From Streptomyces sp. SS1-1 (GTDB taxonomy: Bacteria; Actinomycetota; Actinomycetes; Streptomycetales; Streptomycetaceae): a DNA stretch of 64,000 nt. Below, one piece after another: positions 1 through 64,000 of this stretch; the stretch's first letter is position 1; each line of letters begins with the position of its first letter. Under the pieces are notes generated by a model. The model did not search any database, had not been told where the DNA came from, and saw only the letters and a program-made list of their open reading frames with translations. The stretch spans positions 4,256,501 through 4,320,500 of the forward strand of contig NZ_WBXN01000004.1 of the NCBI RefSeq assembly GCF_008973465.1, written 5' to 3'. The position numbers were made by a program, and so were the translations under genes.

Positions 1-59
1 CTGTGAGCGGCCACCGTGATCTGTGCTCTTTTCGCCTCGCGGCGGGAGTCCGCCGGATT

Positions 60-84
60 CGACACACCCGACCGCGTGGGTCGG
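60..84 (+). promoter_or_regulatory. Leader hairpin element shared with rpsJ
   Basis: Bases 68-84 form a perfect 6-bp hairpin: CCGACC, loop GCGTG, GGTCGG. Together with the flank from 60, this 25-nt block recurs with one mismatch at 10582-10606, before rpsJ. It lies 50 nt upstream of the rpsL start, so it is probably in the 5' UTR. The repetition before the two major ribosomal operons suggests common control by a protein or RNA factor. That role is inferred. Confidence 0.6.
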
Positions 85-134
85 TGACGTTCCAGGTTAG
101 CTTCACCATTCGGCACACAGAAACCGGAGAAGTA

Positions 135-506
135 GTGCCTACGATCCAGCAGCTGGTCCGCAAGGGCCGGCAGGACAAGGTCGAGAAGAACAAGACGCCC
201 GCACTCGAGGGTTCCCCTCAGCGTCGTGGCGTCTGCACGCGTGTGTTCACGACCACCCCGAAGAAGCCGAACTCGGCCCTGCGTAAGGTCGCGCGTGTGC
301 GTCTGACCAGCGGGATCGAGGTCACCGCTTACATTCCGGGTGAGGGACACAACCTGCAGGAGCACTCCATCGTGCTCGTGCGCGGCGGCCGTGTGAAGGA
401 CCTGCCGGGTGTTCGCTACAAGATCATCCGCGGCTCCCTCGACACCCAGGGTGTCAAGAACCGCAAGCAGGCCCGCAGCCGCTACGGCGCCAAGAAGGAG
501 AAGTAA
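135..506 (+). CDS. rpsL: 30S ribosomal protein S12
   Basis: S12 sits at the decoding centre of the 30S subunit and controls tRNA selection accuracy. The 123-aa product has the conserved [13 protein letters not shown] stretch and the second accuracy loop around [12 protein letters not shown]. Lys43 and Lys88, the classical streptomycin-resistance positions, are both wild type, so this allele predicts streptomycin sensitivity. Asp89, the usual methylthiolation site, is present. GTG at 135 is chosen because the protein then begins [11 protein letters not shown] at the family's normal length, with GGAGA at 126-130 as ribosome binding site. First gene of the str operon; rpsG follows after 2 nt. 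Confidence 0.97.
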
Positions 507-508
507 GA

Positions 509-979
509 ATGCCTCGTAAGGGCCCCGCCCCGAAGCGCCCGGTCATCATCGACCCGGTCTACGGCTCTCCTCTGGTGACCTCCCTGATCAACAAGGTGCT
601 GCTGAACGGCAAGCGCTCCACCGCCGAGCGCATCGTCTACGGCGCCATGGAGGGCCTGCGTGAGAAGACGGGCAACGACCCGATCATCACGCTGAAGCGC
701 GCTCTTGAGAACATCAAGCCGACCCTCGAGGTCAAGTCCCGCCGTGTCGGTGGTGCGACGTACCAGGTCCCGATCGAGGTCAAGCCCGGTCGCGCCAACA
801 CGCTCGCGCTGCGCTGGCTGGTCGGTTACTCCCGCGCCCGTCGCGAGAAGACCATGACCGAGCGTCTGCTCAACGAGCTCCTCGACGCCTCCAACGGCCT
901 GGGTGCCGCTGTGAAGAAGCGCGAGGACACGCACAAGATGGCCGAGTCCAACAAGGCCTTCGCGCACTACCGCTGGTAG
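509..979 (+). CDS. rpsG: 30S ribosomal protein S7
   Basis: S7 nucleates assembly of the 30S head by binding the 3' domain of 16S rRNA, and lines the E site. The 156-aa product is full length for the family ([11 protein letters not shown] at the start, then [16 protein letters not shown]). It begins two bases after the rpsL stop. Its ribosome binding site (AAGGAG) lies inside the last codons of rpsL, so translation of the two genes is likely coupled. In E. coli S7 represses its own operon; no equivalent site is obvious here. Confidence 0.97.
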
Positions 980-1018
980 TCGCTCCCCACATCGAGACCG
1001 AGAGAAGACTGAAGCCTT

Positions 1019-3145
1019 ATGGCTACCACTTCACTTGACCTGGCCAGGGTCCGAAACATCGGGATCATGGCCCACATCGACGCGGGCAAGACGACCACCA
1101 CCGAGCGGATTCTGTTCTACACCGGTGTGTCCTACAAGATCGGTGAGGTCCACGACGGCGCTGCCACCATGGACTGGATGGAGCAGGAGCAGGAGCGTGG
1201 CATCACGATCACGTCTGCTGCCACCACCTGTCACTGGCCGCTCGAAGACAACGACTACACCATCAACATCATCGACACCCCCGGGCACGTCGACTTCACC
1301 GTCGAGGTGGAGCGGTCCCTGCGTGTGCTCGATGGTGCCGTGACGGTGTTCGACGGTGTCGCCGGTGTCGAGCCCCAGTCCGAGACGGTGTGGCGTCAGG
1401 CCGACCGTTACGGCGTCCCGCGCATCTGCTTCGTCAACAAGCTGGACCGTACCGGCGCCGAGTTCCACCGCTGCGTGGACATGATCTCGGACCGCCTGGG
1501 CGCCCAGCCGCTCGTCATGCAGCTCCCGATCGGCGCCGAGGCCGACTTCAAGGGCGTCGTGGACCTGGTCCGCATGAAGGCGCTCGTGTGGTCCGCCGAG
1601 GCCGCCAAGGGCGAGATGTACGACGTCGTCGACATCCCGGCCACGCACACCGAGGCCGCCGAGGAGTGGCGCGGCAAGCTGGTCGAGGCCGTCGCGGAGA
1701 ACGACGAAGAGATCATGGAGCTGTACCTCGAGGGCCAGGAGCCCACCGAGGAGCAGCTGTACGCCGCGATCCGTCGCATCACCATCGCGTCCGGCAAGTC
1801 CAGCGACACCACGGTCACCCCGGTGTTCTGTGGCACCGCGTTCAAGAACAAGGGCGTCCAGCCCCTGCTCGACGCGGTCGTGCGCTACCTGCCGACCCCG
1901 CTCGACGTCGAGGCCATCGAGGGCCACGACGTGAAGGACCCCGAGCTGGTCGTCAAGCGCAAGCCGTCCGACGACGAGCCGCTGTCCGCGCTGGCGTTCA
2001 AGATCATGAGCGACCCGCACCTCGGCAAGCTCACCTTCGTCCGGGTCTACTCGGGCCGCCTGGAGTCCGGCACCGCCGTGCTGAACTCCGTCAAGGGCAA
2101 GAAGGAGCGCATCGGCAAGATCTACCGCATGCACGCGAACAAGCGTGAGGAGATCGAGTCGGTGGGCGCCGGCGACATCGTCGCCGTCATGGGCCTGAAG
2201 CAGACCACCACCGGTGAGACGCTGTCCGACGACAAGCAGCCGGTGATCCTGGAGTCCATGGACTTCCCGGCGCCGGTCATCCAGGTCGCGATCGAGCCCA
2301 AGTCCAAGGGCGACCAGGAGAAGCTGGGTGTCGCCATCCAGCGTCTCGCGGAGGAGGACCCCTCCTTCCAGGTCCACTCGGACGAGGAGACCGGTCAGAC
2401 CATCATCGGCGGTATGGGCGAGCTGCACCTCGAGGTGCTGGTCGACCGTATGCGCCGTGAGTTCAAGGTCGAGGCCAACGTCGGCAAGCCGCAGGTCGCC
2501 TACCGCGAGACGATCCGCAAGGCCGTCGAGCGCGTCGACTACACGCACAAGAAGCAGACTGGTGGTACCGGCCAGTTCGCGAAGGTGCAGATCGCGATCG
2601 AGCCGATCGAGGGCGGCGACGCCTCGTACGAGTTCGTGAACAAGGTCACCGGTGGCCGTATCCCGAAGGAGTACATCCCTTCGGTGGACGCCGGTGCGCA
2701 GGAGGCCATGCAGTTCGGCATCCTCGCGGGCTACGAGATGACCGGCGTGCGCGTCACGCTGATCGACGGTGGCTACCACGAGGTCGACTCCTCCGAGCTC
2801 GCGTTCAAGATCGCCGGCTCGCAGGCCTTCAAGGAGGCCGCGCGCAAGGCCAGCCCCGTGCTGCTCGAGCCGATGATGGCCGTCGAGGTCACCACGCCCG
2901 AGGACTACATGGGCGAGGTCATCGGTGACATCAACTCCCGCCGTGGCCAGATCCAGGCCATGGAGGAGCGGGCGGGTGCTCGCGTCGTGAAGGGCCTCGT
3001 GCCCCTCTCGGAGATGTTCGGTTACGTCGGCGACCTGCGCAGCAAGACGTCCGGCCGGGCCAGCTACTCCATGCAGTTCGACTCCTACGCCGAGGTTCCG
3101 CGGAACGTCGCCGAGGAGATCATCGCGAAGGCCAAGGGCGAGTAA
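1019..3145 (+). CDS. fusA: Elongation factor G
   Basis: EF-G is the GTPase that drives translocation of tRNA-mRNA on the ribosome and, with RRF, ribosome recycling. The 708-aa product has all G motifs: AHIDAGKT at 18-25, RGITI at 60-64, DTPGH at 86-90 and NKLD at 140-143. The five-domain architecture extends to the C-terminal region with [16 protein letters not shown]. It lies 39 nt after rpsG in the str operon, with GAGAGAAGA upstream of the ATG. Target of fusidic acid in other bacteria. No truncation or unusual residue was noticed. Confidence 0.98.
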
Positions 3146-3300
3146 CGCACCGCGTTCACACGCTTTAGGCTTGACTCCGGAGCCTCAGGGGGCATTCCAC
3201 CGCAACAGCGGGCGGAATGCCCCGGGGCCCGGGCTTTCCAGCAAAGATCACCTGGCGCCGATGAAGCAAGGCGTTCAGAACCACTCCACAGGAGGACCCC
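3146..3300 (+). promoter_or_regulatory. fusA-tuf intergenic region with strong hairpin
   Basis: This 155-bp gap is long for the str operon. A 10-bp perfect stem pairs 3189-3198 (GGGGCATTCC) with 3214-3223 (GGAATGCCCC). No T-tract follows, so it looks more like an RNA stabiliser, processing site or partial attenuator than a simple terminator. From family knowledge, Streptomyces tuf1 has its own promoter in this gap besides str read-through. I could not pick out -35/-10 boxes with confidence. Confidence 0.5.
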
Positions 3301-4494
<1,194 letters not shown>

Positions 4495-4534
4495 TCTTGT
4501 CGGTCTGACCTGGTAGCTCCAGCGCGAGCACCTG

Positions 4535-4570
4535 AAGGGGCCCGCACGACTTCGGTCGTGCGGGCCCTTT
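4535..4570 (+). terminator. str operon terminator
   Basis: A perfect 13-bp GC stem (4538-4550 with 4555-4567) with a stable TTCG tetraloop is extended by A-T pairs and ends in TTT. It lies 40 nt after tuf. It is a textbook intrinsic terminator and also sits at the 3' end of the oppositely oriented TetR gene. Confidence 0.93.
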
Positions 4571-4603
4571 CGCATGCCCGGAGACACGTCCGGGCGCGGT
4601 TCG

Positions 4604-5194
4604 TCAGGGGGTGCGGCGCAGGCCGTCGACCAGGACGGCGGCGAGCCCGCGGGCGTCGTAGTCGGGGTCGTTCTCGGCGCCGATGCACAGGTTGCCGACG
4701 CCGCGCAGCAGGGTGAGCGCCGTGATGTCGTCGCGGATCTCGCCGGCGGCGGCCGAGGCGGACAGCAGGTCGGCGCAGACGGGCACCAGACGGTCCAGGA
4801 AGTAGTCGTGCAGGGCGGCGAACCCGGACTGGTCGGAGCGCAGCACGGCGGCGAGGCCGTGCTTGGTGACCAGGAAGTCCACGAACAGGTCGATCCAGCG
4901 GCGCAGGGCCGCGTGCGGGGTCGGGCCCTCGGCGAGCAGGGCCGGGCCGGCCTCGGCGCAGGCGTCCACCTGGTGCCGGTAGACGGCGATGATCAGGTCC
5001 GCGCGGGTCGGGAAGTGCCGGTAGAGGGTGCCCGTGCCGACGCCGGCCCGGGCGGCGATGTCCCGCACCGGGGCGTCCACGCCCGCGGTGACGAAGACCG
5101 CGGCGGCCGCGTCGAGCAGCGTCTCCTTGTTGCGCCGGGCGTCCTTCCGCCGGGACGGTGCCGCGCTCGTGCCGCGCTGGTCGCTCTCGCTCAC
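4604..5194 (-). CDS. TetR-family transcriptional regulator
   Basis: The 196-aa product has a typical TetR N-terminal helix-turn-helix at residues 42-61 ([20 protein letters not shown]) and an all-helical ligand domain after it. The reading frame stays open far upstream, but GTG at 5194 is preferred: GAGGAG lies about 7 nt before it and the length fits the family. It is divergent from the aldo/keto reductase, and paired palindromes lie between them (5281-5293 and 5313-5325). It therefore probably represses the reductase operon and itself. The inducer is unknown, perhaps an aldehyde, quinone or other xenobiotic handled by the neighbouring oxidoreductases. Confidence 0.88.
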
Positions 5195-5270
5195 CGCGTC
5201 GCTCCTCGCTCTCTCGCCGGGTCCCCGCATGGTCTCACGCAGGCGGAACGGAGCCGTCGTACGTCTGCGC

Positions 5271-5330
5271 TTGCGGAAGCGGAACAACGTTCCGTATCGT
5301 GGGAGGCGTACCGGAACGTTGTTCCGCTTC
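5271..5330. promoter_or_regulatory. Paired TetR operator overlapping a promoter
   Basis: Two palindromes face each other as an inverted repeat: GGAACAACGTTCC (5281-5293) and GGAACGTTGTTCC (5313-5325). Each reads GGAAC-N3-GTTCC. The inverted arms extend to 19 nt (5276-5294 and 5312-5330), and the centres are 32 bp apart, about three helical turns. A possible promoter for the reductase is TTGCGG (5271-5276), 18 bp, TATCGT (5295-5300). Operator 1 would then fill the -35/-10 spacer and operator 2 would cover the early transcribed region. Confidence 0.75.
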
Positions 5331-5347
5331 CAGTGTAGGAGACTTCC

Positions 5348-6367
5348 ATGCAGTACCGCACGCTCGGCCGCACCGGCGTCCAGGTCAGCACGCTCGCGCT
5401 CGGCGCCATGAACTTCGGCGCCATCGGGCGCACCACCCAGGACGAGGCCACCGCCATCGTCGACGCGGCCCTGGAGGCCGGCGTCAACCTCATCGACACC
5501 GCCGACTTCTACGGCGAGGGCGAGTCCGAGGAGATGGTCGGCAAGGCCATCGCGGGTCGCCGCGACGACCTGGTCCTGGCCACCAAGGCCACCATGCCGA
5601 TCGGGGAGGAGCGCAACCACCGTGGCAGCTCCCGCCGCTGGCTCTACAAGGCCCTCGACGACAGCCTGCGCCGCCTCGGCGTCGACCACGTCGACCTGTT
5701 CCAGATCCACCGCTGGGACCCCACGACGACCGACGAGGAGACCCTGTCGGCCCTGACCGACCTCCAGCGCGCCGGGAAGATCCGCTACTTCGGCTCCTCC
5801 ACCTTCCCCGCCTACCGCATCGTGCAGGCGCAGTGGGCCGCCCGCGAGCTGCGTCTGGGCCGGTACGTCACCGAGCAGCCCAGCTACTCGATCCTCCAGC
5901 GCGGCATCGAGTCGCACGTCCTCCCGGTGACCCAGGAGTACGGCCTCGGCGTGCTGGTGTGGAGCCCGCTCGCCTCGGGCTGGCTGTCCGGCGCGGTCCG
6001 CAAGGGCCAGGAGGTGACCACGAGCCGCTCGAAGGTGCTGCCCGAGCGCTTCGACCTCTCGATCCCCTCCAACCAGGCCCGCAGCGAGGCCGTCGAGCGG
6101 CTGGCCGTGGTCGCCGACGAGGCCGGGCTCACCCTGATCCAGCTGGCCCTGGGATTCGTCAACGCGCACCCCGCCGTGACCGCCGCGCTCATCGGCCCCC
6201 GCACGCTGGAGCATCTGCACTCCCAGCTCGCCGCCGCCGACACCGTGCTCTCCGCCGACGTCCTCGACGCGATCGACGAGATCGTCGCCCCCGGCACCGA
6301 CCTGGCCCCGCAGGAGAAGTTCGACACGCCGCCCGCGCTGCTCGACGTGTCCCTGCGCCGCCGCTGA
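5348..6367 (+). CDS. Aldo/keto reductase
   Basis: A 339-aa (alpha/beta)8-barrel NADPH-dependent oxidoreductase reducing carbonyl compounds. The catalytic tetrad is intact: Asp50, Tyr55 (DTADFYGEGESE), Lys80 (LATKATM) and His121 (FQIHRWDP). The C-terminal NADP-binding part (ALIGPRTLEHLHSQLAAAD) is typical of the YajO/Tas-like bacterial group. ATG at 5348 follows TAGGAG. It is the first gene of a two-gene unit with the F420-type oxidoreductase 19 bp downstream, and is probably repressed by the divergent TetR. The natural substrate cannot be told from sequence. Confidence 0.9.
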   Translation: MQYRTLGRTGVQVSTLALGAMNFGAIGRTTQDEATAIVDAALEAGVNLIDTADFYGEGESEEMVGKAIAGRRDDLVLATKATMPIGEERNHRGSSRRWLYKALDDSLRRLGVDHVDLFQIHRWDPTTTDEETLSALTDLQRAGKIRYFGSSTFPAYRIVQAQWAARELRLGRYVTEQPSYSILQRGIESHVLPVTQEYGLGVLVWSPLASGWLSGAVRKGQEVTTSRSKVLPERFDLSIPSNQARSEAVERLAVVADEAGLTLIQLALGFVNAHPAVTAALIGPRTLEHLHSQLAAADTVLSADVLDAIDEIVAPGTDLAPQEKFDTPPALLDVSLRRR

Positions 6368-6386
6368 CCGGGACGGACGGCACCTG

Positions 6387-7265
6387 ATGTCCGGCATCCC
6401 CCGGCCCAGCTTCGGGATCATGACCGCGCCCTCGCAGGTCGGCTACGACGACCTCGTCCGCGTCTGGCGCGAGGCGGACGAGGTCCCCGAGATCGAGCAC
6501 GCCTGGCTGTTCGACCACCTCATGCCCATCTTCGGCGACCCCCAGGGTCCGGTCTTCGAGGGCTGGACGCTGCTCGCCGCCCTCGCGGCGCAGACCCGGC
6601 GGCTCCGGCTCGGCGTGATGGTGACCAGCAACCGGTTCCGGGCGCCCGCGCATCTCGCCAAGATCGCGACGACGGTGGACGTCGTCTCCGGCGGGCGGCT
6701 GGACTTCGGCATCGGGGTCGGCTCACGGCCCCACCCGCCGGAGGCCCGGCGCGAGTACCCGGCCCACGGTCTGCCCTTCCTGGAGCCGGCCCGGGCGGTC
6801 GAGAGCCTCGCCGAGGCGTGCACGGTGATCCGCCGGCTGTGGACCGCGGACGAGCCGTTCGACTTCCACGGCACCCATCACCGGCTGACCGGGGCCTTCG
6901 CCCGCCCCAGGCCCGTGCAGCGCCCGCATCCGCCGATCCTCGTCGGCGGCCGGTCGTCGGCGACGCTGCGGGTGGCCGCGGTCCACGCCGACGTGTGGAA
7001 CGTGCCGGGCGGCGACATCGACGACGTGGTGCGGCGCAGCGCCCTGCTGGACCGGTACTGCGCCGACATCGGCCGCGACCCGGCGTCGATCGTCCGGTCG
7101 ATCCACCTGCCGGTCGACACCGGCCGGCCCGGCGCCGTGCGGGACGCCGTGGGGGAGGCGCTGGAGGCGGGGTTCCGGCACGTCGTGCTCGGGCTGCCGG
7201 CGCCGTTCCCCGCGGGCATCGCCCGGTGGGTGGCGGAGGAGGTGATCCGTCCGTCGGCGGGATGA
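6387..7265 (+). CDS. LLM-class (F420/FMN-dependent) oxidoreductase
   Basis: A 292-aa bacterial luciferase-like TIM barrel. Family features are the N-terminal FGIMTAPSQVGYDDL, WLFDHLMPIF, LRLGVMVTSNRFRAPAHLAK and the SGGRLDFGIGVG loop. Actinobacterial members of this type usually use coenzyme F420, which Streptomyces make; FMN is possible. It follows the aldo/keto reductase by 19 bp and is likely cotranscribed under TetR control, which suggests the two enzymes act on the same or related foreign or secondary metabolite. Substrate unknown. Confidence 0.88.
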   Translation: MSGIPRPSFGIMTAPSQVGYDDLVRVWREADEVPEIEHAWLFDHLMPIFGDPQGPVFEGWTLLAALAAQTRRLRLGVMVTSNRFRAPAHLAKIATTVDVVSGGRLDFGIGVGSRPHPPEARREYPAHGLPFLEPARAVESLAEACTVIRRLWTADEPFDFHGTHHRLTGAFARPRPVQRPHPPILVGGRSSATLRVAAVHADVWNVPGGDIDDVVRRSALLDRYCADIGRDPASIVRSIHLPVDTGRPGAVRDAVGEALEAGFRHVVLGLPAPFPAGIARWVAEEVIRPSAG

Positions 7266-7298
7266 CAGGGGCCTGAAAACCCGGCGCGTGCACGGGTA

Positions 7299-7328
7299 TT
7301 GACGCGCCGCTCGGCCAGACCATACCGT
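7299..7328 (+). promoter_or_regulatory. Probable vegetative promoter of the xylanase gene
   Basis: TTGACG (7299-7304) and TACCGT (7323-7328) are separated by 18 bp. The operator pair at 7341-7372 would begin just downstream of the transcription start, the usual layout for a roadblock repressor. Confidence 0.5.
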
Positions 7329-7340
7329 CCGCCCCACCCC

Positions 7341-7372
7341 CTAATGTTTCGGATGCGTTTTCGAAACATTCG
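7341..7372. promoter_or_regulatory. Double CGAAACATT operator before the xylanase
   Basis: CGAAACATTCG lies at 7362-7372, and its near copy CGAAACATTAG lies on the opposite strand at 7341-7351. Together they make a 9-bp inverted repeat (AATGTTTCG ... CGAAACATT) with centres 21 bp apart. CGAA-N3-TTCG elements before xylanase genes are, from memory, a LacI-type operator in Streptomyces. The same type of pair at the same spacing precedes the lacI gene at 47352. Confidence 0.7.
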
Positions 7373-7398
7373 AGAACGAGGACGGGAATGGAAGCCCC

Positions 7399-8580
7399 AT
7401 GAGACCCCTTCGTTTCGCCACCGTGGCCCTCACCACCGCGGCACTGGCCCTGCCGCTCCTGGGCGGTTCGGCGTCCGCCGCCCCCAAGGCCGGCCCCAAG
7501 GCGCCGCCGCACGCCCACGCGGCGCCCGACCGGCTGCGCGCGGCCGCCCCCGAAGGTTTCGTGATCGGCTCGGCCGTGGCCGGCGGCGGTCACCATCTGG
7601 AGCAGGACTACCCGGACCCCTTCACGTACGACAAGGAGTACCGGAAGGTCCTGGGGCGGGAGTTCAGCTCCGTCTCGCCCGAGAACCAGATGAAGTGGGA
7701 CTACATCCACCCCGAGCGCGACCGCTACGACTTCGGGCAGGCGGACGCGATCGTCGAGTTCGCCCGCAAGAACCACCAAGTGGTGCGCGGCCACACGCTG
7801 TTGTGGCACAGCCAGAACCCCGCGTGGCTGGAGAACGGCGACTTCACCAAGGCGGAGCTGCGCTCCCTCCTGCACGAGCACATCACCAAGGTGGTCGGCC
7901 GGTACAAGGGGAGGATCCAGCAGTGGGACGTGGCGAACGAGATCTTCGACGACCAGGGCAACCTGCGGACGCAGGAGAACATCTGGATCCGTGAGCTCGG
8001 TCCGGGAATCGTCGCGGACGCGTTCCGCTGGGCGCACCAGGCCGACCCGAAGGCGAAGCTGTTCCTCAACGACTACAACGTCGAGAGCGTCAACGCGAAG
8101 AGCGACGCGTACTACGCGCTGGTGAAGGATCTGCGCGCCCAGCGGGTGCCGGTGCACGGCTTCTCCGTGCAGGGCCACCTGAGCACGCGCTACGGCTTCC
8201 CCGGCGACCTCGCCGACAACCTGCGCCGCTTCGACGCGCTCGGCCTGGAGACGGCGGTCACCGAGCTGGACGTCCGCATGGACGTCCCGGAGGGCTCGCG
8301 CCCGACCGCGGCCCAGGAGAAGCGGCAGGCGGAGTACTACCAGCGGATGCTTCAGGCGTGCCTGGAGGTCGACGGCTGCAACTCGTTCACCATCTGGGGC
8401 TTCACCGACAAGTACTCGTGGGTCCCGGTGTTCTTCCAGGGCGAGGGCTTCGCGACCGTCATGACGGACGGCTTCGGCCGCAAGCCGGCGTACTACGCGC
8501 TGCGCGACACGCTGAAGGACGCCCGCGAGCACGACTGCGGGAAGGGCGGCCCGAAGGGGCCCAGGCCCCCGACGCACTGA
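7399..8580 (+). CDS. Secreted endo-1,4-beta-xylanase, GH10
   Basis: The 393-aa product is a glycoside hydrolase family 10 enzyme that cuts internal beta-1,4 bonds of xylan. Residues 1-28 form a signal peptide ending SASA-A. The catalytic pair is present: acid/base Glu181 in DVANEIFD and nucleophile Glu289 in VTELDVRM. Other GH10 landmarks are SPENQMKWD (93-101) and GHTLLWHSQ (131-139). There is no carbohydrate-binding module; the C-terminus is a short Lys/Gly/Pro tail. It stands alone, with its own promoter, operators and terminator. Its 'GGGHHLEQDYPDPFTYDKEY' segment is less xylanase-typical, so activity on a related polysaccharide remains possible. Confidence 0.93.
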   Translation: MRPLRFATVALTTAALALPLLGGSASAAPKAGPKAPPHAHAAPDRLRAAAPEGFVIGSAVAGGGHHLEQDYPDPFTYDKEYRKVLGREFSSVSPENQMKWDYIHPERDRYDFGQADAIVEFARKNHQVVRGHTLLWHSQNPAWLENGDFTKAELRSLLHEHITKVVGRYKGRIQQWDVANEIFDDQGNLRTQENIWIRELGPGIVADAFRWAHQADPKAKLFLNDYNVESVNAKSDAYYALVKDLRAQRVPVHGFSVQGHLSTRYGFPGDLADNLRRFDALGLETAVTELDVRMDVPEGSRPTAAQEKRQAEYYQRMLQACLEVDGCNSFTIWGFTDKYSWVPVFFQGEGFATVMTDGFGRKPAYYALRDTLKDAREHDCGKGGPKGPRPPTH

Positions 8581-8595
8581 GGCGTCCCCGAACCA

Positions 8596-8633
8596 CCGCC
8601 CCGGCCCGGTCGTCCGACACCGGCCCGGGGCGG
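8596..8633 (+). terminator. Terminator after the xylanase gene
   Basis: A 14-bp GC stem with one internal mismatch pairs 8596-8609 with 8620-8633. It starts 15 nt after the stop codon. The T-rich tail is minimal (TT), as is common in Streptomyces. Confidence 0.7.
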
Positions 8634-8658
8634 TTCCATGTCCACAGTCCGTACACGT

Positions 8659-10221
<1,563 letters not shown>

Positions 10222-10257
10222 CGTACCGGGGGAGGCGCGCGCACGGCGGCCCAGGGT

Positions 10258-10285
10258 TTGACCTGCGTCACGCTCGGGGTATTCT
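10258..10285 (+). promoter_or_regulatory. S10 operon promoter
   Basis: TTGACC (10258-10263), 16 bp, TATTCT (10280-10285) is a good housekeeping-sigma promoter. It gives a leader of about 370 nt before rpsJ. Confidence 0.65.
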
Positions 10286-10665
10286 CTCCGGCTCGATTGG
10301 CCAGGCCCCTGCCCCGTATGGCAGACTAGCGGGGTTGCTCGGTCGAGTGTTGATGCTGCGCGCCTCCCGCCGGGAGGACCGGAAGCGAGTCCCACAGTAC
10401 TCGTCGCCCTAACTGCCGAAAGGCAGCGCTGGGGCGGACGTACGGGAATCTTCCGGGAAGTGTCGGCGCGGCACCGACCAGGCACCCGGTGGGCCTCCTA
10501 GCTCCCGGCTTGCGGTTCCGGAAGGGCCGTGTTCCCCACGCAGGGATGTTCGAACAAGGGACATCTGTGTCAGCGGGAGCGCGACACGCCCGACCGCGTG
10601 GGTCGGAGGAGGTCAAGGGAACACCGGGTTCCAGAGCGTATGAGAGACAGGACTACTGAGTAGCC
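10286..10665 (+). promoter_or_regulatory. Long structured leader of the S10 operon
   Basis: No credible protein-coding frame was seen in these 380 bases. The region is full of short inverted repeats. Near its 3' end, 10582-10606 repeats with one mismatch the element found before rpsL (hairpin CCGACC-GCGTG-GGTCGG at 10590-10606), 59 nt from the rpsJ start. In E. coli the S10 leader binds L4 to attenuate the operon. Whether L4 or another protein acts here cannot be told from the sequence. Confidence 0.55.
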
Positions 10666-10974
10666 ATGGCGGGACAGAAGATCCGCATCCGGCTCAAGGC
10701 CTACGACCACGAGGTCATCGACTCTTCGGCGAAGAAGATCGTCGAGACGGTGACTCGCACTGGTGCGTCGGTCGCGGGCCCGGTGCCGCTGCCCACTGAG
10801 AAGAACGTGTACTGCGTCATCAAGTCGCCGCACAAGTACAAGGACTCGCGCGAGCACTTCGAGATGCGCACGCACAAGCGCCTGATCGACATCCTCGACC
10901 CGACCCCCAAGACCGTTGACTCTCTGATGCGACTCGACCTCCCGGCCGGTGTCGACATCGAGATCAAGCTCTGA
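10666..10974 (+). CDS. rpsJ: 30S ribosomal protein S10 (NusE)
   Basis: S10 is part of the 30S head and doubles as NusE in transcription antitermination. The 102-aa product has the standard start [19 protein letters not shown] and the [31 protein letters not shown] end. First gene of the S10 operon, 17 nt before rplC, and preceded by a long structured leader. Confidence 0.98.
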
Positions 10975-10991
10975 GGCCGGTGATCTGAACG

Positions 10992-11636
10992 ATGGCTAAG
11001 CAGATCAAGGGCATCCTGGGCGAGAAGCTCGGCATGACGCAGGTGTGGGACGCGAACAACCGCGTCGTCCCGGTCACCGTCGTCAAGGCGGGCCCCAACG
11101 TCGTCACCCAGGTCCGTACGAACGACGTCGACGGCTACGAGTCGGTCCAGATCGCCTTCGGCGAGATCGACCCGCGCAAGGTGAACAAGCCCCTCAAGGG
11201 CCACTTCGCCAAGGCCGACGTCACTCCCCGTCGCCACCTCGTCGAGATCCGCACCGCTGACGCCTCCGAGTACACGCTCGGCCAGGAAGTCACGGCCGAG
11301 GTCTTCGAGGCCGGCGTGAAGGTCGACGTCACCGGCAAGAGCAAGGGCAAGGGCTTCGCCGGTGTCATGAAGCGTCACAACTTCAAGGGCCTCGGCGCCG
11401 GTCACGGCACCCAGCGCAAGCACCGCTCGCCCGGTTCCATCGGTGGCTGCGCCACCCCGGGCCGTGTGTTCAAGGGCCTCCGCATGGCGGGTCGCATGGG
11501 CAACGAGCGGGTCACCACCCAGAACCTGACCGTCCACGCCGTTGACGCGGAGAAGGGTCTGCTGCTCATCAAGGGCGCGGTTCCCGGTCCGAACGGCGGC
11601 CTCGTCCTGGTCCGCACCGCGGCCAAGGGGGCCTGA
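10992..11636 (+). CDS. rplC: 50S ribosomal protein L3
   Basis: An early assembly protein of the 50S subunit whose extension reaches the peptidyl transferase centre. The 214-aa product has the [13 protein letters not shown] start, the [12 protein letters not shown] segment and the extended loop [24 protein letters not shown]. It lies between rpsJ and rplD with gaps of 17 and 8 nt. Confidence 0.98.
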
Positions 11637-11644
11637 GGTAACCG

Positions 11645-12301
11645 ATGAGCACTGTTGACATCCTTTCGCCTGCTGGCGACAAGGCCGGTTCCGTCGAGCT
11701 CCCCGCGGAGATCTTCGGCGTAGAGAAGATCAGCGTTCCGCTGCTCCACCAGGTCGTCGTCGCCCAGCTGGCCGCTGCCCGTCAGGGCACGCACAAGACC
11801 AAGACCCGTGGCGAGGTCCGTGGTGGCGGCAAGAAGCCGTACCGCCAGAAGGGCACCGGTCGCGCCCGTCAGGGTTCGACCCGCGCGCCGCAGTTCGCCG
11901 GTGGTGGCGTCGTGCACGGTCCCGTGCCGCGTGACTACTCGCAGCGGACCCCGAAGAAGATGAAGGCCGCGGCCCTGCGCCACGCCCTCACCGACCGGGC
12001 CCGCAACAACCGCATCCACGTCGTCTCCGGCGTGATCGAGGGCGACAACCCGTCCACGAAGGCCGCGAAGAGCCTGTTCGGCAAGATCTCGGAGCGCAAG
12101 AACCTGCTCCTGGTCGTCGAGCGCGCCGACGAGGCCGCGTGGCTCTCCGCCCGCAACCTGCCCCAGGTCCACATCCTGGAGCCGGGCCAGCTGAACACGT
12201 ACGACGTTCTCGTCTCGGACGACGTGGTCTTCACCCAGGCCGCGTTCGAGTCCTTCGTGTCGGGCCCGAAGGCCGATGACACCGAAGGGAGCGAGGCCTG
12301 A
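11645..12301 (+). CDS. rplD: 50S ribosomal protein L4
   Basis: L4 lines the nascent-peptide exit tunnel; in E. coli it also represses the S10 operon. The 218-aa product carries the Arg/Lys/Gly-rich tunnel loop [20 protein letters not shown], the usual site of macrolide-resistance changes, which looks intact. Its stop codon shares one base with the rplW ATG (TGATG), implying translational coupling. Confidence 0.97.
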
Positions 12302-12720
12302 TGGCTATCCGTCACCCCGCTATTGCCTCCAAGGCCGCGAAGAAGGCCAAGGCCGCTCGCGTCGCCAAGGCGCGCCGCCACGCCGCCGAGGGCAAGAACA
12401 CCGTCGTCACCCCGGTCAGCAAGGCGTACACGGACCCCCGTGACGTGCTGCTGAAGCCGGTCGTGTCGGAGAAGAGCTACGCGCTCCTCGACGAGAACAA
12501 GTACACGTTCATCGTCGACCCGAACGCCAACAAGACCCAGATCAAGCAGGCCGTCCAGGCGGTCTTCGACGTCAAGGTCACTGGGGTCAACACGATCAAC
12601 CGCGCCGGCAAGCGCAAGCGGACCCGCACCGGGTTCGGCCAGCGTGCCGCCACCAAGCGCGCGATCGTGACCCTCGCCGAGGGCGACCGTATCGACATCT
12701 TCGGCGGTCCGACCGCGTAA
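12301..12720 (+). CDS. rplW: 50S ribosomal protein L23 with N-terminal extension
   Basis: L23 sits at the tunnel exit and is the docking site for SRP and trigger factor. The conserved core starts near residue 46 ([15 protein letters not shown]) and ends [13 protein letters not shown]. In front is a basic Ala/Lys-rich extension of about 45 residues ([15 protein letters not shown]), which makes the protein 139 aa against about 100 in many bacteria. The ATG at 12301 overlaps the rplD stop by one base, which supports this long start. The extension is probably disordered and may touch rRNA or the SRP/trigger-factor site; this is inference. Confidence 0.95.
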
Positions 12721-12758
12721 GCGGGTCGGATCGTCCGATATCGGACGAGGACTGAGAA

Positions 12759-13595
12759 ATGGGAATCCGCAAGTACAAGCCGACTACGCCGGGCCGTCGT
12801 GGCTCCAGCGTCGCCGACTTCGTCGAGGTCACGCGGTCCACGCCGGAGAAGTCGCTGGTCCGCCCCCTGCACAGCAAGGGCGGCCGTAACAACGCCGGTC
12901 GTGTGACCGTTCGCCACCAGGGTGGCGGACACAAGCGCGCCTACCGCGTGATCGACTTCCGTCGTCACGACAAGGACGGCGTGCCGGCGAAGGTCGCGCA
13001 CATCGAGTACGACCCCAACCGCACCGCGCGCATCGCGCTGCTGCACTACGCCGACGGCGAGAAGCGCTACATCCTCGCCCCGCGCAACCTGCAGCAGGGT
13101 GACCGCGTCGAGAACGGTCCCGGGGCCGACATCAAGCCGGGCAACAACCTGGCGCTCCGCAACATCCCGGTCGGTACCACGATCCACGCGATCGAGCTCC
13201 GTCCCGGTGGCGGCGCCAAGTTCGCCCGCTCCGCCGGTGCCTCCGTGCAGCTGCTCGCGAAGGAGGGCCAGATGGCCCACCTCCGCATGCCGTCCGGTGA
13301 GATCCGCCTGGTCGACGTGCGCTGCCGCGCCACCGTCGGCGAGGTCGGCAACGCCGAGCAGAGCAACATCAACTGGGGCAAGGCCGGCCGCAAGCGCTGG
13401 CTGGGCGTCCGCCCGACCGTCCGCGGTGTGGCGATGAACCCGGTTGACCACCCGCACGGTGGTGGTGAGGGCAAGACCTCCGGTGGTCGCCACCCGGTCT
13501 CCCCGTGGGGTCAGAAGGAAGGTCGTACTCGTGCTCCCAAGAAGGCGAGCAACAAGTACATCGTCCGCCGCCGCAAGACGAACAAGAAGCGCTAG
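12759..13595 (+). CDS. rplB: 50S ribosomal protein L2
   Basis: L2 is required for subunit association and peptidyl transferase activity. The 278-aa product has [17 protein letters not shown] at the start and the functional C-terminal block [21 protein letters not shown], whose His in DHPHGGGEG is the residue implicated in activity. The extension ending RRRKTNKKR is basic. GAGGAC upstream of ATG 12759. Confidence 0.98.
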
Positions 13596-13607
13596 GAGCG
13601 GGTTTAG

Positions 13608-13889
13608 ATGCCGCGCAGTCTCAAGAAGGGGCCCTTCGTCGACGACCACCTGATCAAGAAGGTGGAAGCCCAGAACGAAGCCGGCACCAAGAACGTCATC
13701 AAGACCTGGTCCCGTCGCTCCATGATCGTGCCGGCCATGCTCGGCCACACGCTCGCGGTGCACAACGGCAAGACCCACATCCCGGTGTTCGTCACCGAGT
13801 CGATGGTCGGCCACAAGCTCGGCGAGTTCTCGCCGACGCGCACCTTCCGGGGCCACGTCAAGGACGACCGGAAGTCGAAGCGCCGCTAG
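13608..13889 (+). CDS. rpsS: 30S ribosomal protein S19
   Basis: A head protein that contacts S13 and the A-site finger bridge of 23S rRNA. The 93-aa product is full length ([20 protein letters not shown] ... [24 protein letters not shown]). It starts 12 nt after rplB. Confidence 0.97.
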
Positions 13890-13932
13890 TAGCGGATCGC
13901 ATTCAGACACGTAAGAAACTGAAGGGACAACC

Positions 13933-14280
13933 ATGGAAGCCAGGGCCCAGGCGCGGTACATCCGCGTCACGCCCATGAAGGCCCGCCGCGTGGTGGACCT
14001 CATCCGTGGCATGGACGCCACGGAGGCCCAGGCTGTTCTGCGATTCGCTCCGCAGGCAGCCTCCGTGCCGGTCGGCAAGGTGCTCGACAGCGCCATCGCC
14101 AACGCCGCGCACAACTACGACCACACGGACGCCTCCTCGCTGTTCATCAGCGAGGCGTACGTCGACGAGGGCCCGACCCTGAAGCGGTTCCGGCCGCGCG
14201 CCCAGGGCCGTGCCTACCGGATCCGCAAGCGGACCAGCCACATCACCGTGGTCGTCGCCAGCAAGGAAGGAACCCGGTAA
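13933..14280 (+). CDS. rplV: 50S ribosomal protein L22
   Basis: L22 forms part of the exit-tunnel constriction with L4. The 115-aa product has [20 protein letters not shown] and the beta-hairpin region [22 protein letters not shown], the macrolide-resistance hot spot, without an obvious insertion or deletion. Its TAA stop shares one base with the rpsC ATG. Confidence 0.97.
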
Positions 14281-15101
14281 TGGGCCAGAAGGTTAACCCG
14301 CATGGGTTCCGGCTCGGTGTCACCACGGACTTCAAGTCCCGGTGGTACGCCGACAAGCTGTACAAGGACTACGTCAAGGAAGACGTCGCCATCCGTCGGA
14401 TGATGACGTCCGGCATGGAGCGCGCCGGCATCTCGAAGGTGGAGATCGAGCGCACCCGTGACCGCGTCCGTGTGGACATCCACACCGCTCGCCCGGGCAT
14501 CGTCATCGGCCGCCGCGGCGCCGAGGCGGACCGTATCCGCGGTGACCTGGAGAAGCTGACCGGCAAGCAGGTCCAGCTGAACATCCTCGAGGTCAAGAAC
14601 CCGGAGACGGACGCTCAGCTGGTGGCCCAGGCCGTCGCCGAGCAGCTCTCCTCCCGCGTCTCCTTCCGCCGTGCCATGCGCAAGAGCATGCAGTCGGCGA
14701 TGAAGGCGGGCGCCAAGGGCATCAAGATCCAGTGCGGTGGCCGCCTCGGTGGCGCCGAGATGTCCCGCTCGGAGTTCTACCGCGAGGGCCGCGTGCCCCT
14801 GCACACGCTCCGCGCGAACGTGGACTACGGCTTCTTCGAGGCCAAGACGACCTTCGGCCGCATCGGCGTGAAGGTCTGGATCTACAAGGGCGACGTCAAG
14901 AACATCGCCGAGGTCCGCGCCGAGAACGCCGCTGCCCGTGCGGGTAACCGCCCGGCGCGCGGCGGTGCCGACCGCCCGGCCCGTGGTGGCCGCGGTGGCG
15001 AGCGGCGCGGTCGTAAGCCGCAGCAGGCTGCCGGTTCCGAGGCCCCCAAGGCCGAGGCTCCCGCCGCTGCTCCGGCTGAGAGCACCGGAACGGAGGCCTG
15101 A
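14280..15101 (+). CDS. rpsC: 30S ribosomal protein S3
   Basis: S3 forms part of the mRNA entry channel and its helicase activity. The 273-aa product has an N-terminal KH domain ([21 protein letters not shown] at about 75-95) and the C-terminal S3 fold. The last 55 or so residues are a low-complexity Arg/Gly then Ala/Pro/Glu tail ([16 protein letters not shown] ... [15 protein letters not shown]), longer than in E. coli (233 aa) and typical of actinobacteria. Confidence 0.98.
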
Positions 15102-15106
15102 CCGTC

Positions 15107-15526
15107 ATGCTGATCCCCCGTAGGGTCAAGCACCGCAAGCAGCACCACCCGAAGCGCAACGGTATGTCCAAGGGTGGAACGCAGGTTGCGTTCGGCGAGT
15201 ACGGCATCCAGGCGCTGACCCCGGCCTACGTGACGAACCGCCAGATCGAGGCGGCCCGTATCGCGATGACCCGCCACATCAAGCGTGGCGGCAAGGTCTG
15301 GATCAACATCTACCCGGACCGTCCCCTCACCAAGAAGCCGGCCGAGACCCGCATGGGTTCCGGTAAGGGTTCGCCGGAGTGGTGGATCGCCAACGTCAAG
15401 CCCGGACGCGTCATGTTCGAGCTGTCGTACCCCAACGAGAAGATCGCCCGTGAGGCCCTGACTCGCGCAGCCCACAAGCTGCCGATGAAGTGCCGGATCG
15501 TCAAGCGCGAGGCAGGTGAAGCGTGA
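15107..15526 (+). CDS. rplP: 50S ribosomal protein L16
   Basis: L16 organises the A-site region of the 50S subunit. The 139-aa product has the conserved [19 protein letters not shown] start and the [12 protein letters not shown] motif. Its TGA stop overlaps the rpmC ATG by one base. Confidence 0.98.
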
Positions 15527-15750
15527 TGTCGGCCGGTACCAAGGCGTCCGAGCTGCGCGAGCTGGGCAACGAGGAGCTTCTGGCGAAGCTCCGCGAGGCC
15601 AAGGAAGAGCTGTTCAACCTCCGCTTCCAGGCGGCCACGGGTCAGCTCGAGAACCACGGTCGGCTGAAGGCCGTCCGCAAGGACATCGCGCGGATCTACA
15701 CCCTGATGCGCGAGCGTGAGCTGGGCATCGAAACGGTGGAGAACGCATGA
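15526..15750 (+). CDS. rpmC: 50S ribosomal protein L29
   Basis: A small helical-hairpin protein near the tunnel exit. ATG 15526 gives 74 aa ([19 protein letters not shown] ... [24 protein letters not shown]). GTG one codon upstream is possible but the TGATG overlap with rplP favours the ATG. The stop overlaps the rpsQ start (ATGA). Confidence 0.96.
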
Positions 15751-16031
15751 GCGAGAGCAACGTGACTGAGAACAAGGAAGCTCGCGGTTTCCGCAAGACC
15801 CGTGAGGGTCTGGTCGTCAGCGACAAGATGGACAAGACCGTCGTCGTCGCCGTCGAGGACCGCGTCAAGCACGCGCTGTACGGCAAGGTCATCCGCCGTA
15901 CCAACAAGCTCAAGGCGCACGACGAGCAGAACGCCGCGGGTGTCGGCGACCGCGTCCTCCTCATGGAGACCCGGCCGCTGTCCGCGACGAAGCGCTGGCG
16001 CGTCGTCGAGATCCTCGAGAAGGCCAAGTAA
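15747..16031 (+). CDS. rpsQ: 30S ribosomal protein S17
   Basis: An OB-fold protein that binds 16S rRNA early in assembly. The 94-aa product starts with a short acidic extension ([17 protein letters not shown]) before the core [25 protein letters not shown] overlap with rpmC. It is the last gene of the classical S10 block; a 98-nt gap with two hairpins separates it from rplN. Confidence 0.97.
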
Positions 16032-16034
16032 ATC

Positions 16035-16099
16035 TCCTGCGGGGCATTCCTCGCAGGACAGTTCCGCCAGGCTCCGGGGGCCGTTCCTGAACGGCCCCC
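16035..16099 (+). promoter_or_regulatory. Two hairpins at the S10/spc boundary
   Basis: The first hairpin pairs TCCTGCG (16035-16041) with CGCAGGA (16052-16058). The second is a 10-bp stem pairing GGGGGCCGTT (16076-16085) with AACGGCCCCC (16090-16099) around loop CCTG. Neither is followed by a T-tract. The position is exactly where E. coli ends its S10 operon and begins spc. Partial termination, processing or stabilisation are all possible. Confidence 0.6.
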
Positions 16100-16129
16100 G
16101 GGGAACCGGCAGACAAACAGGAGATAGAC

Positions 16130-16498
16130 GTGATCCAGCAGGAGTCGCGACTGCGTGTCGCCGACAACACTGGTGCGAAGGAGATCCTTTGCATCCGTGT
16201 GCTCGGTGGCTCCGGTCGCCGCTACGCGGGCATCGGTGACGTCATCGTCGCCACCGTCAAGGACGCGATCCCCGGTGGCAACGTGAAGAAGGGTGACGTC
16301 GTCAAGGCGGTCATCGTTCGCACCGTCAAGGAGCGCCGCCGTCCGGACGGCTCGTACATCCGCTTCGACGAGAACGCCGCCGTCATTCTGAAGAACGACG
16401 GCGACCCTCGCGGCACCCGTATCTTCGGCCCCGTCGGCCGTGAGCTGCGCGAGAAGAAGTTCATGAAGATCATCTCGCTCGCGCCGGAGGTGCTGTAA
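16130..16498 (+). CDS. rplN: 50S ribosomal protein L14
   Basis: L14 forms the inter-subunit bridge B8 region and is the binding site of the silencing factor RsfS. The 122-aa product is the standard [19 protein letters not shown] ... [14 protein letters not shown]. It starts at GTG 16130 after CAGGAGATAG. First gene of the spc block, 2 nt before rplX. Confidence 0.98.
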
Positions 16499-16500
16499 GC

Positions 16501-16824
16501 ATGAAGATCAAGAAGGGCGACCTGGTCCAGGTCATCACCGGTAAGGACAAGGGCAAGCAGGGCAAGGTCATCGCGGCCTTCCCCCGCGAGGACCGCGTCC
16601 TGGTCGAGGGTGTCAACCGGGTCAAGAAGCACACCAAGGCCGGCCCGACCGCCAGCGGTTCCCAGGCCGGCGGCATCGTGACCACCGAGGCCCCGATCCA
16701 CGTCTCCAACGTCCAGCTGGTCGTGGAGAAGGACGGCAAGAAGGTCGTCACGCGTGTCGGTTACCGCTTCGACGACGAGGGCAACAAGATCCGCGTTGCC
16801 AAGCGGACGGGTGAGGACATCTGA
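16501..16824 (+). CDS. rplX: 50S ribosomal protein L24
   Basis: An assembly initiator protein with an N-terminal KOW motif ([21 protein letters not shown]). 107 aa, normal length. Its TGA overlaps the rplE ATG by one base. Confidence 0.97.
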
Positions 16825-17381
16825 TGGCTACCACCACGACCCCGCGTCTCAAGACGAAGTACCGCGAGGAGATCGCGGGCAAGCTGCGTGACGAGTTCAA
16901 GTACGAGAACGTCATGCAGGTCCCCGGCCTCGTGAAGATCGTGGTCAACATGGGTGTCGGTGACGCCGCCCGTGACTCGAAGCTGATCGAGGGCGCGATC
17001 CGCGACCTGACCACCATCACCGGTCAGAAGCCGGCCGTCACCAAGGCCCGCAAGTCCATCGCGCAGTTCAAGCTGCGTGAGGGCCAGCCGATCGGTGCCC
17101 ACGTCACGCTCCGTGGCGACCGCATGTGGGAGTTCCTGGACCGCACCCTGTCGCTCGCGCTCCCGCGCATCCGCGACTTCCGCGGCCTGTCCCCCAAGCA
17201 GTTCGACGGCCGTGGCAACTACACCTTCGGTCTCACGGAGCAGGTCATGTTCCACGAGATCGACCAGGACAAGATCGACCGCGTCCGGGGTATGGACATC
17301 ACCGTGGTCACCACGGCGACCAACGACGCTGAGGGCCGCGCGCTCCTTCGTCACCTCGGCTTCCCCTTCAAGGAGGCGTGA
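16824..17381 (+). CDS. rplE: 50S ribosomal protein L5
   Basis: L5 binds 5S rRNA and forms bridge B1b with S13. The 185-aa product has [25 protein letters not shown] and the [19 protein letters not shown] motif. Tightly coupled to rplX upstream and 5 nt before rpsN. Confidence 0.98.
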
Positions 17382-17386
17382 GCGAG

Positions 17387-17572
17387 ATGGCGAAGAAGGC
17401 TCTGATCGCTAAGGCTGCTCGCAAGCCCAAGTTCGGTGTGCGTGGCTACACCCGCTGCCAGCGCTGCGGCCGTCCGCACTCCGTGTACCGCAAGTTCGGC
17501 CTGTGCCGCGTGTGCCTTCGTGAGATGGCTCACCGTGGCGAGCTGCCGGGCGTGACCAAGAGCTCCTGGTAA
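17387..17572 (+). CDS. rpsN: 30S ribosomal protein S14, zinc-binding type
   Basis: The 61-aa short form with four zinc-binding cysteines in two CxxC pairs (RCQRCGRP and LCRVCLREM). It starts at ATG 17387 ([16 protein letters not shown]); GTG at 17378 is an alternative but adds only three residues. Many Streptomyces also have a cysteine-free long S14 elsewhere, expressed under zinc starvation by Zur; this is the zinc-replete version. Also known as rpsZ. Confidence 0.96.
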
Positions 17573-17785
17573 TCCCCGCTTTCAGGGATAACCAAGGCTC
17601 TCGGTAAGCAGACAGGGCGGCAGGACGCCCAGCCCGCATGCCTTAGGCTTGTGGGGTTGGGCGCCTGCTGCCGCCCTTACGACTTACTACGCCGTAGGTC
17701 CACCGCGCCGCACCCGTCCCGTCTCGGATCGGGGAGAGGGATGGCGCACCAGGAAACCCCGGCGAGAGAGGCCGAAGGCCAATTC

Positions 17786-18184
17786 ATGACCATGACTGAT
17801 CCGATCGCAGACATGCTTACGCGTCTGCGGAACGCGAACTCGGCGTACCACGACACCGTGGCGATGCCGCACTCGAAGATCAAGTCGCACATCGCGGAGA
17901 TCCTCCAGCAGGAGGGCTTCATCACGGGCTGGAAGGTCGAGGACGCCGAGGTCGGCAAGAGCCTCGTTCTCGAGCTGAAGTTCGGCCCGAACCGTGAGCG
18001 CTCCATCGCGGGCATCAAGCGGATCTCCAAGCCCGGTCTCCGGGTGTACGCGAAGTCCACCAACCTGCCGAAGGTGCTCGGCGGCCTGGGCGTGGCCATC
18101 ATCTCCACGTCCCACGGTCTCCTCACCGACAAGCAGGCCGGCAAGAAGGGCGTGGGTGGGGAAGTCCTCGCCTACGTCTGGTAG
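17786..18184 (+). CDS. rpsH: 30S ribosomal protein S8
   Basis: A primary 16S rRNA-binding protein and the autogenous repressor of spc in E. coli. The 132-aa product has [23 protein letters not shown] and the C-terminal [29 protein letters not shown] 17786 gives the usual length; ATG 17792 is two codons inside. It is separated from rpsN by 213 nt with no convincing gene, a gap long enough for a promoter or repressor site. Confidence 0.96.
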
Positions 18185-18208
18185 CAGAAGGGAACGGAGG
18201 AAACAGCT

Positions 18209-18748
18209 ATGTCGCGCATCGGCAAGCTCCCCATCGCGGTTCCCGCCGGCGTGGACGTCACCATCGACGGCCGTACGGTCAAGGTCAAGGGCCCCAAGGG
18301 CGAGCTGACCCACACCGTCTCGGCGCCGATCGAGGTCGCCAAGGGCGAAGACGGCACCCTGTCGGTGACCCGCCCGAACGACGAGCGTCAGAACAAGGCC
18401 CTCCACGGCCTGTCCCGCACGCTGGTGGCGAACATGATCACCGGCGTGACCCAGGGTTACGTGAAGAAGCTCGAGATCAGCGGTGTCGGTTACCGCGTGA
18501 CCGCCAAGGGTTCGAACCTCGAGTTCGCCCTCGGTTACAGCCACCCGATCACTGTCGAGGCCCCCGAAGGCATCACCTTCAAGGTCGAGGCGCCCACGCG
18601 TTTCTCGGTCGAGGGCATCGACAAGCAGAAGGTCGGCGAGGTCGCGGCCAACATCCGCAAGCTGCGCAAGCCCGACCCGTACAAGGCCAAGGGCGTCAAG
18701 TACGAGGGCGAAGTCATCCGCCGCAAGGTCGGAAAGGCGGGTAAGTAA
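18209..18748 (+). CDS. rplF: 50S ribosomal protein L6
   Basis: L6 lies next to the sarcin-ricin loop, near the factor-binding site. The 179-aa product contains two repeated alpha/beta domains and the C-terminal [24 protein letters not shown] motif. GGAGGAA precedes ATG 18209. Confidence 0.98.
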
Positions 18749-18751
18749 GCC

Positions 18752-19135
18752 ATGGCATACGGACAGAAGATCCTCAAGGGCGACGCCTACAAGCGCGCCG
18801 CGATCAAGCGCCGCCACATCCGGATCCGTAAGCACATCAACGGAACGGCGGAGCGTCCGCGTCTGGTCGTTACCCGCTCGAACCGCCACATCGTGGCCCA
18901 GGTGATCGACGACATCAAGGGTCACACCCTGGCGTCCGCGTCCACCCTGGACACCTCGATCCGCGGTGGCGAGGGCGACAAGTCCGCGCAGGCCAAGCAG
19001 GTCGGCGCCCTGGTCGCCGAGCGTGCCAAGGCCGCCGGTGTCGAGGCTGTCGTGTTCGACCGTGGTGGCAACCAGTACGCCGGGCGCATCGCCGCCCTGG
19101 CGGACGCCGCCCGCGAAGCCGGGCTCAAGTTCTGA
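18752..19135 (+). CDS. rplR: 50S ribosomal protein L18
   Basis: L18 binds 5S rRNA in the central protuberance. The 127-aa product has [21 protein letters not shown] and ends [26 protein letters not shown]. It starts 3 nt after rplF. Confidence 0.97.
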
Positions 19136-19174
19136 GCCTGCCGTAGCTAGCGGAAACAGAGAGAGGTAAATCCA

Positions 19175-19780
19175 ATGGCTGGACCCCAGCGCCGCGGTGG
19201 CGGTGCCGGTGGCGGCGAGCGGCGGGACCGGAAGGGCCGTGACGGCGGCGCAGCTGCCGCCGAGAAGACCGCGTACGTTGAGCGCGTCGTCGCGATCAAC
19301 CGCGTCGCCAAGGTTGTGAAGGGTGGTCGTCGCTTCAGCTTCACCGCGCTGGTCGTGGTGGGCGACGGTGACGGCACCGTGGGTGTCGGTTACGGCAAGG
19401 CCAAGGAGGTGCCGGCCGCCATCGCCAAGGGTGTTGAGGAGGCCAAGAAGCACTTCTTCAAGGTCCCCCGTATCCAGGGCACCATCCCGCACCCCATCCA
19501 GGGTGAGAAGGCTGCCGGCGTCGTGCTGCTCAAGCCCGCGTCGCCCGGTACCGGTGTTATCGCCGGTGGTCCGGTGCGTGCCGTGCTCGAGTGCGCCGGT
19601 ATCCACGACGTGCTGTCGAAGTCGCTCGGCTCCGACAACGCCATCAACATCGTGCACGCGACCGTGGAGGCCCTGAAGGGCCTGCAGCGTCCCGAGGAGA
19701 TCGCGGCCCGCCGTGGTCTGCCGCTCGAGGACGTCGCCCCCGCGGCTCTTCTCCGTGCGCGTGCCGGGGCGGGTGCGTAA
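19175..19780 (+). CDS. rpsE: 30S ribosomal protein S5
   Basis: S5 affects fidelity and mRNA entry; spectinomycin resistance maps to it. The 201-aa product starts with a Gly/Arg-rich tail ([21 protein letters not shown]), then the double-stranded RNA-binding fold ([21 protein letters not shown]) and the [14 protein letters not shown] segment. The actinobacterial N-terminal tail makes it longer than E. coli S5 (167 aa). Confidence 0.97.
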
Positions 19781-19782
19781 TC

Positions 19783-19965
19783 ATGGCGCAGCTGAAGATT
19801 ACGCAGGTCAAGTCCTACATCGGCAGCAAGCAGAACCACCGTGACACCCTGCGCTCCCTTGGTCTCAAGGGCATCAACACGCAGGTCGTCAAGGAGGATC
19901 GTCCCGAGTTCCGCGGCATGGTGCACACCGTCCGCCACCTCGTGACGGTCGAGGAGGTCGACTGA
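19783..19965 (+). CDS. rpmD: 50S ribosomal protein L30
   Basis: A 60-aa small 50S protein ([20 protein letters not shown] ... [16 protein letters not shown]). ATG 19783 lies 2 nt after the rpsE stop and 2 nt before rplO. An upstream extension of the frame into rpsE is rejected because the family start fits here. Confidence 0.96.
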
Positions 19966-19967
19966 TC

Positions 19968-20423
19968 ATGGCGGAGCAGAACCCGCTCAAGATCCACAAC
20001 CTCCGTCCCGCCCCGGGCGCCAAGACCGCGAAGACCCGTGTCGGTCGTGGTGAGGCGTCGAAGGGTAAGACGGCCGGTCGTGGTACCAAGGGCACGAAGG
20101 CCCGTTACCAGGTTCCGGAGCGCTTCGAGGGTGGCCAGATGCCCCTCCACATGCGTCTCCCGAAGCTGAAGGGCTTCAAGAACCCGTTCAAGACCGAGTA
20201 CCAGGTCGTCAACCTGGACAAGCTCGCCTCCCTCTACCCCGAGGGCGGCGAGGTCACGGTCGCCGATCTGGTCGAGAAGGGCGCTGTTCGCAAGAACAGC
20301 CTCGTCAAGGTCCTCGGCCAGGGCGAGATCTCCGTGGCGCTGCAGGTGACGGTCGACGCCGTCTCCGGCTCCGCCAAGGAGAAGATCACCGCCGCCGGCG
20401 GCAGCGTCACCGAGCTCGTCTGA
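19968..20423 (+). CDS. rplO: 50S ribosomal protein L15
   Basis: A late-assembly protein with the Gly/Lys-rich loop [21 protein letters not shown]. 151 aa, normal. Last ribosomal gene of spc before secY; a strong hairpin follows, so secY may have its own promoter. Confidence 0.97.
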
Positions 20424-20459
20424 GTACATCAGGCGTCTCGATGACTTGAGCGATCCCGA

Positions 20460-20491
20460 CCGGGGATACCCCACAAATGGGGTATCCCCGG
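20460..20491 (+). terminator. Strong hairpin between rplO and secY
   Basis: A perfect 13-bp stem pairs CCGGGGATACCCC (20460-20472) with GGGGTATCCCCGG (20479-20491) around loop ACAAAT. Only GTTGG follows, so termination may be partial. The remaining 176 nt to secY also hold a smaller hairpin around 20552-20572 (GAGTGC ... GCACTC) and leave room for a secY promoter. Confidence 0.75.
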
Positions 20492-20667
20492 TTGGTCGTT
20501 CCTAGGGGGGCGGTCTCGCCGGTAAGGTGGCCTGCACTGCCCACTTTCCCCGAGTGCTCCCATGGGGCACTCTGAGCGGCAGTTGGCCGTTAGCTAAGTC
20601 GTTCCCTATCAGTCGAACCTCAGACCGTCACCCTTGACGCAGTTGCGCGGGGGTCGCAGGAGGCACC

Positions 20668-21981
20668 GTGCTCACCGCGTTCGCCCGGGCGTTCAAGACG
20701 CCCGACCTGCGCAAGAAGCTGTTCTTCACGCTCGGCATCATCGTGATCTACCGGATCGGTACCCACATCCCGATCCCCGGCGTCGACTACCGGGCCGTTC
20801 AGGTCTGTATCGACCAGGCGAGCACGAACCAGGGCATCTTCGGCCTGGTCAACATGTTCAGCGGTGGCGCGCTGCTGCAGATCACGATCTTCGCGCTCGG
20901 CATCATGCCGTACATCACGGCGAGCATCATCCTGCAGCTGCTGACCGTCGTGATCCCGCGTCTCGAGGCCCTGAAGAAGGAGGGCCAGTCGGGTACCGCG
21001 AAGATCACGCAGTACACCCGTTACCTGACGGTCGCGCTCGCCATCCTCCAGGGCACCGGCCTGGTCGCCACGGCCCGCAGCGGCTCGCTGTTCCCGCAGT
21101 GCGCCGTCGCCGGCCAGATCGTCCCGGACCGCTCCATCTTCACGACCATCACGATGGTCATCACCATGACCGCCGGTACGGCCGTCGTCATGTGGCTCGG
21201 TGAGCTCATCACCGACCGCGGCATCGGCAACGGCATGTCGATCCTGATGTTCATCTCGATCGCCGCGACCTTCCCGGCCGCGCTGTGGGCCATCAAGCAG
21301 CAGGGCGACCTGGCGGACGGCTGGATCGAGTTCGGCACGGTGATCCTCGTCGGCCTCGTCATGGTCGGCCTGGTGGTCTTCGTCGAGCAGGCCCAGCGCC
21401 GGGTGCCCGTGCAGTACGCCAAGCGCATGATCGGCCGCCGTTCCTACGGCGGCACCTCGACGTACATCCCGCTCAAGGTGAACCAGGCGGGCGTGATCCC
21501 CGTCATCTTCGCGTCGTCGCTGCTCTACATCCCGGCCCTGATCGTGCAGTTCTCCGGTTCGACCGCCGGATGGGCCGCCTGGATCCAGCAGAACCTGGCC
21601 TCGACCTCGGCCCCGATCCACGTCGCGCTGTACTTCCTGCTGATCGTCTTCTTCGCGTTCTTCTACGTGGCCATCTCGTTCAACCCCGAGGAAGTCGCGG
21701 ACAACATGAAGAAGTATGGTGGCTTCATCCCGGGCATCCGGGCTGGCCGACCGACCGCTGAGTACCTGTCGTACGTACTCAACCGGATCACGTGGCCGGG
21801 CTCGCTGTACTTGGGTCTGATCGCTCTCGTGCCGACACTGGCGTTGGCAGGTTTTGGGGCAAACCAGAACTTCCCGTTCGGCGGGACCAGCATCCTGATC
21901 ATCGTGGGTGTCGGTCTCGAGACGGTGAAGCAGATCGAGAGCCAGCTCCAGCAGCGCAATTACGAAGGGTTCCTCCGCTGA
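20668..21981 (+). CDS. secY: Protein translocase subunit SecY
   Basis: The channel subunit of the SecYEG translocon. The 437-aa product has about ten membrane helices, from [21 protein letters not shown] near the N-terminus to the last pair around [14 protein letters not shown] and [14 protein letters not shown]. The cytoplasmic loops for SecA/ribosome docking ([25 protein letters not shown]) are intact. It starts at GTG 20668 after GGAGGC. Its TGA overlaps the adk ATG by one base, so secY, adk and probably map are coupled. Confidence 0.98.
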
Positions 21982-22643
21982 TGCGAATCGTCCTCGTCGG
22001 GCCGCCGGGCGCCGGGAAGGGAACGCAGGCCGCGTTCCTGGCCAAGAACCTGTCGATCCCGCACATCTCCACGGGCGACCTGTTCCGCGCCAACATCAGC
22101 CAGCAGACGGACCTCGGCAAGCTCGCGAAGTCCTACATGGACGCGGGCGAACTGGTGCCGGACGAGGTCACCATCGGGATGGCCAAGGCCCGCATGGAGC
22201 AGCCGGACGCCGAGAACGGCTTCCTGCTCGACGGCTTCCCGCGCAACGTGTCGCAGGCCGAGGCGCTCGATGAGATGCTCCGCTCCGAGGGCATGAAGCT
22301 CGACGCGGTGCTGGATCTCGAGGTCCCCGAGGACGAGGTCGTCAAGCGGATCGCCGGGCGGCGGATCTGCCGCAAGGACTCCAGCCACGTCTTCCACGTC
22401 ACGTACAGCCCGCCGAAGAAGGAAGGCGTCTGCGACGTCTGCGGCGGCGAGCTGTACCAGCGCGACGACGACTCCGAGGAGACCGTCCGCAAGCGGCTCG
22501 AGGTCTACCACACGCAGACCGAGCCGATCATCGACTACTACAAGGCGCAGGGGCTGGTCGTGACCATCTCCGCCCTCGGCAAGGTCGAGGACGTCACGGC
22601 TCGCGCCATGCAGGCGCTGAAGCGTGACGTGGACGCCCGGTAG
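21981..22643 (+). CDS. adk: Adenylate kinase
   Basis: Interconverts ATP + AMP and 2 ADP. The 220-aa long-form enzyme has P-loop GPPGAGKG at 7-14, the AMP-binding LDGFPRN segment, and a long LID. The LID has one complete cysteine pair (CDVC) but only a single Cys in the first half (RRICRKD), a partial version of the four-ligand zinc finger seen in other Gram-positive enzymes. Start ATG overlaps the secY stop. Confidence 0.97.
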
Positions 22644-22775
22644 CAGTCACCAGCTCGTACGGCGAAGCCGCGGTTCCCGCTCAGGGGGCCGCGGCTGCTG
22701 CGTGGGGCGGGGTGTGGCTCCGCCCTTATGGTTGAGAAAAGTCCCACAGTCCGGTCCGAGAAAGGCCCCGCCGCC

Positions 22776-23612
22776 ATGGTGCAGATCAAGAACCCCGAGC
22801 AGATCGCCAAGATGCGCGAGGCGGGGCTGGTCGTCGCCGCCATCCACGCGGCCACCCGGGAGGCCGCGGTGCCCGGGGCCAGCACCAAGGATCTGGACGA
22901 GGTCGCGCGCAAGGTGCTCGCCGAGCACGGCGCCAAGTCGAACTTCCTGGGCTACGGCGGCTTCCCGGCGACGATCTGCACGTCCGTGAACGACGTCGTC
23001 GTCCACGGCATCCCCTCGGAGAACGTCGTCCTCAAGGACGGCGACATCATCTCCATCGACTGCGGCGCCATCATCGACGGCTGGCACGGTGACGCCGCCT
23101 ACACGGCGTTCGTCGGTTCCGGGCACGCCCCCGAGCTGGTGGAGCTGTCCCGGGTGACCGAGGAGTCGATGTGGGCCGGCATCGCGGCGATGAAGCAGGG
23201 CAACCGCCTCGTGGACATCTCCCGTGCCATCGAGACGTACATCCGTCGCCAGCCCAAGCCGGGCGGCGGCCGCTACGGGATCATCGAGGACTACGGCGGT
23301 CACGGCATCGGCACCGAGATGCACATGGACCCGCACCTGCTGAACTACGTGGAGCGCCGGCGCGGCAAGGGCCCCAAGCTGGTCCCCGGCTTCTGCCTGG
23401 CCATCGAGCCGATGGTCTCCCTGGGCACCCCGAAGACCGAGGTCCTCGAGGACGACTGGACCGTCATCACGACGGACGGCACCTGGTCCTCCCACTGGGA
23501 GCACTCGGTCGCCCTGACCGAACAGGGGCCGCTGGTCCTCACGGCCCCCGACGGCGGCAGGGCCAAGCTGGCGGAGCTGGGCGTCACGGCGGCTCCCGAT
23601 CCGCTTGCGTAA
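22776..23612 (+). CDS. map: Methionine aminopeptidase, type I
   Basis: Removes the initiator methionine from nascent proteins. The 278-aa product has the five metal ligands of the pita-bread fold: Asp95, Asp106, His176, Glu211 and Glu242. ATG 22776 (MVQIKNPEQIAKMREAG) is chosen over ATG 22728 because GAGAAAGG lies 10 nt before it and the family normally begins here. There is no N-terminal zinc-finger/SH3 extension of the mycobacterial kind. It is 132 nt after adk. Confidence 0.96.
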   Translation: MVQIKNPEQIAKMREAGLVVAAIHAATREAAVPGASTKDLDEVARKVLAEHGAKSNFLGYGGFPATICTSVNDVVVHGIPSENVVLKDGDIISIDCGAIIDGWHGDAAYTAFVGSGHAPELVELSRVTEESMWAGIAAMKQGNRLVDISRAIETYIRRQPKPGGGRYGIIEDYGGHGIGTEMHMDPHLLNYVERRRGKGPKLVPGFCLAIEPMVSLGTPKTEVLEDDWTVITTDGTWSSHWEHSVALTEQGPLVLTAPDGGRAKLAELGVTAAPDPLA

Positions 23613-23752
23613 GGATCTCCCTTGTGGGGCAGACTTCCCCGATTCGTGTTTCCGGGTGCCCTGACGTAGACTGACTCGTCGGCTCTTGTGTACCCGCATG
23701 TCCGCATGCGCTCGCAAAAGTCGATCAAGGTAGTCGATTCGAAGGGCGAAGC

Positions 23753-23974
23753 GTGGCCAAGAAGCAAGGTGCCATCGAGATCGAGGGCACTGTCGTCGAG
23801 TCTCTTCCGAACGCCATGTTCAAGGTCGAGCTCCAGAACGGCCACCAGGTCCTGGCACACATCAGCGGCAAGATGCGTATGCACTACATCCGCATCCTCC
23901 CTGACGACCGGGTCGTGGTGGAGCTGTCTCCGTACGACCTGACGCGTGGCCGGATCGTCTACCGCTACAAGTAG
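23753..23974 (+). CDS. infA: Translation initiation factor IF-1
   Basis: An OB-fold factor that occupies the 30S A site during initiation. The 73-aa product is [20 protein letters not shown] ... [15 protein letters not shown], full length, from GTG 23753 with GAAGGGCGAAG ahead. The 140-nt gap before it holds a promoter-like TAGACT near 23670, so infA-rpmJ-rpsM-rpsK-rpoA could be started separately. Confidence 0.97.
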
Positions 23975-24033
23975 ATCTTGCCCGGGCCCCGGTTCCTCCG
24001 GGGCGTTGGCACTGACCCGGAGAACCTCACCCC

Positions 24034-24147
24034 ATGAAGGTCAAGCCGAGCGTCAAGAAGATCTGCGACAAGTGCAGGGTGATCCGCCGTCACGGTCGGG
24101 TCATGGTCATCTGCGACAACCCGCGCCACAAGCAGCGCCAGGGCTGA
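24034..24147 (+). CDS. rpmJ: 50S ribosomal protein L36, zinc-binding type
   Basis: The smallest ribosomal protein: 37 aa beginning [20 protein letters not shown]. The zinc-ribbon ligands Cys11, Cys14, Cys27 and His32 are all present, so this is the zinc-containing form. ATG 24034 lies 59 nt after infA. A 193-nt gap with a GC hairpin (24246-24251 with 24260-24265) follows before rpsM. Confidence 0.96.
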
Positions 24148-24340
24148 AGCACGACCACACCCCTCTGCACCGCTATCGCAGAGATTCGCGCGACGCGAGC
24201 TGAATTGTTCATACGCAGAGCCCCGGCGAAGTCATCGCCGGACACCCCCGGTTCGGAGGCCGGGGACCCAGTTCGTACCTGGTACGGCGGCTGGGAACCG
24301 GTTCTGCGGAAGACCTCCGACAACCACCAGGAGCCATTGA

Positions 24341-24721
24341 ATGGCACGCGTTTCCGGTGTTGACATCCCGCGCGAAAAGCGCGTGGAGATCGCCCTCACC
24401 TACGTGTTCGGCATCGGCCGGACCCTTTCGCAGCAGACGCTGGCCGCCACCGGCGTCGACCCGAACACCCGCGTTCGCGACCTCTCCGAGGAGCAGCTCG
24501 TCGCGATCCGCGAGTACGTCGACAACAACATCAAGACCGAGGGTGACCTCCGTCGCGAGATCCAGGCCGACATCCGCCGCAAGGTCGAGATCGGTACCTA
24601 CCAGGGTCTGCGTCACCGTCGCGGTCTGCCCGTCCGCGGTCAGCGCACCAGCACCAACGCGCGTACCCGCAAGGGCCCGCGTCGCGCCATCGCCGGCAAG
24701 AAGAAGCCGGGCAAGAAGTAG
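24341..24721 (+). CDS. rpsM: 30S ribosomal protein S13
   Basis: A head protein contacting the P-site tRNA and L5. The 126-aa product has [26 protein letters not shown] and the C-terminal basic tail [38 protein letters not shown] precedes the ATG. Confidence 0.98.
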
Positions 24722-24785
24722 TCCGCAGCGGACACCGTCCAGCGGTCTTCGCTGTAGGACCGACCACCTCCCGTAGGAGTAATAG

Positions 24786-25190
24786 ATGCCCCCCAAGGGT
24801 CGTCAGGGCGCTGCCAAGAAGGTGCGCCGCAAGGAAAAGAAGAACGTCGCTCACGGCCACGCGCACATCAAGAGCACGTTCAACAACACGATCGTCTCCA
24901 TCACGGACCCGTCGGGCAACGTGATCTCCTGGGCCTCCGCCGGCCACGTCGGCTTCAAGGGCTCCCGGAAGTCCACGCCGTTCGCCGCGCAGATGGCCGC
25001 CGAGTCGGCTGCCCGCCGCGCCCAGGAGCACGGCATGCGCAAGGTCGACGTGTTCGTCAAGGGCCCGGGTTCCGGCCGTGAGACCGCGATCCGCTCCCTG
25101 CAGGCCACGGGCCTCGAGGTCGGCTCCATCCAGGACGTCACCCCGACCCCGCACAACGGCTGCCGTCCGCCGAAGCGCCGCCGCGTCTGA
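24786..25190 (+). CDS. rpsK: 30S ribosomal protein S11
   Basis: A platform protein next to the E site. The 134-aa product has [19 protein letters not shown] and the C-terminal [18 protein letters not shown]. In many bacteria rpsD (S4) follows; here it does not, and a 154-nt gap with alternative hairpins leads directly to rpoA. Confidence 0.98.
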
Positions 25191-25220
25191 CGTACGGCTG
25201 CTTCACGCAGGCTTGGTTTC

Positions 25221-25265
25221 GGGCGGTACGGCTCTGCAAGGGCCGTATCGCCCGTACCCTTGCAG
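25221..25265 (+). promoter_or_regulatory. Mutually exclusive hairpins between rpsK and rpoA
   Basis: Hairpin A pairs 25221-25232 with 25242-25253: 12 bp including one G-U, loop of 9. Hairpin B pairs CTGCAAGGG (25234-25242) with CCCTTGCAG (25257-25265), a perfect 9 bp. The two share base 25242, and hairpin B starts in A's loop while its own loop contains A's right arm. Both cannot form together without a pseudoknot. Such overlap is the hallmark of attenuators or protein-controlled switches. Confidence 0.6.
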
Positions 25266-25344
25266 TACCCGTCCCTCTTGCCGGGGGCGGTTTCCGTCGG
25301 GCGTCAAATAGCGGGCGTCCACGAATGAAGGATCTGATCCACAC

Positions 25345-26367
25345 ATGCTGATCGCTCAGCGTCCCTCGTTGACCGAAGAGGTCGTCGACGAATTCCGCTC
25401 CCGGTTCGTGATCGAGCCGCTGGAGCCGGGCTTCGGCTACACCCTCGGCAACTCCCTGCGCCGCACCCTCCTGTCGTCGATCCCCGGAGCCGCTGTCACC
25501 AGCATCCGCATCGACGGTGTCCTGCACGAGTTCACCACCGTGCCGGGTGTCAAGGAGGACGTCACCGACCTGATCCTCAACATCAAGCAGCTGGTCGTCT
25601 CCTCGGAGCACGACGAGCCCGTCGTGATGTACCTGCGCAAGCAGGGCCCGGGTCTGGTCACCGCCGCCGACATCGCGCCCCCGGCCGGTGTCGAGGTGCA
25701 CAACCCCGACCTCGTCCTCGCCACGCTCAACGGCAAGGGCAAGCTGGAGATGGAGCTGACGGTCGAGCGTGGCCGCGGTTACGTCTCCGCCGTGCAGAAC
25801 AAGCAGGTGGGCCAGGAGATCGGCCGTATCCCGGTCGACTCCATCTACTCGCCGGTGCTGAAGGTCACGTACAAGGTCGAGGCCACGCGTGTCGAGCAGC
25901 GCACCGACTTCGACAAGCTGATCGTCGACGTCGAGACCAAGCAGGCGATGCGTCCCCGTGACGCCATGGCCTCCGCCGGCAAGACCCTGGTCGAGCTGTT
26001 CGGTCTCGCCCGCGAGCTGAACATCGACGCCGAGGGCATCGACATGGGTCCGTCCCCGACGGACGCCGCGCTCGCCGCCGACCTGGCGCTGCCGATCGAG
26101 GAGCTGGAGCTCACCGTTCGGTCGTACAACTGCCTCAAGCGCGAGGGCATCCACTCCGTGGGTGAGCTCGTGGCGCGTTCCGAGGCCGACCTGCTCGACA
26201 TCCGCAACTTCGGCGCCAAGTCGATCGACGAGGTCAAGGCGAAGCTCGCGGGTATGGGCCTGGCGCTCAAGGACTCGCCTCCCGGGTTCGACCCGACCGC
26301 CGCCGCGGACGCCTTCGGGGCGGACGACGACGCGGACGCGGGCTTCGTGGAGACCGAGCAGTACTAA
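25345..26367 (+). CDS. rpoA: RNA polymerase alpha subunit
   Basis: The 340-aa product has the dimerisation N-terminal domain (about 1-235, with [23 protein letters not shown]) and the C-terminal DNA/activator-binding domain (about 250-315, [27 protein letters not shown]). It ends in an acidic tail ([17 protein letters not shown]). The C-terminal domain is the target of many Streptomyces activators. ATG 25345 is preceded by a weak GAAGGATC. Followed 184 nt later by rplQ. Confidence 0.98.
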
Positions 26368-26400
26368 GAGCTCGGGCCATCCGGTCCGTACTTGGGTGCG

Positions 26401-26480
26401 GGTGCGCTGTGGTTTCTCGCGCAGTTCCCCGCGCCCCTTCCGGGCACGGCCCCTCGCGGGGCCTGTGCCCGGATCTCCGA
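26401..26480. repeat. Possible dispersed intergenic repeat with long hairpin
   Basis: Bases 26440-26453 pair with 26458-26472 in a 14-bp stem (CCGGGCACGGCCCC / GGGGCC-T-GTGCCCGG) with one bulged T and a 4-nt loop. The flank TTTCTCGCGCAGTTCCCCGC resembles a sequence I recall from many Streptomyces intergenic regions. It lies between rpoA and rplQ. A genome-wide search is needed to confirm repetition. Confidence 0.45.
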
Positions 26481-26551
26481 CAGGCGACCGCCTGCTCGGA
26501 TACTGACTCCGGTACCTGATACGGCCGGGGCAGACACACAGGAGAAAGAAC

Positions 26552-27043
26552 ATGCCGAAGCCCACCAAGGGTGCCCGTCTGGGCGGCAGCGCCGCGCACG
26601 AGAAGCTCCTCCTCGCGAACCTGGCGAAGAGCCTCTTCGAGCACGGCCGCATCACCACCACCGAGGCGAAGGCCCGCCGTCTGCGGCCGTACGCCGAGCG
26701 TCTGATCACCAAGGCGAAGAAGGGCGACCTTCACAACCGCCGTCAGGTGCTCCAGGTCATCACGGACAAGGGCATCGTCCACACGCTCTTCACCGAGATC
26801 GGCCCGCGGTACGAGAACCGCCCGGGTGGCTACACCCGGATCACCAAGATCGGTAACCGCCGTGGCGACAACGCGCCCATGGCTGTCATCGAGCTGGTCG
26901 AGGCGCTGACGGTCGCCCAGGAGGCCACGGGTGAGGCCGAGGCCGCCACCAAGCGTGCCGCCAAGGACGCCGAGGCCGCCGAGACCACGGTCGACACGAC
27001 CAAGGCCGACGAGGCTCCCGCCGAGGAGTCGAAGGACGCCTAG
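26552..27043 (+). CDS. rplQ: 50S ribosomal protein L17
   Basis: L17 sits at the exit tunnel rim. The core ([25 protein letters not shown] ... VIELVEAL) takes about 120 residues. An actinobacterial Ala/Glu/Lys-rich tail of about 40 residues ([18 protein letters not shown] ...) brings it to 163 aa. The tail is likely disordered and surface exposed. AGGAGAAAGAAC precedes the ATG. Last gene of the alpha cluster. Confidence 0.97.
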
Positions 27044-27060
27044 TCCAGGGCTGTTCGATC

Positions 27061-27094
27061 GCGGGTCCGTCCCTTCCGGGGGCGGGCCCGCTTT
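27061..27094 (+). terminator. Terminator after rplQ
   Basis: A 13-bp stem with two G-U pairs (27061-27073 with 27079-27091) is followed by TTT. It ends 24 nt before truA, so truA would depend on read-through or a promoter within this gap. Confidence 0.75.
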
Positions 27095-27117
27095 CGTGTC
27101 GCTGAGAGGATCTACGG

Positions 27118-27975
27118 GTGAGTGACGAAGTGGAACCCGGATACGTACGGCTGCGCCTCGACCTGTCGTACGACGGCACCGAGTTCTCCGGGTGGGCCAA
27201 GCAGGCCGGCGGGCGGCGGACCGTGCAGGGGGAGATCGAGGACGCGTTGCGGACCGTCACCCGGTCCGGGGACACCACGTACGAGCTGACCGTCGCGGGG
27301 CGGACGGACGCAGGGGTGCACGCGCGCGGGCAGGTCGCGCACGTGGATCTGCCGCGCTCGGTGTGGGCCGAGCACAGCGAGAAGCTGCTCAAGCGGCTCG
27401 CCGGACGGCTGCCCAGGGACGTGCGTGTCTGGGCGCTGCGCGAGGCACCCGCCGGGTTCAACGCCCGGTTCTCCGCGGTGTGGCGGCGGTACGCCTACCG
27501 CGTGACCGACAACCCCGGGGGCGTCGATCCGCTGCTGCGCAACCACGTCCTGTGGCACGACTGGCCGCTCGACGTGGACGCCATGAACGAGGCGGCCCGG
27601 GCGCTCCTCGGGGAGCACGACTTCGCGGCCTACTGCAAGAAGCGGGAGGGCGCCACGACCATCCGCACCCTCCAGGAGCTGAGCCTGGTGCGCGGGGACG
27701 ACGGGATCATCACCGCGACCGTGCGGGCGGACGCCTTCTGCCACAACATGGTGCGCTCCCTCATCGGGGCGCTGCTGTTCGTGGGGGACGGGCACCGGCC
27801 CCCGGACTGGCCCGGGAAGGTGCTCGCCGCCGGTGTCCGGGACTCCGCCGTACACGTCGTACGGCCGCACGGGCTGACCCTCGAAGAGGTCGGCTACCCG
27901 GCGGACGAGCTGCTCGCCGCGCGGAACAAGGAGGCGCGGAACAAGCGGACGCTGCCGGGCGCCGGCTGCTGCTGA
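27118..27975 (+). CDS. truA: tRNA pseudouridine(38-40) synthase
   Basis: Converts U38-40 in the anticodon stem of tRNAs to pseudouridine. The 285-aa product has the catalytic Asp64 in [14 protein letters not shown] and the C-terminal motif [22 protein letters not shown] 27118 has AGAGGA 8-9 nt upstream. The end ([18 protein letters not shown]) is a low-complexity basic tail. truA next to rplQ is common in bacteria. Confidence 0.96.
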
Positions 27976-27994
27976 GCCGCGGCGCTCAGTCCCG

Positions 27995-28093
27995 GTGGTC
28001 AACGGGCCCACCATCGGCGACGTCGGCGGTGTCTCCCGGCTCGACGGCAACGGCTACTACGCCAAGACGCTGCGCAGCGCCAAGCGGCTCTAG
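27995..28093 (+). pseudogene. Orphan coding remnant, family unknown
   Basis: Thirty-two codons from GTG 27995 to TAG 28093 read VVNGPTIGDVGGVSRLDGNGYYAKT and on to SAKRL. All but one of the codons I checked after the GTG end in G or C, the local coding bias. There is no ribosome binding site and the peptide looks like the C-terminus of a larger protein. It lies between truA and a convergent gene and is best read as the leftover 3' end of a deleted gene. I do not recognise the family. Confidence 0.4.
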
Positions 28094-28165
28094 GAGTGTC
28101 CCGGGCCGTCCCGGGCCGGGCCGGGGTCCCCGGCCCGGTGGAGCCCGCGCCCTACGGGCGGCCGG

Positions 28166-29059
28166 TCACTCGCCGGCCGCCGCGGACGCCTGCGCCTCGC
28201 CGCGCCGGCGGATCTGACGGAACGTGAACTCGGCGAGGTCGTCACCGGCCTTGAAGGCGGCGGTGTCCTTGTCCGTCATGTTCCGGCCGTTGGTGAAGCC
28301 CGTGATGGTGAAGTAGGCGTACCGGCCGTAGGAGTTGGAGGTCGAGCGGCAGACCGCCGCCGTGCAGAAGTCCTTGACGCCCTTTCCGGACAGCGAACGG
28401 ACGATGTCCTTCTTGGTGTCGACCTTGCTCTTGACCTTCTGCGCCTTCGCCTCGGTGTCGAAGACGGCCACGCCGACGGTCACCGCGATGCCGTCCTTGA
28501 CGTAGGAGACCCGCATGAAGCGGGTGCAGCCGCCCTCGGCGAGGAGCTTCGGCAGCCCGCCCTTGGTGGCGGCGGAACAGTTCTTCGTGTCGTCCGTCGC
28601 GCCCTTCTTGTAGACCGTCTCCCCCATGGTCAGCTGGGTGCCGGGGAAGAGGATCTGGGCGCCGAGCGGGGCCGTGTCCTTGTTCTTGCTGGCCACGAAG
28701 TCCTTCGGGTCCAGCGGCGGCGGCGCGCTGGTGGGCGCGAACGACGGGACGGCCGCCGACTCGCCCGGCAGGTCAGTCGTCGAGGGCAGGCCGGAAGCCG
28801 GTTTGCCGGACGCGGAGTTGTCCCCGTTCGCCGACACCACCGCCACCGCCACGGCCGCGCCGATGGCGACGGTGGCCAGTGCGCCACCGCCGATGAACAG
28901 CAGCCGGCGCCGCTTGTTGCGGGTCTCCGACGCCTCGGCCAGCGCCGCCCAGTCCGGGGTCTGGTCGGTGCCGCCGGTCCACGGCTGCTGGGAATGCGGT
29001 TTCCAGGGATCCCACTGGGACGGGGGTCCCCCCTGCTGCCCGTAGCTCATGGGGCGCAT
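28166..29059 (-). CDS. Membrane-anchored protein of unknown function
   Basis: The 297-aa product has a Gln/Gly/Pro/Trp-rich cytoplasmic N-terminus (MSYGQQGGPPSQWDPWKP), a basic stop (NKRRR), one membrane helix at about 52-75 (LLFIGGGALATVAIGAAVAVAVVSANG) and an extracytoplasmic domain of about 200 residues. That domain has cysteine pairs (DDTKNCSAATKGGLPKLLAEGGC and FCTAAVC) likely to form disulphides. ATG 29059 and ATG 29050 are both possible starts; GAGG lies 10 nt before the first. No enzyme motif was recognised. Confidence 0.8.
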   Translation of the reverse strand: MRPMSYGQQGGPPSQWDPWKPHSQQPWTGGTDQTPDWAALAEASETRNKRRRLLFIGGGALATVAIGAAVAVAVVSANGDNSASGKPASGLPSTTDLPGESAAVPSFAPTSAPPPLDPKDFVASKNKDTAPLGAQILFPGTQLTMGETVYKKGATDDTKNCSAATKGGLPKLLAEGGCTRFMRVSYVKDGIAVTVGVAVFDTEAKAQKVKSKVDTKKDIVRSLSGKGVKDFCTAAVCRSTSNSYGRYAYFTITGFTNGRNMTDKDTAAFKAGDDLAEFTFRQIRRRGEAQASAAAGE

Positions 29060-29123
29060 CTTAGACGGACCTCGGGTGTGCCGGTCCGCCCCAAAGGGCC
29101 CTTCGCCACCTAGCGTTCAGGGG

Positions 29124-30332
29124 ATGAGCGAGCGCAAAAGCGACATGTCCGGGTGGTTGGTACGACGGGCGTCCTGGCCGCTGTGGGTCGCGCTGGTCGC
29201 CGTGCTGGGGGCCCTCGTGGCGCGCACGGCCCGGCTGACCTCGCGCGGAGGGATGGACAACGCCATCGTCGTCCGGGCGGCGAAGGCGTGGCTGGACGGC
29301 GGCTCGCCGTATGACGACCCCCACTTCCTCTATCTGCCGAGCGCGGTGCTGGCCGCCGCCCCGCAGGTCTTCGTGGACCGGGACGTGCTGTGCGTGCTGG
29401 CGCCCCTCGTGGTGACCGGATGCCTGGTGGGCGGCTGGGTCTGCGCGCTGCGGCTGCACGGCGTCCCCCTGCGCAGCCGCTTCGCGGCCCTCGGCCTGCT
29501 CGCGCTCGCGGCGGGCTTCGCCCCCTTCGCCCATCTCGTCTGGCTGGGCAACTGGACGGCGACCGCCGCCCTGGCCCTGCCCCTGGCGCTGCTGCTCGCG
29601 GGGCGCGGGCGGTGGGTGGCCGCGGCGGCGGTGCTCGGGGCGGCGGTGGCGCTGAAGCCGCTGCTCGCGCCGATGGCCCTGCTGTTCGTGTTCGCCCGGC
29701 GGTGGCGCGCGCTGGGCGTGCTGGTCGCGGTGCCGGTGGCGGCCTCGGCCGGCGCGGCCCTGCTGCTGCCGGACCCCGCCGGGTTCTTCACGCGGACCGT
29801 GCCGTTCCTGCTCAGCGGCGACGACCGGTTCGTCCGGCTCTACGAGGCGTCCCCGGCGGCCGTGCTGCCCCGGCTGGGGGTGCCGGGAGCCCTGGCCGGG
29901 GCGCTGGCGTTCGCGCTGGCCGCGGCGGGGCTGGTGTGCGCCCACCGGCGCTGGCGCGGCGACGGGGGCCCGCTGCGGTACGCGGAGACCGGGGCGCTGC
30001 TGATGCTCTCGGCGTTCCTGGTCTCCCGGCCGTCGTACGACCACTATCTGCTGGTCCCGGTGCCGCTGCTGCTGGCGGGGCTGCCGTACGCGGCGTCGGT
30101 GACCCGCTCGGTCTGGTTCTGGATGGCCCTGGTGCCGCAGCTGCCCGGGGTGACCTGGCCCTATCTGGAGGCGGGGGAGCGGCGGGCCTTCCGGGACGCC
30201 GTGACGCTGTGCGCCCTCGCGGTGACGGTGGGCCTGCACTCCTGGCGGCGGTCGGGCCGGGAGACGGCGCCGGCCGTGCCCGTCCCGCCCTCGCGGGGGG
30301 CGGCGGCGCCGAGCAGCGCGTCCGGCGTGTGA
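29124..30332 (+). CDS. Polytopic membrane protein, GT87-like
   Basis: The 402-aa product has many membrane helices and an early SRGGMDNAIVVRAAKAWLDGGSPYDDPHFLYLPSA segment. This resembles the GT87/DUF2029 group of polyprenyl-phosphate mannosyltransferase-like proteins: an acidic residue and a YDDP-FLYLPSA region after the first helix. It would transfer a sugar on the outer face of the membrane, perhaps in lipoglycan or glycoprotein synthesis. ATG 29124 is chosen because TAGCGT (29111-29116) ends 7 nt before it, a leaderless pattern. An upstream ATG at 29049 lacks signals. Confidence 0.75.
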   Translation: MSERKSDMSGWLVRRASWPLWVALVAVLGALVARTARLTSRGGMDNAIVVRAAKAWLDGGSPYDDPHFLYLPSAVLAAAPQVFVDRDVLCVLAPLVVTGCLVGGWVCALRLHGVPLRSRFAALGLLALAAGFAPFAHLVWLGNWTATAALALPLALLLAGRGRWVAAAAVLGAAVALKPLLAPMALLFVFARRWRALGVLVAVPVAASAGAALLLPDPAGFFTRTVPFLLSGDDRFVRLYEASPAAVLPRLGVPGALAGALAFALAAAGLVCAHRRWRGDGGPLRYAETGALLMLSAFLVSRPSYDHYLLVPVPLLLAGLPYAASVTRSVWFWMALVPQLPGVTWPYLEAGERRAFRDAVTLCALAVTVGLHSWRRSGRETAPAVPVPPSRGAAAPSSASGV

Positions 30333-30398
30333 CGGGTGGGCCCCGGCGGTCGACTACCCTGGACCTGGAACAGCGACGCCGGCCGTGGGCAACCCGTT

Positions 30399-30428
30399 TT
30401 GACCCGGCTGGGGCCCCGCAGGTATCCT
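30399..30428 (+). promoter_or_regulatory. rplM-rpsI promoter
   Basis: TTGACC (30399-30404), 18 bp, TATCCT (30423-30428) is a strong vegetative promoter. It leaves a leader of about 170 nt before rplM, in which I see no gene. Confidence 0.65.
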
Positions 30429-30605
30429 GCATGTTCGTTGTGTATTGGCTTGCTCATTCTCACGGGACGGGCCCTTACACCGGTCCACCGGGCCGATGAC
30501 CAGCAACCCCACGTACGCGGTATGCGTCGCCGCAGTGGCTCAGGCTGTCGTGATCGTTTCGGTGACCTGTTCAGGACCATTCACTCGAAGCGAAGGCTAC
30601 GAACC

Positions 30606-31049
30606 GTGCGTACGTACAGCCCCAAGCCCGGCGATGTGACGCGCCAGTGGCACGTCATCGACGCTCAGGACGTCGTCCTGGGTCGTCTCGCCACCACTGC
30701 CGCGACGCTCCTCCGGGGCAAGCACAAGCCGATCTACGCGCCGCACGTCGACGCTGGTGACTTCGTCATCATCATCAACGCCGACAAGGTGCACCTCTCC
30801 GGCAACAAGCGGACCCAGAAGATGGCGTACCGCCACTCCGGCTACCCGGGTGGTCTGCGCTCCGTCCGTTACGACGAGCTCCTCGACAAGAACCCCGAGA
30901 AGGCCATCGAAAAGGCCGTCAAGGGCATGCTCCCCAAGAACACGCTGGGCCGTCAGATGCTCTCGAAGCTGAAGGTCTACAAGGGTGACCAGCACCCGCA
31001 CGGCGCGCAGCAGCCGCAGCCGTACGAGATCACCCAGGTCGCGCAGTAA
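30606..31049 (+). CDS. rplM: 50S ribosomal protein L13
   Basis: An early 50S assembly protein. GTG 30606 gives 147 aa ([22 protein letters not shown] ... [25 protein letters not shown]), the family's normal length. GCGAAGG lies upstream. Pairs with rpsI, as in most bacteria, in a separate operon from the main clusters. Confidence 0.97.
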
Positions 31050-31091
31050 GTCCGGCCACCCCCTAAGACTGAAGAGAATCTGAGGAGAATC

Positions 31092-31604
31092 GTGGCCGAG
31101 ACCACTGCCGAGCAGCCGCTCGAAGAGCTTGACATCGACAGCTACACCACCGAGTCCGAGGTTCCGGTGGAGGGCGAGTACACCTCCGAGTCCCTCGCCT
31201 CGCGCTTCGGTGAGCCCCAGCCGGCCGCCGGCCTGGGCCGTCGCAAGAACGCCATCGCCCGCGTCCGGATCGTTCCGGGCACCGGCAAGTGGAAGATCAA
31301 CGGTCGCACCCTCGAGGACTACTTCCCGAACAAGGTGCACCAGCAGGAAGTCAACGAGCCCTTCAAGGTCCTCGAGCTTGAAGGTCGTTACGACGTCGTC
31401 GCCCGTATCTCGGGTGGCGGTGTCTCCGGTCAGGCCGGCGCGCTCCGTCTCGGTGTCGCCCGCGCGCTGAACGAGGCCGACGTCGACAACAACCGCGGCC
31501 CGCTGAAGAAGGCCGGCTTCCTCAAGCGCGACGACCGTGCGGTCGAGCGCAAGAAGGCCGGTCTCAAGAAGGCCCGCAAGGCCCCGCAGTACAGCAAGCG
31601 CTAA
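31092..31604 (+). CDS. rpsI: 30S ribosomal protein S9 with acidic N-terminal extension
   Basis: S9's C-terminal tail reaches the P-site tRNA. The core starts near residue 46 ([26 protein letters not shown]) and ends with the diagnostic RKAPQYSKR. Ahead of it lies an acidic extension of about 45 residues ([22 protein letters not shown]), giving 170 aa versus about 130 in E. coli. Such extensions are known in actinobacteria; function unclear. GTG 31092 has GAGGAG about 6 nt upstream. Confidence 0.97.
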
Positions 31605-31639
31605 GCGCCAGCTGCCTCTGCACGTACTCCGGTACTCCG

Positions 31640-31677
31640 AACGCCCCGGCGGCACGCCACTGTGCCACCGGGGCGTT
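31640..31677 (+). terminator. rplM-rpsI terminator
   Basis: AACGCCCCGG (31640-31649) and GGCAC (31651-31655) pair with GTGCC (31662-31666) and CCGGGGCGTT (31668-31677), with one mismatch. A T-containing tail CGTCTT follows. Confidence 0.88.
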
Positions 31678-31840
31678 CGTCTTATCACCGGGCGCGGGCG
31701 TATAACGGCACAAGACGTTCAAAGGCTTGTGTGATCCGCTGCCCCGGCATGGAATGCCGGAAAGCGGGAGCCACCGGCGGCAGGCGGCAGGGCGGGCGCC
31801 GGCTCCGCTTCCCGGCAGTGAAGTTTCCTCAGGAGGACAA

Positions 31841-33199
31841 GTGGGACGACTCTTCGGCACGGACGGCGTGCGGGGTGTCGCCAACGCGGATCTGACGGCC
31901 GAGATGGCTCTCGGTCTCTCCGTGGCGGCGGCGCACGTACTGGCCGAGGCGGGCACCTTTGAAGGCCACCGGCCGACCGCGGTGGTCGGGAGGGACCCGC
32001 GCGCGTCCGGGGAGTTCCTGGAGGCCGCCGTGGTCGCCGGTCTCGCGAGCGCCGGTGTGGACGTCCTGCGCGTCGGTGTGCTGCCGACGCCCGCGGTGGC
32101 GTATCTCACGGGCTCGCTCGGCGCCGACCTCGGTGTCATGCTCTCCGCCAGCCACAACGCCATGCCCGACAACGGGATCAAGTTCTTCGCCCGCGGCGGC
32201 CACAAGCTCGCCGACGAACTGGAGGACAGGATCGAGTCGGTGTACGACTCCCACCGGCACGGCGAGCCGTGGGAGCGGCCGACGGGCGCGGGCGTCGGCC
32301 GGGTACGCGACTACGAGGAGGGCTTCGACGACTACGTCGGGCACCTCCTCGGCGTGCTGCCCAACCGCCTGGAGGGCCTGAAGATCGTCCTGGACGAGGC
32401 GCACGGCGCCGCCGCCGGGGTGTCGCCGGAGGCGTTCCGGCGGGCCGGCGCCGAGGTCGTCACCATCGGGGCCGAGCCGGACGGGCTCAACATCAACGAC
32501 GGCTGCGGCTCCACCCACCTGGAGAAGCTGAAGGCCGCCGTCCTCGAGCACGGCGCCGACCTCGGTGTCGCGCACGACGGCGACGCCGACCGCTGCCTGG
32601 CCGTGGACCACACCGGTGACGAAGTGGACGGCGACCAGATCCTCGCCGTGCTGGCCCTCGCCATGCGGGAGCGGTCCGTGCTGCGGTCCGACACCGTGGT
32701 GGCGACCGTGATGTCCAACCTGGGCTTCAAACTGGCGCTGGAGCGCGAGGGCCTGAAGCTGGTGCAGACGTCCGTCGGCGACCGGTACGTGCTGGAGGAG
32801 ATGAAGGAGCACGGCTACGCCCTCGGCGGCGAGCAGTCCGGGCACGTCATCATCCTCGACCACGCCACCACCGGCGACGGCACGCTGACCGGACTGCTGC
32901 TCGCGGCCCGCGTCGCGCAGACCGGGCGCTCGCTGCGGGAGCTGGCCGGCGTCATGGACCGGCTGCCGCAGGTCCTGATCAACGTCCCCGACGTGGACAG
33001 GTCGCGGGTGAGGACGTCGGCGGAGCTCGCGGCGGCCGTCACCGACGCCGAGCGCGAACTCGGCGCCACCGGACGGGTGCTGCTGCGCCCCTCGGGCACC
33101 GAGCCGCTGGTCCGCGTGATGGTCGAGGCGGCCGACATCGAGCAGGCCCGGTCCGTGGCCGGCCGCCTGGCCGACGTGGTGAAGTCCGCGCTCGGCTGA
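31841..33199 (+). CDS. glmM: Phosphoglucosamine mutase
   Basis: Converts glucosamine-6-phosphate to glucosamine-1-phosphate on the way to UDP-GlcNAc. The 452-aa product begins [15 protein letters not shown], has the phospho-serine loop [12 protein letters not shown] with Ser104, the metal site DGDADR, and the C-terminal phosphate-binding [17 protein letters not shown] 31841 is preceded by AGGAGGA. With glmS 2 kb away it gives two consecutive steps of the amino-sugar pathway in one neighbourhood. Confidence 0.97.
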
Positions 33200-33213
33200 C
33201 ACTCCGTCAGGGG

Positions 33214-33254
33214 GGCGGGGACCGCGCGGCGTGACGCGCCGTGCGGTTCCCGCC
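33214..33254. terminator. Bidirectional terminator between convergent genes
   Basis: A 12-bp stem pairs GGCGGGGACCGC (33214-33225) with GCGGTTCCCGCC (33243-33254), with one G-U pair and a smaller hairpin in the loop. It separates glmM from the convergent DUF389 gene. Confidence 0.8.
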
Positions 33255-33257
33255 GTG

Positions 33258-34196
33258 TCAGACGGCGTTGACCTTGCGCGGCTGCCGGGACCAGAACCAC
33301 CTCTGGAGCAGCAGCGTGAACGTGCCCGCCAGGACGATGCCCAGCAGGTTCAGCAGGAGCTGTTCCGAGGAGCCCCAGGTCTGCCGGGTGTCGCCGTAGC
33401 TGAGGGCGACGGCCGCGTTGGCGGCGGCCGGCACCGTCGTCACGGAGATGGCGACGCCCACCAGGGCACCGGACTTGGCCGAGGTCAGCGACAGGGTTCC
33501 GGCTGTGCCCGCGAGGACGGCCACGATGAACGAGAACCAGTCGGGGGCGTAGACGAAGGCCGTGTTGGGCCGGTCGCCCTCCAACTGCCGTTCGGAGAAC
33601 AGCCCCAGCGCGTCCATGAACCAACTGAAGCCCACGGTCACCGCCATCGCGACGGCGAACCCCGAGATCAGCGCGATCACCGAGCGCAGGGCCAGCCGGG
33701 GCCGGCGCCGCACCATCGCCGTGGAGATCCCGGCCAGCGGCCCGAACTCCGGGCCGACCGCCATCGCCCCGACGATCAGCACCGCGTTGTCCAGCACCAC
33801 ACCGCACGCGGCGATCATGGTGGCCAGGGTGATGAACGCCAGATAGGTCGCGGAGAGCGTCGACTCCTCGTGCGTGGCCTCCGTCAGGTGGTCCCACAGC
33901 ACCGCGTCCGCGGCTTCGCCGGGCGCGTCCCTCTCCGCCTGTTCGGCCCGCCGGGACAGCGACAGGTCGACGTTCTCGACGGCGATGGCCCCGTCGTCCT
34001 CGATGCCCAGTCGCTGGAGCCCGGTGAGGAGCGCGTCGCCCGACTCCCGCGCCACGTCGCACAGGACGAGGTCCCCGGCGGGGTCGCGGGCGGCGCCGGA
34101 CAGGACGACGAGATGGGCCGTCCCCACCGTCCGCTCGATCAGCCGGACCACGTCCTCGGTCCGGTCGGTAGGCGAGATCAGCCGGAGGTGGAGCAT
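33258..34196 (-). CDS. DUF389-family membrane protein
   Basis: The 312-aa product has a soluble N-terminal region of about 110 residues and then about six membrane helices. The DUF389 landmarks are clear: VVLDNAVLIVGAMAVGPEFGPLAGIS at about 130-155 and the SAKSGALVGVAISVTTVPAAANAAVAL segment at about 240-265. The family is widespread and of unknown function, and is often called a TIGR00341 hydrophobic domain protein. It lies 16 nt downstream of coaA on the same strand and is likely cotranscribed. Confidence 0.9.
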   Translation of the reverse strand: MLHLRLISPTDRTEDVVRLIERTVGTAHLVVLSGAARDPAGDLVLCDVARESGDALLTGLQRLGIEDDGAIAVENVDLSLSRRAEQAERDAPGEAADAVLWDHLTEATHEESTLSATYLAFITLATMIAACGVVLDNAVLIVGAMAVGPEFGPLAGISTAMVRRRPRLALRSVIALISGFAVAMAVTVGFSWFMDALGLFSERQLEGDRPNTAFVYAPDWFSFIVAVLAGTAGTLSLTSAKSGALVGVAISVTTVPAAANAAVALSYGDTRQTWGSSEQLLLNLLGIVLAGTFTLLLQRWFWSRQPRKVNAV

Positions 34197-34212
34197 GGGG
34201 GCAGCGTAGCCG

Positions 34213-35202
34213 TCACAGCTTGCGCAGGCTCAGGCGCTGCACCTTGTGGTCCGGGCCCTTGCGGACGACGAGGGTGGCGCGGCCGCGGGTGGGGGCGATG
34301 TTCTCCACCAGGTTCGGCTTGTTGATGGTCCGCCACATCGTGCGGGCGTAGTCCAGGGCCTCCTCCTCGGAGACCTGGGTGTACTTGCGGAAGTACGAGG
34401 ACGGGTTCTGGAACGCCGTCTCGCGCAGCCGCTTGAAGCGGTGCAGGTACCAGCTCTCGATGTCCTCGGCGCGGGCGTCGACGTACACGCTGAAGTCGAA
34501 GTAGTCGGCGAGTCCGACGCGGGTGCGGCCGTCCTTGCCCGGCAGGGCGGGCTGGAGCACGTTCAGGCCCTCGACGATCAGGATGTCGGGCCGGCGCACG
34601 GTGAGCCGCTTGTCCGGGACGATGTCGTAGATCAGGTGCGAGTAGACGGGGGCGGTGACCTCGTCCTTGCCCGCCTTGATGTCGGCGACGAACCGGGTGA
34701 GCGCCCGCCGGTCGTACGACTCCGGGAACCCCTTGCGGGACATCAGGCCGCGCTTCTGCAGCTCCCGGGTGGGCAGCAGGAAGCCGTCGGTGGTGACCAG
34801 CTCGACGCGCGGGTGCTCGGGCCAGCGCGACAGCAGCGCCTGCAGCAGACGGGCCACCGTCGACTTGCCCACCGCGACCGAGCCGGCGACCCCTATGACG
34901 AAGGGTGTGCCGGACTGGGAGCCCTGCTCGCCGAGGAAGGTGTTCAGCGCGCCGCGCAGGCCGTCGGTGGCACCGACGTAGAGATTGAGCAGGCGGGAGA
35001 GCGGGAGGTAGATGTCCCGCACCTCGTCGAGGTCGATGACGTCACCGAGACCGCGCAGCTTCTCGACCTCCTCCGCCGTGAGCGGCAGCGGGGTCTTGTC
35101 GCGCAGCGCGCTCCACTCCGAGCGGGTGAGGTCCACGTAGGGAGTCGCCTCCGGCCGCTGCCGGTGGGCGCTCCGGGGGATCGAGGAGACCGGAGAGATC
35201 AC
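34213..35202 (-). CDS. coaA: Pantothenate kinase, type I
   Basis: First and regulated step of coenzyme A synthesis, phosphorylating pantothenate with ATP. The 329-aa product has the P-loop GSVAVGKST at 107-115 and the CoaA-type [21 protein letters not shown] segment. Start is GTG 35202 with no Shine-Dalgarno; TAACAA ends 6 nt upstream, so the mRNA may be leaderless. Divergent from glmS across 165 nt. Confidence 0.96.
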
Positions 35203-35367
35203 AGTCCATTGTTACGGCAGTACGAACGGACGGCAGGGTGGGATCCGTCACTCGGCGCCCATCCGGCTGCCTCCGGCCGCCGGAAGCGTTCGTACCACCG
35301 TAGGAATTTCCGAAATCGGGCACGATTCGGCCCTTCGCGCTCCGGCTCCGCCCGTAGGCTGCCGCGC

Positions 35368-37215
35368 ATGTGCGGAATCGTGGGATACGTGGGGTCGCAG
35401 CCGGCGCTCGACATCGTGATGGCCGGACTGAAGCGGCTCGAATACCAGGGGTACGACTCGGCCGGGGTCGCGGTGCTCGCGGACGGCGGGCTGGCGGCCG
35501 GGAAGAAGGCCGGGAAGCTCGTCAACCTCGAGAAGGAGCTGACCGAGCGGCCGCTGCCGACCGGCACCACCGGCATCGGGCACACCCGCTGGGCCACCCA
35601 CGGCGGCCCCACGGACGCCAACGCCCACCCGCACCTCGACAACGCCGGACGGGTCGCCGTCGTCCACAACGGCATCATCGAGAACTTCGCCGGCCTGCGC
35701 GCCGAGCTGGCCGAACGCGGCCATGACCTGGCCTCCGAGACCGACACCGAGGTCGTCGCCCATCTGCTCGCCGAGGAGTTCTCGGCGACGGCCGACCTCG
35801 CCGAGGCCATGCGGCTGGTGTGCCGCCGGCTGGAGGGCGCCTTCACGCTGGTCGCCGTGCACGCCGACGAGCCGGACGTCGTGGTGGGCGCCCGGCGCAA
35901 CTCGCCGCTCGTGGTGGGCGTCGGCGAGGGCGAGGCGTTCCTCGCGTCGGACGTCGCCGCGTTCATCGCCCACACCCGCTCGGCGATCGAGCTGGGCCAG
36001 GACCAGGTCGTGGAACTGCGCCGGGACGGGGTGCGGGTCACCGGGTTCGACGGGCGGCCCGCCGACGTGCGTTCCTACGAGGTCGACTGGGACGCCGCCG
36101 CCGCCGAGAAGGGCGGCTACGACTACTTCATGCTCAAGGAGATCGCCGAGCAGCCCAAGGCGGTCGCCGACACCCTGCTCGGGCGCATCGACGCGGCCGG
36201 CTCGCTCCGGCTCGACGAGGTGCGGATCAGCGCGTCCGAGCTGCGCGAGGTCGACAAGGTCGTCATCGTCGCCTGCGGGACGGCCTTCCACGCCGGGCTC
36301 ATCGCCAAGTACGCCATCGAGCACTGGACGCGCATCCCCTGCGAGGTGGAGCTGGCGAGCGAGTTCCGGTACCGGGACCCGATCATGGACCAGCAGACCC
36401 TGGTCGTCGCCATCTCGCAGTCCGGGGAGACCATGGACACCCTCATGGCGCTGCGGCACGCCCGTGAGCAGGGCGCCAGGGTGCTGGCGATCTGCAACAC
36501 CAACGGGTCGACGATCCCGCGCGAGTCCGACGCCGTGCTGTACACGCACGCCGGGCCGGAGGTCGCGGTCGCCTCGACGAAGGCGTTCCTGACACAGCTG
36601 GTCGCCTGCTATCTGGTGGCGCTGTACCTGGGGCAGGTGCGGGGCACCAAGTGGGGCGACGAGATCCGGGCGGTCATCCGGGACCTCTCACAGATCGCCG
36701 GCGCGGTCGACCGGGTGCTGGAGACCATGGAACCCGTGCGGGAGCTGGCGCGGAGCCTCGCCGCGAAGAACACGGTGCTGTTCCTCGGCCGGCACGTCGG
36801 CTACCCGGTCGCCCTCGAAGGCGCCCTGAAGCTGAAGGAACTCGCCTACATGCACGCCGAGGGCTTCGCGGCGGGCGAGCTGAAGCACGGTCCGATCGCC
36901 CTGATCGAGGACGACCTGCCCGTCGTCGTGGTCGTGCCGTCGCCGCGCGGCCGGTCGGTCCTGCACGACAAGATCGTCTCCAACATCCAGGAGATCCGGG
37001 CGCGGGGGGCGCGCACCATCGTCATCGCGGAGGAGGGCGACGAGACGGTCGTGCCGTACGCCGACCACCTCATCCGCATCCCGGCCACCCCGACCCTGCT
37101 CCAGCCGCTGGTGGCGACCGTCCCCCTCCAGGTCTTCGCCTGCGAACTGGCCACGGCCCGCGGCAACGAGGTGGACCAGCCGCGCAACCTCGCGAAGTCC
37201 GTGACGGTGGAGTAG
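35368..37215 (+). CDS. glmS: Glucosamine-6-phosphate synthase
   Basis: Makes glucosamine-6-phosphate from fructose-6-phosphate and glutamine. The 615-aa product has the N-terminal glutaminase domain with catalytic Cys2 (MCGIVGYVG) after Met removal, the GHTRWATHGGPTDANAHPH loop, and two SIS domains binding the sugar (ISQSGETMDTLMAL; LFLGRHVGYPVALEGALKLKE). It ends NLAKSVTVE, as the family does. TAGGCT (35355-35360) ends 7 nt before the ATG and there is no Shine-Dalgarno, so it is probably leaderless. Streptomyces often have a second copy. Confidence 0.96.
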   Translation: MCGIVGYVGSQPALDIVMAGLKRLEYQGYDSAGVAVLADGGLAAGKKAGKLVNLEKELTERPLPTGTTGIGHTRWATHGGPTDANAHPHLDNAGRVAVVHNGIIENFAGLRAELAERGHDLASETDTEVVAHLLAEEFSATADLAEAMRLVCRRLEGAFTLVAVHADEPDVVVGARRNSPLVVGVGEGEAFLASDVAAFIAHTRSAIELGQDQVVELRRDGVRVTGFDGRPADVRSYEVDWDAAAAEKGGYDYFMLKEIAEQPKAVADTLLGRIDAAGSLRLDEVRISASELREVDKVVIVACGTAFHAGLIAKYAIEHWTRIPCEVELASEFRYRDPIMDQQTLVVAISQSGETMDTLMALRHAREQGARVLAICNTNGSTIPRESDAVLYTHAGPEVAVASTKAFLTQLVACYLVALYLGQVRGTKWGDEIRAVIRDLSQIAGAVDRVLETMEPVRELARSLAAKNTVLFLGRHVGYPVALEGALKLKELAYMHAEGFAAGELKHGPIALIEDDLPVVVVVPSPRGRSVLHDKIVSNIQEIRARGARTIVIAEEGDETVVPYADHLIRIPATPTLLQPLVATVPLQVFACELATARGNEVDQPRNLAKSVTVE

Positions 37216-37267
37216 GCGGCGGCAAAACCCCGGCGCGCGGAGCCGCCCGCCGCCTACGCTCCCCGGC

Positions 37268-37666
37268 ATGACGATCACGTACGCGTGGCGGGGCGACTTC
37301 GAGGACGCGGCCGTCGACGCCCTGCACGGCGAGGCGTTCGGGCACGCTCCGACGGGCACCGAGTGGGGCGCGCGGGTGCGCGGGCACAGCCTCGGCTGGG
37401 TCTGCGCACACCGGGACGGGCGGCTCGTTGGGTTCGTCAACGTCGTCTGGGACGGCGGTGCGCACGCCTTCCTCCTCGACACGATGGTCGCCTCGGACGC
37501 GCGAGGGAGGGGCGTCGGGACCGAACTCGTGGCCGTCGCCGCCGAGGAGGCGCGCTCGGCGGGCTGCCACTGGCTGCACGTCGACTTCGAGGAACGGCTG
37601 CGCCCCTTCTACTTCGAGGCGTGCGAGTTCAGGCCGACGGACGCGGGGCTGATCGCCCTGCGCTGA
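37268..37666 (+). CDS. GNAT-family acetyltransferase
   Basis: The 132-aa product has a single GNAT fold with the acetyl-CoA loop DARGRGVGTELVAVA (about 78-92) and a preceding FLLDTMVASD strand. Substrate unknown. TACGCT (37255-37260) ends 7 nt before ATG 37268, again pointing to a leaderless mRNA. It is separated from glmS by 52 nt with its own promoter. Confidence 0.88.
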   Translation: MTITYAWRGDFEDAAVDALHGEAFGHAPTGTEWGARVRGHSLGWVCAHRDGRLVGFVNVVWDGGAHAFLLDTMVASDARGRGVGTELVAVAAEEARSAGCHWLHVDFEERLRPFYFEACEFRPTDAGLIALR

Positions 37667-37694
37667 CCCGCCGCCCGCTCACCCCGCCGTCCCG

Positions 37695-39131
37695 TCAGCC
37701 CGTCACGTCCCGCCACGCCTCCGGGACGCCCTCCGCCACGTCGTGGGCGGCCAGCGGGGCGCCGTCCGCCGCGAACCGGGCCGACAGCCCGTGCAGATAC
37801 GCCCCGGCGCTCGCCGCGTCCAGCGGGGCGAGGCCCGCCGCCAGCAGGGAGCCCGCGAGGCCCGACAGGACGTCACCGCTCCCGGCCGTGGCCAGCCAGG
37901 AGGTGCCCGTGGGGTTCACCCGGACCGGGCCCGTGCCCCCGGCGCCGGCCACCAGGGTCGTGGAGCCCTTCAGCAGCACGGTCGCCGTGTAGCGCGCCGC
38001 CAGCTCGCGCACCGACGTCAGCCGGGCCGCCTCGACCTCCTCACGGGTGACGCCGAGCAGCGCCGCCGCCTCCCCGGCGTGCGGGGTCATCAGCGTCGGC
38101 GCCGTCCGCGCCCGTACCGCCTCCGGGTCCGCGAGCCGCAACCCGTCGGCGTCGATCAGCACCGGCACGTCCGTCGACAGGACCTCCGCGACCGTCGCCG
38201 CGTCGTCACCGGCGCCCGGCCCGACCACCCACGCCTGGACCCGCCCGGCCTTGCGCGGCCCCCGGTCCGACACCAGCGTCTCCGGGAACCGGGTGATCAC
38301 CGCGTCCCCTGCCGGGCCCACGTACCGCACCGCCCCGGCCCCGCCGCGCAGCGCCCCCGACACCGCGAGCACGGCGGCCCCCGGATAGCGCGCCGAACCG
38401 GCCGCGATGCCGACCACGCCCCGGCGGTACTTGTCGGACTCCGCCGCCGGCACCGGCAACAGCCGCGCCACGTCCGCGTGTTGCAGCGCCTCCAGCTCCA
38501 CCGCGTCGTGCGGCAGCGCCAGCCCGATGTCGACGAGCCGCACCACACCGGCGTGTTCACGGGCCGGGTCGATCAGCAGCCCCGGCTTGTGCGTGCCGAA
38601 CGTGACGGTGAGGTCCGCCCGCATCGCCGTCCCACGCACCTCGCCGGTGTCGGCGTCCACACCGCTCGGCAGGTCCACCGCGACCACCGGCACCCGGGCC
38701 CGCTCCGCGGCATGCGCGAGCGCCGCCGCCTCCGGGCGCAGCCCGCCCTTGCCGCCGATCCCGACGATGCCGTCCACGACGAGGTCGGCGCGCCCGATCA
38801 ACTCCCCGCCCGCGTCGGCCGTCGCGCTGCGGCCGCCCGCCTTGCGGAGCGCGGCCAGGCCGCCCGGGTGCGCCCGGTCCGGGGAGAGCAGCACCGCCGT
38901 GACACCCGCCCCTCGCCGGGCGAGGCGGGCCCCGGCGTACAGGGCGTCACCGCCGTTGTCGCCGCTGCCGACCAGCAGCACGATCCGGCGGCCGTACACC
39001 CGGCCCAGCAGGTCCGCGCAGGCCGCGGCGAGTCCGGCCGCCGCCCGCTGCATCAGCGCGCCCTCGGGGAGCCGTGCCATCAGCTCCCGTTCGGCCGCCC
39101 TCACCGTCTCCACGCCGTAAGCAGTCCGCAT
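37695..39131 (-). CDS. nnr: Bifunctional NAD(P)HX epimerase/dehydratase
   Basis: Repairs hydrated NAD(P)H. The 478-aa product joins an N-terminal YjeF/NnrE epimerase (residues about 1-210; GSGDNGGDALYAGARLARRG, VVDGIVGIGGKG) to a C-terminal ribokinase-like NnrD dehydratase (about 225-470; VGPGAG, TPHAGEAAALLG, LATAGSGDVLSG). This fused form is common in bacteria. It is followed on the same strand by neither gene nor clear terminator. Upstream, acpS lies 42 nt away in the same orientation, so the two are likely one operon. Confidence 0.94.
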   Translation of the reverse strand: MRTAYGVETVRAAERELMARLPEGALMQRAAAGLAAACADLLGRVYGRRIVLLVGSGDNGGDALYAGARLARRGAGVTAVLLSPDRAHPGGLAALRKAGGRSATADAGGELIGRADLVVDGIVGIGGKGGLRPEAAALAHAAERARVPVVAVDLPSGVDADTGEVRGTAMRADLTVTFGTHKPGLLIDPAREHAGVVRLVDIGLALPHDAVELEALQHADVARLLPVPAAESDKYRRGVVGIAAGSARYPGAAVLAVSGALRGGAGAVRYVGPAGDAVITRFPETLVSDRGPRKAGRVQAWVVGPGAGDDAATVAEVLSTDVPVLIDADGLRLADPEAVRARTAPTLMTPHAGEAAALLGVTREEVEAARLTSVRELAARYTATVLLKGSTTLVAGAGGTGPVRVNPTGTSWLATAGSGDVLSGLAGSLLAAGLAPLDAASAGAYLHGLSARFAADGAPLAAHDVAEGVPEAWRDVTG

Positions 39132-39173
39132 ACGACCGAGTCTGACGCACCGGGCCGCGCCCGGCCCATCGAA

Positions 39174-39545
39174 TCAGCCCTCGGCGATCACCACCGCCGA
39201 GGCGACCCCGGCGTCATGGCTGAGGGACACGTGCCAGGACCGCACGCCCAGTTCGGCCGCGCGGGCCGCCACCGTGCCGCGCACCCGCAGCCGGGGCCGC
39301 CCGCTGTCCTCGACGTAGACCTCGGCGTCGGTCCACAGCAGGCCCGCCGGGGCGCCGAGCGCCTTCGCGAGGGCCTCCTTGGCAGCGAAGCGCGCGGCGA
39401 GCGAGGCGATGCCCCGGCGGTCACCGCCCGGCAGCAGCAACTCACTCTCCAGGAACAGCCGTTCGGCCAGGCCGGGCGTGCGGCGCAGCGCCGCGTCGAA
39501 CCGGTCGATCTCGGCCACGTCGATGCCGACCCCGATGATGCTCAT
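39174..39545 (-). CDS. acpS: Holo-[acyl-carrier-protein] synthase
   Basis: Transfers 4'-phosphopantetheine from CoA to acyl carrier protein. The 123-aa product starts [20 protein letters not shown], with the Mg-binding Asp in GIDVAEI, and has the second motif [16 protein letters not shown], where Glu is the other metal ligand. Carrier-protein loading also matters for polyketide synthesis, for which Streptomyces use Sfp-type enzymes as well. ATG 39545 is chosen by family length. It lies upstream of nnr in the same direction. Confidence 0.95.
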
Positions 39546-39630
39546 GCCCAGCACCTTACGGTTCCTCCTTCGGGTGACCCCGCCGCGCGGCGCCTCCCAC
39601 CGGGCCCGGCGGGCACGCTTCCCTGTGCGC

Positions 39631-40518
39631 ATGATCAGCGGACGTATCGCCTGCCGGAGCATCGCCGTGATGCTCGCGGCGGCCTCCCTGCTGCCCGTCG
39701 GCAGCGCCTCGGCGGACCCCGGGCCCCCGGCCACCGGACCCGGTGCCGGCCTCGTACCGGGTGTCCCCCTCGACATGCTCCAGCCCGCCCCGGCCGACAC
39801 CGCGGACCAGGCCCTGCCGCCGAAGGTGTACGAGCCCAGCGCCGAGGAGGACGCCGTCGAGCCGAAGGCCGCCCCCGACCCCACGCACGACCTCGTCGAG
39901 TACGTCACCCCGATGGGCGCCCTCGGCGGCGTGAAGTGCAGCGACGAGGACGGGCCGTACCAGCGCGAGGTCGAGCGGTGGCTGGGGCGGAAGGCCGACG
40001 GCGAGCAGTCGCCCGCCGACTGCCGTGCCATCCGCGGCTTCCAGGTCAAGCACAAGATCAAGCCCGCGATCGGCTTCGCGGGTCCCGTCACCTGGGCCAC
40101 CATGCGGCTGGAGTCGGCCCGCGAGAACCCCAACGCCGCCGGGAAGTGCCCCGTACGGGCGTACCGGGTCGCCTGCGTCGACCTCGACCGGCAGATCGCC
40201 TGGGTGCAGACGGGCCGCGAGGTCGTCTTCCAGCCGGTGTCCGTGCGCAGCGGACGCAAGGGCTACGGCACCCGCACCGGATGGCACCGGATCTACTGGC
40301 GGCACAAGAACCACGTCTCGACGCTCTACAACAGCCCCATGCCGTACGCGCAGTTCTTCGACGGCGGCCAGGCCTTCCACGGCGTCTACGGCGGCATCTT
40401 CACCGAGGTCGGCTCCATGGGCTGCGTCAACATGCGCCTGGACGACGCCCGCGCGCTGTGGAAGCTGCTGAGGAACGGCGACCGCGTCTATGTGTGGGGC
40501 CACCGCACGGAGGGCTGA
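39631..40518 (+). CDS. Secreted L,D-transpeptidase (YkuD) with peptidoglycan-binding region
   Basis: The 295-aa product has a signal peptide at 1-28 (ending SASA-DP), a Pro-rich linker, a peptidoglycan-binding-like segment at about 100-150 ([29 protein letters not shown]), and a YkuD domain at about 165-292. The catalytic motif AFHGVYGG ... GSMGCVNMR contains nucleophile Cys265. It would form 3-3 cross-links or attach proteins in the cell wall. ATG 39631 is the start nearest a good signal peptide. It is divergent from acpS across 85 nt, with alr following 62 nt downstream. Confidence 0.9.
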
Positions 40519-40580
40519 GCGGTGCGTGAGGGGTCCGGCGCGACGGCGTCGCCGGGCCCCTCTGAGACACTGGGGGCGCG

Positions 40581-41747
40581 ATGAGAGAGACAGCACCACA
40601 GCGGACCGCGCCCGCGCGTGCCCGCGCCGAGATCGACCTGGCCGCCCTGCGGGCCAACGTGCGGACCCTGCGCGGCCGCGCCCCCGGCGCCGCCCTGATG
40701 GCCGTCGTCAAGGCGGACGCGTACGGCCACGGGGCGCTTCCCTGTGCCCGCGCCGCGCTGGAGGCCGGGGCGACCTGGCTGGGCACGGCGACTCCCGAGG
40801 AGGCCCTCGCGCTGCGGGCCGCCGGGATCCAGGGCGTACGGATGATGTGCTGGCTGTGGACGCCCGGCGGGCCCTGGCAGGAGGCGATCGAGGCCGACCT
40901 CGACGTCTCCGTCAGCGCGATGTGGGCGCTGCGCGAGGTCACCGGGGCCGCCCGGCGGGCCGGGACGCCCGCGCGGGTGCAGCTCAAGGCCGACACCGGT
41001 CTCGGGCGGGGCGGCTGCCAGCCCGGCGACGACTGGGCCGAGCTGGTCCGTGAGGCGCTGCGCGCCGAGGCCGACGGCCTGATCCGGATCACCGGGCTGT
41101 GGTCCCACTTCGCCTGCGCCGACGAGCCGGGCCACCCCTCCATCGCCGCCCAGCTCGACCGCTTCCGAGAGATGACCGCGTACGCCGAGGAGCGGGGCGC
41201 GCGCCCCGAGGTGCGGCACATCGCGAACTCCCCGGCCACCCTCACGCTGCCCGAGAGCCACTTCGACCTGGTCCGCACCGGCATCGCCGTCTACGGCATC
41301 TCGCCCAGCCCCGAGCTGGGCAGCGCCGCCGACCTGGGGCTGCGTCCGGTGATGACGCTCTCGGCGTCCCTGGCCCTGGTCAAGCAGGTGCCCGGCGGGC
41401 ACGGCGTCAGCTACGGGCACCACTACGTCACCCCGGGCGAGACCACCCTCGGTCTCGTCCCGCTCGGGTACGCCGACGGCATCCCGCGGCACGCCTCCGG
41501 CGCCGGGCCGGTCCTGGTCGGCGGCAAGTGGCGGACGGTCGCCGGGCGGGTCGCCATGGACCAGTTCGTCGTCGACCTCGGCGGGGACGAGCCCGAGGCG
41601 GGCGCGAGGGCCGTGCTGTTCGGCCCCGGCGACGGCGGGGAGCCCACGGCCGAGGACTGGGCGCAGGCCGCGGGGACCATCGCGTACGAGGTCGTCACGC
41701 GCATCTCCGGACGCGTTCCCCGCGTCTATGTGGACGAGAGCCGGTAG
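40581..41747 (+). CDS. alr: Alanine racemase
   Basis: Makes D-alanine for peptidoglycan, using PLP. The 388-aa product has the PLP lysine Lys44 in VVKADAYGHG and the second catalytic tyrosine in GHGVSYGHHYVT. The C-terminal part has VAMDQFVVDLGG. No Shine-Dalgarno is visible; GACACT ends 9 nt before ATG 40581. It is the target of D-cycloserine. Confidence 0.96.
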   Translation: MRETAPQRTAPARARAEIDLAALRANVRTLRGRAPGAALMAVVKADAYGHGALPCARAALEAGATWLGTATPEEALALRAAGIQGVRMMCWLWTPGGPWQEAIEADLDVSVSAMWALREVTGAARRAGTPARVQLKADTGLGRGGCQPGDDWAELVREALRAEADGLIRITGLWSHFACADEPGHPSIAAQLDRFREMTAYAEERGARPEVRHIANSPATLTLPESHFDLVRTGIAVYGISPSPELGSAADLGLRPVMTLSASLALVKQVPGGHGVSYGHHYVTPGETTLGLVPLGYADGIPRHASGAGPVLVGGKWRTVAGRVAMDQFVVDLGGDEPEAGARAVLFGPGDGGEPTAEDWAQAAGTIAYEVVTRISGRVPRVYVDESR

Positions 41748-41927
41748 CCGGGGCCGCCGGTTCCGGGGCGAACCGCGGTGTGTGCCGCCACGCGGTTGCT
41801 ACCAGTGAGTACATTCATGTGAAAGAGGAACGAGAGGGGTAACCCGTAGCGGGACCCCGCTCGCACCACGGGCACCGTCCACCACCGTCGTCACACCGGC
41901 ACCGGACCCAGCGAAGAGGAGCGGTAC

Positions 41928-43172
41928 GTGAGCGAGAGCAGCGCGGAGGCCGCCGTCGCGGCCGTCGCCTCCGCCTCGGGGGCGGCCGCGAGCTGGCGCA
42001 GGGCGACCGGTCTCGCCGGCGCCGCGATAGGCGTGATCGCGGCCGGCGCGGCCGCCGGTGTCGCCATAGAGCGGATGACCGTGGGCCGGGGCATGCGCCA
42101 GAAGGCACGCCTCGCCCTCGACTCGGCGGGACCCTACGGCTCGCTGCGCGGCACCCCCGGCAAGGCGTACGCCGACGACGGCACCGAGCTGTACTACGAG
42201 GTCGACGACGTCGACCCCGAGGCCGCGCCCGCGCTCAGCCCCCGCCGTCGCCGGCTGTTCGGGCGCAAGGCGCCGACCCCCGTCACCGTCGTCTTCAGCC
42301 ACGGCTACTGCCTCAGCCAGGACTCCTGGCACTTCCAGCGGGCCGCGCTGCGGGGCGTCGTGCGCACCGTGCACTGGGACCAGCGCAGCCACGGGCGGTC
42401 CGGGCGCGGGGTCGCCCAGACGCAGGAGGACCGGCACGTCGACATCGAGCAGCTCGGCCGGGACCTGAAGGCCGTCATCGACGCGGCGGCGCCCGAGGGA
42501 CCGCTCGTGCTGGTCGGGCACTCCATGGGCGGGATGACCGTGATGGCGCTCGCCGACCAGTACCCCGAGCTGATCCGCGAGCGCGTCGTCGCCACCGCTC
42601 TCGTCGGTACGTCGTCCGGGCGGCTCGGCGAGGTCAACTTCGGGTTGCCCGTCGCGGGGGTGAACGCCGTGCGCCGTGTGCTGCCGGGCGTCCTCAAGGC
42701 GCTGGGGCAGCGTGCCGAGCTGGTGGAGAAGGGGCGGCGGGCCACCGCCGACCTGTTCGCGGGGATCATCAAGCGGTACTCGTTCTCGTCGCGGGACGTG
42801 GACCCGGCCATCGCCCGGTTCGCCGAGCGGATGATCGAGGGGACGCCGATCGACGTGGTCGCGGAGTTCTACCCGGCCTTCGCCGACCACGACAAGACCG
42901 AGGCGCTCGCCCTGTTCACCGGGATGCCGGTCCTCGTGCTGGCCGGCGTGGGCGACCTGGTCACCCCGAGCGAGCACAGCGAGGCCATCGCCGACCTGCT
43001 GCCGGAGGCCGAACTGGTGCTGGTGCCGGACGCCGGGCACCTGGTCATGCTGGAGCACCCGGAGGTGGTCACCGACCGCCTCGCGGACCTGCTCACCCGC
43101 GCGGGCGCGGTGCCCGCAGGGGCTACGGTTAGTGGCTATGGAAGCACCAGCAGCACCGCACAACGCGGGTGA
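41928..43172 (+). CDS. Alpha/beta hydrolase
   Basis: The 414-aa product has an N-terminal membrane helix (about 24-48, GLAGAAIGVIAAGAAAGVAIE) and then an alpha/beta-hydrolase domain with the nucleophile elbow GHSMGGM, an acid region around LAGVGDLVTP and a late His in PDAGHLVMLEHPE. A non-standard insert RRRRLFGRKAPTP precedes the first strand. GTG 41928 has GAGGAG upstream. Its end overlaps tsaE by 35 bp, suggesting coupled expression with the t6A genes. Substrate unknown. Confidence 0.88.
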   Translation: MSESSAEAAVAAVASASGAAASWRRATGLAGAAIGVIAAGAAAGVAIERMTVGRGMRQKARLALDSAGPYGSLRGTPGKAYADDGTELYYEVDDVDPEAAPALSPRRRRLFGRKAPTPVTVVFSHGYCLSQDSWHFQRAALRGVVRTVHWDQRSHGRSGRGVAQTQEDRHVDIEQLGRDLKAVIDAAAPEGPLVLVGHSMGGMTVMALADQYPELIRERVVATALVGTSSGRLGEVNFGLPVAGVNAVRRVLPGVLKALGQRAELVEKGRRATADLFAGIIKRYSFSSRDVDPAIARFAERMIEGTPIDVVAEFYPAFADHDKTEALALFTGMPVLVLAGVGDLVTPSEHSEAIADLLPEAELVLVPDAGHLVMLEHPEVVTDRLADLLTRAGAVPAGATVSGYGSTSSTAQRG

Positions 43173-43650
43173 CCTTCAGCTGACCGTCACCTCCCCCGAG
43201 CAGATGCGGGAACTCGGCCGGCGACTCGCCAAGCTGCTGCGCGCCGGCGACCTCCTGATGCTCAGCGGGGAGCTCGGCGCGGGCAAGACGACGCTGACCC
43301 GGGGGCTCGGCGAGGGCCTGGGGGTCCGGGGCGCGGTGACGTCCCCGACCTTCGTGATCGCCCGGGTCCACCCGTCGCTCGGCGACGGCCCGCCGCTCGT
43401 CCACGTCGACGCCTACCGGCTGTCCGGCGGCCTGGACGAGATGGAGGACCTCGACCTGGACGTCTCGCTGCCCGAGTCGGTCGTCGTCGTGGAGTGGGGC
43501 GAGGGCAAGGTCGAGGAGCTGACCGAGGAGCGGCTCCAGGTCGTGATCCACCGGGCCGTCGGCGACACCACCGACGAGGTGCGGCAGGTGACGGTGACCG
43601 GGCTCGGCGCGCGCTGGGCGGCCGCGGACCTCAGCGTGCTGTCCGCCTGA
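43138..43650 (+). CDS. tsaE: tRNA t6A biosynthesis ATPase TsaE
   Basis: The ATPase partner of the TsaB-TsaD complex that makes threonylcarbamoyl-adenosine at position 37 of ANN-decoding tRNAs. The 170-aa product has the P-loop GELGAGKT at 44-51, TSPTFVIARVH and the VVVVEWGEG acidic motif. ATG 43138 is preferred over GTG 43132; TACGGT (43124-43129) ends 8 nt before it. It overlaps the hydrolase gene by 35 bp. tsaB and tsaD lie 1-2 kb downstream. Confidence 0.95.
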   Translation: MEAPAAPHNAGDLQLTVTSPEQMRELGRRLAKLLRAGDLLMLSGELGAGKTTLTRGLGEGLGVRGAVTSPTFVIARVHPSLGDGPPLVHVDAYRLSGGLDEMEDLDLDVSLPESVVVVEWGEGKVEELTEERLQVVIHRAVGDTTDEVRQVTVTGLGARWAAADLSVLSA

Positions 43651-43746
43651 CGTCCCGCGGGCCGGGGCCGGCCGCGCCTCGTTCCGACAACGTGTCGGGA
43701 AAACGTTGCGTTCGTGGTCGTGGGCGTGGTCACATGGTAGCCAGTC

Positions 43747-43770
43747 CGTGGTTAGGCGTGCCTAACCACG
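43747..43770. promoter_or_regulatory. Perfect 24-bp palindrome resembling an iron box
   Basis: Arms CGTGGTTAGGC (43747-43757) and GCCTAACCACG (43760-43770) around GT form a flawless inverted repeat. The core GGTTAGGCnnnCCTAA overlaps the DmdR/IdeR iron-box consensus (TTAGGTTAGGCT-ACCTAA) at most positions. It lies 26 nt upstream of the small gene at 43797. A second palindrome, CCGACA-ACG-TGTCGG, lies at 43684-43698. Confidence 0.7.
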
Positions 43771-43796
43771 CCCGCCCCCGACCTCAGGAGGCGTCC

Positions 43797-43973
43797 ATGC
43801 CGGCACCGGAGCACACGGCCCACGGTGAGGCGCGGCCCCACCCGCCGGCCCATGGCGTCCCGCTGTCCGTGCGCGACCTGCTGGCGGCCAACGCCGCCGC
43901 GTGGATCGTCTCGACACCCCCGCGCGCACCCGAGCCCCGTCCGGCCGCCGAGCCGCGGCCCGAGGCCGCCTGA
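43797..43973 (+). CDS. Small Ala/Pro/His-rich protein, 58 aa, unknown function
   Basis: ATG 43797 with AGGAGG 5 nt upstream gives a 58-residue product. It has a His-containing start (MPAPEHTAHGEARPHPPAHG), a central helix-like segment VPLSVRDLLAANAAAWIVSTP and an Ala/Pro/Arg/Glu tail. There is no signal peptide, membrane helix or cysteine. The strong ribosome binding site, and a perfect palindrome just upstream that looks like an iron-regulator site, argue that it is a real, regulated gene. Family not recognised. Confidence 0.7.
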   Translation: MPAPEHTAHGEARPHPPAHGVPLSVRDLLAANAAAWIVSTPPRAPEPRPAAEPRPEAA

Positions 43974-43995
43974 CCCGAGGGCCCGGCCCGGGCGG

Positions 43996-44547
43996 TCAGG
44001 GGACCACGACCACCGTGCGGCCGATCGTCGCGAACTCCCACATCGCGGTGCCGTCGCCGCGCGACTCGCGGATGCCGCCCGTCCGTGCCGTGGGGTCCGG
44101 CTGCGGGGTGCCGCCCGGCACGGCCGCGCTGAAGCCGATCGTCACGTCGTCCACCGTCGCGAACCGCACCACGTGCTCCACGGGCAGCCCGTCGGTCCCG
44201 GTGACCGAACTGGAGCGCGACCCGACCGTGTAGGTGCCCGGCGCGGGGTCGACCGATCCGGGGGTCACCCGGAACGTCCGCTTGACCTTGTCGCCGTCCC
44301 CGACCAGCCACACCCGGTCGTCGCCCAGGGCGTACACGACCCGCTCGCCGGTGCCGGACAGGGCGGGCAGCGCCTCGGGGTCTCGGTCGTCCCGGGCGGC
44401 CTCGGAGGTGACGGCGCGAAGCGAGCCGCCGGGGCGCTCGCCCAGGTCGGGCGGCATGTTCGCGGCGGCCTGGAAGGTGAGGAGGCCGACCGCCACGAGG
44501 GCGGCCGCGGTCAGGCCCACGACGAATCCGGAACTGCTGCCCGCCAC
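43996..44547 (-). CDS. Membrane-anchored protein of unknown function
   Basis: The 183-aa product starts with a membrane helix (VAGSSSGFVVGLTAAALVAVGLLTFQAAA). An extracytoplasmic beta-rich domain follows (RVWLVGDGDKVKRTFRVTPGSVDPAPGTYTVGSRS ... GGIRESRGDGTAMWEFATIGRTVVVV). The GGIRESRGDG stretch resembles the active-site surroundings of YkuD/L,D-transpeptidase folds (G-hR), but the catalytic cysteine is missing, so any resemblance is structural at most. GTG 44547 is chosen for GAGG 8 nt upstream; further GTG starts lie just before it. Confidence 0.7.
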   Translation of the reverse strand: MAGSSSGFVVGLTAAALVAVGLLTFQAAANMPPDLGERPGGSLRAVTSEAARDDRDPEALPALSGTGERVVYALGDDRVWLVGDGDKVKRTFRVTPGSVDPAPGTYTVGSRSSSVTGTDGLPVEHVVRFATVDDVTIGFSAAVPGGTPQPDPTARTGGIRESRGDGTAMWEFATIGRTVVVVP

Positions 44548-44658
44548 CGTCACCACCTCAGCGTTCGCTCGCGCCACGTGATCAAGCCGACCGTAGCAGT
44601 CACCGTCCGCCCGACCGGGGCGGCACTTCCGGAGGCCCGGGCGCCGTAGGCTGTTCGC

Positions 44659-45315
44659 GTGCTCTTGCTCGCTCTGGATACCGCCACCCCCGCCGTCACC
44701 GTCGCGCTGCACGACGGCACGGACGTCATCGCCTCCTCGAGCCAGGTGGACGCGCGCCGGCACGGCGAGCTGCTGCTGCCGGCCGTCGACCGGGTCCTCG
44801 CCGAGGCCGGTGTGCAGCTGGACGCCGTCACCGGCGTCGTCGTGGGCATCGGCCCCGGCCCCTACACCGGACTGCGGGTCGGCCTGATGACCGCCGACAC
44901 CTTCGGGCTCGTCCTCGGCGTCCCCGTGCACGGCGTGTGCACGCTGGACGGCCTCGCCTACGCCGCCGACATCGAGAAGGGCCCCTTCGTCGTGGCGACC
45001 GACGCCCGGCGCAAGGAGGTCTACTGGGCCCGGTACGCCGACTCCCGCACCCGGCTGACCGACCCGGCCGTCGACCGGCCCGCCGACATCGCCGCCGAGG
45101 TGGCCGGACTGCCCGCCGTCGGCGCCGGCGCCCTGCTCTACCCCGACACGTTCCCGCGCGCCCACGAGCCCGAGCACGTGTCGGCGGCCGCCCTGGCCGC
45201 GCTGGCCGCCGAACGGCTGGCCGCGGGGGAGGAGCTGCCCGCGCCCCGGCCGCTGTACCTGCGCCGCCCCGACGCCCAGGTCCCCAAGAACTACAAGGTG
45301 GTCACCCCCAAGTGA
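44659..45315 (+). CDS. tsaB: tRNA t6A biosynthesis protein TsaB
   Basis: A paralogue of TsaD that scaffolds the t6A complex. The 218-aa product begins MLLLALDTATPAVTVALHD and has GIGPGPYTGLRVGLMTADTF. TAGGCT (44647-44652) ends 6 nt before GTG 44659 with no Shine-Dalgarno, so translation is likely leaderless. Its stop overlaps rimI by 4 nt (GTGA). Confidence 0.95.
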   Translation: MLLLALDTATPAVTVALHDGTDVIASSSQVDARRHGELLLPAVDRVLAEAGVQLDAVTGVVVGIGPGPYTGLRVGLMTADTFGLVLGVPVHGVCTLDGLAYAADIEKGPFVVATDARRKEVYWARYADSRTRLTDPAVDRPADIAAEVAGLPAVGAGALLYPDTFPRAHEPEHVSAAALAALAAERLAAGEELPAPRPLYLRRPDAQVPKNYKVVTPK

Positions 45316-45863
45316 CCGGACCCGAGACCGCCACCGGCGGAGCCGAGGGCCCCACCCTGCGCGAGATGCGCTGGTGGGACATCGACCCCGTGCTGGAGCT
45401 GGAGAAGGAACTCTTCCCGGAGGACGCCTGGTCCCGGGGCATGTTCTGGTCCGAACTCGCCCACTCCCGCGGGCCCGAGGCCACCCGCCGCTACGTCGTC
45501 GCCGAGCGGGACGGGCGCCTCGTCGGCTACGCCGGGCTCGCCTCCGCCGGCGACCTGGCCGACGTCCAGACCATCGCCGTCGCCCGCGACCACTGGGGGA
45601 CCGGACTCGGTGGCCGGCTGCTGGCCGAACTGCTCCGCGCGGCCACCGAGTTCGAGTGCGCCGAGGTGATGCTGGAGTGCCGGGTGGACAACGTCCGCGC
45701 GCAGAAGCTCTACGAGCGCTTCGGCTTCGAGGCCATCGGCTTCCGGCGCGGCTACTACCAGCCGGGGAACGTGGACGCCCTGGTGATGCGACTGACCACA
45801 GCGCCCGACAGCGGCAGCGCCGCGGGTGACGACTCCGTACAAGGAACTGAGATCAATGGCTGA
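45312..45863 (+). CDS. rimI: Ribosomal protein S18 alanine N-acetyltransferase
   Basis: A GNAT enzyme acetylating the N-terminus of S18, and possibly EF-Tu or others. The 183-aa product has [23 protein letters not shown], the acetyl-CoA loop [15 protein letters not shown] and the [28 protein letters not shown] motif typical of RimI. GTG 45312 overlaps the tsaB stop. The C-terminal 20 residues are an actinobacterial tail overlapping the start of tsaD. Confidence 0.94.
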
Positions 45864-46956
45864 CTCGCGGGACGAACCCCTCGTTCTGGGCATCGAGACC
45901 TCGTGCGACGAGACCGGCGTCGGCATCGTCCGCGGCACCACCCTGCTCGCCGACGCCGTGGCCTCCAGCGTCGACGAGCACGCCCGCTTCGGCGGTGTCG
46001 TGCCCGAGGTCGCCTCCCGGGCCCATCTGGAGGCCATGGTCCCGACCATCGACCGGGCGCTGAAGGAGGCGGGCGTCAGCGCCCGCGACCTCGACGGTGT
46101 CGCCGTCACGGCCGGTCCCGGCCTCGCGGGCGCGCTGCTGGTCGGCGTGTCGGCGGCCAAGGCGTACGCCTACGCCCTCGGCAAGCCGCTGTACGGCGTC
46201 AACCACCTCGCCTCGCACATCTGCGTGGACCAGCTGGAGCACGGGCCGCTCCCGGAGCCGACGATGGCGCTGCTGGTGTCCGGCGGGCACTCCTCGCTGC
46301 TGCTGTCCTCCGACATCACCTCCGACGTGCGCCCGATGGGCGCGACCATCGACGACGCGGCGGGCGAGGCGTTCGACAAGATCGCCCGCGTGCTGAACCT
46401 CGGCTTCCCCGGCGGCCCCGTCATCGACCGCTACGCCCGCGAGGGCGACCCGGAGGCGATCGCCTTCCCGCGCGGTCTGACCGGCCCGCGCGACCCGGCG
46501 TACGACTTCTCCTTCTCCGGCCTGAAGACCGCCGTCGCCCGCTGGATCGAGGCGAAGCGGGCCGTCGGCGAGGAGGTGCCGGTGCGGGACGTCGCGGCGT
46601 CCTTCCAGGAGGCGGTCGTCGACGTGCTGACCCGCAAGGCCGTACGGGCCTGCAAGGACGAGGGCGTCGACCATCTGATGATCGGCGGTGGCGTGGCCGC
46701 CAACTCCCGGCTGCGGGCGCTGGCCCAGGAGCGCTGCGAGGCGGCCGGCATCCGGCTGCGGGTGCCCCGGCCGAAGCTGTGCACGGACAACGGCGCGATG
46801 GTCGCCGCGCTCGGCGCCGAGATGGTCGCGCGCAACCGGGCGGCGTCCGACTGGGACCTGTCGGCGGACTCCTCGCTGCCGGTCACGGACCCGCATGTGC
46901 CGGGCACCGGGCACGACCATGTGCACGAGGTGAGCAAGGAGAACCTGTACTCGTGA
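45856..46956 (+). CDS. tsaD: tRNA N6-adenosine threonylcarbamoyltransferase TsaD
   Basis: The catalytic subunit of the t6A complex. The 366-aa product has an ASKHA ATPase fold beginning [15 protein letters not shown] and the metal-binding His117 and His121 (NHLASH). [15 protein letters not shown] and [10 protein letters not shown] come late in the sequence. ATG 45856 is preferred, with AAGGA upstream, over GTG 45826. It overlaps rimI by 8 nt and the next small gene by 4 nt (GTGA). The order tsaB-rimI-tsaD is classic. Confidence 0.96.
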
Positions 46957-47231
46957 CCGTCGCCCTGATGTGGGAGGCGCGGGCGGTGCCCGGGCGGGGC
47001 GAGGACCTGCTCGCCTGGGCGCGGGCGCAGGAGCTGCCCCGGCCGCCGCTGCGCCGGGAGACCTTCCGGGCCGCGCAGGACCGGGTCCTGGTCGTCACGT
47101 GGTGGGACGCGGCCGCCGACGCCGACGTCCCGGAACTGCCGGAACCCGACGGCGAGCTGGTCACCCGGGCCGTGCACCGGTGGCGGTTCGAGTCGCTCGG
47201 CACGGAGGGTTCCGGCCGGTCCGGCGACTGA
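46953..47231 (+). CDS. Small protein of unknown function, ferredoxin-fold-like
   Basis: The 92-aa product begins [22 protein letters not shown], contains [22 protein letters not shown] and ends [18 protein letters not shown]. The pattern of short strands with Trp resembles the antibiotic-biosynthesis-monooxygenase (dimeric ferredoxin-like) fold. GTG 46953 overlaps the tsaD stop by 4 nt, so it is translationally coupled to t6A synthesis. I do not know its function. Confidence 0.75.
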
Positions 47232-47259
47232 GGGGGCCGCCCCCGCGACCATCCCGGAT

Positions 47260-47291
47260 CGAAGGTTTCGTTCCCGGTTTCGAATGTTCCG
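47260..47291. promoter_or_regulatory. Double CGAA-N3-TTCG operator before lacI
   Basis: CGAAGGTTTCG (47260-47270) is a perfect CGAA-N3-TTCG palindrome. CGAATGTTCCG (47281-47291) matches with one change. Their centres are 21 bp apart, the same spacing as the pair before the xylanase. They lie 25 nt upstream of a promoter TTCGTC (47316-47321), 17 bp, TACGAT (47339-47344). Confidence 0.65.
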
Positions 47292-47351
47292 GTGAAGGGA
47301 GTGGGCCGGAGGGGGTTCGTCCTCGGGCCGGGCGGGGTTACGATCGCCGCC

Positions 47352-48440
47352 ATGACAGCCCGTGAGACCGCCGCATCCCGGACGGCCGAGCCGGACAACC
47401 GGCCGGCACCGCCGACGGCCCCGACGACCGGCCGGTCCGGGCGGACGGCCACGCTCGCCGAGATCGCCCGCGAGGCCGGCGTCTCGGCCCCGACTGTTTC
47501 GAAGGTCCTCAACGGACGCGCGGACGTCGCCCCGGGCACCCGCAGCCGCGTCGAGGAGCTGCTGCGCACCCACGGCTACCGCCGCCGCCGGGCCGAGACC
47601 GGCCGCTCGCCCCTGATCGACCTGGTCTTCCACGAACTGGAGAGCGCCTGGGCGATGGAGGTCATCCGGGGCGTCGAGAACGTGGCCCGGGACGCGGGGC
47701 TGAGCGTCGTGCTCAGCGAGAGCGCGGGGCGCCACACCCCGGGCCGGACCTGGGCCGACCAGGTCGCCGCGCGCCGCCCGCACGGGGTGATCCTCGTGCT
47801 GTCCGGCCTCGACGAGCCCCAGCGGGCGCTGCTGACCAGTCGTTCCATCCCGTTCGTGGTGATGGACCCGGCGGGCGACCCGGGCGCCGACGTGCCGTCC
47901 ATCGGCGCGACCAACTGGCAGGGCGGCCTCGCCGCCACCCGCCATCTCATCGAGCTCGGGCACCGGCGGATCGGCGCGATCACCGGGCCGTCCCGGATGA
48001 TGTGCAGCCGCGCCCGCCTCGACGGTTACCGCGCCGCCCTGGAGACCGCCGGGCTGACGGTCGACCAGGACCTGATCAGGACCGGCGACTTCCACCACGA
48101 GACCGGCTACCGGGAGGGCCTGGACCTGCTGCGCCGCCCGGACCGGCCCACCGCGGTCTTCGCCGGCAACGACCTGCAGGCGCTCGGTCTGTACGAGGCC
48201 GCGCGGGAGCTCGGGCTGCGGGTGCCGGAGGACCTCAGCGTCGTCGGGTTCGACGACCTGCCGGTCGCGCGCTGGGTCGGGCCGCCGCTGACCACCGTGC
48301 GGCAGCCGCTGACGGAGATGGCGGAGGCGGCGGCCAAGCTGGTGCTGGACCTGGCCAGGGAGCAGCCCACGGCGACCAGGGTGGACCTGGCGACGAGCCT
48401 GGTGGTGCGCAGCAGCACGGCCCCGGCACCCCAGCGGTGA
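47352..48440 (+). CDS. LacI-family transcriptional regulator
   Basis: The 362-aa product has a Pro/Thr-rich lead of about 32 residues, the LacI helix-turn-helix and hinge ([39 protein letters not shown]), and a periplasmic-binding-protein-like sugar domain. ATG 47352 is chosen because TACGAT ends 7 nt before it, the leaderless pattern. No sugar operon adjoins it. The CGAA-type operator pair in its own promoter region, matching the xylanase pair, makes it a candidate for control of xylan use and of itself. Sugar ligand unknown; xylobiose is a guess. Confidence 0.9.
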
Positions 48441-48449
48441 CACCCGGCG

Positions 48450-48460
48450 CGAAACATTCG
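48450..48460 (+). promoter_or_regulatory. Exact copy of the xylanase operator core
   Basis: CGAAACATTCG, identical to 7362-7372, lies 10 nt after lacI and 89 nt before the LCP gene. No partner site is seen 21 bp away on either side. It may be an auxiliary operator or chance. Confidence 0.45.
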
Positions 48461-48548
48461 GCTGCCCCCTGAGAGAAGTCTGAGAATTTCGCGAGAAAAG
48501 CCGCCCTGGGCTGTCTGGCCGTAATAATTCGGACGTACGTTCCTGTCC

Positions 48549-49598
48549 ATGAGGGGAAGCGGGCGGGGATCGGGTGGGGACGACGGGGGACGCGGACGCC
48601 GGCGGGCGACCGTGTGGCGCAGGGCGGGGATCGCCCTCGCGGCCTTACTGGCCCTGGCGGTCGGGGCGGCGGCCTGGGCCTACCGGCATCTCGACGACAA
48701 CATCACCGGTGTCGACATCGACCAGGCGCTGGGCGACGACCGTCCGCCCCGGGTCATGACGACCCCGTCGCCGTCGGCGTCACCGCTGCCGACGGAGGCG
48801 CTGAACATCCTGGTCCTCGGCTCGGACTCGCGCAGCGGCGCGGCCAACAAGAAGCTCGGCGGCGGTGACAGCGGGGGCGCCCGCTCGGACACGGCGATGG
48901 TGTTCCACATCGACGCCGGCCGCACCACGGCCACGGTCGTGAGCATCCCGCGCGACACCCTGGTCACCCGGCCGTCCTGCCCGCTGCCGTCGGGCGGCTC
49001 GACCCGGAAGGCGTACCAGGCCATGTTCAACAGCGCCTACGCGCTGGGCGGTCCGGTCTGCGCGGTCAAGACGGCCGAGTCGCTGACCGGTGTGCGGATG
49101 GACCACTACGTCGAGCTCGACTTCTCCGGGTTCGCGAAGCTGGTGGACGCCCTCGGCGGGGTCACCGTCACCACGGACGAGGACATCCACGACGACGACA
49201 GCCACCTGGACCTCGCGGCCGGCACCCACCACCTCGACGGCAAGCAGGCGCTGGCGCTGGCCCGCACCCGGCACGGCATCGGCAACGGAAGCGACCTGGG
49301 CCGTATCGAGCTCCAGCAGAAGCTGGTGAAGGCGCTGCTCGACCAGATCTCCGCCACCGACCTGCTCACCGACCCCGCGCGGCTCTACCGCGTCGCCGAC
49401 GCGGTCACCGGCGCCCTGACCACGGACACGGGGCTGGACTCGCTGAGCGAGCTGACCGGCCTCGGGCAGAGCCTGCGGGGGCTGGCGTCGGACGGCGTGA
49501 AGACCCTGACCATGCCGGTCGTGCCCGCGCCGTCCAACCACAACCGGGTGGTCGCGGACGAGCCGGAGGCGAGCGAACTGTGGAAGTCGCTGCGCTGA
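48549..49598 (+). CDS. LCP (LytR-CpsA-Psr) family cell-wall ligase
   Basis: The 349-aa product has a basic Gly/Arg cytoplasmic start, one membrane helix at about 26-46 ([19 protein letters not shown]) and an extracytoplasmic LCP domain. LCP signs are [36 protein letters not shown] and [16 protein letters not shown], with a late [19 protein letters not shown] arginine motif. Such enzymes attach teichoic or other polymers to peptidoglycan. TACGTT (48536-48541) ends 7 nt before ATG 48549: leaderless pattern. Confidence 0.92.
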
Positions 49599-49708
49599 AA
49601 GAAGCTTTTCCGGGAAATCCTCGAGGACGTGTCGATCCGGCGCCCGGCCGTTCGACGCAGGGGTGAGAGGCCGGGAAGGGCCCGGCCACCGCAGCACGAG
49701 GAGTCACC

Positions 49709-50065
49709 ATGCCCCGATACCTGTCGCTCGTGAAGATCGACGAGGCGTCCGCCCCCGCCGAGGGCCCGAGCCCCGAACTGATGCGGCGCATGGGCGAGCT
49801 GATCGAGGAGGTCACCAAGGCCGGCGTCATGCTCGACACGGCCGGGCTGCTGCCGTCCGCGCAGGGCACCCGCGTGCACTGGGAGGGCGGCCGGATCTCC
49901 GTCACCGACGGGCCCTTCACCGAGGCCAAGGAGGTCGTCGGCGGGTACGCGATCATGCAGTGCAAGGACAAGGCCGAGGCCATCGAGTGGACCACCCGGT
50001 TCCTGAAGGTCCACGAGGAGTTCTGGACCGTCACCTGCGAGGTGCGGGAGATCGCCGAGGGGTGA
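49709..50065 (+). CDS. YCII/DGPF-domain protein
   Basis: The 118-aa product is a single YCII-related domain with the eponymous DGPFTEAKEVVGGYAIMQ. GAGGAG precedes ATG 49709. The gene lies 47 nt before an ECF42-type sigma factor. ECF42 sigma factors are known to be linked to DGPF proteins, though the role of the DGPF partner is unclear. It is not a typical anti-sigma factor: no membrane helix and no zinc motif. Confidence 0.9.
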   Translation: MPRYLSLVKIDEASAPAEGPSPELMRRMGELIEEVTKAGVMLDTAGLLPSAQGTRVHWEGGRISVTDGPFTEAKEVVGGYAIMQCKDKAEAIEWTTRFLKVHEEFWTVTCEVREIAEG

Positions 50066-50112
50066 CCGCGCCCGCTGGGCCGCCGGACGGGCAGGGTGTT
50101 CGATGGTGGGCT

Positions 50113-51375
50113 GTGGAGACACCGCGCAGCATCGACACCCGGTCCGCCCTCGACACCGTGTTCCGCCTCGAGTTCCCCCGTGTCGTCGCCGCCGTCACCC
50201 GGATCGTCCGGGACGTCGGCATCGCCGAGGAGCTGGCCCAGGACGCCCTGGTCGCCGCGTTGGAGCAGTGGCCGCGCGACGGCGTGCCCGACCGGCCGGG
50301 CGCCTGGCTCACCGCCGCCGCCCGGCACCGCGCCGTCGACCTGGTCCGGCGCCGGGAGAACTACGCCCGCAAGCTCCGGGAGATCGGCCGGACCCTGGAG
50401 GACGTGCCGCCGCCGGAGCCCGCCGACCCCGACGCCATCGACGACGACCTGCTCCGGCTCGTCTTCACCACCTGCCATCCCGTGCTGTCCCCGGAGGCCC
50501 GCACGGCCCTCACCCTGCGCCTCGTCGGCGGTCTGACCACCGCCGAGATCGCCCGCGCCTACCTGGTGCCCGAGGCCACGGTCGCCCAGCGCGTGGTCCG
50601 CGCCAAGCGCACCCTCGCCACCCGGAACGTCGCCTTCGAGGTGCCGTACGGGCCCGACCGGGAGGCTCGGCTCGGCTCCGTCCTCGACGTCATCTACCTG
50701 ATCTTCAACGAGGGGTACGCGGCGACCGCGGGCGACGACTGGCTGCGCCCCGCGCTGTGCGAGGACGCGCTGCGGCTGGCCCGGCAGCTCGCCGCGCTGA
50801 TGCCGAAGGAACCCGAGGTGCACGCCCTGGCCTCACTCCTGGAGTTCCAGGCGTCCCGTACGGCCGCCCGCACCGCCCCCGACGGCACGCCCGTCCTGCT
50901 GCGCGATCAGAGCCGGCGCCGCTGGAACCGCATGCTGATCGCCCGGGGCATCACCGCCCTGGACCGGGCGGGCGCGACGGCCACGGGCGCCCCCGGCCCG
51001 TACGCCCTCCAGGCCGCCATCGCCGCCTGCCACGCGCACGCGTACCGCTACGAGGACACCGACTGGGGGACCATCGCCACGCTGTACCGGCTGCTCGCCG
51101 CCCGGTCGCCGTCGCCGGTCGTGGAGCTGAACCGGGCGGTCGCCGTCTCGATGGCCGAGGGCCCCGGGCCCGCCCTGGAGATCGTCGACGCCCTCGCGGG
51201 AGAACCGGCGCTGCGGGACTACCACCTGCTGCCGAGCGTGCGCGGCGACCTGCTGCTGCGCCTCGGCCGTACGGCGGAGGCGCGGGCGGAGTTCGAGCGA
51301 GCGGCGGCGCTGACGCGCAACGGGCCGGAGCGGGAGATGCTGCGCAGACGCGCGGCGGACATCCGGTTCGGCTAG
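50113..51375 (+). CDS. ECF42-type RNA polymerase sigma factor with long C-terminal extension
   Basis: The 420-aa product has sigma region 2 (RLEFPRVVAAVTRIVRDVGIAEELAQDALVAAL) and region 4 (LTLRLVGGLTTAEIARAYLVPEATVAQRVVRAKRTL). An extension of about 220 residues follows (GSVLDVIYLIFNEGYAATAGDDW ... ALEIVDALAGEPALRDYHLLPSVRGDLLLRLGRTAEARAEFERAAALT), which is TPR-like. This matches ECF42, whose extension is thought to control activity in place of an anti-sigma factor. GTG 50113 is chosen by alignment to the family start. Target genes unknown. Confidence 0.9.
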   Translation: METPRSIDTRSALDTVFRLEFPRVVAAVTRIVRDVGIAEELAQDALVAALEQWPRDGVPDRPGAWLTAAARHRAVDLVRRRENYARKLREIGRTLEDVPPPEPADPDAIDDDLLRLVFTTCHPVLSPEARTALTLRLVGGLTTAEIARAYLVPEATVAQRVVRAKRTLATRNVAFEVPYGPDREARLGSVLDVIYLIFNEGYAATAGDDWLRPALCEDALRLARQLAALMPKEPEVHALASLLEFQASRTAARTAPDGTPVLLRDQSRRRWNRMLIARGITALDRAGATATGAPGPYALQAAIAACHAHAYRYEDTDWGTIATLYRLLAARSPSPVVELNRAVAVSMAEGPGPALEIVDALAGEPALRDYHLLPSVRGDLLLRLGRTAEARAEFERAAALTRNGPEREMLRRRAADIRFG

Positions 51376-51421
51376 TGCTGTGACCGGAAAAGTTCACCGG
51401 CTCGCGGCGCCCGGCACGGCA

Positions 51422-52594
51422 CTAGGCGGGGTGTCCCACCAGCATCGTCGGGGCCCCCGCCACCCGGGTCAGGAACACGGTGGCCGCGTTCGGCCCTTGC
51501 GGTTTGACCTTGCGGCGCAGTTCCTCCGGTTCGACCGCCGAGCCGCGCTTCTTCACGGTCAGCGTGCCCACCCCGCGCTCCCGCAGCAGCGCCTTCAGCC
51601 GCTTCACGTTGAACGGCAACCGGTCGGTGATCTCGTACGCGGCGGCGAACGGCGTGGGGCGCAGCTCGTCCGCGGTGATGTACGCGATGGTCGCGTCGAC
51701 GAGCCCGCCGTCCAGCGACTCGGCGACCTCGGCGACCAGATGGGCCCGGATGACGGCGCCGTCCGGCTCGTACAGATAGCGTCCGACGGGACGCACCGCC
51801 GGGTCGGGCAGGCCGCGGCCGAGCAGCGGGCGCGGGCCCGGCAGCAGGGTGGCGCGGACCGCCCCGGGGGCCGTCCCGAACCAGAGCACCGCCTCCTTGA
51901 CGTCCCCGCCGTCCGAGATCCACTCGGCCTCCGCGTCGCCGGGGACCGCCTCGTGCGGGATGCCGGGCGCGACCTTCAGGGCGGCGTGGGGCGCGGTGCG
52001 GGCCGCCTCGACGGCCCAGGACAGGGGCGGCGAGTACGCCTCCGGGTCGAAGACGCGGCCGCGGCCGCCGCGCCGGGCCGGGTCGACGAACACGGCGTCG
52101 AATCCGCCGGTCGCGACCTCGGTGACGTCCGCCTCGCGCACCTCGACCAGGTCAGCCAGCCCGAGCGCCGCCATGTTGGCCCGGGCCGCCGCGACCGTCA
52201 CCGGGTCCCGGTCGACGGCCAGCACCCGGATGCCGGCCCGCGCGAGCGCGATCGCGTCGCCGCCGATGCCGCAGCACAGGTCGGCCACCGAGCCGATGCC
52301 CAGCTCCCGCATCCGGGCCGCCCGGTACGCCGCCACGCTCGCCCGCGTCGACTGCTCGACCCCGTTCGGCGTGAAGTACATGCGCCCCGCGTCCCCGGCG
52401 CCGAACTTCGCCGCCGCCCGCTGCCGCAGCCGGGCCTGCCCGAGGGCCGCGGACACCAGTCCGGCCGGGTGCTCGCGGCGCAGCCGGGTGGCGACGGCGA
52501 GTTCGTCGGCGGGGTCGGTGTCGCGCACGGCGTCGAGGAGGGCGCGGCCCTCGGGGGCGAGCAGGGCGGTGAAGGCGTCGAGGTGGTCGTTCAC
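51422..52594 (-). CDS. Class I SAM-dependent methyltransferase
   Basis: The 390-aa product has the SAM-binding motif I VADLCCGIGGDAIALARAG, motif II VLAVDRDPVTV and a VFVDPARRGGRGRVFDPE segment like the (D/N)PPY region of RNA methyltransferases. The C-terminal part resembles a THUMP-like domain. GTG 52594 is preferred: GACAAT ends 6 nt before it (leaderless pattern) and the protein begins VNDHLDAFTALLAPEG. ATG 52687 would run into the divergent gene's start. The substrate is probably RNA, not known. Confidence 0.85.
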   Translation of the reverse strand: MNDHLDAFTALLAPEGRALLDAVRDTDPADELAVATRLRREHPAGLVSAALGQARLRQRAAAKFGAGDAGRMYFTPNGVEQSTRASVAAYRAARMRELGIGSVADLCCGIGGDAIALARAGIRVLAVDRDPVTVAAARANMAALGLADLVEVREADVTEVATGGFDAVFVDPARRGGRGRVFDPEAYSPPLSWAVEAARTAPHAALKVAPGIPHEAVPGDAEAEWISDGGDVKEAVLWFGTAPGAVRATLLPGPRPLLGRGLPDPAVRPVGRYLYEPDGAVIRAHLVAEVAESLDGGLVDATIAYITADELRPTPFAAAYEITDRLPFNVKRLKALLRERGVGTLTVKKRGSAVEPEELRRKVKPQGPNAATVFLTRVAGAPTMLVGHPA

Positions 52595-52685
52595 CGGGTC
52601 ATTGTCGGCCAGTCGGAGGATGGTCCGCTCCACGGCGGCGCTGTCGGCCCGTTCCGGGCGGGGGTGCCTGCCAGGATCCGGCCCC

Positions 52686-53744
52686 ATGCGACTTGTAGGA
52701 CAAAATGACAAAAAGGGGCCTCTGGGGATCGCCGGGATCGCGGGGAGCACCGGGATCGCCGGGATCGTGTCCTGGGGCCGTCCCGTCGTCCGTGCGGTCC
52801 GGCGTGCGCGGCTGCGGGGAGCCGTCGCCGGGCTCGCGGTCGCCGCCGTCGCCTCGGGCTGCGCGCAGGGTGCCGTATCCGGTCCGGCGGGCGGCTCCTC
52901 CCCGGCCGCCGGTCCCGTGCCGAGCCGCTCGGCCGCGCCGGCGTCACCTCCGGACGGCACGCGGACCCCGGGCGGCACCCGTGCCCCGGACGGCAGGAAG
53001 CCCCCGTCCGCCCAGGAGGCCCACGCGGCCCGGGTCGCCGCGGCCCGGCGCTGGCGGCTCGCCCGCGTCCCCCTGGTGCCCCCGCCGCCGCCCGAGGTCA
53101 AGCCCCGGATCACCACCCGCAAGGGCTTCGAGGTCGACGGGCCCGACGAACCGGGCCTCCCCCCGGTCTTCACGACCGTCCCCACGAACCAGAAGGTCGT
53201 CTTCCTGACCATCGACGACGGCGCCGAGAAGGACCCGGCGTTCCTGCGCATGATGAGCGACCTGAAGGTGCCGTACTCCGCCTTTCTCAGCGACTACGTC
53301 ATCAAGGACGACTACGGCTACTTCCGGCAGCTCCAGCGGGCGGGGGCCGGGCTGAACAACCACACCCTCCACCACCGCTATCTGCCCGGCCTGTCCTACC
53401 GGGGCCAGCAGTACGAGATCTGCGGCATGCAGGACGTCATGGAGGAGCGCTTCGGCGAGCGGCCCGTGCTGTTCCGGCCGCCCTTCGGCAACTACAACCG
53501 GGACACCCTGCGCGCGGCCCGGTCCTGCGGCGTGCGGTACGTCGCCCTGTGGAACGAGGAGGTCTTCGTCGACCGCTGGGACTACCGGGAGGAGGACCGG
53601 CGGATCCGTCCGGGTGACATCGTGCTCAGTCACTTCCGGGGCCGGGACGAGTGGAAGGGCACAATGCCCGACATGATCCGCCGGTTCCTGGACAAGGTCA
53701 CGGCCGAGGGCTTCGCGGTCGCCCGGCTGGAGGACTACCTGTGA
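52686..53744 (+). CDS. Polysaccharide deacetylase (NodB) lipoprotein 1
   Basis: The 352-aa product has an unusual lead (about 20-35 residues with repeated GIAG), a membrane segment ending in a possible lipobox ASGC, a Pro-rich linker, and a NodB domain from about residue 165. Motif 1 is TIDDG at 175 (usually TFDDG), motif 2 is HTLHH, motif 3 is FRPPFGNYN. It would remove acetyl groups from cell-wall or environmental sugars. ATG 52686 is a weak choice; GTG 52767 would give a cleaner lipoprotein signal. Its stop overlaps the next gene by 4 nt. Confidence 0.85.
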   Translation: MRLVGQNDKKGPLGIAGIAGSTGIAGIVSWGRPVVRAVRRARLRGAVAGLAVAAVASGCAQGAVSGPAGGSSPAAGPVPSRSAAPASPPDGTRTPGGTRAPDGRKPPSAQEAHAARVAAARRWRLARVPLVPPPPPEVKPRITTRKGFEVDGPDEPGLPPVFTTVPTNQKVVFLTIDDGAEKDPAFLRMMSDLKVPYSAFLSDYVIKDDYGYFRQLQRAGAGLNNHTLHHRYLPGLSYRGQQYEICGMQDVMEERFGERPVLFRPPFGNYNRDTLRAARSCGVRYVALWNEEVFVDRWDYREEDRRIRPGDIVLSHFRGRDEWKGTMPDMIRRFLDKVTAEGFAVARLEDYL

Positions 53745-54562
53745 CGCCGCCGCCGGGGTCACGCGCGTCCGTCGCCGTGGCCCTGGCGACCGTCCTGCTC
53801 GCCGGATGCGCCGGGACCGCCGCCACCGGCCCCCGCGCCGGGACCGGCCACGAGGCGACGCGCGCGGCGAAGAACGCCACGCACACCGCGCAGCCGTACC
53901 GCCGCTGGGGCCTGAGCGACCCGCTGCCCGCGCCGCCCCCGCCGCCCGCCCGGCGGGTCGCCCGGCCCCCCGGTGGACCGCCGCCCGTCCTGCGCCGCGT
54001 CCCCACCCGCGACCGGGTCGTCTTCCTCACCTACGACGACGGCGCCGAGAAGGACCCCCGCTTCGTCGGCATGGTCCGTGAACTGCGGCTGCCCGTCAGC
54101 ATGTTCCTCACGGACAGCGTGGTCGGCCCCGGCTACGCGCACTTCGCGCGGCTGCGCGCGGTCGGCGCGTCCCTGCAGAACCACACCCTCGACCACGCCG
54201 CCCTGCGCGGACTGCCCTACGCCGGCCAGCGCGCCGAGATCTGCGGCCAGCAGCACAAGCTGCACGCCCGCTTCGGCGTCCGCCCCCGGCTCTTCCGGCC
54301 GCCCTACGGCACCTACGACGGCACCACGCTGCGCGCCGCCGACGACTGCGGGATCGGCGCCGTCGTGCTGTGGCGCGCGACGATGACGGGCGACGGCCGG
54401 CTGACGTACGCGAAGGGGCCCGCGCGCCTGCGTCCCGGCGACGTCGTCTCCGTGCCGTCCGCCGAGCCGGGCGGGCTGTCGCTGCGGGAGCGCACCACCC
54501 TGCTGCTGCGCGCGGTCCAGGAGCGGGGGCTGACCGTGGGCCGCCTGGAGGACTACGTCTGA
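53741..54562 (+). CDS. Polysaccharide deacetylase (NodB) lipoprotein 2
   Basis: The 273-aa product starts with a lipoprotein signal with a perfect lipobox LLAGC, a Pro-rich spacer (LPAPPPPPARRVARPPGGPPP) and a NodB domain. Motifs: TYDDG at 97, HTLDH, FRPPYGTYD. It is a tandem paralogue of the preceding gene (shared DGAEKDP, QNHTL/NNHTL) and overlaps it by GTGA, so the two are one operon. Both are expected on the outer membrane face. Confidence 0.9.
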   Translation: MTPPPGSRASVAVALATVLLAGCAGTAATGPRAGTGHEATRAAKNATHTAQPYRRWGLSDPLPAPPPPPARRVARPPGGPPPVLRRVPTRDRVVFLTYDDGAEKDPRFVGMVRELRLPVSMFLTDSVVGPGYAHFARLRAVGASLQNHTLDHAALRGLPYAGQRAEICGQQHKLHARFGVRPRLFRPPYGTYDGTTLRAADDCGIGAVVLWRATMTGDGRLTYAKGPARLRPGDVVSVPSAEPGGLSLRERTTLLLRAVQERGLTVGRLEDYV

Positions 54563-54626
54563 GACGTCCCGTGGGCGGCTTCGGGTGTTCCGAGGGGCCG
54601 TCCGCGGCGCGCCGCGCCACGGCGAA

Positions 54627-54653
54627 TTGGCACTCCGCTTGACCGAGTGCTAA
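54627..54653. promoter_or_regulatory. CIRCE operator 1 and groES promoter
   Basis: TTGGCACTC (54627-54635), N9, GAGTGCTAA (54645-54653) matches the CIRCE element bound by HrcA. The promoter TTGACC (54639-54644), 18 bp, TAGTCT (54663-54668) starts inside its spacer, so HrcA binding would block RNA polymerase. Confidence 0.92.
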
Positions 54654-54673
54654 TCGCGGTCATAGTCTCGGCT

Positions 54674-54700
54674 CTGGCACTCCCCACTGGAGAGTGCCAA
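54674..54700. promoter_or_regulatory. CIRCE operator 2
   Basis: CTGGCACTC (54674-54682), N9, GAGTGCCAA (54692-54700) is a second CIRCE copy with centre 47 bp from the first. It lies just after the -10 box, in the transcribed leader about 100 nt before groES. Two sites should give tight heat-inducible control. Confidence 0.9.
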
Positions 54701-54799
54701 CCACGCGACGGGCAGGTCCGGCACCCGCGACGACGGATCGACCTGGTCGCCACCTCAGACAGTTAACCCCGTGAGATCTCCGAAGGGGGAGGTCGGATC

Positions 54800-55108
54800 G
54801 TGACGACCACCAGCTCCAAGGTTGCCATCAAGCCGCTCGAGGACCGCATCGTGGTCCAGCCGCTCGACGCCGAGCAGACCACCGCCTCTGGCCTGGTCAT
54901 CCCGGACACCGCGAAGGAGAAGCCCCAGGAGGGCGTCATCCTCGCCGTCGGTCCGGGCCGCTTCGAGAACGGCGAGCGCCTTCCGCTCGATGTGAAGGTC
55001 GGCGACATCGTGCTGTACAGCAAGTACGGCGGCACCGAGGTGAAGTACAACGGCGAGGAGTACCTCGTCCTCTCGTCCCGCGACGTGCTCGCGGTCATCG
55101 AGAAGTAG
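54800..55108 (+). CDS. groES: Co-chaperonin GroES
   Basis: The lid of the GroEL folding chamber. The 102-aa product has [22 protein letters not shown], with the mobile loop [10 protein letters not shown], and ends VLAVIEK. GTG 54800 has GGGGGAGG about 10 nt upstream. Transcription is under two CIRCE elements. Confidence 0.97.
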
Positions 55109-55132
55109 ACGCCTCGAAGCTCTTGTCTTCAG

Positions 55133-55193
55133 CTGCGCCCCTGGCCCCCGCGACCACATGAGAACCGGGCGCCCGGGGCGCAGTGTCTTTTTT
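55133..55193 (+). terminator. Possible attenuator between groES and groEL1
   Basis: CTGCGCCCC (55133-55141) pairs with GGGGCGCAG (55175-55183) over a 33-nt loop that itself contains GC-rich arms. A run of six T (55188-55193) follows. T-runs of this kind are rare in this genome. Position and shape suggest partial termination giving more groES than groEL1 mRNA, or an RNA processing site. Confidence 0.55.
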
Positions 55194-55195
55194 GA

Positions 55196-56857
<1,662 letters not shown>

Positions 56858-56881
56858 GTGAGCGGTTCCCCGTAAGACGCC

Positions 56882-56920
56882 GAGGGCCCGGCATCCCCGT
56901 CACGGGGGTGCCGGGCCCTC
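56882..56920 (+). terminator. groEL1 terminator
   Basis: A 17-bp near-perfect stem (56882-56898 with 56904-56920, one G-U pair) with loop GTCAC lies 24 nt after the stop. No T-run, as is usual here. Confidence 0.88.
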
Positions 56921-56962
56921 GCCGTACCCTCAGGGCGACGTCCGGACAACAGGGGGTGCGAG

Positions 56963-58003
56963 ATGAGCCAGGTGCTCTACGGCGAACGGTCCCGGAACCC
57001 GTTCGCGCGGACCGTGGAACTGACCGGGGACGGACTGCGCAGAGGCGGCCGTACGACACCGCTCGCCGAGCTGAACCTCGGCGCCATGGCGGAGGCGTTC
57101 CTGCGGGGCCAGTGGCTCGGCGGCGGTGGCACCGAACGCCCGCTCGGGCGGCTGCCGCAGGACGCCGGGACCGTCCCCGTCACCCGGGTCACCGGCACCA
57201 GCACCCCGCTGAAGGTCCGCCGGGCCGCCGAGTTCGCGCGGGCCCTCGGCGAACTGTCCGTGCGCGTGTGCGGCGGACCGGCCGCCGTGGCCGCCCTCGC
57301 CGAACGGGCCCGCGCGGAGGACGTCCCGCTGTGGATGGCGCGCCGGTACGCGCCGGGCCCGGCCGGACCGGTGGCCGTCGCCGTGGACCGGCGCCTGGTC
57401 CGCGTCGACGTCTGGGGCCCGCACGCCCCGGCCGTACGGCTGCGCGCACCCCACGGCTATACCGGCGACTCCTCCTCGCCGGGCGCCGGCCTGGTGCTGA
57501 CCGTCGGCGACCAGTACGCGCGGCTGTCCCTGCGCAGGACGCTCCGCAAGTCCAAGCGCGGCGTGGAGATCCAACTCCCCGGCCGCCGGTGGACGCTACG
57601 CCGCGCCGACGCGACCAGCTCCTGGCTGCTGCGCGACGACGCCCGGGTCGCCCTCCTGACCCGCCCGCCCCGCCGCCCCGACCTCGCCCCCGGCACGGTC
57701 CTGGCGCCCCTGCCGGCCGTGCGCCACGAGAGCCCCGACCCGCTGGACGCCGTCATGGCCCACGCGGTCGCGGCGTCCTTCGGCCTCGGCGACACCACGG
57801 GCTCGGCCCGCTTCCGCGCCCGCCCCGGCGACGACACCGACACCACCTGGGAACTGCCCTGGTTCAGCAACCTCGGCACCGGCCACGACGACAACGACTC
57901 GGGCGCCGCGGACGGCTGGGGCAGCGACGGCGGAGACGGCGGAGACGGCGGCGGCGGAGACGGGGGAGACGGCGGAGGGGACGGGGGAGGCGGGGGCGAC
58001 TGA
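56963..58003 (+). CDS. Protein of unknown function with Gly/Asp-rich tail
   Basis: The 346-aa product begins MSQVLYGERSRNPFARTVEL and has no signal peptide or membrane helix. A mixed alpha/beta body (about 1-300) includes RYAPGPAGPVAVAVDRRLVRVDVWGP and RRTLRKSKRGVEIQLPGRRWTLRRADATSSWLLRD, the latter resembling a beta-rich ligand-binding or tubby-like barrel only loosely. The last 38 residues are almost all Gly and Asp. The tail recalls some secreted-protein C-termini of actinobacteria, but export is not supported here. ATG 56963. Function unknown. Confidence 0.8.
   Translation: MSQVLYGERSRNPFARTVELTGDGLRRGGRTTPLAELNLGAMAEAFLRGQWLGGGGTERPLGRLPQDAGTVPVTRVTGTSTPLKVRRAAEFARALGELSVRVCGGPAAVAALAERARAEDVPLWMARRYAPGPAGPVAVAVDRRLVRVDVWGPHAPAVRLRAPHGYTGDSSSPGAGLVLTVGDQYARLSLRRTLRKSKRGVEIQLPGRRWTLRRADATSSWLLRDDARVALLTRPPRRPDLAPGTVLAPLPAVRHESPDPLDAVMAHAVAASFGLGDTTGSARFRARPGDDTDTTWELPWFSNLGTGHDDNDSGAADGWGSDGGDGGDGGGGDGGDGGGDGGGGGD
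57925..58003 (+). repeat. Tandem GGCGGAGAC-type repeat encoding the Gly/Asp tail
   Basis: Imperfect repeats of GGCGGAGAC and GGGGGAGAC units encode (G)nD runs at the C-terminus of the preceding protein. The frame stays open, so selection may keep the coding sense. The tract is a likely site of slippage and length variation between strains. Confidence 0.7.
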
Positions 58004-58213
58004 CGGCGCCACCCGCGCACTCATCCCGTGCCCTCCACATACGGCCGGGCCCGCCCGCGCGACGGTGACGTCCTGTCCCAGACATGCCGGCGCGCCCCGC
58101 ACACCGGGTCCGTCGCATACGTCACCTCGGCCGGGAAGCCGTCGGCCCTGACCCGCTCGGCTGCCGCCAGGCCGACCTGGACGACCGACCCGGCTGCGGC
58201 ACCGGGACGGACA

Positions 58214-58251
58214 AAGGCCCCGCTCCCTCGGCTGGACGGGAGCGGGGCCTT
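58214..58251. terminator. Bidirectional terminator
   Basis: A 14-bp stem pairs AAGGCCCCGCTCCC (58214-58227) with GGGAGCGGGGCCTT (58238-58251). It lies between the convergent genes ending at 58003 and 58263, with A/T-rich ends on both sides as needed for both directions. Confidence 0.88.
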
Positions 58252-58262
58252 CCCCTTCGCGG

Positions 58263-58955
58263 TCATTCGGCGAGTACCCCCAACTGCTCCATCAGACCCG
58301 CCCGGTCGTAGATCCAGTGGCCCTCACAGACGCGGCCGTCGCGGAAGCGCTGCCAGGTCATGCCCTGCATGCTCACGTCCTGGCCGGTCGGCGGGATGCC
58401 CAGGAAGTCGCCCTTGTGGTGGCCGGTCACGGTCCAGCGGGTGCAGACCCGGTCGTCCTCGGCCATCTGGTCGTCGACGCGGAACGTGAGGTCGAAGGCG
58501 CCGTACCAGCCCTCCAGCACCGCGCGCATCTCGTCCCGGCCCTGGACGGGGCGCGGATAGGACGGGTCGTGGTCCACGTAGTCGTCCGTGACGTGCTCGA
58601 GGATGCGTTCCGGAGGCCTGCGGCCCAGCTCGGTGAAGAAGGCCCGCGCGGCGAGGAGGTTCAGCTGCTCGTCCCGCACCACGTCCAGATCGGTGAAGAC
58701 CGGCGGCCCGTCGCACAGGGCCACCATCTCCTCGTAGATCCGGCCGGTCTCGGGGAGGTGCGAGTTGCGCATCGCCTCGTCGTACGACGGGAACTCCACG
58801 ATCTCCACGAAGTGCGAGCCGTCGGACCGGTCCCGGCCGATGAGGTCGTGCGTGGCCGTCCGCTTCCCCTTGGTCTGCTCGACCCACCTGTCCATCAGCC
58901 GGTTCATCTCGTCGAACCGGTCCGTCCTGCAGTCGATGAGCTGTACGAAGGTCAT
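58263..58955 (-). CDS. Fusion of ABM-like and SnoaL-like domains
   Basis: The 230-aa product joins an N-terminal dimeric ferredoxin-like domain (about 1-100; MTFVQLIDCRTDRFDEMNRLMDRW ... HFVEIVEFPSYDEAMRNSH) to a C-terminal SnoaL/NTF2-like domain (about 105-230; VTDDYVDHDPSYPRPVQGRDEMRAVLEGWYGAFD). The SnoaL family includes polyketide cyclases and many stand-alone proteins of unknown role. ATG 58955 has GGGAGG 9 nt upstream. Neighbours are an SDR and other oxidoreductases. Substrate unknown; no polyketide cluster is nearby. Confidence 0.85.
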   Translation of the reverse strand: MTFVQLIDCRTDRFDEMNRLMDRWVEQTKGKRTATHDLIGRDRSDGSHFVEIVEFPSYDEAMRNSHLPETGRIYEEMVALCDGPPVFTDLDVVRDEQLNLLAARAFFTELGRRPPERILEHVTDDYVDHDPSYPRPVQGRDEMRAVLEGWYGAFDLTFRVDDQMAEDDRVCTRWTVTGHHKGDFLGIPPTGQDVSMQGMTWQRFRDGRVCEGHWIYDRAGLMEQLGVLAE

Positions 58956-59026
58956 GGCGCCGGCGCCTCCCGGCCCCCCTGGGTGCGGCTGGACACGCTC
59001 ATTCTCCTCCGCGTCCGGACCGCCCT

Positions 59027-59800
59027 CTACCGCGGGCCGTACTTGCGGCCCGTCCGGGACGAGATCGTGCCGAGCATGCCCCGCGGCACCAGCTTCGCCG
59101 CGCCCAGCAGCACCTTGTACCGGGGGTCCGGGATGGACAGCGCGCGCCCCCGCGCCAGGTCCTCCAGCGCGGCGGCCGCCACCTTGTCGGCGTCCAGCCA
59201 CATCCACCCGGGGATGTTGTCCGTGCCCATGCCGGCCCGCTCGTGGAACTCGGTCCGTACGAACCCCGGGCACAGCGCCATCAGCCGCACCCCGCTCCCG
59301 GCCAGGTCCCGCGCCGCGCCCTGGGTGAACTGCACGACCCACGCCTTGGACGCGCCGTACGTCCCGCGCGGCACGAACGCCGCCACCGAGGCGACGTTCA
59401 CGACCCCGCCCCGGCCCCGCTCGCGCATCGCCCCGGCCGCCGCCGACGTCAGCCGCAGCACCGCCTCGCAGTGCACCTTCAGCATCCGCAGCTCGTCGGC
59501 CATGGACACGTCGAGGTAGCGGCCCTTGTTGCCGAACCCCGCGTTGTTGATCAGCAGGTCGACCGGGTTGCGGCGGTCGCCGAGGCGGGCGGCGACCGCC
59601 TCGATGCCGGCGTCCTCGGCGAGGTCCGCCGTCAGCACCTCCGCCTCGACGCCGTGCCGGTCGTGCAGTTCGGTGGCCTGCTCGCGCAGCCGCTCGGTGT
59701 TCCGGGCCACCAGGACGAGGTCATGTCCGTCGGCGGCCAGCCGTCGCGCGAACGCGGCGCCCAGGCCCGCGGTCGATCCTGTGATCAATGCCGTTGTCAT
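59027..59800 (-). CDS. Short-chain dehydrogenase/reductase
   Basis: The 257-aa product has the cofactor motif TGSTAGLG at 7-14, NNAGFGNKG and the active-site YGASK with upstream Ser in NVASVAAFVPRG. It belongs to the DltE-like classical SDRs. It lies 71 nt upstream of the ABM/SnoaL gene on the same strand and may be cotranscribed. Substrate unknown. Confidence 0.92.
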   Translation of the reverse strand: MTTALITGSTAGLGAAFARRLAADGHDLVLVARNTERLREQATELHDRHGVEAEVLTADLAEDAGIEAVAARLGDRRNPVDLLINNAGFGNKGRYLDVSMADELRMLKVHCEAVLRLTSAAAGAMRERGRGGVVNVASVAAFVPRGTYGASKAWVVQFTQGAARDLAGSGVRLMALCPGFVRTEFHERAGMGTDNIPGWMWLDADKVAAAALEDLARGRALSIPDPRYKVLLGAAKLVPRGMLGTISSRTGRKYGPR

Positions 59801-59915
59801 GGCGCAAGGTTAGGGGTCCGGAGCGCCCCGTTCCGCTCCGCGGCCGGCCAGTGGACACCCGCTCCGGCCGCCCCCGACGGCAACGCGCCCACGCCCCGCG
59901 CTCTTCGGCCTCGCG

Positions 59916-60584
59916 TCAGGAGCCGTACTTCGCCACGTACTTCTCCGCCGTCTCCACCGCCTCCGGGTGCAGCCACTCGGCCGCCGCCAGAAGCCGCGGC
60001 AGCAGCGACCGCTCGGTCGTGACCGCCCGGAACTGGAACGCCACCGTCACCTCGTGGTCCGGCCGCCGGACGACCTCGATGGCGTCGCCCGCCCGGATCT
60101 CGCCCGGCTCGATCACCCGCAGATACGCCCCCGGCGCGGCCTGCGCGGTGAACCGCCTGACCCACTGCCGTTCACCCAGATGGCCCTGGAAGGTGCGGCA
60201 GGGGATACGGCCGCTCGTGACCTCCAGCAGCAGATCGGGCCCCACCCGCCAGCGCTCGCCGATCAGCGCCCCGGACACGTCCACCCCGGACGTCGTGAGG
60301 TTCTCGCCGAACACTCCGTCGCGCAGCGGGCGCCCCAGCTCGCGCTCCCAGGCGTCGAGGTCCTCCCGCGCCACCGCGTACACGGCCTGGTCGTCGCCCC
60401 CGTGATGCTGCTTCGAGCACACCGCGTCCCCGGCGAGACCGCTCCCGCCGACGCCCTTCGGGCCGGGTGCCGTCACCCGCACCGGGCCCTCGACGGGACG
60501 CTTGTCGATGCCGGTCACCCCCTCGGGGTGGTCCGTGTACGGCACCGCCTCGGCGCGGCCGAGATTCACTGACAGAAGCTTCAT
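59916..60584 (-). CDS. MOSC-domain protein, YiiM-type
   Basis: The 222-aa product has a MOSC beta-barrel (GVFGENLTTSGVDVSGALIGERWRVG), the conserved Cys in GRIPCRTFQGHLGE, and a C-terminal helical part (LLPRLLAAAEWLHPEAVETAEKYVAKYG) as in E. coli YiiM. Such proteins bind molybdenum cofactor and reduce N-hydroxylated compounds. It is divergent from the LysR gene across 81 nt, and may be that regulator's target. Confidence 0.9.
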   Translation of the reverse strand: MKLLSVNLGRAEAVPYTDHPEGVTGIDKRPVEGPVRVTAPGPKGVGGSGLAGDAVCSKQHHGGDDQAVYAVAREDLDAWERELGRPLRDGVFGENLTTSGVDVSGALIGERWRVGPDLLLEVTSGRIPCRTFQGHLGERQWVRRFTAQAAPGAYLRVIEPGEIRAGDAIEVVRRPDHEVTVAFQFRAVTTERSLLPRLLAAAEWLHPEAVETAEKYVAKYGS

Positions 60585-60665
60585 GGCGGCACGGTAGGCG
60601 ACCGCCGGTCAAAGTGTCGACGCGATATTCAGCGTGCTCCCCAAGCGCGCCTTATGCTCGATGAC

Positions 60666-61568
60666 GTGCTCGAAGCCCGTCATCTCCGTGTCCTGCGCGC
60701 CGTCGCCACCACCGGCTCCTTCTCGGCGGCCGCCCGCGAGCTGGGCTGCACCCAGCCCGCCGTGAGCCAGCAGATGAAGGCGCTGGAGACGGCCGTCGGC
60801 ACCCCGCTGCTGATCCGCACCGGGCGCGTGATGCGGCTGACCCAGGCCGGTGAGGCGCTCGTGCGGCACGCCACCGGCATCCTGGCCGGGCTCACCGCCG
60901 CCGAGGAGGAGGTCGCCGCCATCGCCGGCCTGCGCGCCGGACGGGTCCGGCTCGTCTCCTTCCCCAGCGGCAGCTCCACCCTCGTCCCGACCGCCCTCGC
61001 CGCCCTGCGCGCCGCCCACCCCGGCACCCGCGTCTCCCTGGAGGAGGCCGAGCCGCCGAGGTCGGTGGAGATGCTGCGCGAGGGCGAGTGCGACGTGGCC
61101 CTGGCCTTCCGGTACGAGAGCGCCGCCGGCGCCGAGGAGTGGGAGGACCTCGTGGTCCGCCCGCTGCTCACCGACCGCCTGGTCGGCCTGGTCCCGGAGC
61201 GGCACCGGCTCGCCCGCGCGGGGTCACCGGCGTCGGTCGCCATCGGCGATCTGGCGGCCGAGCCGTGGATCGCCGGGTGCCCGCGCTGCCGCGGGCAACT
61301 GGTGGAGGTGTGCGCGAGCGCCGGCTTCACCCCGCGCATCGACTTCGCCACCGACGACTACCCGGCGGTGGTCGGCCTGGTCGGCGCCGGTCTCGGCGTG
61401 GCCGTCCTGCCGCAGCTGGCCGTGGAGTCCGTACGGCCGCGCGGGGTGCGCATGGTCGCGCTGGAACCGGCGGTCCGCCGCGAGATCGTCGCCCTCACGC
61501 TGCCCGACCTCGCCCAGGTGCCGGCCGTGGCCGCGACCCTGGACCAGCTCGCCCGCGCCGCCGCATGA
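60666..61568 (+). CDS. LysR-family transcriptional regulator
   Basis: The 300-aa product has the N-terminal winged helix (VLEARHLRVLRAVATTGSFSAAARELGCTQPAVSQQMKALE) and a substrate domain with two lobes. GTG 60666 is chosen over ATG 60654: TATGCT (60653-60658) ends 7 nt before it, the leaderless pattern, and LysR proteins usually begin like this. In the gap to the divergent MOSC gene, ACGC (60620-60623), 8 bp, GCGT (60632-60635) is a possible LysR site. Inducer unknown. Confidence 0.9.
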   Translation: MLEARHLRVLRAVATTGSFSAAARELGCTQPAVSQQMKALETAVGTPLLIRTGRVMRLTQAGEALVRHATGILAGLTAAEEEVAAIAGLRAGRVRLVSFPSGSSTLVPTALAALRAAHPGTRVSLEEAEPPRSVEMLREGECDVALAFRYESAAGAEEWEDLVVRPLLTDRLVGLVPERHRLARAGSPASVAIGDLAAEPWIAGCPRCRGQLVEVCASAGFTPRIDFATDDYPAVVGLVGAGLGVAVLPQLAVESVRPRGVRMVALEPAVRREIVALTLPDLAQVPAVAATLDQLARAAA

Positions 61569-61610
61569 GGAAGGGCACGCCTTGCGTGCCCTGATTGGAG
61601 AAACGTTCCT

Positions 61611-61940
61611 TCAGCGGTCGGGACCCGCGTCCCCGCCGGTGGTCGACGCCGACACCAGCCGGTTGCGTGCCCGCCCCATGAGCTCCTCGCGCTCGTCCTC
61701 GGTCAAGCCGCCCCATACGCCGTACGGTTCGCGTACCGCCAGCGCGTGCGCCGCGCACTGCGCGCGCACGGGGCACCTCATGCAGACCTCCTTGGCCGAG
61801 TTCTCTCGAGCGCTCCGGGCCGCCCCGCGCTCGCCCTCCGGATGGAAGAAGAGCGAGCTGTCCACCCCGCGACATGCAGCCAGCAGCTGCCAGTCCCACA
61901 GGTCCGCGTTCGGTCCGGGAAGGCGGGAGAAATCTGCCAT
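61611..61940 (-). CDS. whiD: WhiB-family regulator WhiD
   Basis: An iron-sulphur protein required late in sporulation septation in S. coelicolor. The 109-aa product starts MADFSRLPGPNADLWDWQ and has the four [4Fe-4S] cysteines Cys23, Cys53, Cys56 and Cys62, then the GVWGG turn. It closely matches my memory of S. coelicolor WhiD, and the position next to bldM agrees. AAGGGG precedes ATG 61940. WhiB-type proteins act by binding the principal sigma factor. Confidence 0.93.
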   Translation of the reverse strand: MADFSRLPGPNADLWDWQLLAACRGVDSSLFFHPEGERGAARSARENSAKEVCMRCPVRAQCAAHALAVREPYGVWGGLTEDEREELMGRARNRLVSASTTGGDAGPDR

Positions 61941-62169
61941 TGCGTGACCCCTTGTAGCCGTTCTGGGCGGATACGGTGTCTACGACCGTACATCTACGAT
62001 CTAAGAAGATGAAAATATGACTCATTGCGAATCTAGCCCCAAACGCCGTGAAACAGGAAGAAAAAGGGCTAAATGGGGCACGGCTTGTGATGAAACGGGG
62101 AGGGTCCGCCCCTCATGTCTGCCCCGTGTCCGTCCCCTCACGTAGAGTGCCGAAGACGGCACATGCCCC
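61941..62169. promoter_or_regulatory. whiD-bldM intergenic region
   Basis: With 62198-62320 this makes a 380-bp gene-free stretch. It must hold the whiD promoter, which I could not place. A perfect palindrome GTGCCG-AAGA-CGGCAC (62147-62162) ends 7 nt before the bldM -35 box and is a candidate binding site for a developmental regulator. Confidence 0.5.
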
Positions 62170-62197
62170 CGTAACTCTTTCGAGTGACCGTCGTTGA
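62170..62197 (+). promoter_or_regulatory. BldN-type promoter of bldM
   Basis: CGTAAC (62170-62175), 16 bp, CGTTGA (62192-62197) is an exact match to the sigma-BldN consensus as I recall it. In S. coelicolor bldM is a known BldN target. It gives a leader of about 115-120 nt. Confidence 0.88.
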
Positions 62198-62320
62198 GAG
62201 GGCGGAGGCGGTTGAAAGAAGAAGCGCTCGGGCAGGCGTCCGAGACGGTCGACCGCACAGGTGACATTTCGTACCAGCCTGGAGGCTCAAGGTGACGTGC
62301 ATCAGCTGCGGAGGGCGGCC

Positions 62321-62932
62321 ATGACATCCGTCCTCGTCTGCGACGACTCCCCGCTTGCCCGAGAGGCGCTCCGCCGCGCGGTCGCGACCGTGCCCGGCGT
62401 CGAGCGCGTGACGACGGCGGCCAACGGCGAGGAAGTCCTCCGCCGCTGGGGCGCCGACCGCTCGGACCTGATCCTGATGGACGTGCGCATGCCCGGTCTG
62501 GGCGGCGTGGAGACCGTACGGCGGCTGCTGTCCGCCGACCCCGGCGCGCGCATCATCATGCTCACCGTCGCCGAGGACCTGGACGGCGTGGCCCTCGCGG
62601 TCGCCGCCGGTGCCCGCGGCTATCTGCACAAGGACGCCTCGCGCGCCGAGTTGCGGGCCACGGTCACGCAGGCGCTCGCCGACCCGACCTGGCGGCTCGC
62701 CCCGCGCCGGCTGCGCTCCGCCGAGATGGGCGCCGCGCCGACGCTGACCGCGCGGGAGATCCAGGTGCTGGAGGGCATGAGCCACGGCCGCTCCAACGCG
62801 GAGATCGGCCGCGAGCTGTTCCTCTCCGAGGACACGGTCAAGACGCACGCCCGCCGGCTGTTCAAGAAGCTCGGCGCCTCGGACCGGGCCCACGCGGTGG
62901 CGCTCGGGTTCCGTTGGGGCCTGGTGCGCTGA
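62321..62932 (+). CDS. bldM: Response regulator BldM
   Basis: A developmental transcription factor needed for aerial hyphae; acts as a homodimer and with WhiI as a heterodimer. The 203-aa product has a FixJ-type receiver with Asp54 in LILMDVRMPG and a LuxR-type helix-turn-helix (LTAREIQVLEGMSHGRSNAEIGRELFLSEDTVKTHARRLF). The receiver Asp is present, although in S. coelicolor phosphorylation is reported not to be needed. ATG 62321 gives the known length and MTSVLVCDDS start. Confidence 0.95.
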   Translation: MTSVLVCDDSPLAREALRRAVATVPGVERVTTAANGEEVLRRWGADRSDLILMDVRMPGLGGVETVRRLLSADPGARIIMLTVAEDLDGVALAVAAGARGYLHKDASRAELRATVTQALADPTWRLAPRRLRSAEMGAAPTLTAREIQVLEGMSHGRSNAEIGRELFLSEDTVKTHARRLFKKLGASDRAHAVALGFRWGLVR

Positions 62933-63172
62933 GCGTCCCCGCCGTGGGGCCCGCGCCGTGCCGGCCGGTCGCCCCGGGTTCGTCGTGGCTGGTCGCGTGC
63001 GCGCGGCCCGGCCGCACCATGTCTCGGCCCGCGCCCCCACAGGGGCGCGGCTTCGGGGCCGGGCAACGGGTCCGATCGGTGCCCGGTGCTCGTTTCGCCG
63101 CGGATGCCGCATCCTTGAGGTGTGGAGTCTCTCGGGGACGAGTCGGTCGAGCGGAAGGGGAGGGCGCAGGAG

Positions 63173-63850
63173 ATGAGTTCCGGCGCACCTGCTCATAACG
63201 CTTCGGTGCACAACGACGGCGGCGATGACGCGCGCGCCGCGGCCGCAGGGCACCATGGACCGATGCGCGACGACGAGGCGGCCCACGCCGCAGGGGCGAT
63301 CGGTGCACTCGTCCATCGCGCGGTGGACGGGGACGAGCAGGCCACCCACGACCTTCTCGCGCATGTCCACCCGCTGGCCCTGCGGTACTGCCGCACCCGG
63401 CTGTCGCGTCTGCCGGGGGACGCCCGGCACTTCGTCGAGGACCTCGCCCAGGAGGTCTGCGTCGCCGTCCTGCTGGCGCTGCCGCGCTACAAGGACACCG
63501 GCCGCCCCTTCGAGGCGTTCGTCTTCGCCATCGCCGCGCACAAGGTCGCCGACCTGCAGCGGGCGGCGATGCGGCACCCCGGCTCCACGGCCGTCCCCTC
63601 GGACGAGATGCCCGAGCGGCCGGACGACTCGCTCGGCCCCGAGGAGCGCGCGCTGCTGAGCAGCGACGCCGAGTGGGCCAAGAAACTCCTGGCCAACCTG
63701 CCCGAGAACCAGCGGGAGCTGCTGCTGCTGCGGATCGCGGTGGGGCTGACCGCCGAGGAGACCGGCCAGATGTTGGGAATGTCACCCGGGGCCGTCCGGG
63801 TCGCCCAGCACCGGGCCCTGAGCAGACTGCGGGCACTCGCCGAGCAGTAG
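63173..63850 (+). CDS. shbA: ECF sigma factor, ShbA-like
   Basis: The 225-aa product has region 2 ([32 protein letters not shown] ... [43 protein letters not shown]) and region 4 ([41 protein letters not shown]). By position next to bldM and before guaB it corresponds to ShbA, which in S. griseus drives hrdB, the principal sigma gene. The start is uncertain: ATG 63173 has GGGAGG 8 nt upstream; GTG 63122 and ATG 63263 are alternatives. Confidence 0.85.
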
Positions 63851-63990
63851 TCCCAGCGGGTGAACGGGGGTTGCCCCGCTCCCGTACGAACATACGAAGC
63901 CGGCGGCCGCCCGGAACCGTGGAATGTGACACCCCGGCTTCCCGTTAGCATGGACATCCGCACCGATCAAGGCCATTTGGGGAAGGTGTC

Positions 63991-64000
63991 ATGACTGCCA
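63991..64000 (+). CDS. guaB: Start of the next gene, probably guaB (IMP dehydrogenase), truncated by the window
   Basis: Only ATGACTGCCA (Met-Thr-Ala) is present, with GGGGAAGG 8 nt upstream. IMP dehydrogenase follows this sigma factor in S. coelicolor and starts with the same residues, so guaB is inferred from synteny alone. Confidence 0.45.

Follow-up and report, generated by a model that had tools for sequence, protein, structure and literature searches.

A nearly invariant linear 20-mer, CGACACRCCCGACCKCGKGG, is found in the sense direction before rpsL and rpsJ in genomes across the class Actinomycetes, and judged from its sequence it is likely to be an extended candidate DNA operator for WhiA, placed before both the S10 and the str operon. 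WhiA is a regulator with a helix-turn-helix part and a homing-endonuclease-like part, which acts in Streptomyces as a regulator of sporulation. To our knowledge, its role outside the sporulating species is little understood.

The two copies first noticed lie on the forward strand of the window, which is the whole analysed stretch of 64,000 nucleotides from the genome of Streptomyces sp. SS1-1. They occupy 60-84 (CGACACACCCGACCGCGTGGGTCGG) and 10582-10606 (CGACACGCCCGACCGCGTGGGTCGG), and an earlier reading of the window from its letters (the sequence-only reading) had described them correctly: 24 of the 25 bases are equal and one differs, and the distance from the end of the element to the start codon is 50 nt at rpsL (GTG, 135) and 59 nt at rpsJ (ATG, 10666). 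In the copy before rpsL the conserved 20-mer covers 60-79 and is followed by a variable 3' tail at 80-84; it contains a WhiA-type core GACACACC at 61-68, which fits the pattern GAYACRCY as defined in the main text of PMC11701221, and a conserved second half CGACCGCGTGG at 69-79. For this second half we propose a clade-specific auxiliary role by analogy with the bipartite WhiA site described in the same text. In the copy before rpsJ the conserved unit covers 10582-10601, with the core GACACGCC at 10583-10590 and the second half CGACCGCGTGG, conserved among the class copies, at 10591-10601; the centre of the element is 72 nt before the start codon. Both copies are followed on the same strand by ribosomal-protein genes: rpsL (S12, PF00164; 135-506) is the first gene of the str operon, whose remainder (509-4494) consists of rpsG (509-979), fusA (1019-3145) and tuf (3301-4494), and the S10 operon starts (10666-12301) with rpsJ (10666-10974), rplC (10992-11636) and rplD (11645-12301). 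The Pfam families recognised downstream are accordingly S12, S7, EF-G and EF-Tu for the first copy and S10, L3 and L4 for the second.

The recurrence of the 25-nt block is far beyond chance, because in the whole SS1-1 genome (7,815,656 bp) only these two copies exist at up to three mismatches, a reversed-pattern control finds none at the same threshold, and a model search gives the two copies at E-values of 6e-5 and 0.002 with the next best matches at 0.5, 1.9 and 6.9. The statement that the element precedes no other operon in the window thus extends to the whole genome, and the further sites that had been envisaged before rplJ, rplK or other growth genes are absent from it. The palindrome CCGACC-N5-GGTCGG inside the block is a different matter. 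Both copies contain it, the window has it exactly one further time (31973, in another context), and with up to two mismatches it is found 29 times in the window against a shuffle mean of 22.8, which is chance level, therefore the case rests on the whole 25-nt block.

The proposed search through other actinobacterial genomes shows a wide occurrence of the element. We drew 118 genomes of the class, many of them incomplete assemblies, located S12 in 108 and S10 in 106, fetched 120 stretches, and examined the upstream regions of 102 rpsL and 98 rpsJ genes, our own window counted in; the resulting leader set represents 105 of the 118 genomes, the remainder having no usable S10/S12 match or being left out. 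An element was scored as present at no more than 7 mismatches to the 25-base consensus, by which the present copies have 0-7 mismatches and all other regions 8-13. On this definition it stands before 93 of 102 rpsL and 55 of 98 rpsJ genes. Counted by genome, both genes carry the element in 45 of the 105, rpsL alone in 40, rpsJ alone in 8 and neither in 1, and 11 were scorable at one gene only; 40 of the 43 genomes without an element at rpsJ carry one before rpsL. The single genome scored as lacking it at both genes (G106, locus L139) has, about 350 nt before rpsJ, a sequence starting CGACACGCCCG with an altered second half, which may be a divergent copy. A scan of named genomes gave at least 122 matches, and among the matches listed 46 are before rpsL, 68 before rpsJ and 8 elsewhere, one of these 8 being at a contig end. 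Genera represented among the listed matches include Streptomyces, Mycolicibacter, Nocardia, Rhodococcus, Micromonospora, Nocardioides, Brevibacterium, Bifidobacterium and Arthrobacter, and all 114 of those at rpsL or rpsJ are in sense orientation.

In one genome, G003, S12 and S10 lie about 31 kb apart, so the operons are unlinked, yet the element is in both leaders. In the same genome (L344) the S10 and spc operons are split by about 9 kb (L14 versus S17), and the element accompanies S10 alone: at the spc operon none is found at up to 7 mismatches. The joint control of the str and S10 operons that the first description implied is thus supported, as far as sequence conservation can indicate, by an element kept with its strand at both genes class-wide, even where they are unlinked. 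Beyond the class the picture is different. In a phylum-wide draw of 198 genomes (17 class members and 181 others) the exact core pattern was found in 17 of 17 class members against 4 of 181 others, and a model built from 73 sequences in 17 of 17 against 2 of 181; for the outside-class matches of either kind, rpsL or rpsJ was found in none of the 3-kb loci.

What is conserved among the 148 class copies is a linear sequence. Bases 3, 4, 8-10, 16, 17 and 19 are identical in all 148, base 7 is only A or G and base 18 only G or T, and positions 10-20, the second half, are conserved too, while the least conserved part of the 25-nt block is the 3' arm of the CCGACC/GGTCGG stem. Bases 2-9 match the WhiA core GAYACRCY in 142 of 148 copies, and the A/G variation of the element falls exactly on the published R of this core. 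In the class upstream regions the core occurs at 89 of 102 rpsL genes (shuffle mean 4.8) and 61 of 98 rpsJ genes (shuffle mean 5.3). In addition, a WhiA helix-turn-helix domain was found in 111 of the 118 class genomes, in 99 of the 100 good ones, and in our own genome at C4:1696614-1696862.

Published work on WhiA agrees with this at rpsJ. According to the main text of PMC3781837, rpsJ is among the WhiA targets that ChIP-seq gave in S. venezuelae, the peak lying 75 bp upstream of its start codon; rpsJ expression is lower in a whiA mutant, and the protein binds GACAC. In the rpsJ leaders examined from eight Streptomyces genomes, the centre of the element is 72-77 bp before the gene, which the published peak fits. 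The same text places WhiA sites in both orientations and holds that further determinants of specificity beyond GACAC must exist. In Mycoplasma gallisepticum, as the main text of PMC11701221 describes, WhiA binds and represses the rpsJ operon and senses ATP, and repression also requires a second motif on the 3' side of the core; this core is reported upstream of rpsJ from many phyla, Actinobacteria among them. Several results fit less well. A very strong WhiA ChIP peak is given for infA of S. venezuelae in the text available, and despite it neither GACAC nor GTGTC occurs within 350 bp upstream of infA in the window. The whiA upstream regions of four genomes from other genera hold no composite site. 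Elsewhere in the phylum, outside the class, the core stands before 2 of 60 rpsJ genes (shuffle mean 3.1), so it is not enriched there, unlike the wide occurrence set out in the main text of PMC11701221, and before 2 of 22 rpsL genes (shuffle mean 1.0), without clear enrichment.

Comparison with the two described systems shows both what is shared and what differs. Our site resembles that of M. gallisepticum in having the core GAYACRCY before rpsJ, but the auxiliary motif there is GTTGT/-35-like and located at the promoter, whereas here the second half is GACCKCGKGG and the site is found beyond the predicted promoter (PMC11701221, main text). With the S. venezuelae regulon it shares the GACAC motif and rpsJ as a target with a peak 75 bp upstream; by its main text that study gives no motif extended beyond GACAC, while here a 20-mer is found, and orientation is mixed there and fixed here (PMC3781837). 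A near-identical second site stands here before rpsL, a gene with no occurrence in the main text of either PMC11701221 or PMC3781837.

With regard to the promoters, the prediction gives one upstream of the element, of the TTGAC type or its counterpart at rpsJ, in 69 of the 93 rpsL and 41 of the 55 rpsJ cases. The predicted -10 ends 21-199 nt before the element at rpsL and 19-254 nt before it at rpsJ, and in the promoter-predicted cases the end of the element is 28-146 nt (rpsL) or 40-155 nt (rpsJ) from the start codon. In the window the predicted -10/start region of rpsJ, TGGCAGACT...GGTTGCTCGG at 10319-10342 on the forward strand, is upstream of the element, is kept in Streptomyces and has similar counterparts in other genera. 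Since the element is past the predicted promoters at variable distances, it is probably within the transcribed leader, and its distance to each end of that leader varies. A second promoter directly 3' of the element was considered and rejected, for TANNNT at 25-60 bases after it occurs in 8 of 93 rpsL leaders and 0 of 55 rpsJ leaders; seven of the eight share one offset, which may be that of the Streptomyces TTAGCT block. Where rpsJ lacks the element, tuf was recognised in 31 of 43 cases, ending 82-326 nt upstream, and because of this closeness such rpsJ genes may be reached by transcription from rpsL; where the element is present, 11 of 55 cases have a recognised tuf, 246-329 nt upstream. The distance ranges overlap, thus this is a tendency only.

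Two further observations concern leaders in the same region. The long rpsJ leader of Streptomyces includes, at about 10340-10470, a genus-conserved block with GCGAGTCCCACAGTACTC at 10385 and CGGGAATCTTCCGGGAAG at 10443, which was found among the loci L033-L152 only in Streptomyces and has no Rfam match. For Mycobacterium tuberculosis, RNA-seq work as given in the accessible text of PMC3207917 reports homologous 5' UTRs of rpoA/rpsM and infA/infC; in the window rpsM is at 24341 and rpoA at 25345.

The palindrome had been taken for an RNA hairpin, CCGACC-GCGTG-GGTCGG, and of this claim the palindrome itself stands in both copies and the functional hairpin does not. Among 73 sequences no two-sided change was seen in 438 cells of the 6-bp stem, so the covariation that had been looked to is missing; 79.0% of cells are paired, while the shuffles have 79.8% and 489 of 500 of them equal or exceed the observed value, and RNAalifold gives no pair on the element alignment. 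A script count on 71 distinct 25-mers agrees that the stem is not conserved, and we reject the hairpin as the functional unit. A compact alternative, CCCG-ACCK-CG(K)GG, is invariant with 98.3% of cells paired, hence covariation neither supports nor refutes it; it is rarely the predicted fold, its pairs having a mean probability above 0.5 in just 33 of 148 folded elements. No consistent pairing partner in the rest of the leader was found among the 148 copies: an exact 7-mer complement lies upstream of the element in 20 of them, and in 8 when position 7 is swapped. Such a linear, unpaired and distance-variable pattern suits, on sequence grounds, a site for a protein on DNA.

Nevertheless, constant sense orientation and a place downstream of the predicted promoters would be odd for a classical operator, and because fixed strand and position are odd in this way we keep some role of the RNA in consideration, although all such readings together seem unlikely. 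The best of them is a ribosomal-protein leader RNA, in which L4 or some other protein encoded in the S10 operon would bind both leader RNAs and feed back. Like known leaders of this kind (e.g. RF03132 for L17), the element is located in the 5' leader of ribosomal operons, within the predicted transcribed part and in sense in 114 of 114 of the listed matches; it stays with S10 only in G003, the sole genome seen with S10 and spc apart, and it occurs at rpsJ only in 8 genomes and at rpsL only in 40. Unlike those RNAs, however, it has no covarying structure, no mimicry of rRNA was seen, with neither similarity nor antisense to the own 16S/23S rRNA by sequence and a best E of 3.5 for a small model inside an rRNA gene, though a mimicry in structure may exist, and the Rfam covariance models match neither the rpsL nor the rpsJ leader, even at a low threshold. 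As an independently known DNA core, GAYACRCY, also fits the element, we consider this feedback improbable. The sole Rfam match in the window is an L17-Actino-Proteobacteria leader at 26477-26533 (RF03132, 70.8 bits).

Somewhat less probable still is an RNA element for antitermination, pausing or processing, recognised by RNA polymerase, by Nus factors or by an RNase. A short, linear, strand-fixed sequence at the head of long operons, at variable distance to promoter and start codon and with the invariant compact hairpin, would agree with it; but invariance is no test of that hairpin, which has the low pairing probabilities noted above, and the model finds no good copy around the own 16S/23S genes. 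A site of another DNA-binding protein, with a motif that includes GACACRCC by coincidence, is very improbable. It would account for a conserved unit of 20 bp, longer than the published WhiA core of 8 bp, and for two composite copies in our genome against a WhiA regulon of about 240 transcription units in S. venezuelae (PMC3781837, main text), but the WhiA ChIP peak in that species sits at the element's own distance from rpsJ. A translated leader peptide in the frame RH(T/A)RPRG, to which positions 15 and 18 varying like third codon bases, silent in this frame, had pointed, is refuted by frame statistics, the frame being open in 33 of 93 rpsL leaders (39 and 31 for the other two) and 28 of 55 rpsJ leaders (25 and 25), with five of the listed elements starting with TGA.

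On the reading as a WhiA operator, the protein would bind the rpsL copy as well as that at rpsJ, its helix-turn-helix domain would read GACACRCC, and its endonuclease-like domain might read the second half, GACCKCGKGG. Bound within the early part of the transcribed region, some 20-250 bp beyond the predicted -10, it could modulate the start or the passage of RNA polymerase, and the str and S10 operons would thereby follow one energy or developmental signal. The fall of rpsJ expression in the whiA mutant suggests that WhiA activates rpsJ in S. venezuelae, while in Mycoplasma it represses, so the sign of control may differ between clades. A bolder form, which we put forward tentatively and would sooner expect to fail than to hold, makes WhiA a class-wide regulator of both main ribosomal-protein operons through a near-invariant 20-bp bipartite operator in the early transcribed region, with str and S10 both obeying a single energy-linked signal, perhaps because WhiA on the DNA blocks or licenses the elongating RNA polymerase.

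The site before rpsJ is already known in kind, since WhiA represses the rpsJ operon in Mycoplasma and the S. venezuelae ChIP peak and the element centre coincide so closely before that gene. Three features appear to be new: an extended site of this type stands before rpsL as well, it is nearly invariant across the class, and it lies on the 3' side of the predicted promoters. No description of the element before rpsL, or of its 20-bp form, was found in the main texts of the open literature. A natural misreading, in which a palindrome-like block is taken for an RNA hairpin, is corrected at the same time. If the proposed reading is true, an extended WhiA binding sequence would be supplied beyond GACAC, and WhiA would be tied to the control of ribosome synthesis across the class through a site before the str and S10 operons.

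Follow-up and report, generated by a model that had tools for sequence, protein, structure and literature searches.

Streptomyces genomes often carry orphan LacI genes, and what these control is seldom known. The window studied here, a stretch of 64,000 nucleotides from Streptomyces sp. SS1-1, holds one such gene (lacI) and, 40 kb away from it, a gene for a secreted GH10 xylanase. Each is preceded by a pair of operator-like sites. This raises the question of what such a repressor regulates once nothing is left beside it. In this case the target can plausibly be read from the sequence alone: from neighbours that relatives still have, from operators left over in the window, and from the same composite operator at a distant enzyme.

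A preliminary description of this DNA had placed the two pairs, each with its centres 21 bp apart, and had proposed that one LacI-type repressor binds both, making the distant xylanase a target of the orphan LacI. Both pairs can be read directly in the sequence where they were said to be (Table 1). The rest of the proposal is supported as well and is probably right, because relatives of this LacI adjoin bxl-type beta-xylosidase and GH10 xylanase genes, because the pair persists ahead of both genes even though the spacers have diverged, because the xylanase pair is present with the LacI and absent without it, and because xylan genes across the genus carry this operator, preferably with a partner at 21 bp. 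New here are the family of the repressor, its lost operon, a relic operator, a genus-wide regulon and a rule on inner half-sites. Sites, spacing, conservation, gene neighbourhoods and co-occurrence are all taken from sequence.

Table 1 Operators, promoter and genes of the proposed LacI-xylanase system, in window coordinates.
Feature	Position	Strand	Details
Predicted xylanase promoter	7299..7328	+	-35 TTGACG 7299-7304, 18-bp spacer, -10 TACCGT 7323-7328
Weak operator of xylanase pair	7341-7351	.	CTAATGTTTCG; outer half degenerate, inner TTCG perfect; centre 7346
Strong operator of xylanase pair	7362-7372	.	CGAAACATTCG; centre 7367
Secreted GH10 endo-xylanase P0002, proposed trans target	7399..8580	+	PF00331, E 3.5e-93
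First operator of lacI pair	47260-47270	.	CGAAGGTTTCG here, CGAATGTTTCG in most relatives; centre 47265
Second operator of lacI pair	47281-47291	.	CGAATGTTCCG; inner half perfect, outer half degenerate; centre 47286
Orphan BxlR-type LacI repressor P0001	47352..48440	+	PF00356, PF13377; 63% identical to bxl-linked LacI
Third operator, directly after lacI	48450-48460	.	exact CGAAACATTCG, ten bases behind lacI stop codon

The weak operator before the xylanase was earlier given as its reverse complement, CGAAACATTAG. Over 15 orthologous promoters, the mean column identity is 98% in the weak operator and 96% in the strong one, with 60% in the 10-bp spacer between them and 67-71% in the flanks; the pairs were gathered by regular expression, which partly imposes the operator identities.

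Just upstream of the pair lies a TTGACG-18-TASCGT element, which we infer to be the promoter. Transcription of the xylanase would then be expected to start at about 7335. The TTGAC and TASCGT parts align and are retained in most orthologous xylanase promoters; a simple sigma-70 scan of the xylanase promoter gave no match. Within the xylanase coding sequence, 189 bp past the strong operator, there is an extra CGAAGGTTTCG at 7551-7561, which could be chance or an auxiliary site.

P0001, the product of lacI, has an N-terminal LacI helix-turn-helix (PF00356, residues 34-77, E 7e-13) and a periplasmic-binding-protein-like sugar-binding domain (PF13377, E 1.6e-40), and its sequence matches the PurR, CcpA and LacI structures. 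There are 24 other LacI-type matches in the genome. The closest, 63% identical, is at C4:7306226, divergent from a bxl cluster of a solute-binding protein, two permeases and a GH3 beta-xylosidase. By position this paralogue is BxlR. The bxl promoter between its gene and the cluster, near C4:7306078, has CGAAAGTTTCG and, 21 bp from it, a CGAA half-site. The recognition helices of P0001 and BxlR are nearly identical over the 12 residues compared.

In a broad sense P0001 would be a BxlR-type xylan repressor: its closest homology is to the LacI beside bxlEFGA, and CGAA-Nx-TTCG operators accompany both lacI and xylan genes. A bxlR in the strict sense is the local repressor of bxlEFGA and adjoins it; no bxl gene adjoins the window lacI. 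Because of this, and because the true bxlR is at C4:7306226, P0001 is filed as an orphan paralogue and not as bxlR itself.

It had been remarked that there is no sugar operon beside lacI. This holds in the window, but it is most simply a derived loss; many relatives have GH3 and GH10 genes there. The sample consists of the 80 nearest Streptomyces relatives of the window LacI, and the fractions describe near kin only: a 21-bp pair lies upstream of lacI, in the divergent promoter, in 77/80 (59/80 have CGAATGTTTCG-N10-CGAATGTTCCG), a divergent GH3 beta-xylosidase gene lies beside lacI in 61, of which 11 also have a solute-binding protein next to lacI, a GH10 xylanase follows directly downstream, before a LytR-type gene, in 33 (29 full length, 4 broken or a remnant), and an exact operator is found behind lacI in 71. 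The lacI-linked GH3 beta-xylosidases have 63-64% identity to the window genome's BxlA proteins.

In 38 relatives, and in the window, the downstream operator is there and the GH10 gene behind it is not. One locus (L042) still has the ribosome-binding-site remnant of the lost xylanase behind the operator. At L046, L049, L060 and L074 a decaying GH10 gene, broken or a remnant, follows an intact operator downstream of lacI; these are intermediate stages of loss.

On the tree of LacI proteins, the GH3 neighbour changes at least six times and the GH10 neighbour at least 13 times. The window nests among GH3-bearing rows, with L043 as its sister, so that most simply its lineage would have lost both neighbours, and the orphan state would be secondary. 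The gene itself is intact and under purifying selection (dN/dS 0.08-0.20), and operators persist on both sides of it despite the lost neighbours.

The operator behind lacI had been overlooked earlier. Its 11-mer has only 4 occurrences in the whole genome. It is apparently the promoter relic of the lost GH10 xylanase that relatives carry here. At the same position the relative G061 has CGAAACTTTCG, and in G027 the site is lost. Also missed was that the operator cores are asymmetric, and point in the same direction in the lacI pair and in opposite directions in the xylanase pair. This matters little, since the operator is a near-palindrome.

The preliminary description further suggested that LacI may regulate itself. 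We are unsure of this, because the lacI-side pair would originally have been the operator of a divergent bxl operon, since lost. The pair might by now be no more than a relic of that operon: LacI would act on the xylanase and on further xylan genes, but would not regulate its own gene through these sites. Relatives have a divergent GH3 or solute-binding-protein gene on the far side of the pair from lacI, and the pair ends some 60 bp ahead of the lacI start. The core of the first site has also drifted, from TGT in most relatives to GAT in G061 and GGT in the window genome (G000), hinting at relaxed constraint. Yet the CGAA/TTCG outer bases are intact in G000 and in most orphan rows, and LacI-type repressors commonly autoregulate. 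A pair that is relic only is possible but somewhat doubtful, and it is compatible with the best explanation for the xylanase.

The xylanase P0002 has an orthologue in 22 genomes of 393. The 21-bp pair is present before it in 15/15 cases where the genome has an orphan-type LacI (at least 85% identity), and absent in 6/6 genomes without one, all six of which have a BxlR-like LacI of 57-60%. One genome with a LacI of 77% has a single site only. A plain Fisher test on 14/14 versus 0/6, before one genome (G343) was added, gives 2.6e-5, with about three independent changes on the tree. Because the tree allows no more changes than that, fewer than a tree-corrected test needs, the co-occurrence is suggestive, not conclusive.

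Four of the six genomes lacking an orphan-type LacI have a different operator in the promoter of the xylanase orthologue: CCGGAAA-N-TTTCCGG, repeated once 11 bp further along.

It was also considered whether P0002 is the lacI-linked GH10 gene, relocated to 7399. This was rejected: it is only 44-45% identical to the linked GH10, and two genomes (G017 and G217) hold both. In several genomes that bear the xylanase pair, lacI has no GH3 or GH10 neighbour, as in the window; others keep these neighbours. Because both arrangements occur, the repressor was probably already acting on the xylanase in trans when it lost its home operon.

The operator is not confined to these two genes. Over 101 Streptomyces genomes, CGAAACATTCG has 145 occurrences, versus 16 for a reversed control. 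Genomes with an orphan-type LacI have 2.8 each on average (2.0 excluding lacI-adjacent sites), those in which a BxlR-like LacI stands alone have 0.63, and those lacking both have 0.42. For CGAAACTTTCG the corresponding figures are 4.4, 0.96 and 0.39. The counts do not support a neat division in which the ACA core belongs to the orphan LacI and the ACT core to BxlR, as both cores follow the orphan LacI.

At the loci that were read, operator sites are intergenic in all but one, according to a simple gene caller. Nearest genes include 11 GH11, 9 GH10, 6 GH43 and 3 GH62 among 60 neighbouring proteins. The remaining strong sites of the window genome lie before a GH11 gene, near C4:7495650, and between GH62 and GH10 genes, near C4:6559800.

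Of 55 loci, 26 have an inner CGAA/TTCG half-site that faces the strong site at a distance of exactly 21 bp; the other distances between 11 and 60 average 0.5 loci. Orthologous promoters recur in this count (several GH11, GH43), and the independent cases are fewer, perhaps five to eight promoter families. If the partner site is imperfect, its inner half is perfect in 20/24, and in none does the outer half match better. Both window pairs fit this rule, with CTAA as the outer half at the xylanase and TCCG at lacI. The GH10 operators behind lacI have no exact CGAA/TTCG half-site at 21 bp, and only a loose CGAAGYCARTCG near that distance.

Outside obvious xylan genes, CGAAACATTCG in two genomes (L240, L245) precedes a gene for a GntR/FCD regulator, from which an MFS gene diverges. 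Three other loci (L254, L263, L265) have an operator common to GH43 and melibiase-type alpha-galactosidase genes, suggesting that debranching enzymes belong to the regulon. A second bxl-type cluster (C4:254000-268000) has its own LacI, 49% identical to P0001. Its promoter has no exact CGAA-N3-TTCG, and carries the variants CGAAAGTTCG and GTTTCGAAAC.

A more general reading, on which we are evenly divided, is that the operator is a composite: a full CGAA-N3-TTCG and, exactly two helical turns off, a second site with only the inner half kept, the two being occupied cooperatively by neighbouring dimers. In this reading the repressor would have lost its home operon repeatedly and lived on by controlling scattered xylan genes in trans, and whether the operator units at its targets are kept or replaced would depend on whether it is itself kept.

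It could also be that in practice BxlR represses the xylanase, with the orphan LacI playing a secondary or redundant part there. BxlR is the repressor that the literature names for CGAANxTTCG sites: CGAAACTTTCG is its site in Streptomyces xylan promoters, it is described as xylobiose-responsive, and deletion of bxlR raised xylanase-promoter reporter output up to 70% (PMC4743123). In SirexAA-E, xylanase promoters pulled down a homologue of BxlR (PMC12772271). The near identity of the recognition helices and the sites in the genome's own bxl promoter are in line with this, and the CGAAACTTTCG sites, which likewise track the orphan-type LacI, do not discriminate between the two repressors. Against it, six genomes keep both a BxlR-like LacI and the xylanase, without orphan-type LacI and without the CGAA pair. 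Moreover, CGAAACATTCG counts track the orphan-type LacI and not BxlR, and the orphan lacI still evolves under purifying selection. We find it unlikely that BxlR is the main repressor here; it may share the same sites with the orphan LacI.

Far less probable again is some other factor on these sites; a catabolite-control protein would be one example, and a protein of the GntR type, like S. lividans XlnR, another. The CGAAACTTTCG motif has been held responsible for glucose control at the xysA promoter of S. halstedii, and deletion of xlnR also raised xysA promoter output (PMC4743123). But that motif is the named BxlR site, and the sites flank and track the orphan-type LacI gene.

A genome scan for paired CGAA-N3-TTCG sites had been proposed in advance. 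With the pattern CGAA-N3-TTCG-N10-CGAA-N3-TTCG over the 7.8-Mb genome, pairs with at most one mismatch are indeed found only at the xylanase and lacI places. Pairs with two mismatches occur at 21 other places, mostly with GC-rich, coding-like cores. Scaled from these, about one pair with at most one mismatch is expected by chance per genome (P about 0.25), and because of that the count is not proof. By itself it is weak and not significant; intergenic position and conservation carry the case. A chance match of short CGAA/TTCG words, for all that such an expectation favours it, is close to negligible as an explanation, and is rejected via conservation and not via genome counts, as the pairs are conserved at both genes across many species though their spacers diverged, and the preference for 21 bp recurs at unrelated target loci.

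The explanation that we prefer, and consider quite probable, is that an orphan BxlR-type LacI has lost its home neighbours and still represses xylan genes in trans. lacI would encode a sugar-responsive repressor which, in related species, locally controls both a bxl cluster (beta-xylosidase and transporter) and a GH10 xylanase. Loss of these neighbours would have left it flanked by its old operators, with the secreted xylanase 40 kb away as first target. A first dimer would occupy the strong site there and help a second onto the weaker one, which is two turns along on the same side of the helix and where the perfect inner half-site would anchor it. As the pair sits just downstream of the predicted promoter, at about +6 to +38, repressor on it would stop promoter clearance or elongation for as long as no oligosaccharide releases it. 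The inducer, by homology, is most likely xylobiose or related xylo-oligosaccharides. LacI binding, cooperativity, inducer and direction of control are what we infer from all this.

If true, this shows clearly how a regulator can outlast the operon it belonged to. A full site with an inner half-site at 21 bp would then be a rule for finding xylan regulons, and it could serve the de-repression of xylanase promoters used as production tools.

Several known LacI-family systems invite comparison. PurR and CcpA, repressors with solved structures, would share the fold of P0001, because the sequence match spans residues 33-361. Their ligands and operators differ from those of P0001.

CebR is the LacI-family cellobiose repressor of Streptomyces cellulases, and like it P0001 is proposed to control dispersed secreted glycoside hydrolases in trans. 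The number of CebR sites tracks lifestyle, and its operator consensus is TGGGAGCGCTCCCA (PMC4898821). Its targets are cellulose genes and its sites are unrelated in sequence to those of P0001; the CebR operator is absent from the xylanase and lacI upstream sequences.

Closest is BxlR, the LacI-family, xylobiose-responsive repressor of bxlEFGA in S. thermoviolaceus, which is SLI7232 in S. lividans and SACTE_0535 in SirexAA-E. P0001 has the same LacI/GalR architecture, has CGAA-Nx-TTCG operators at xylanase and bxl genes, and has orthologues that adjoin a bxl-type cluster and a GH10 gene. Unlike BxlR, it is a separate paralogue linked to tsaD, without a bxl operon in the window lineage, and its operators have an ACA/TGT core and stand in tandem at 21 bp.
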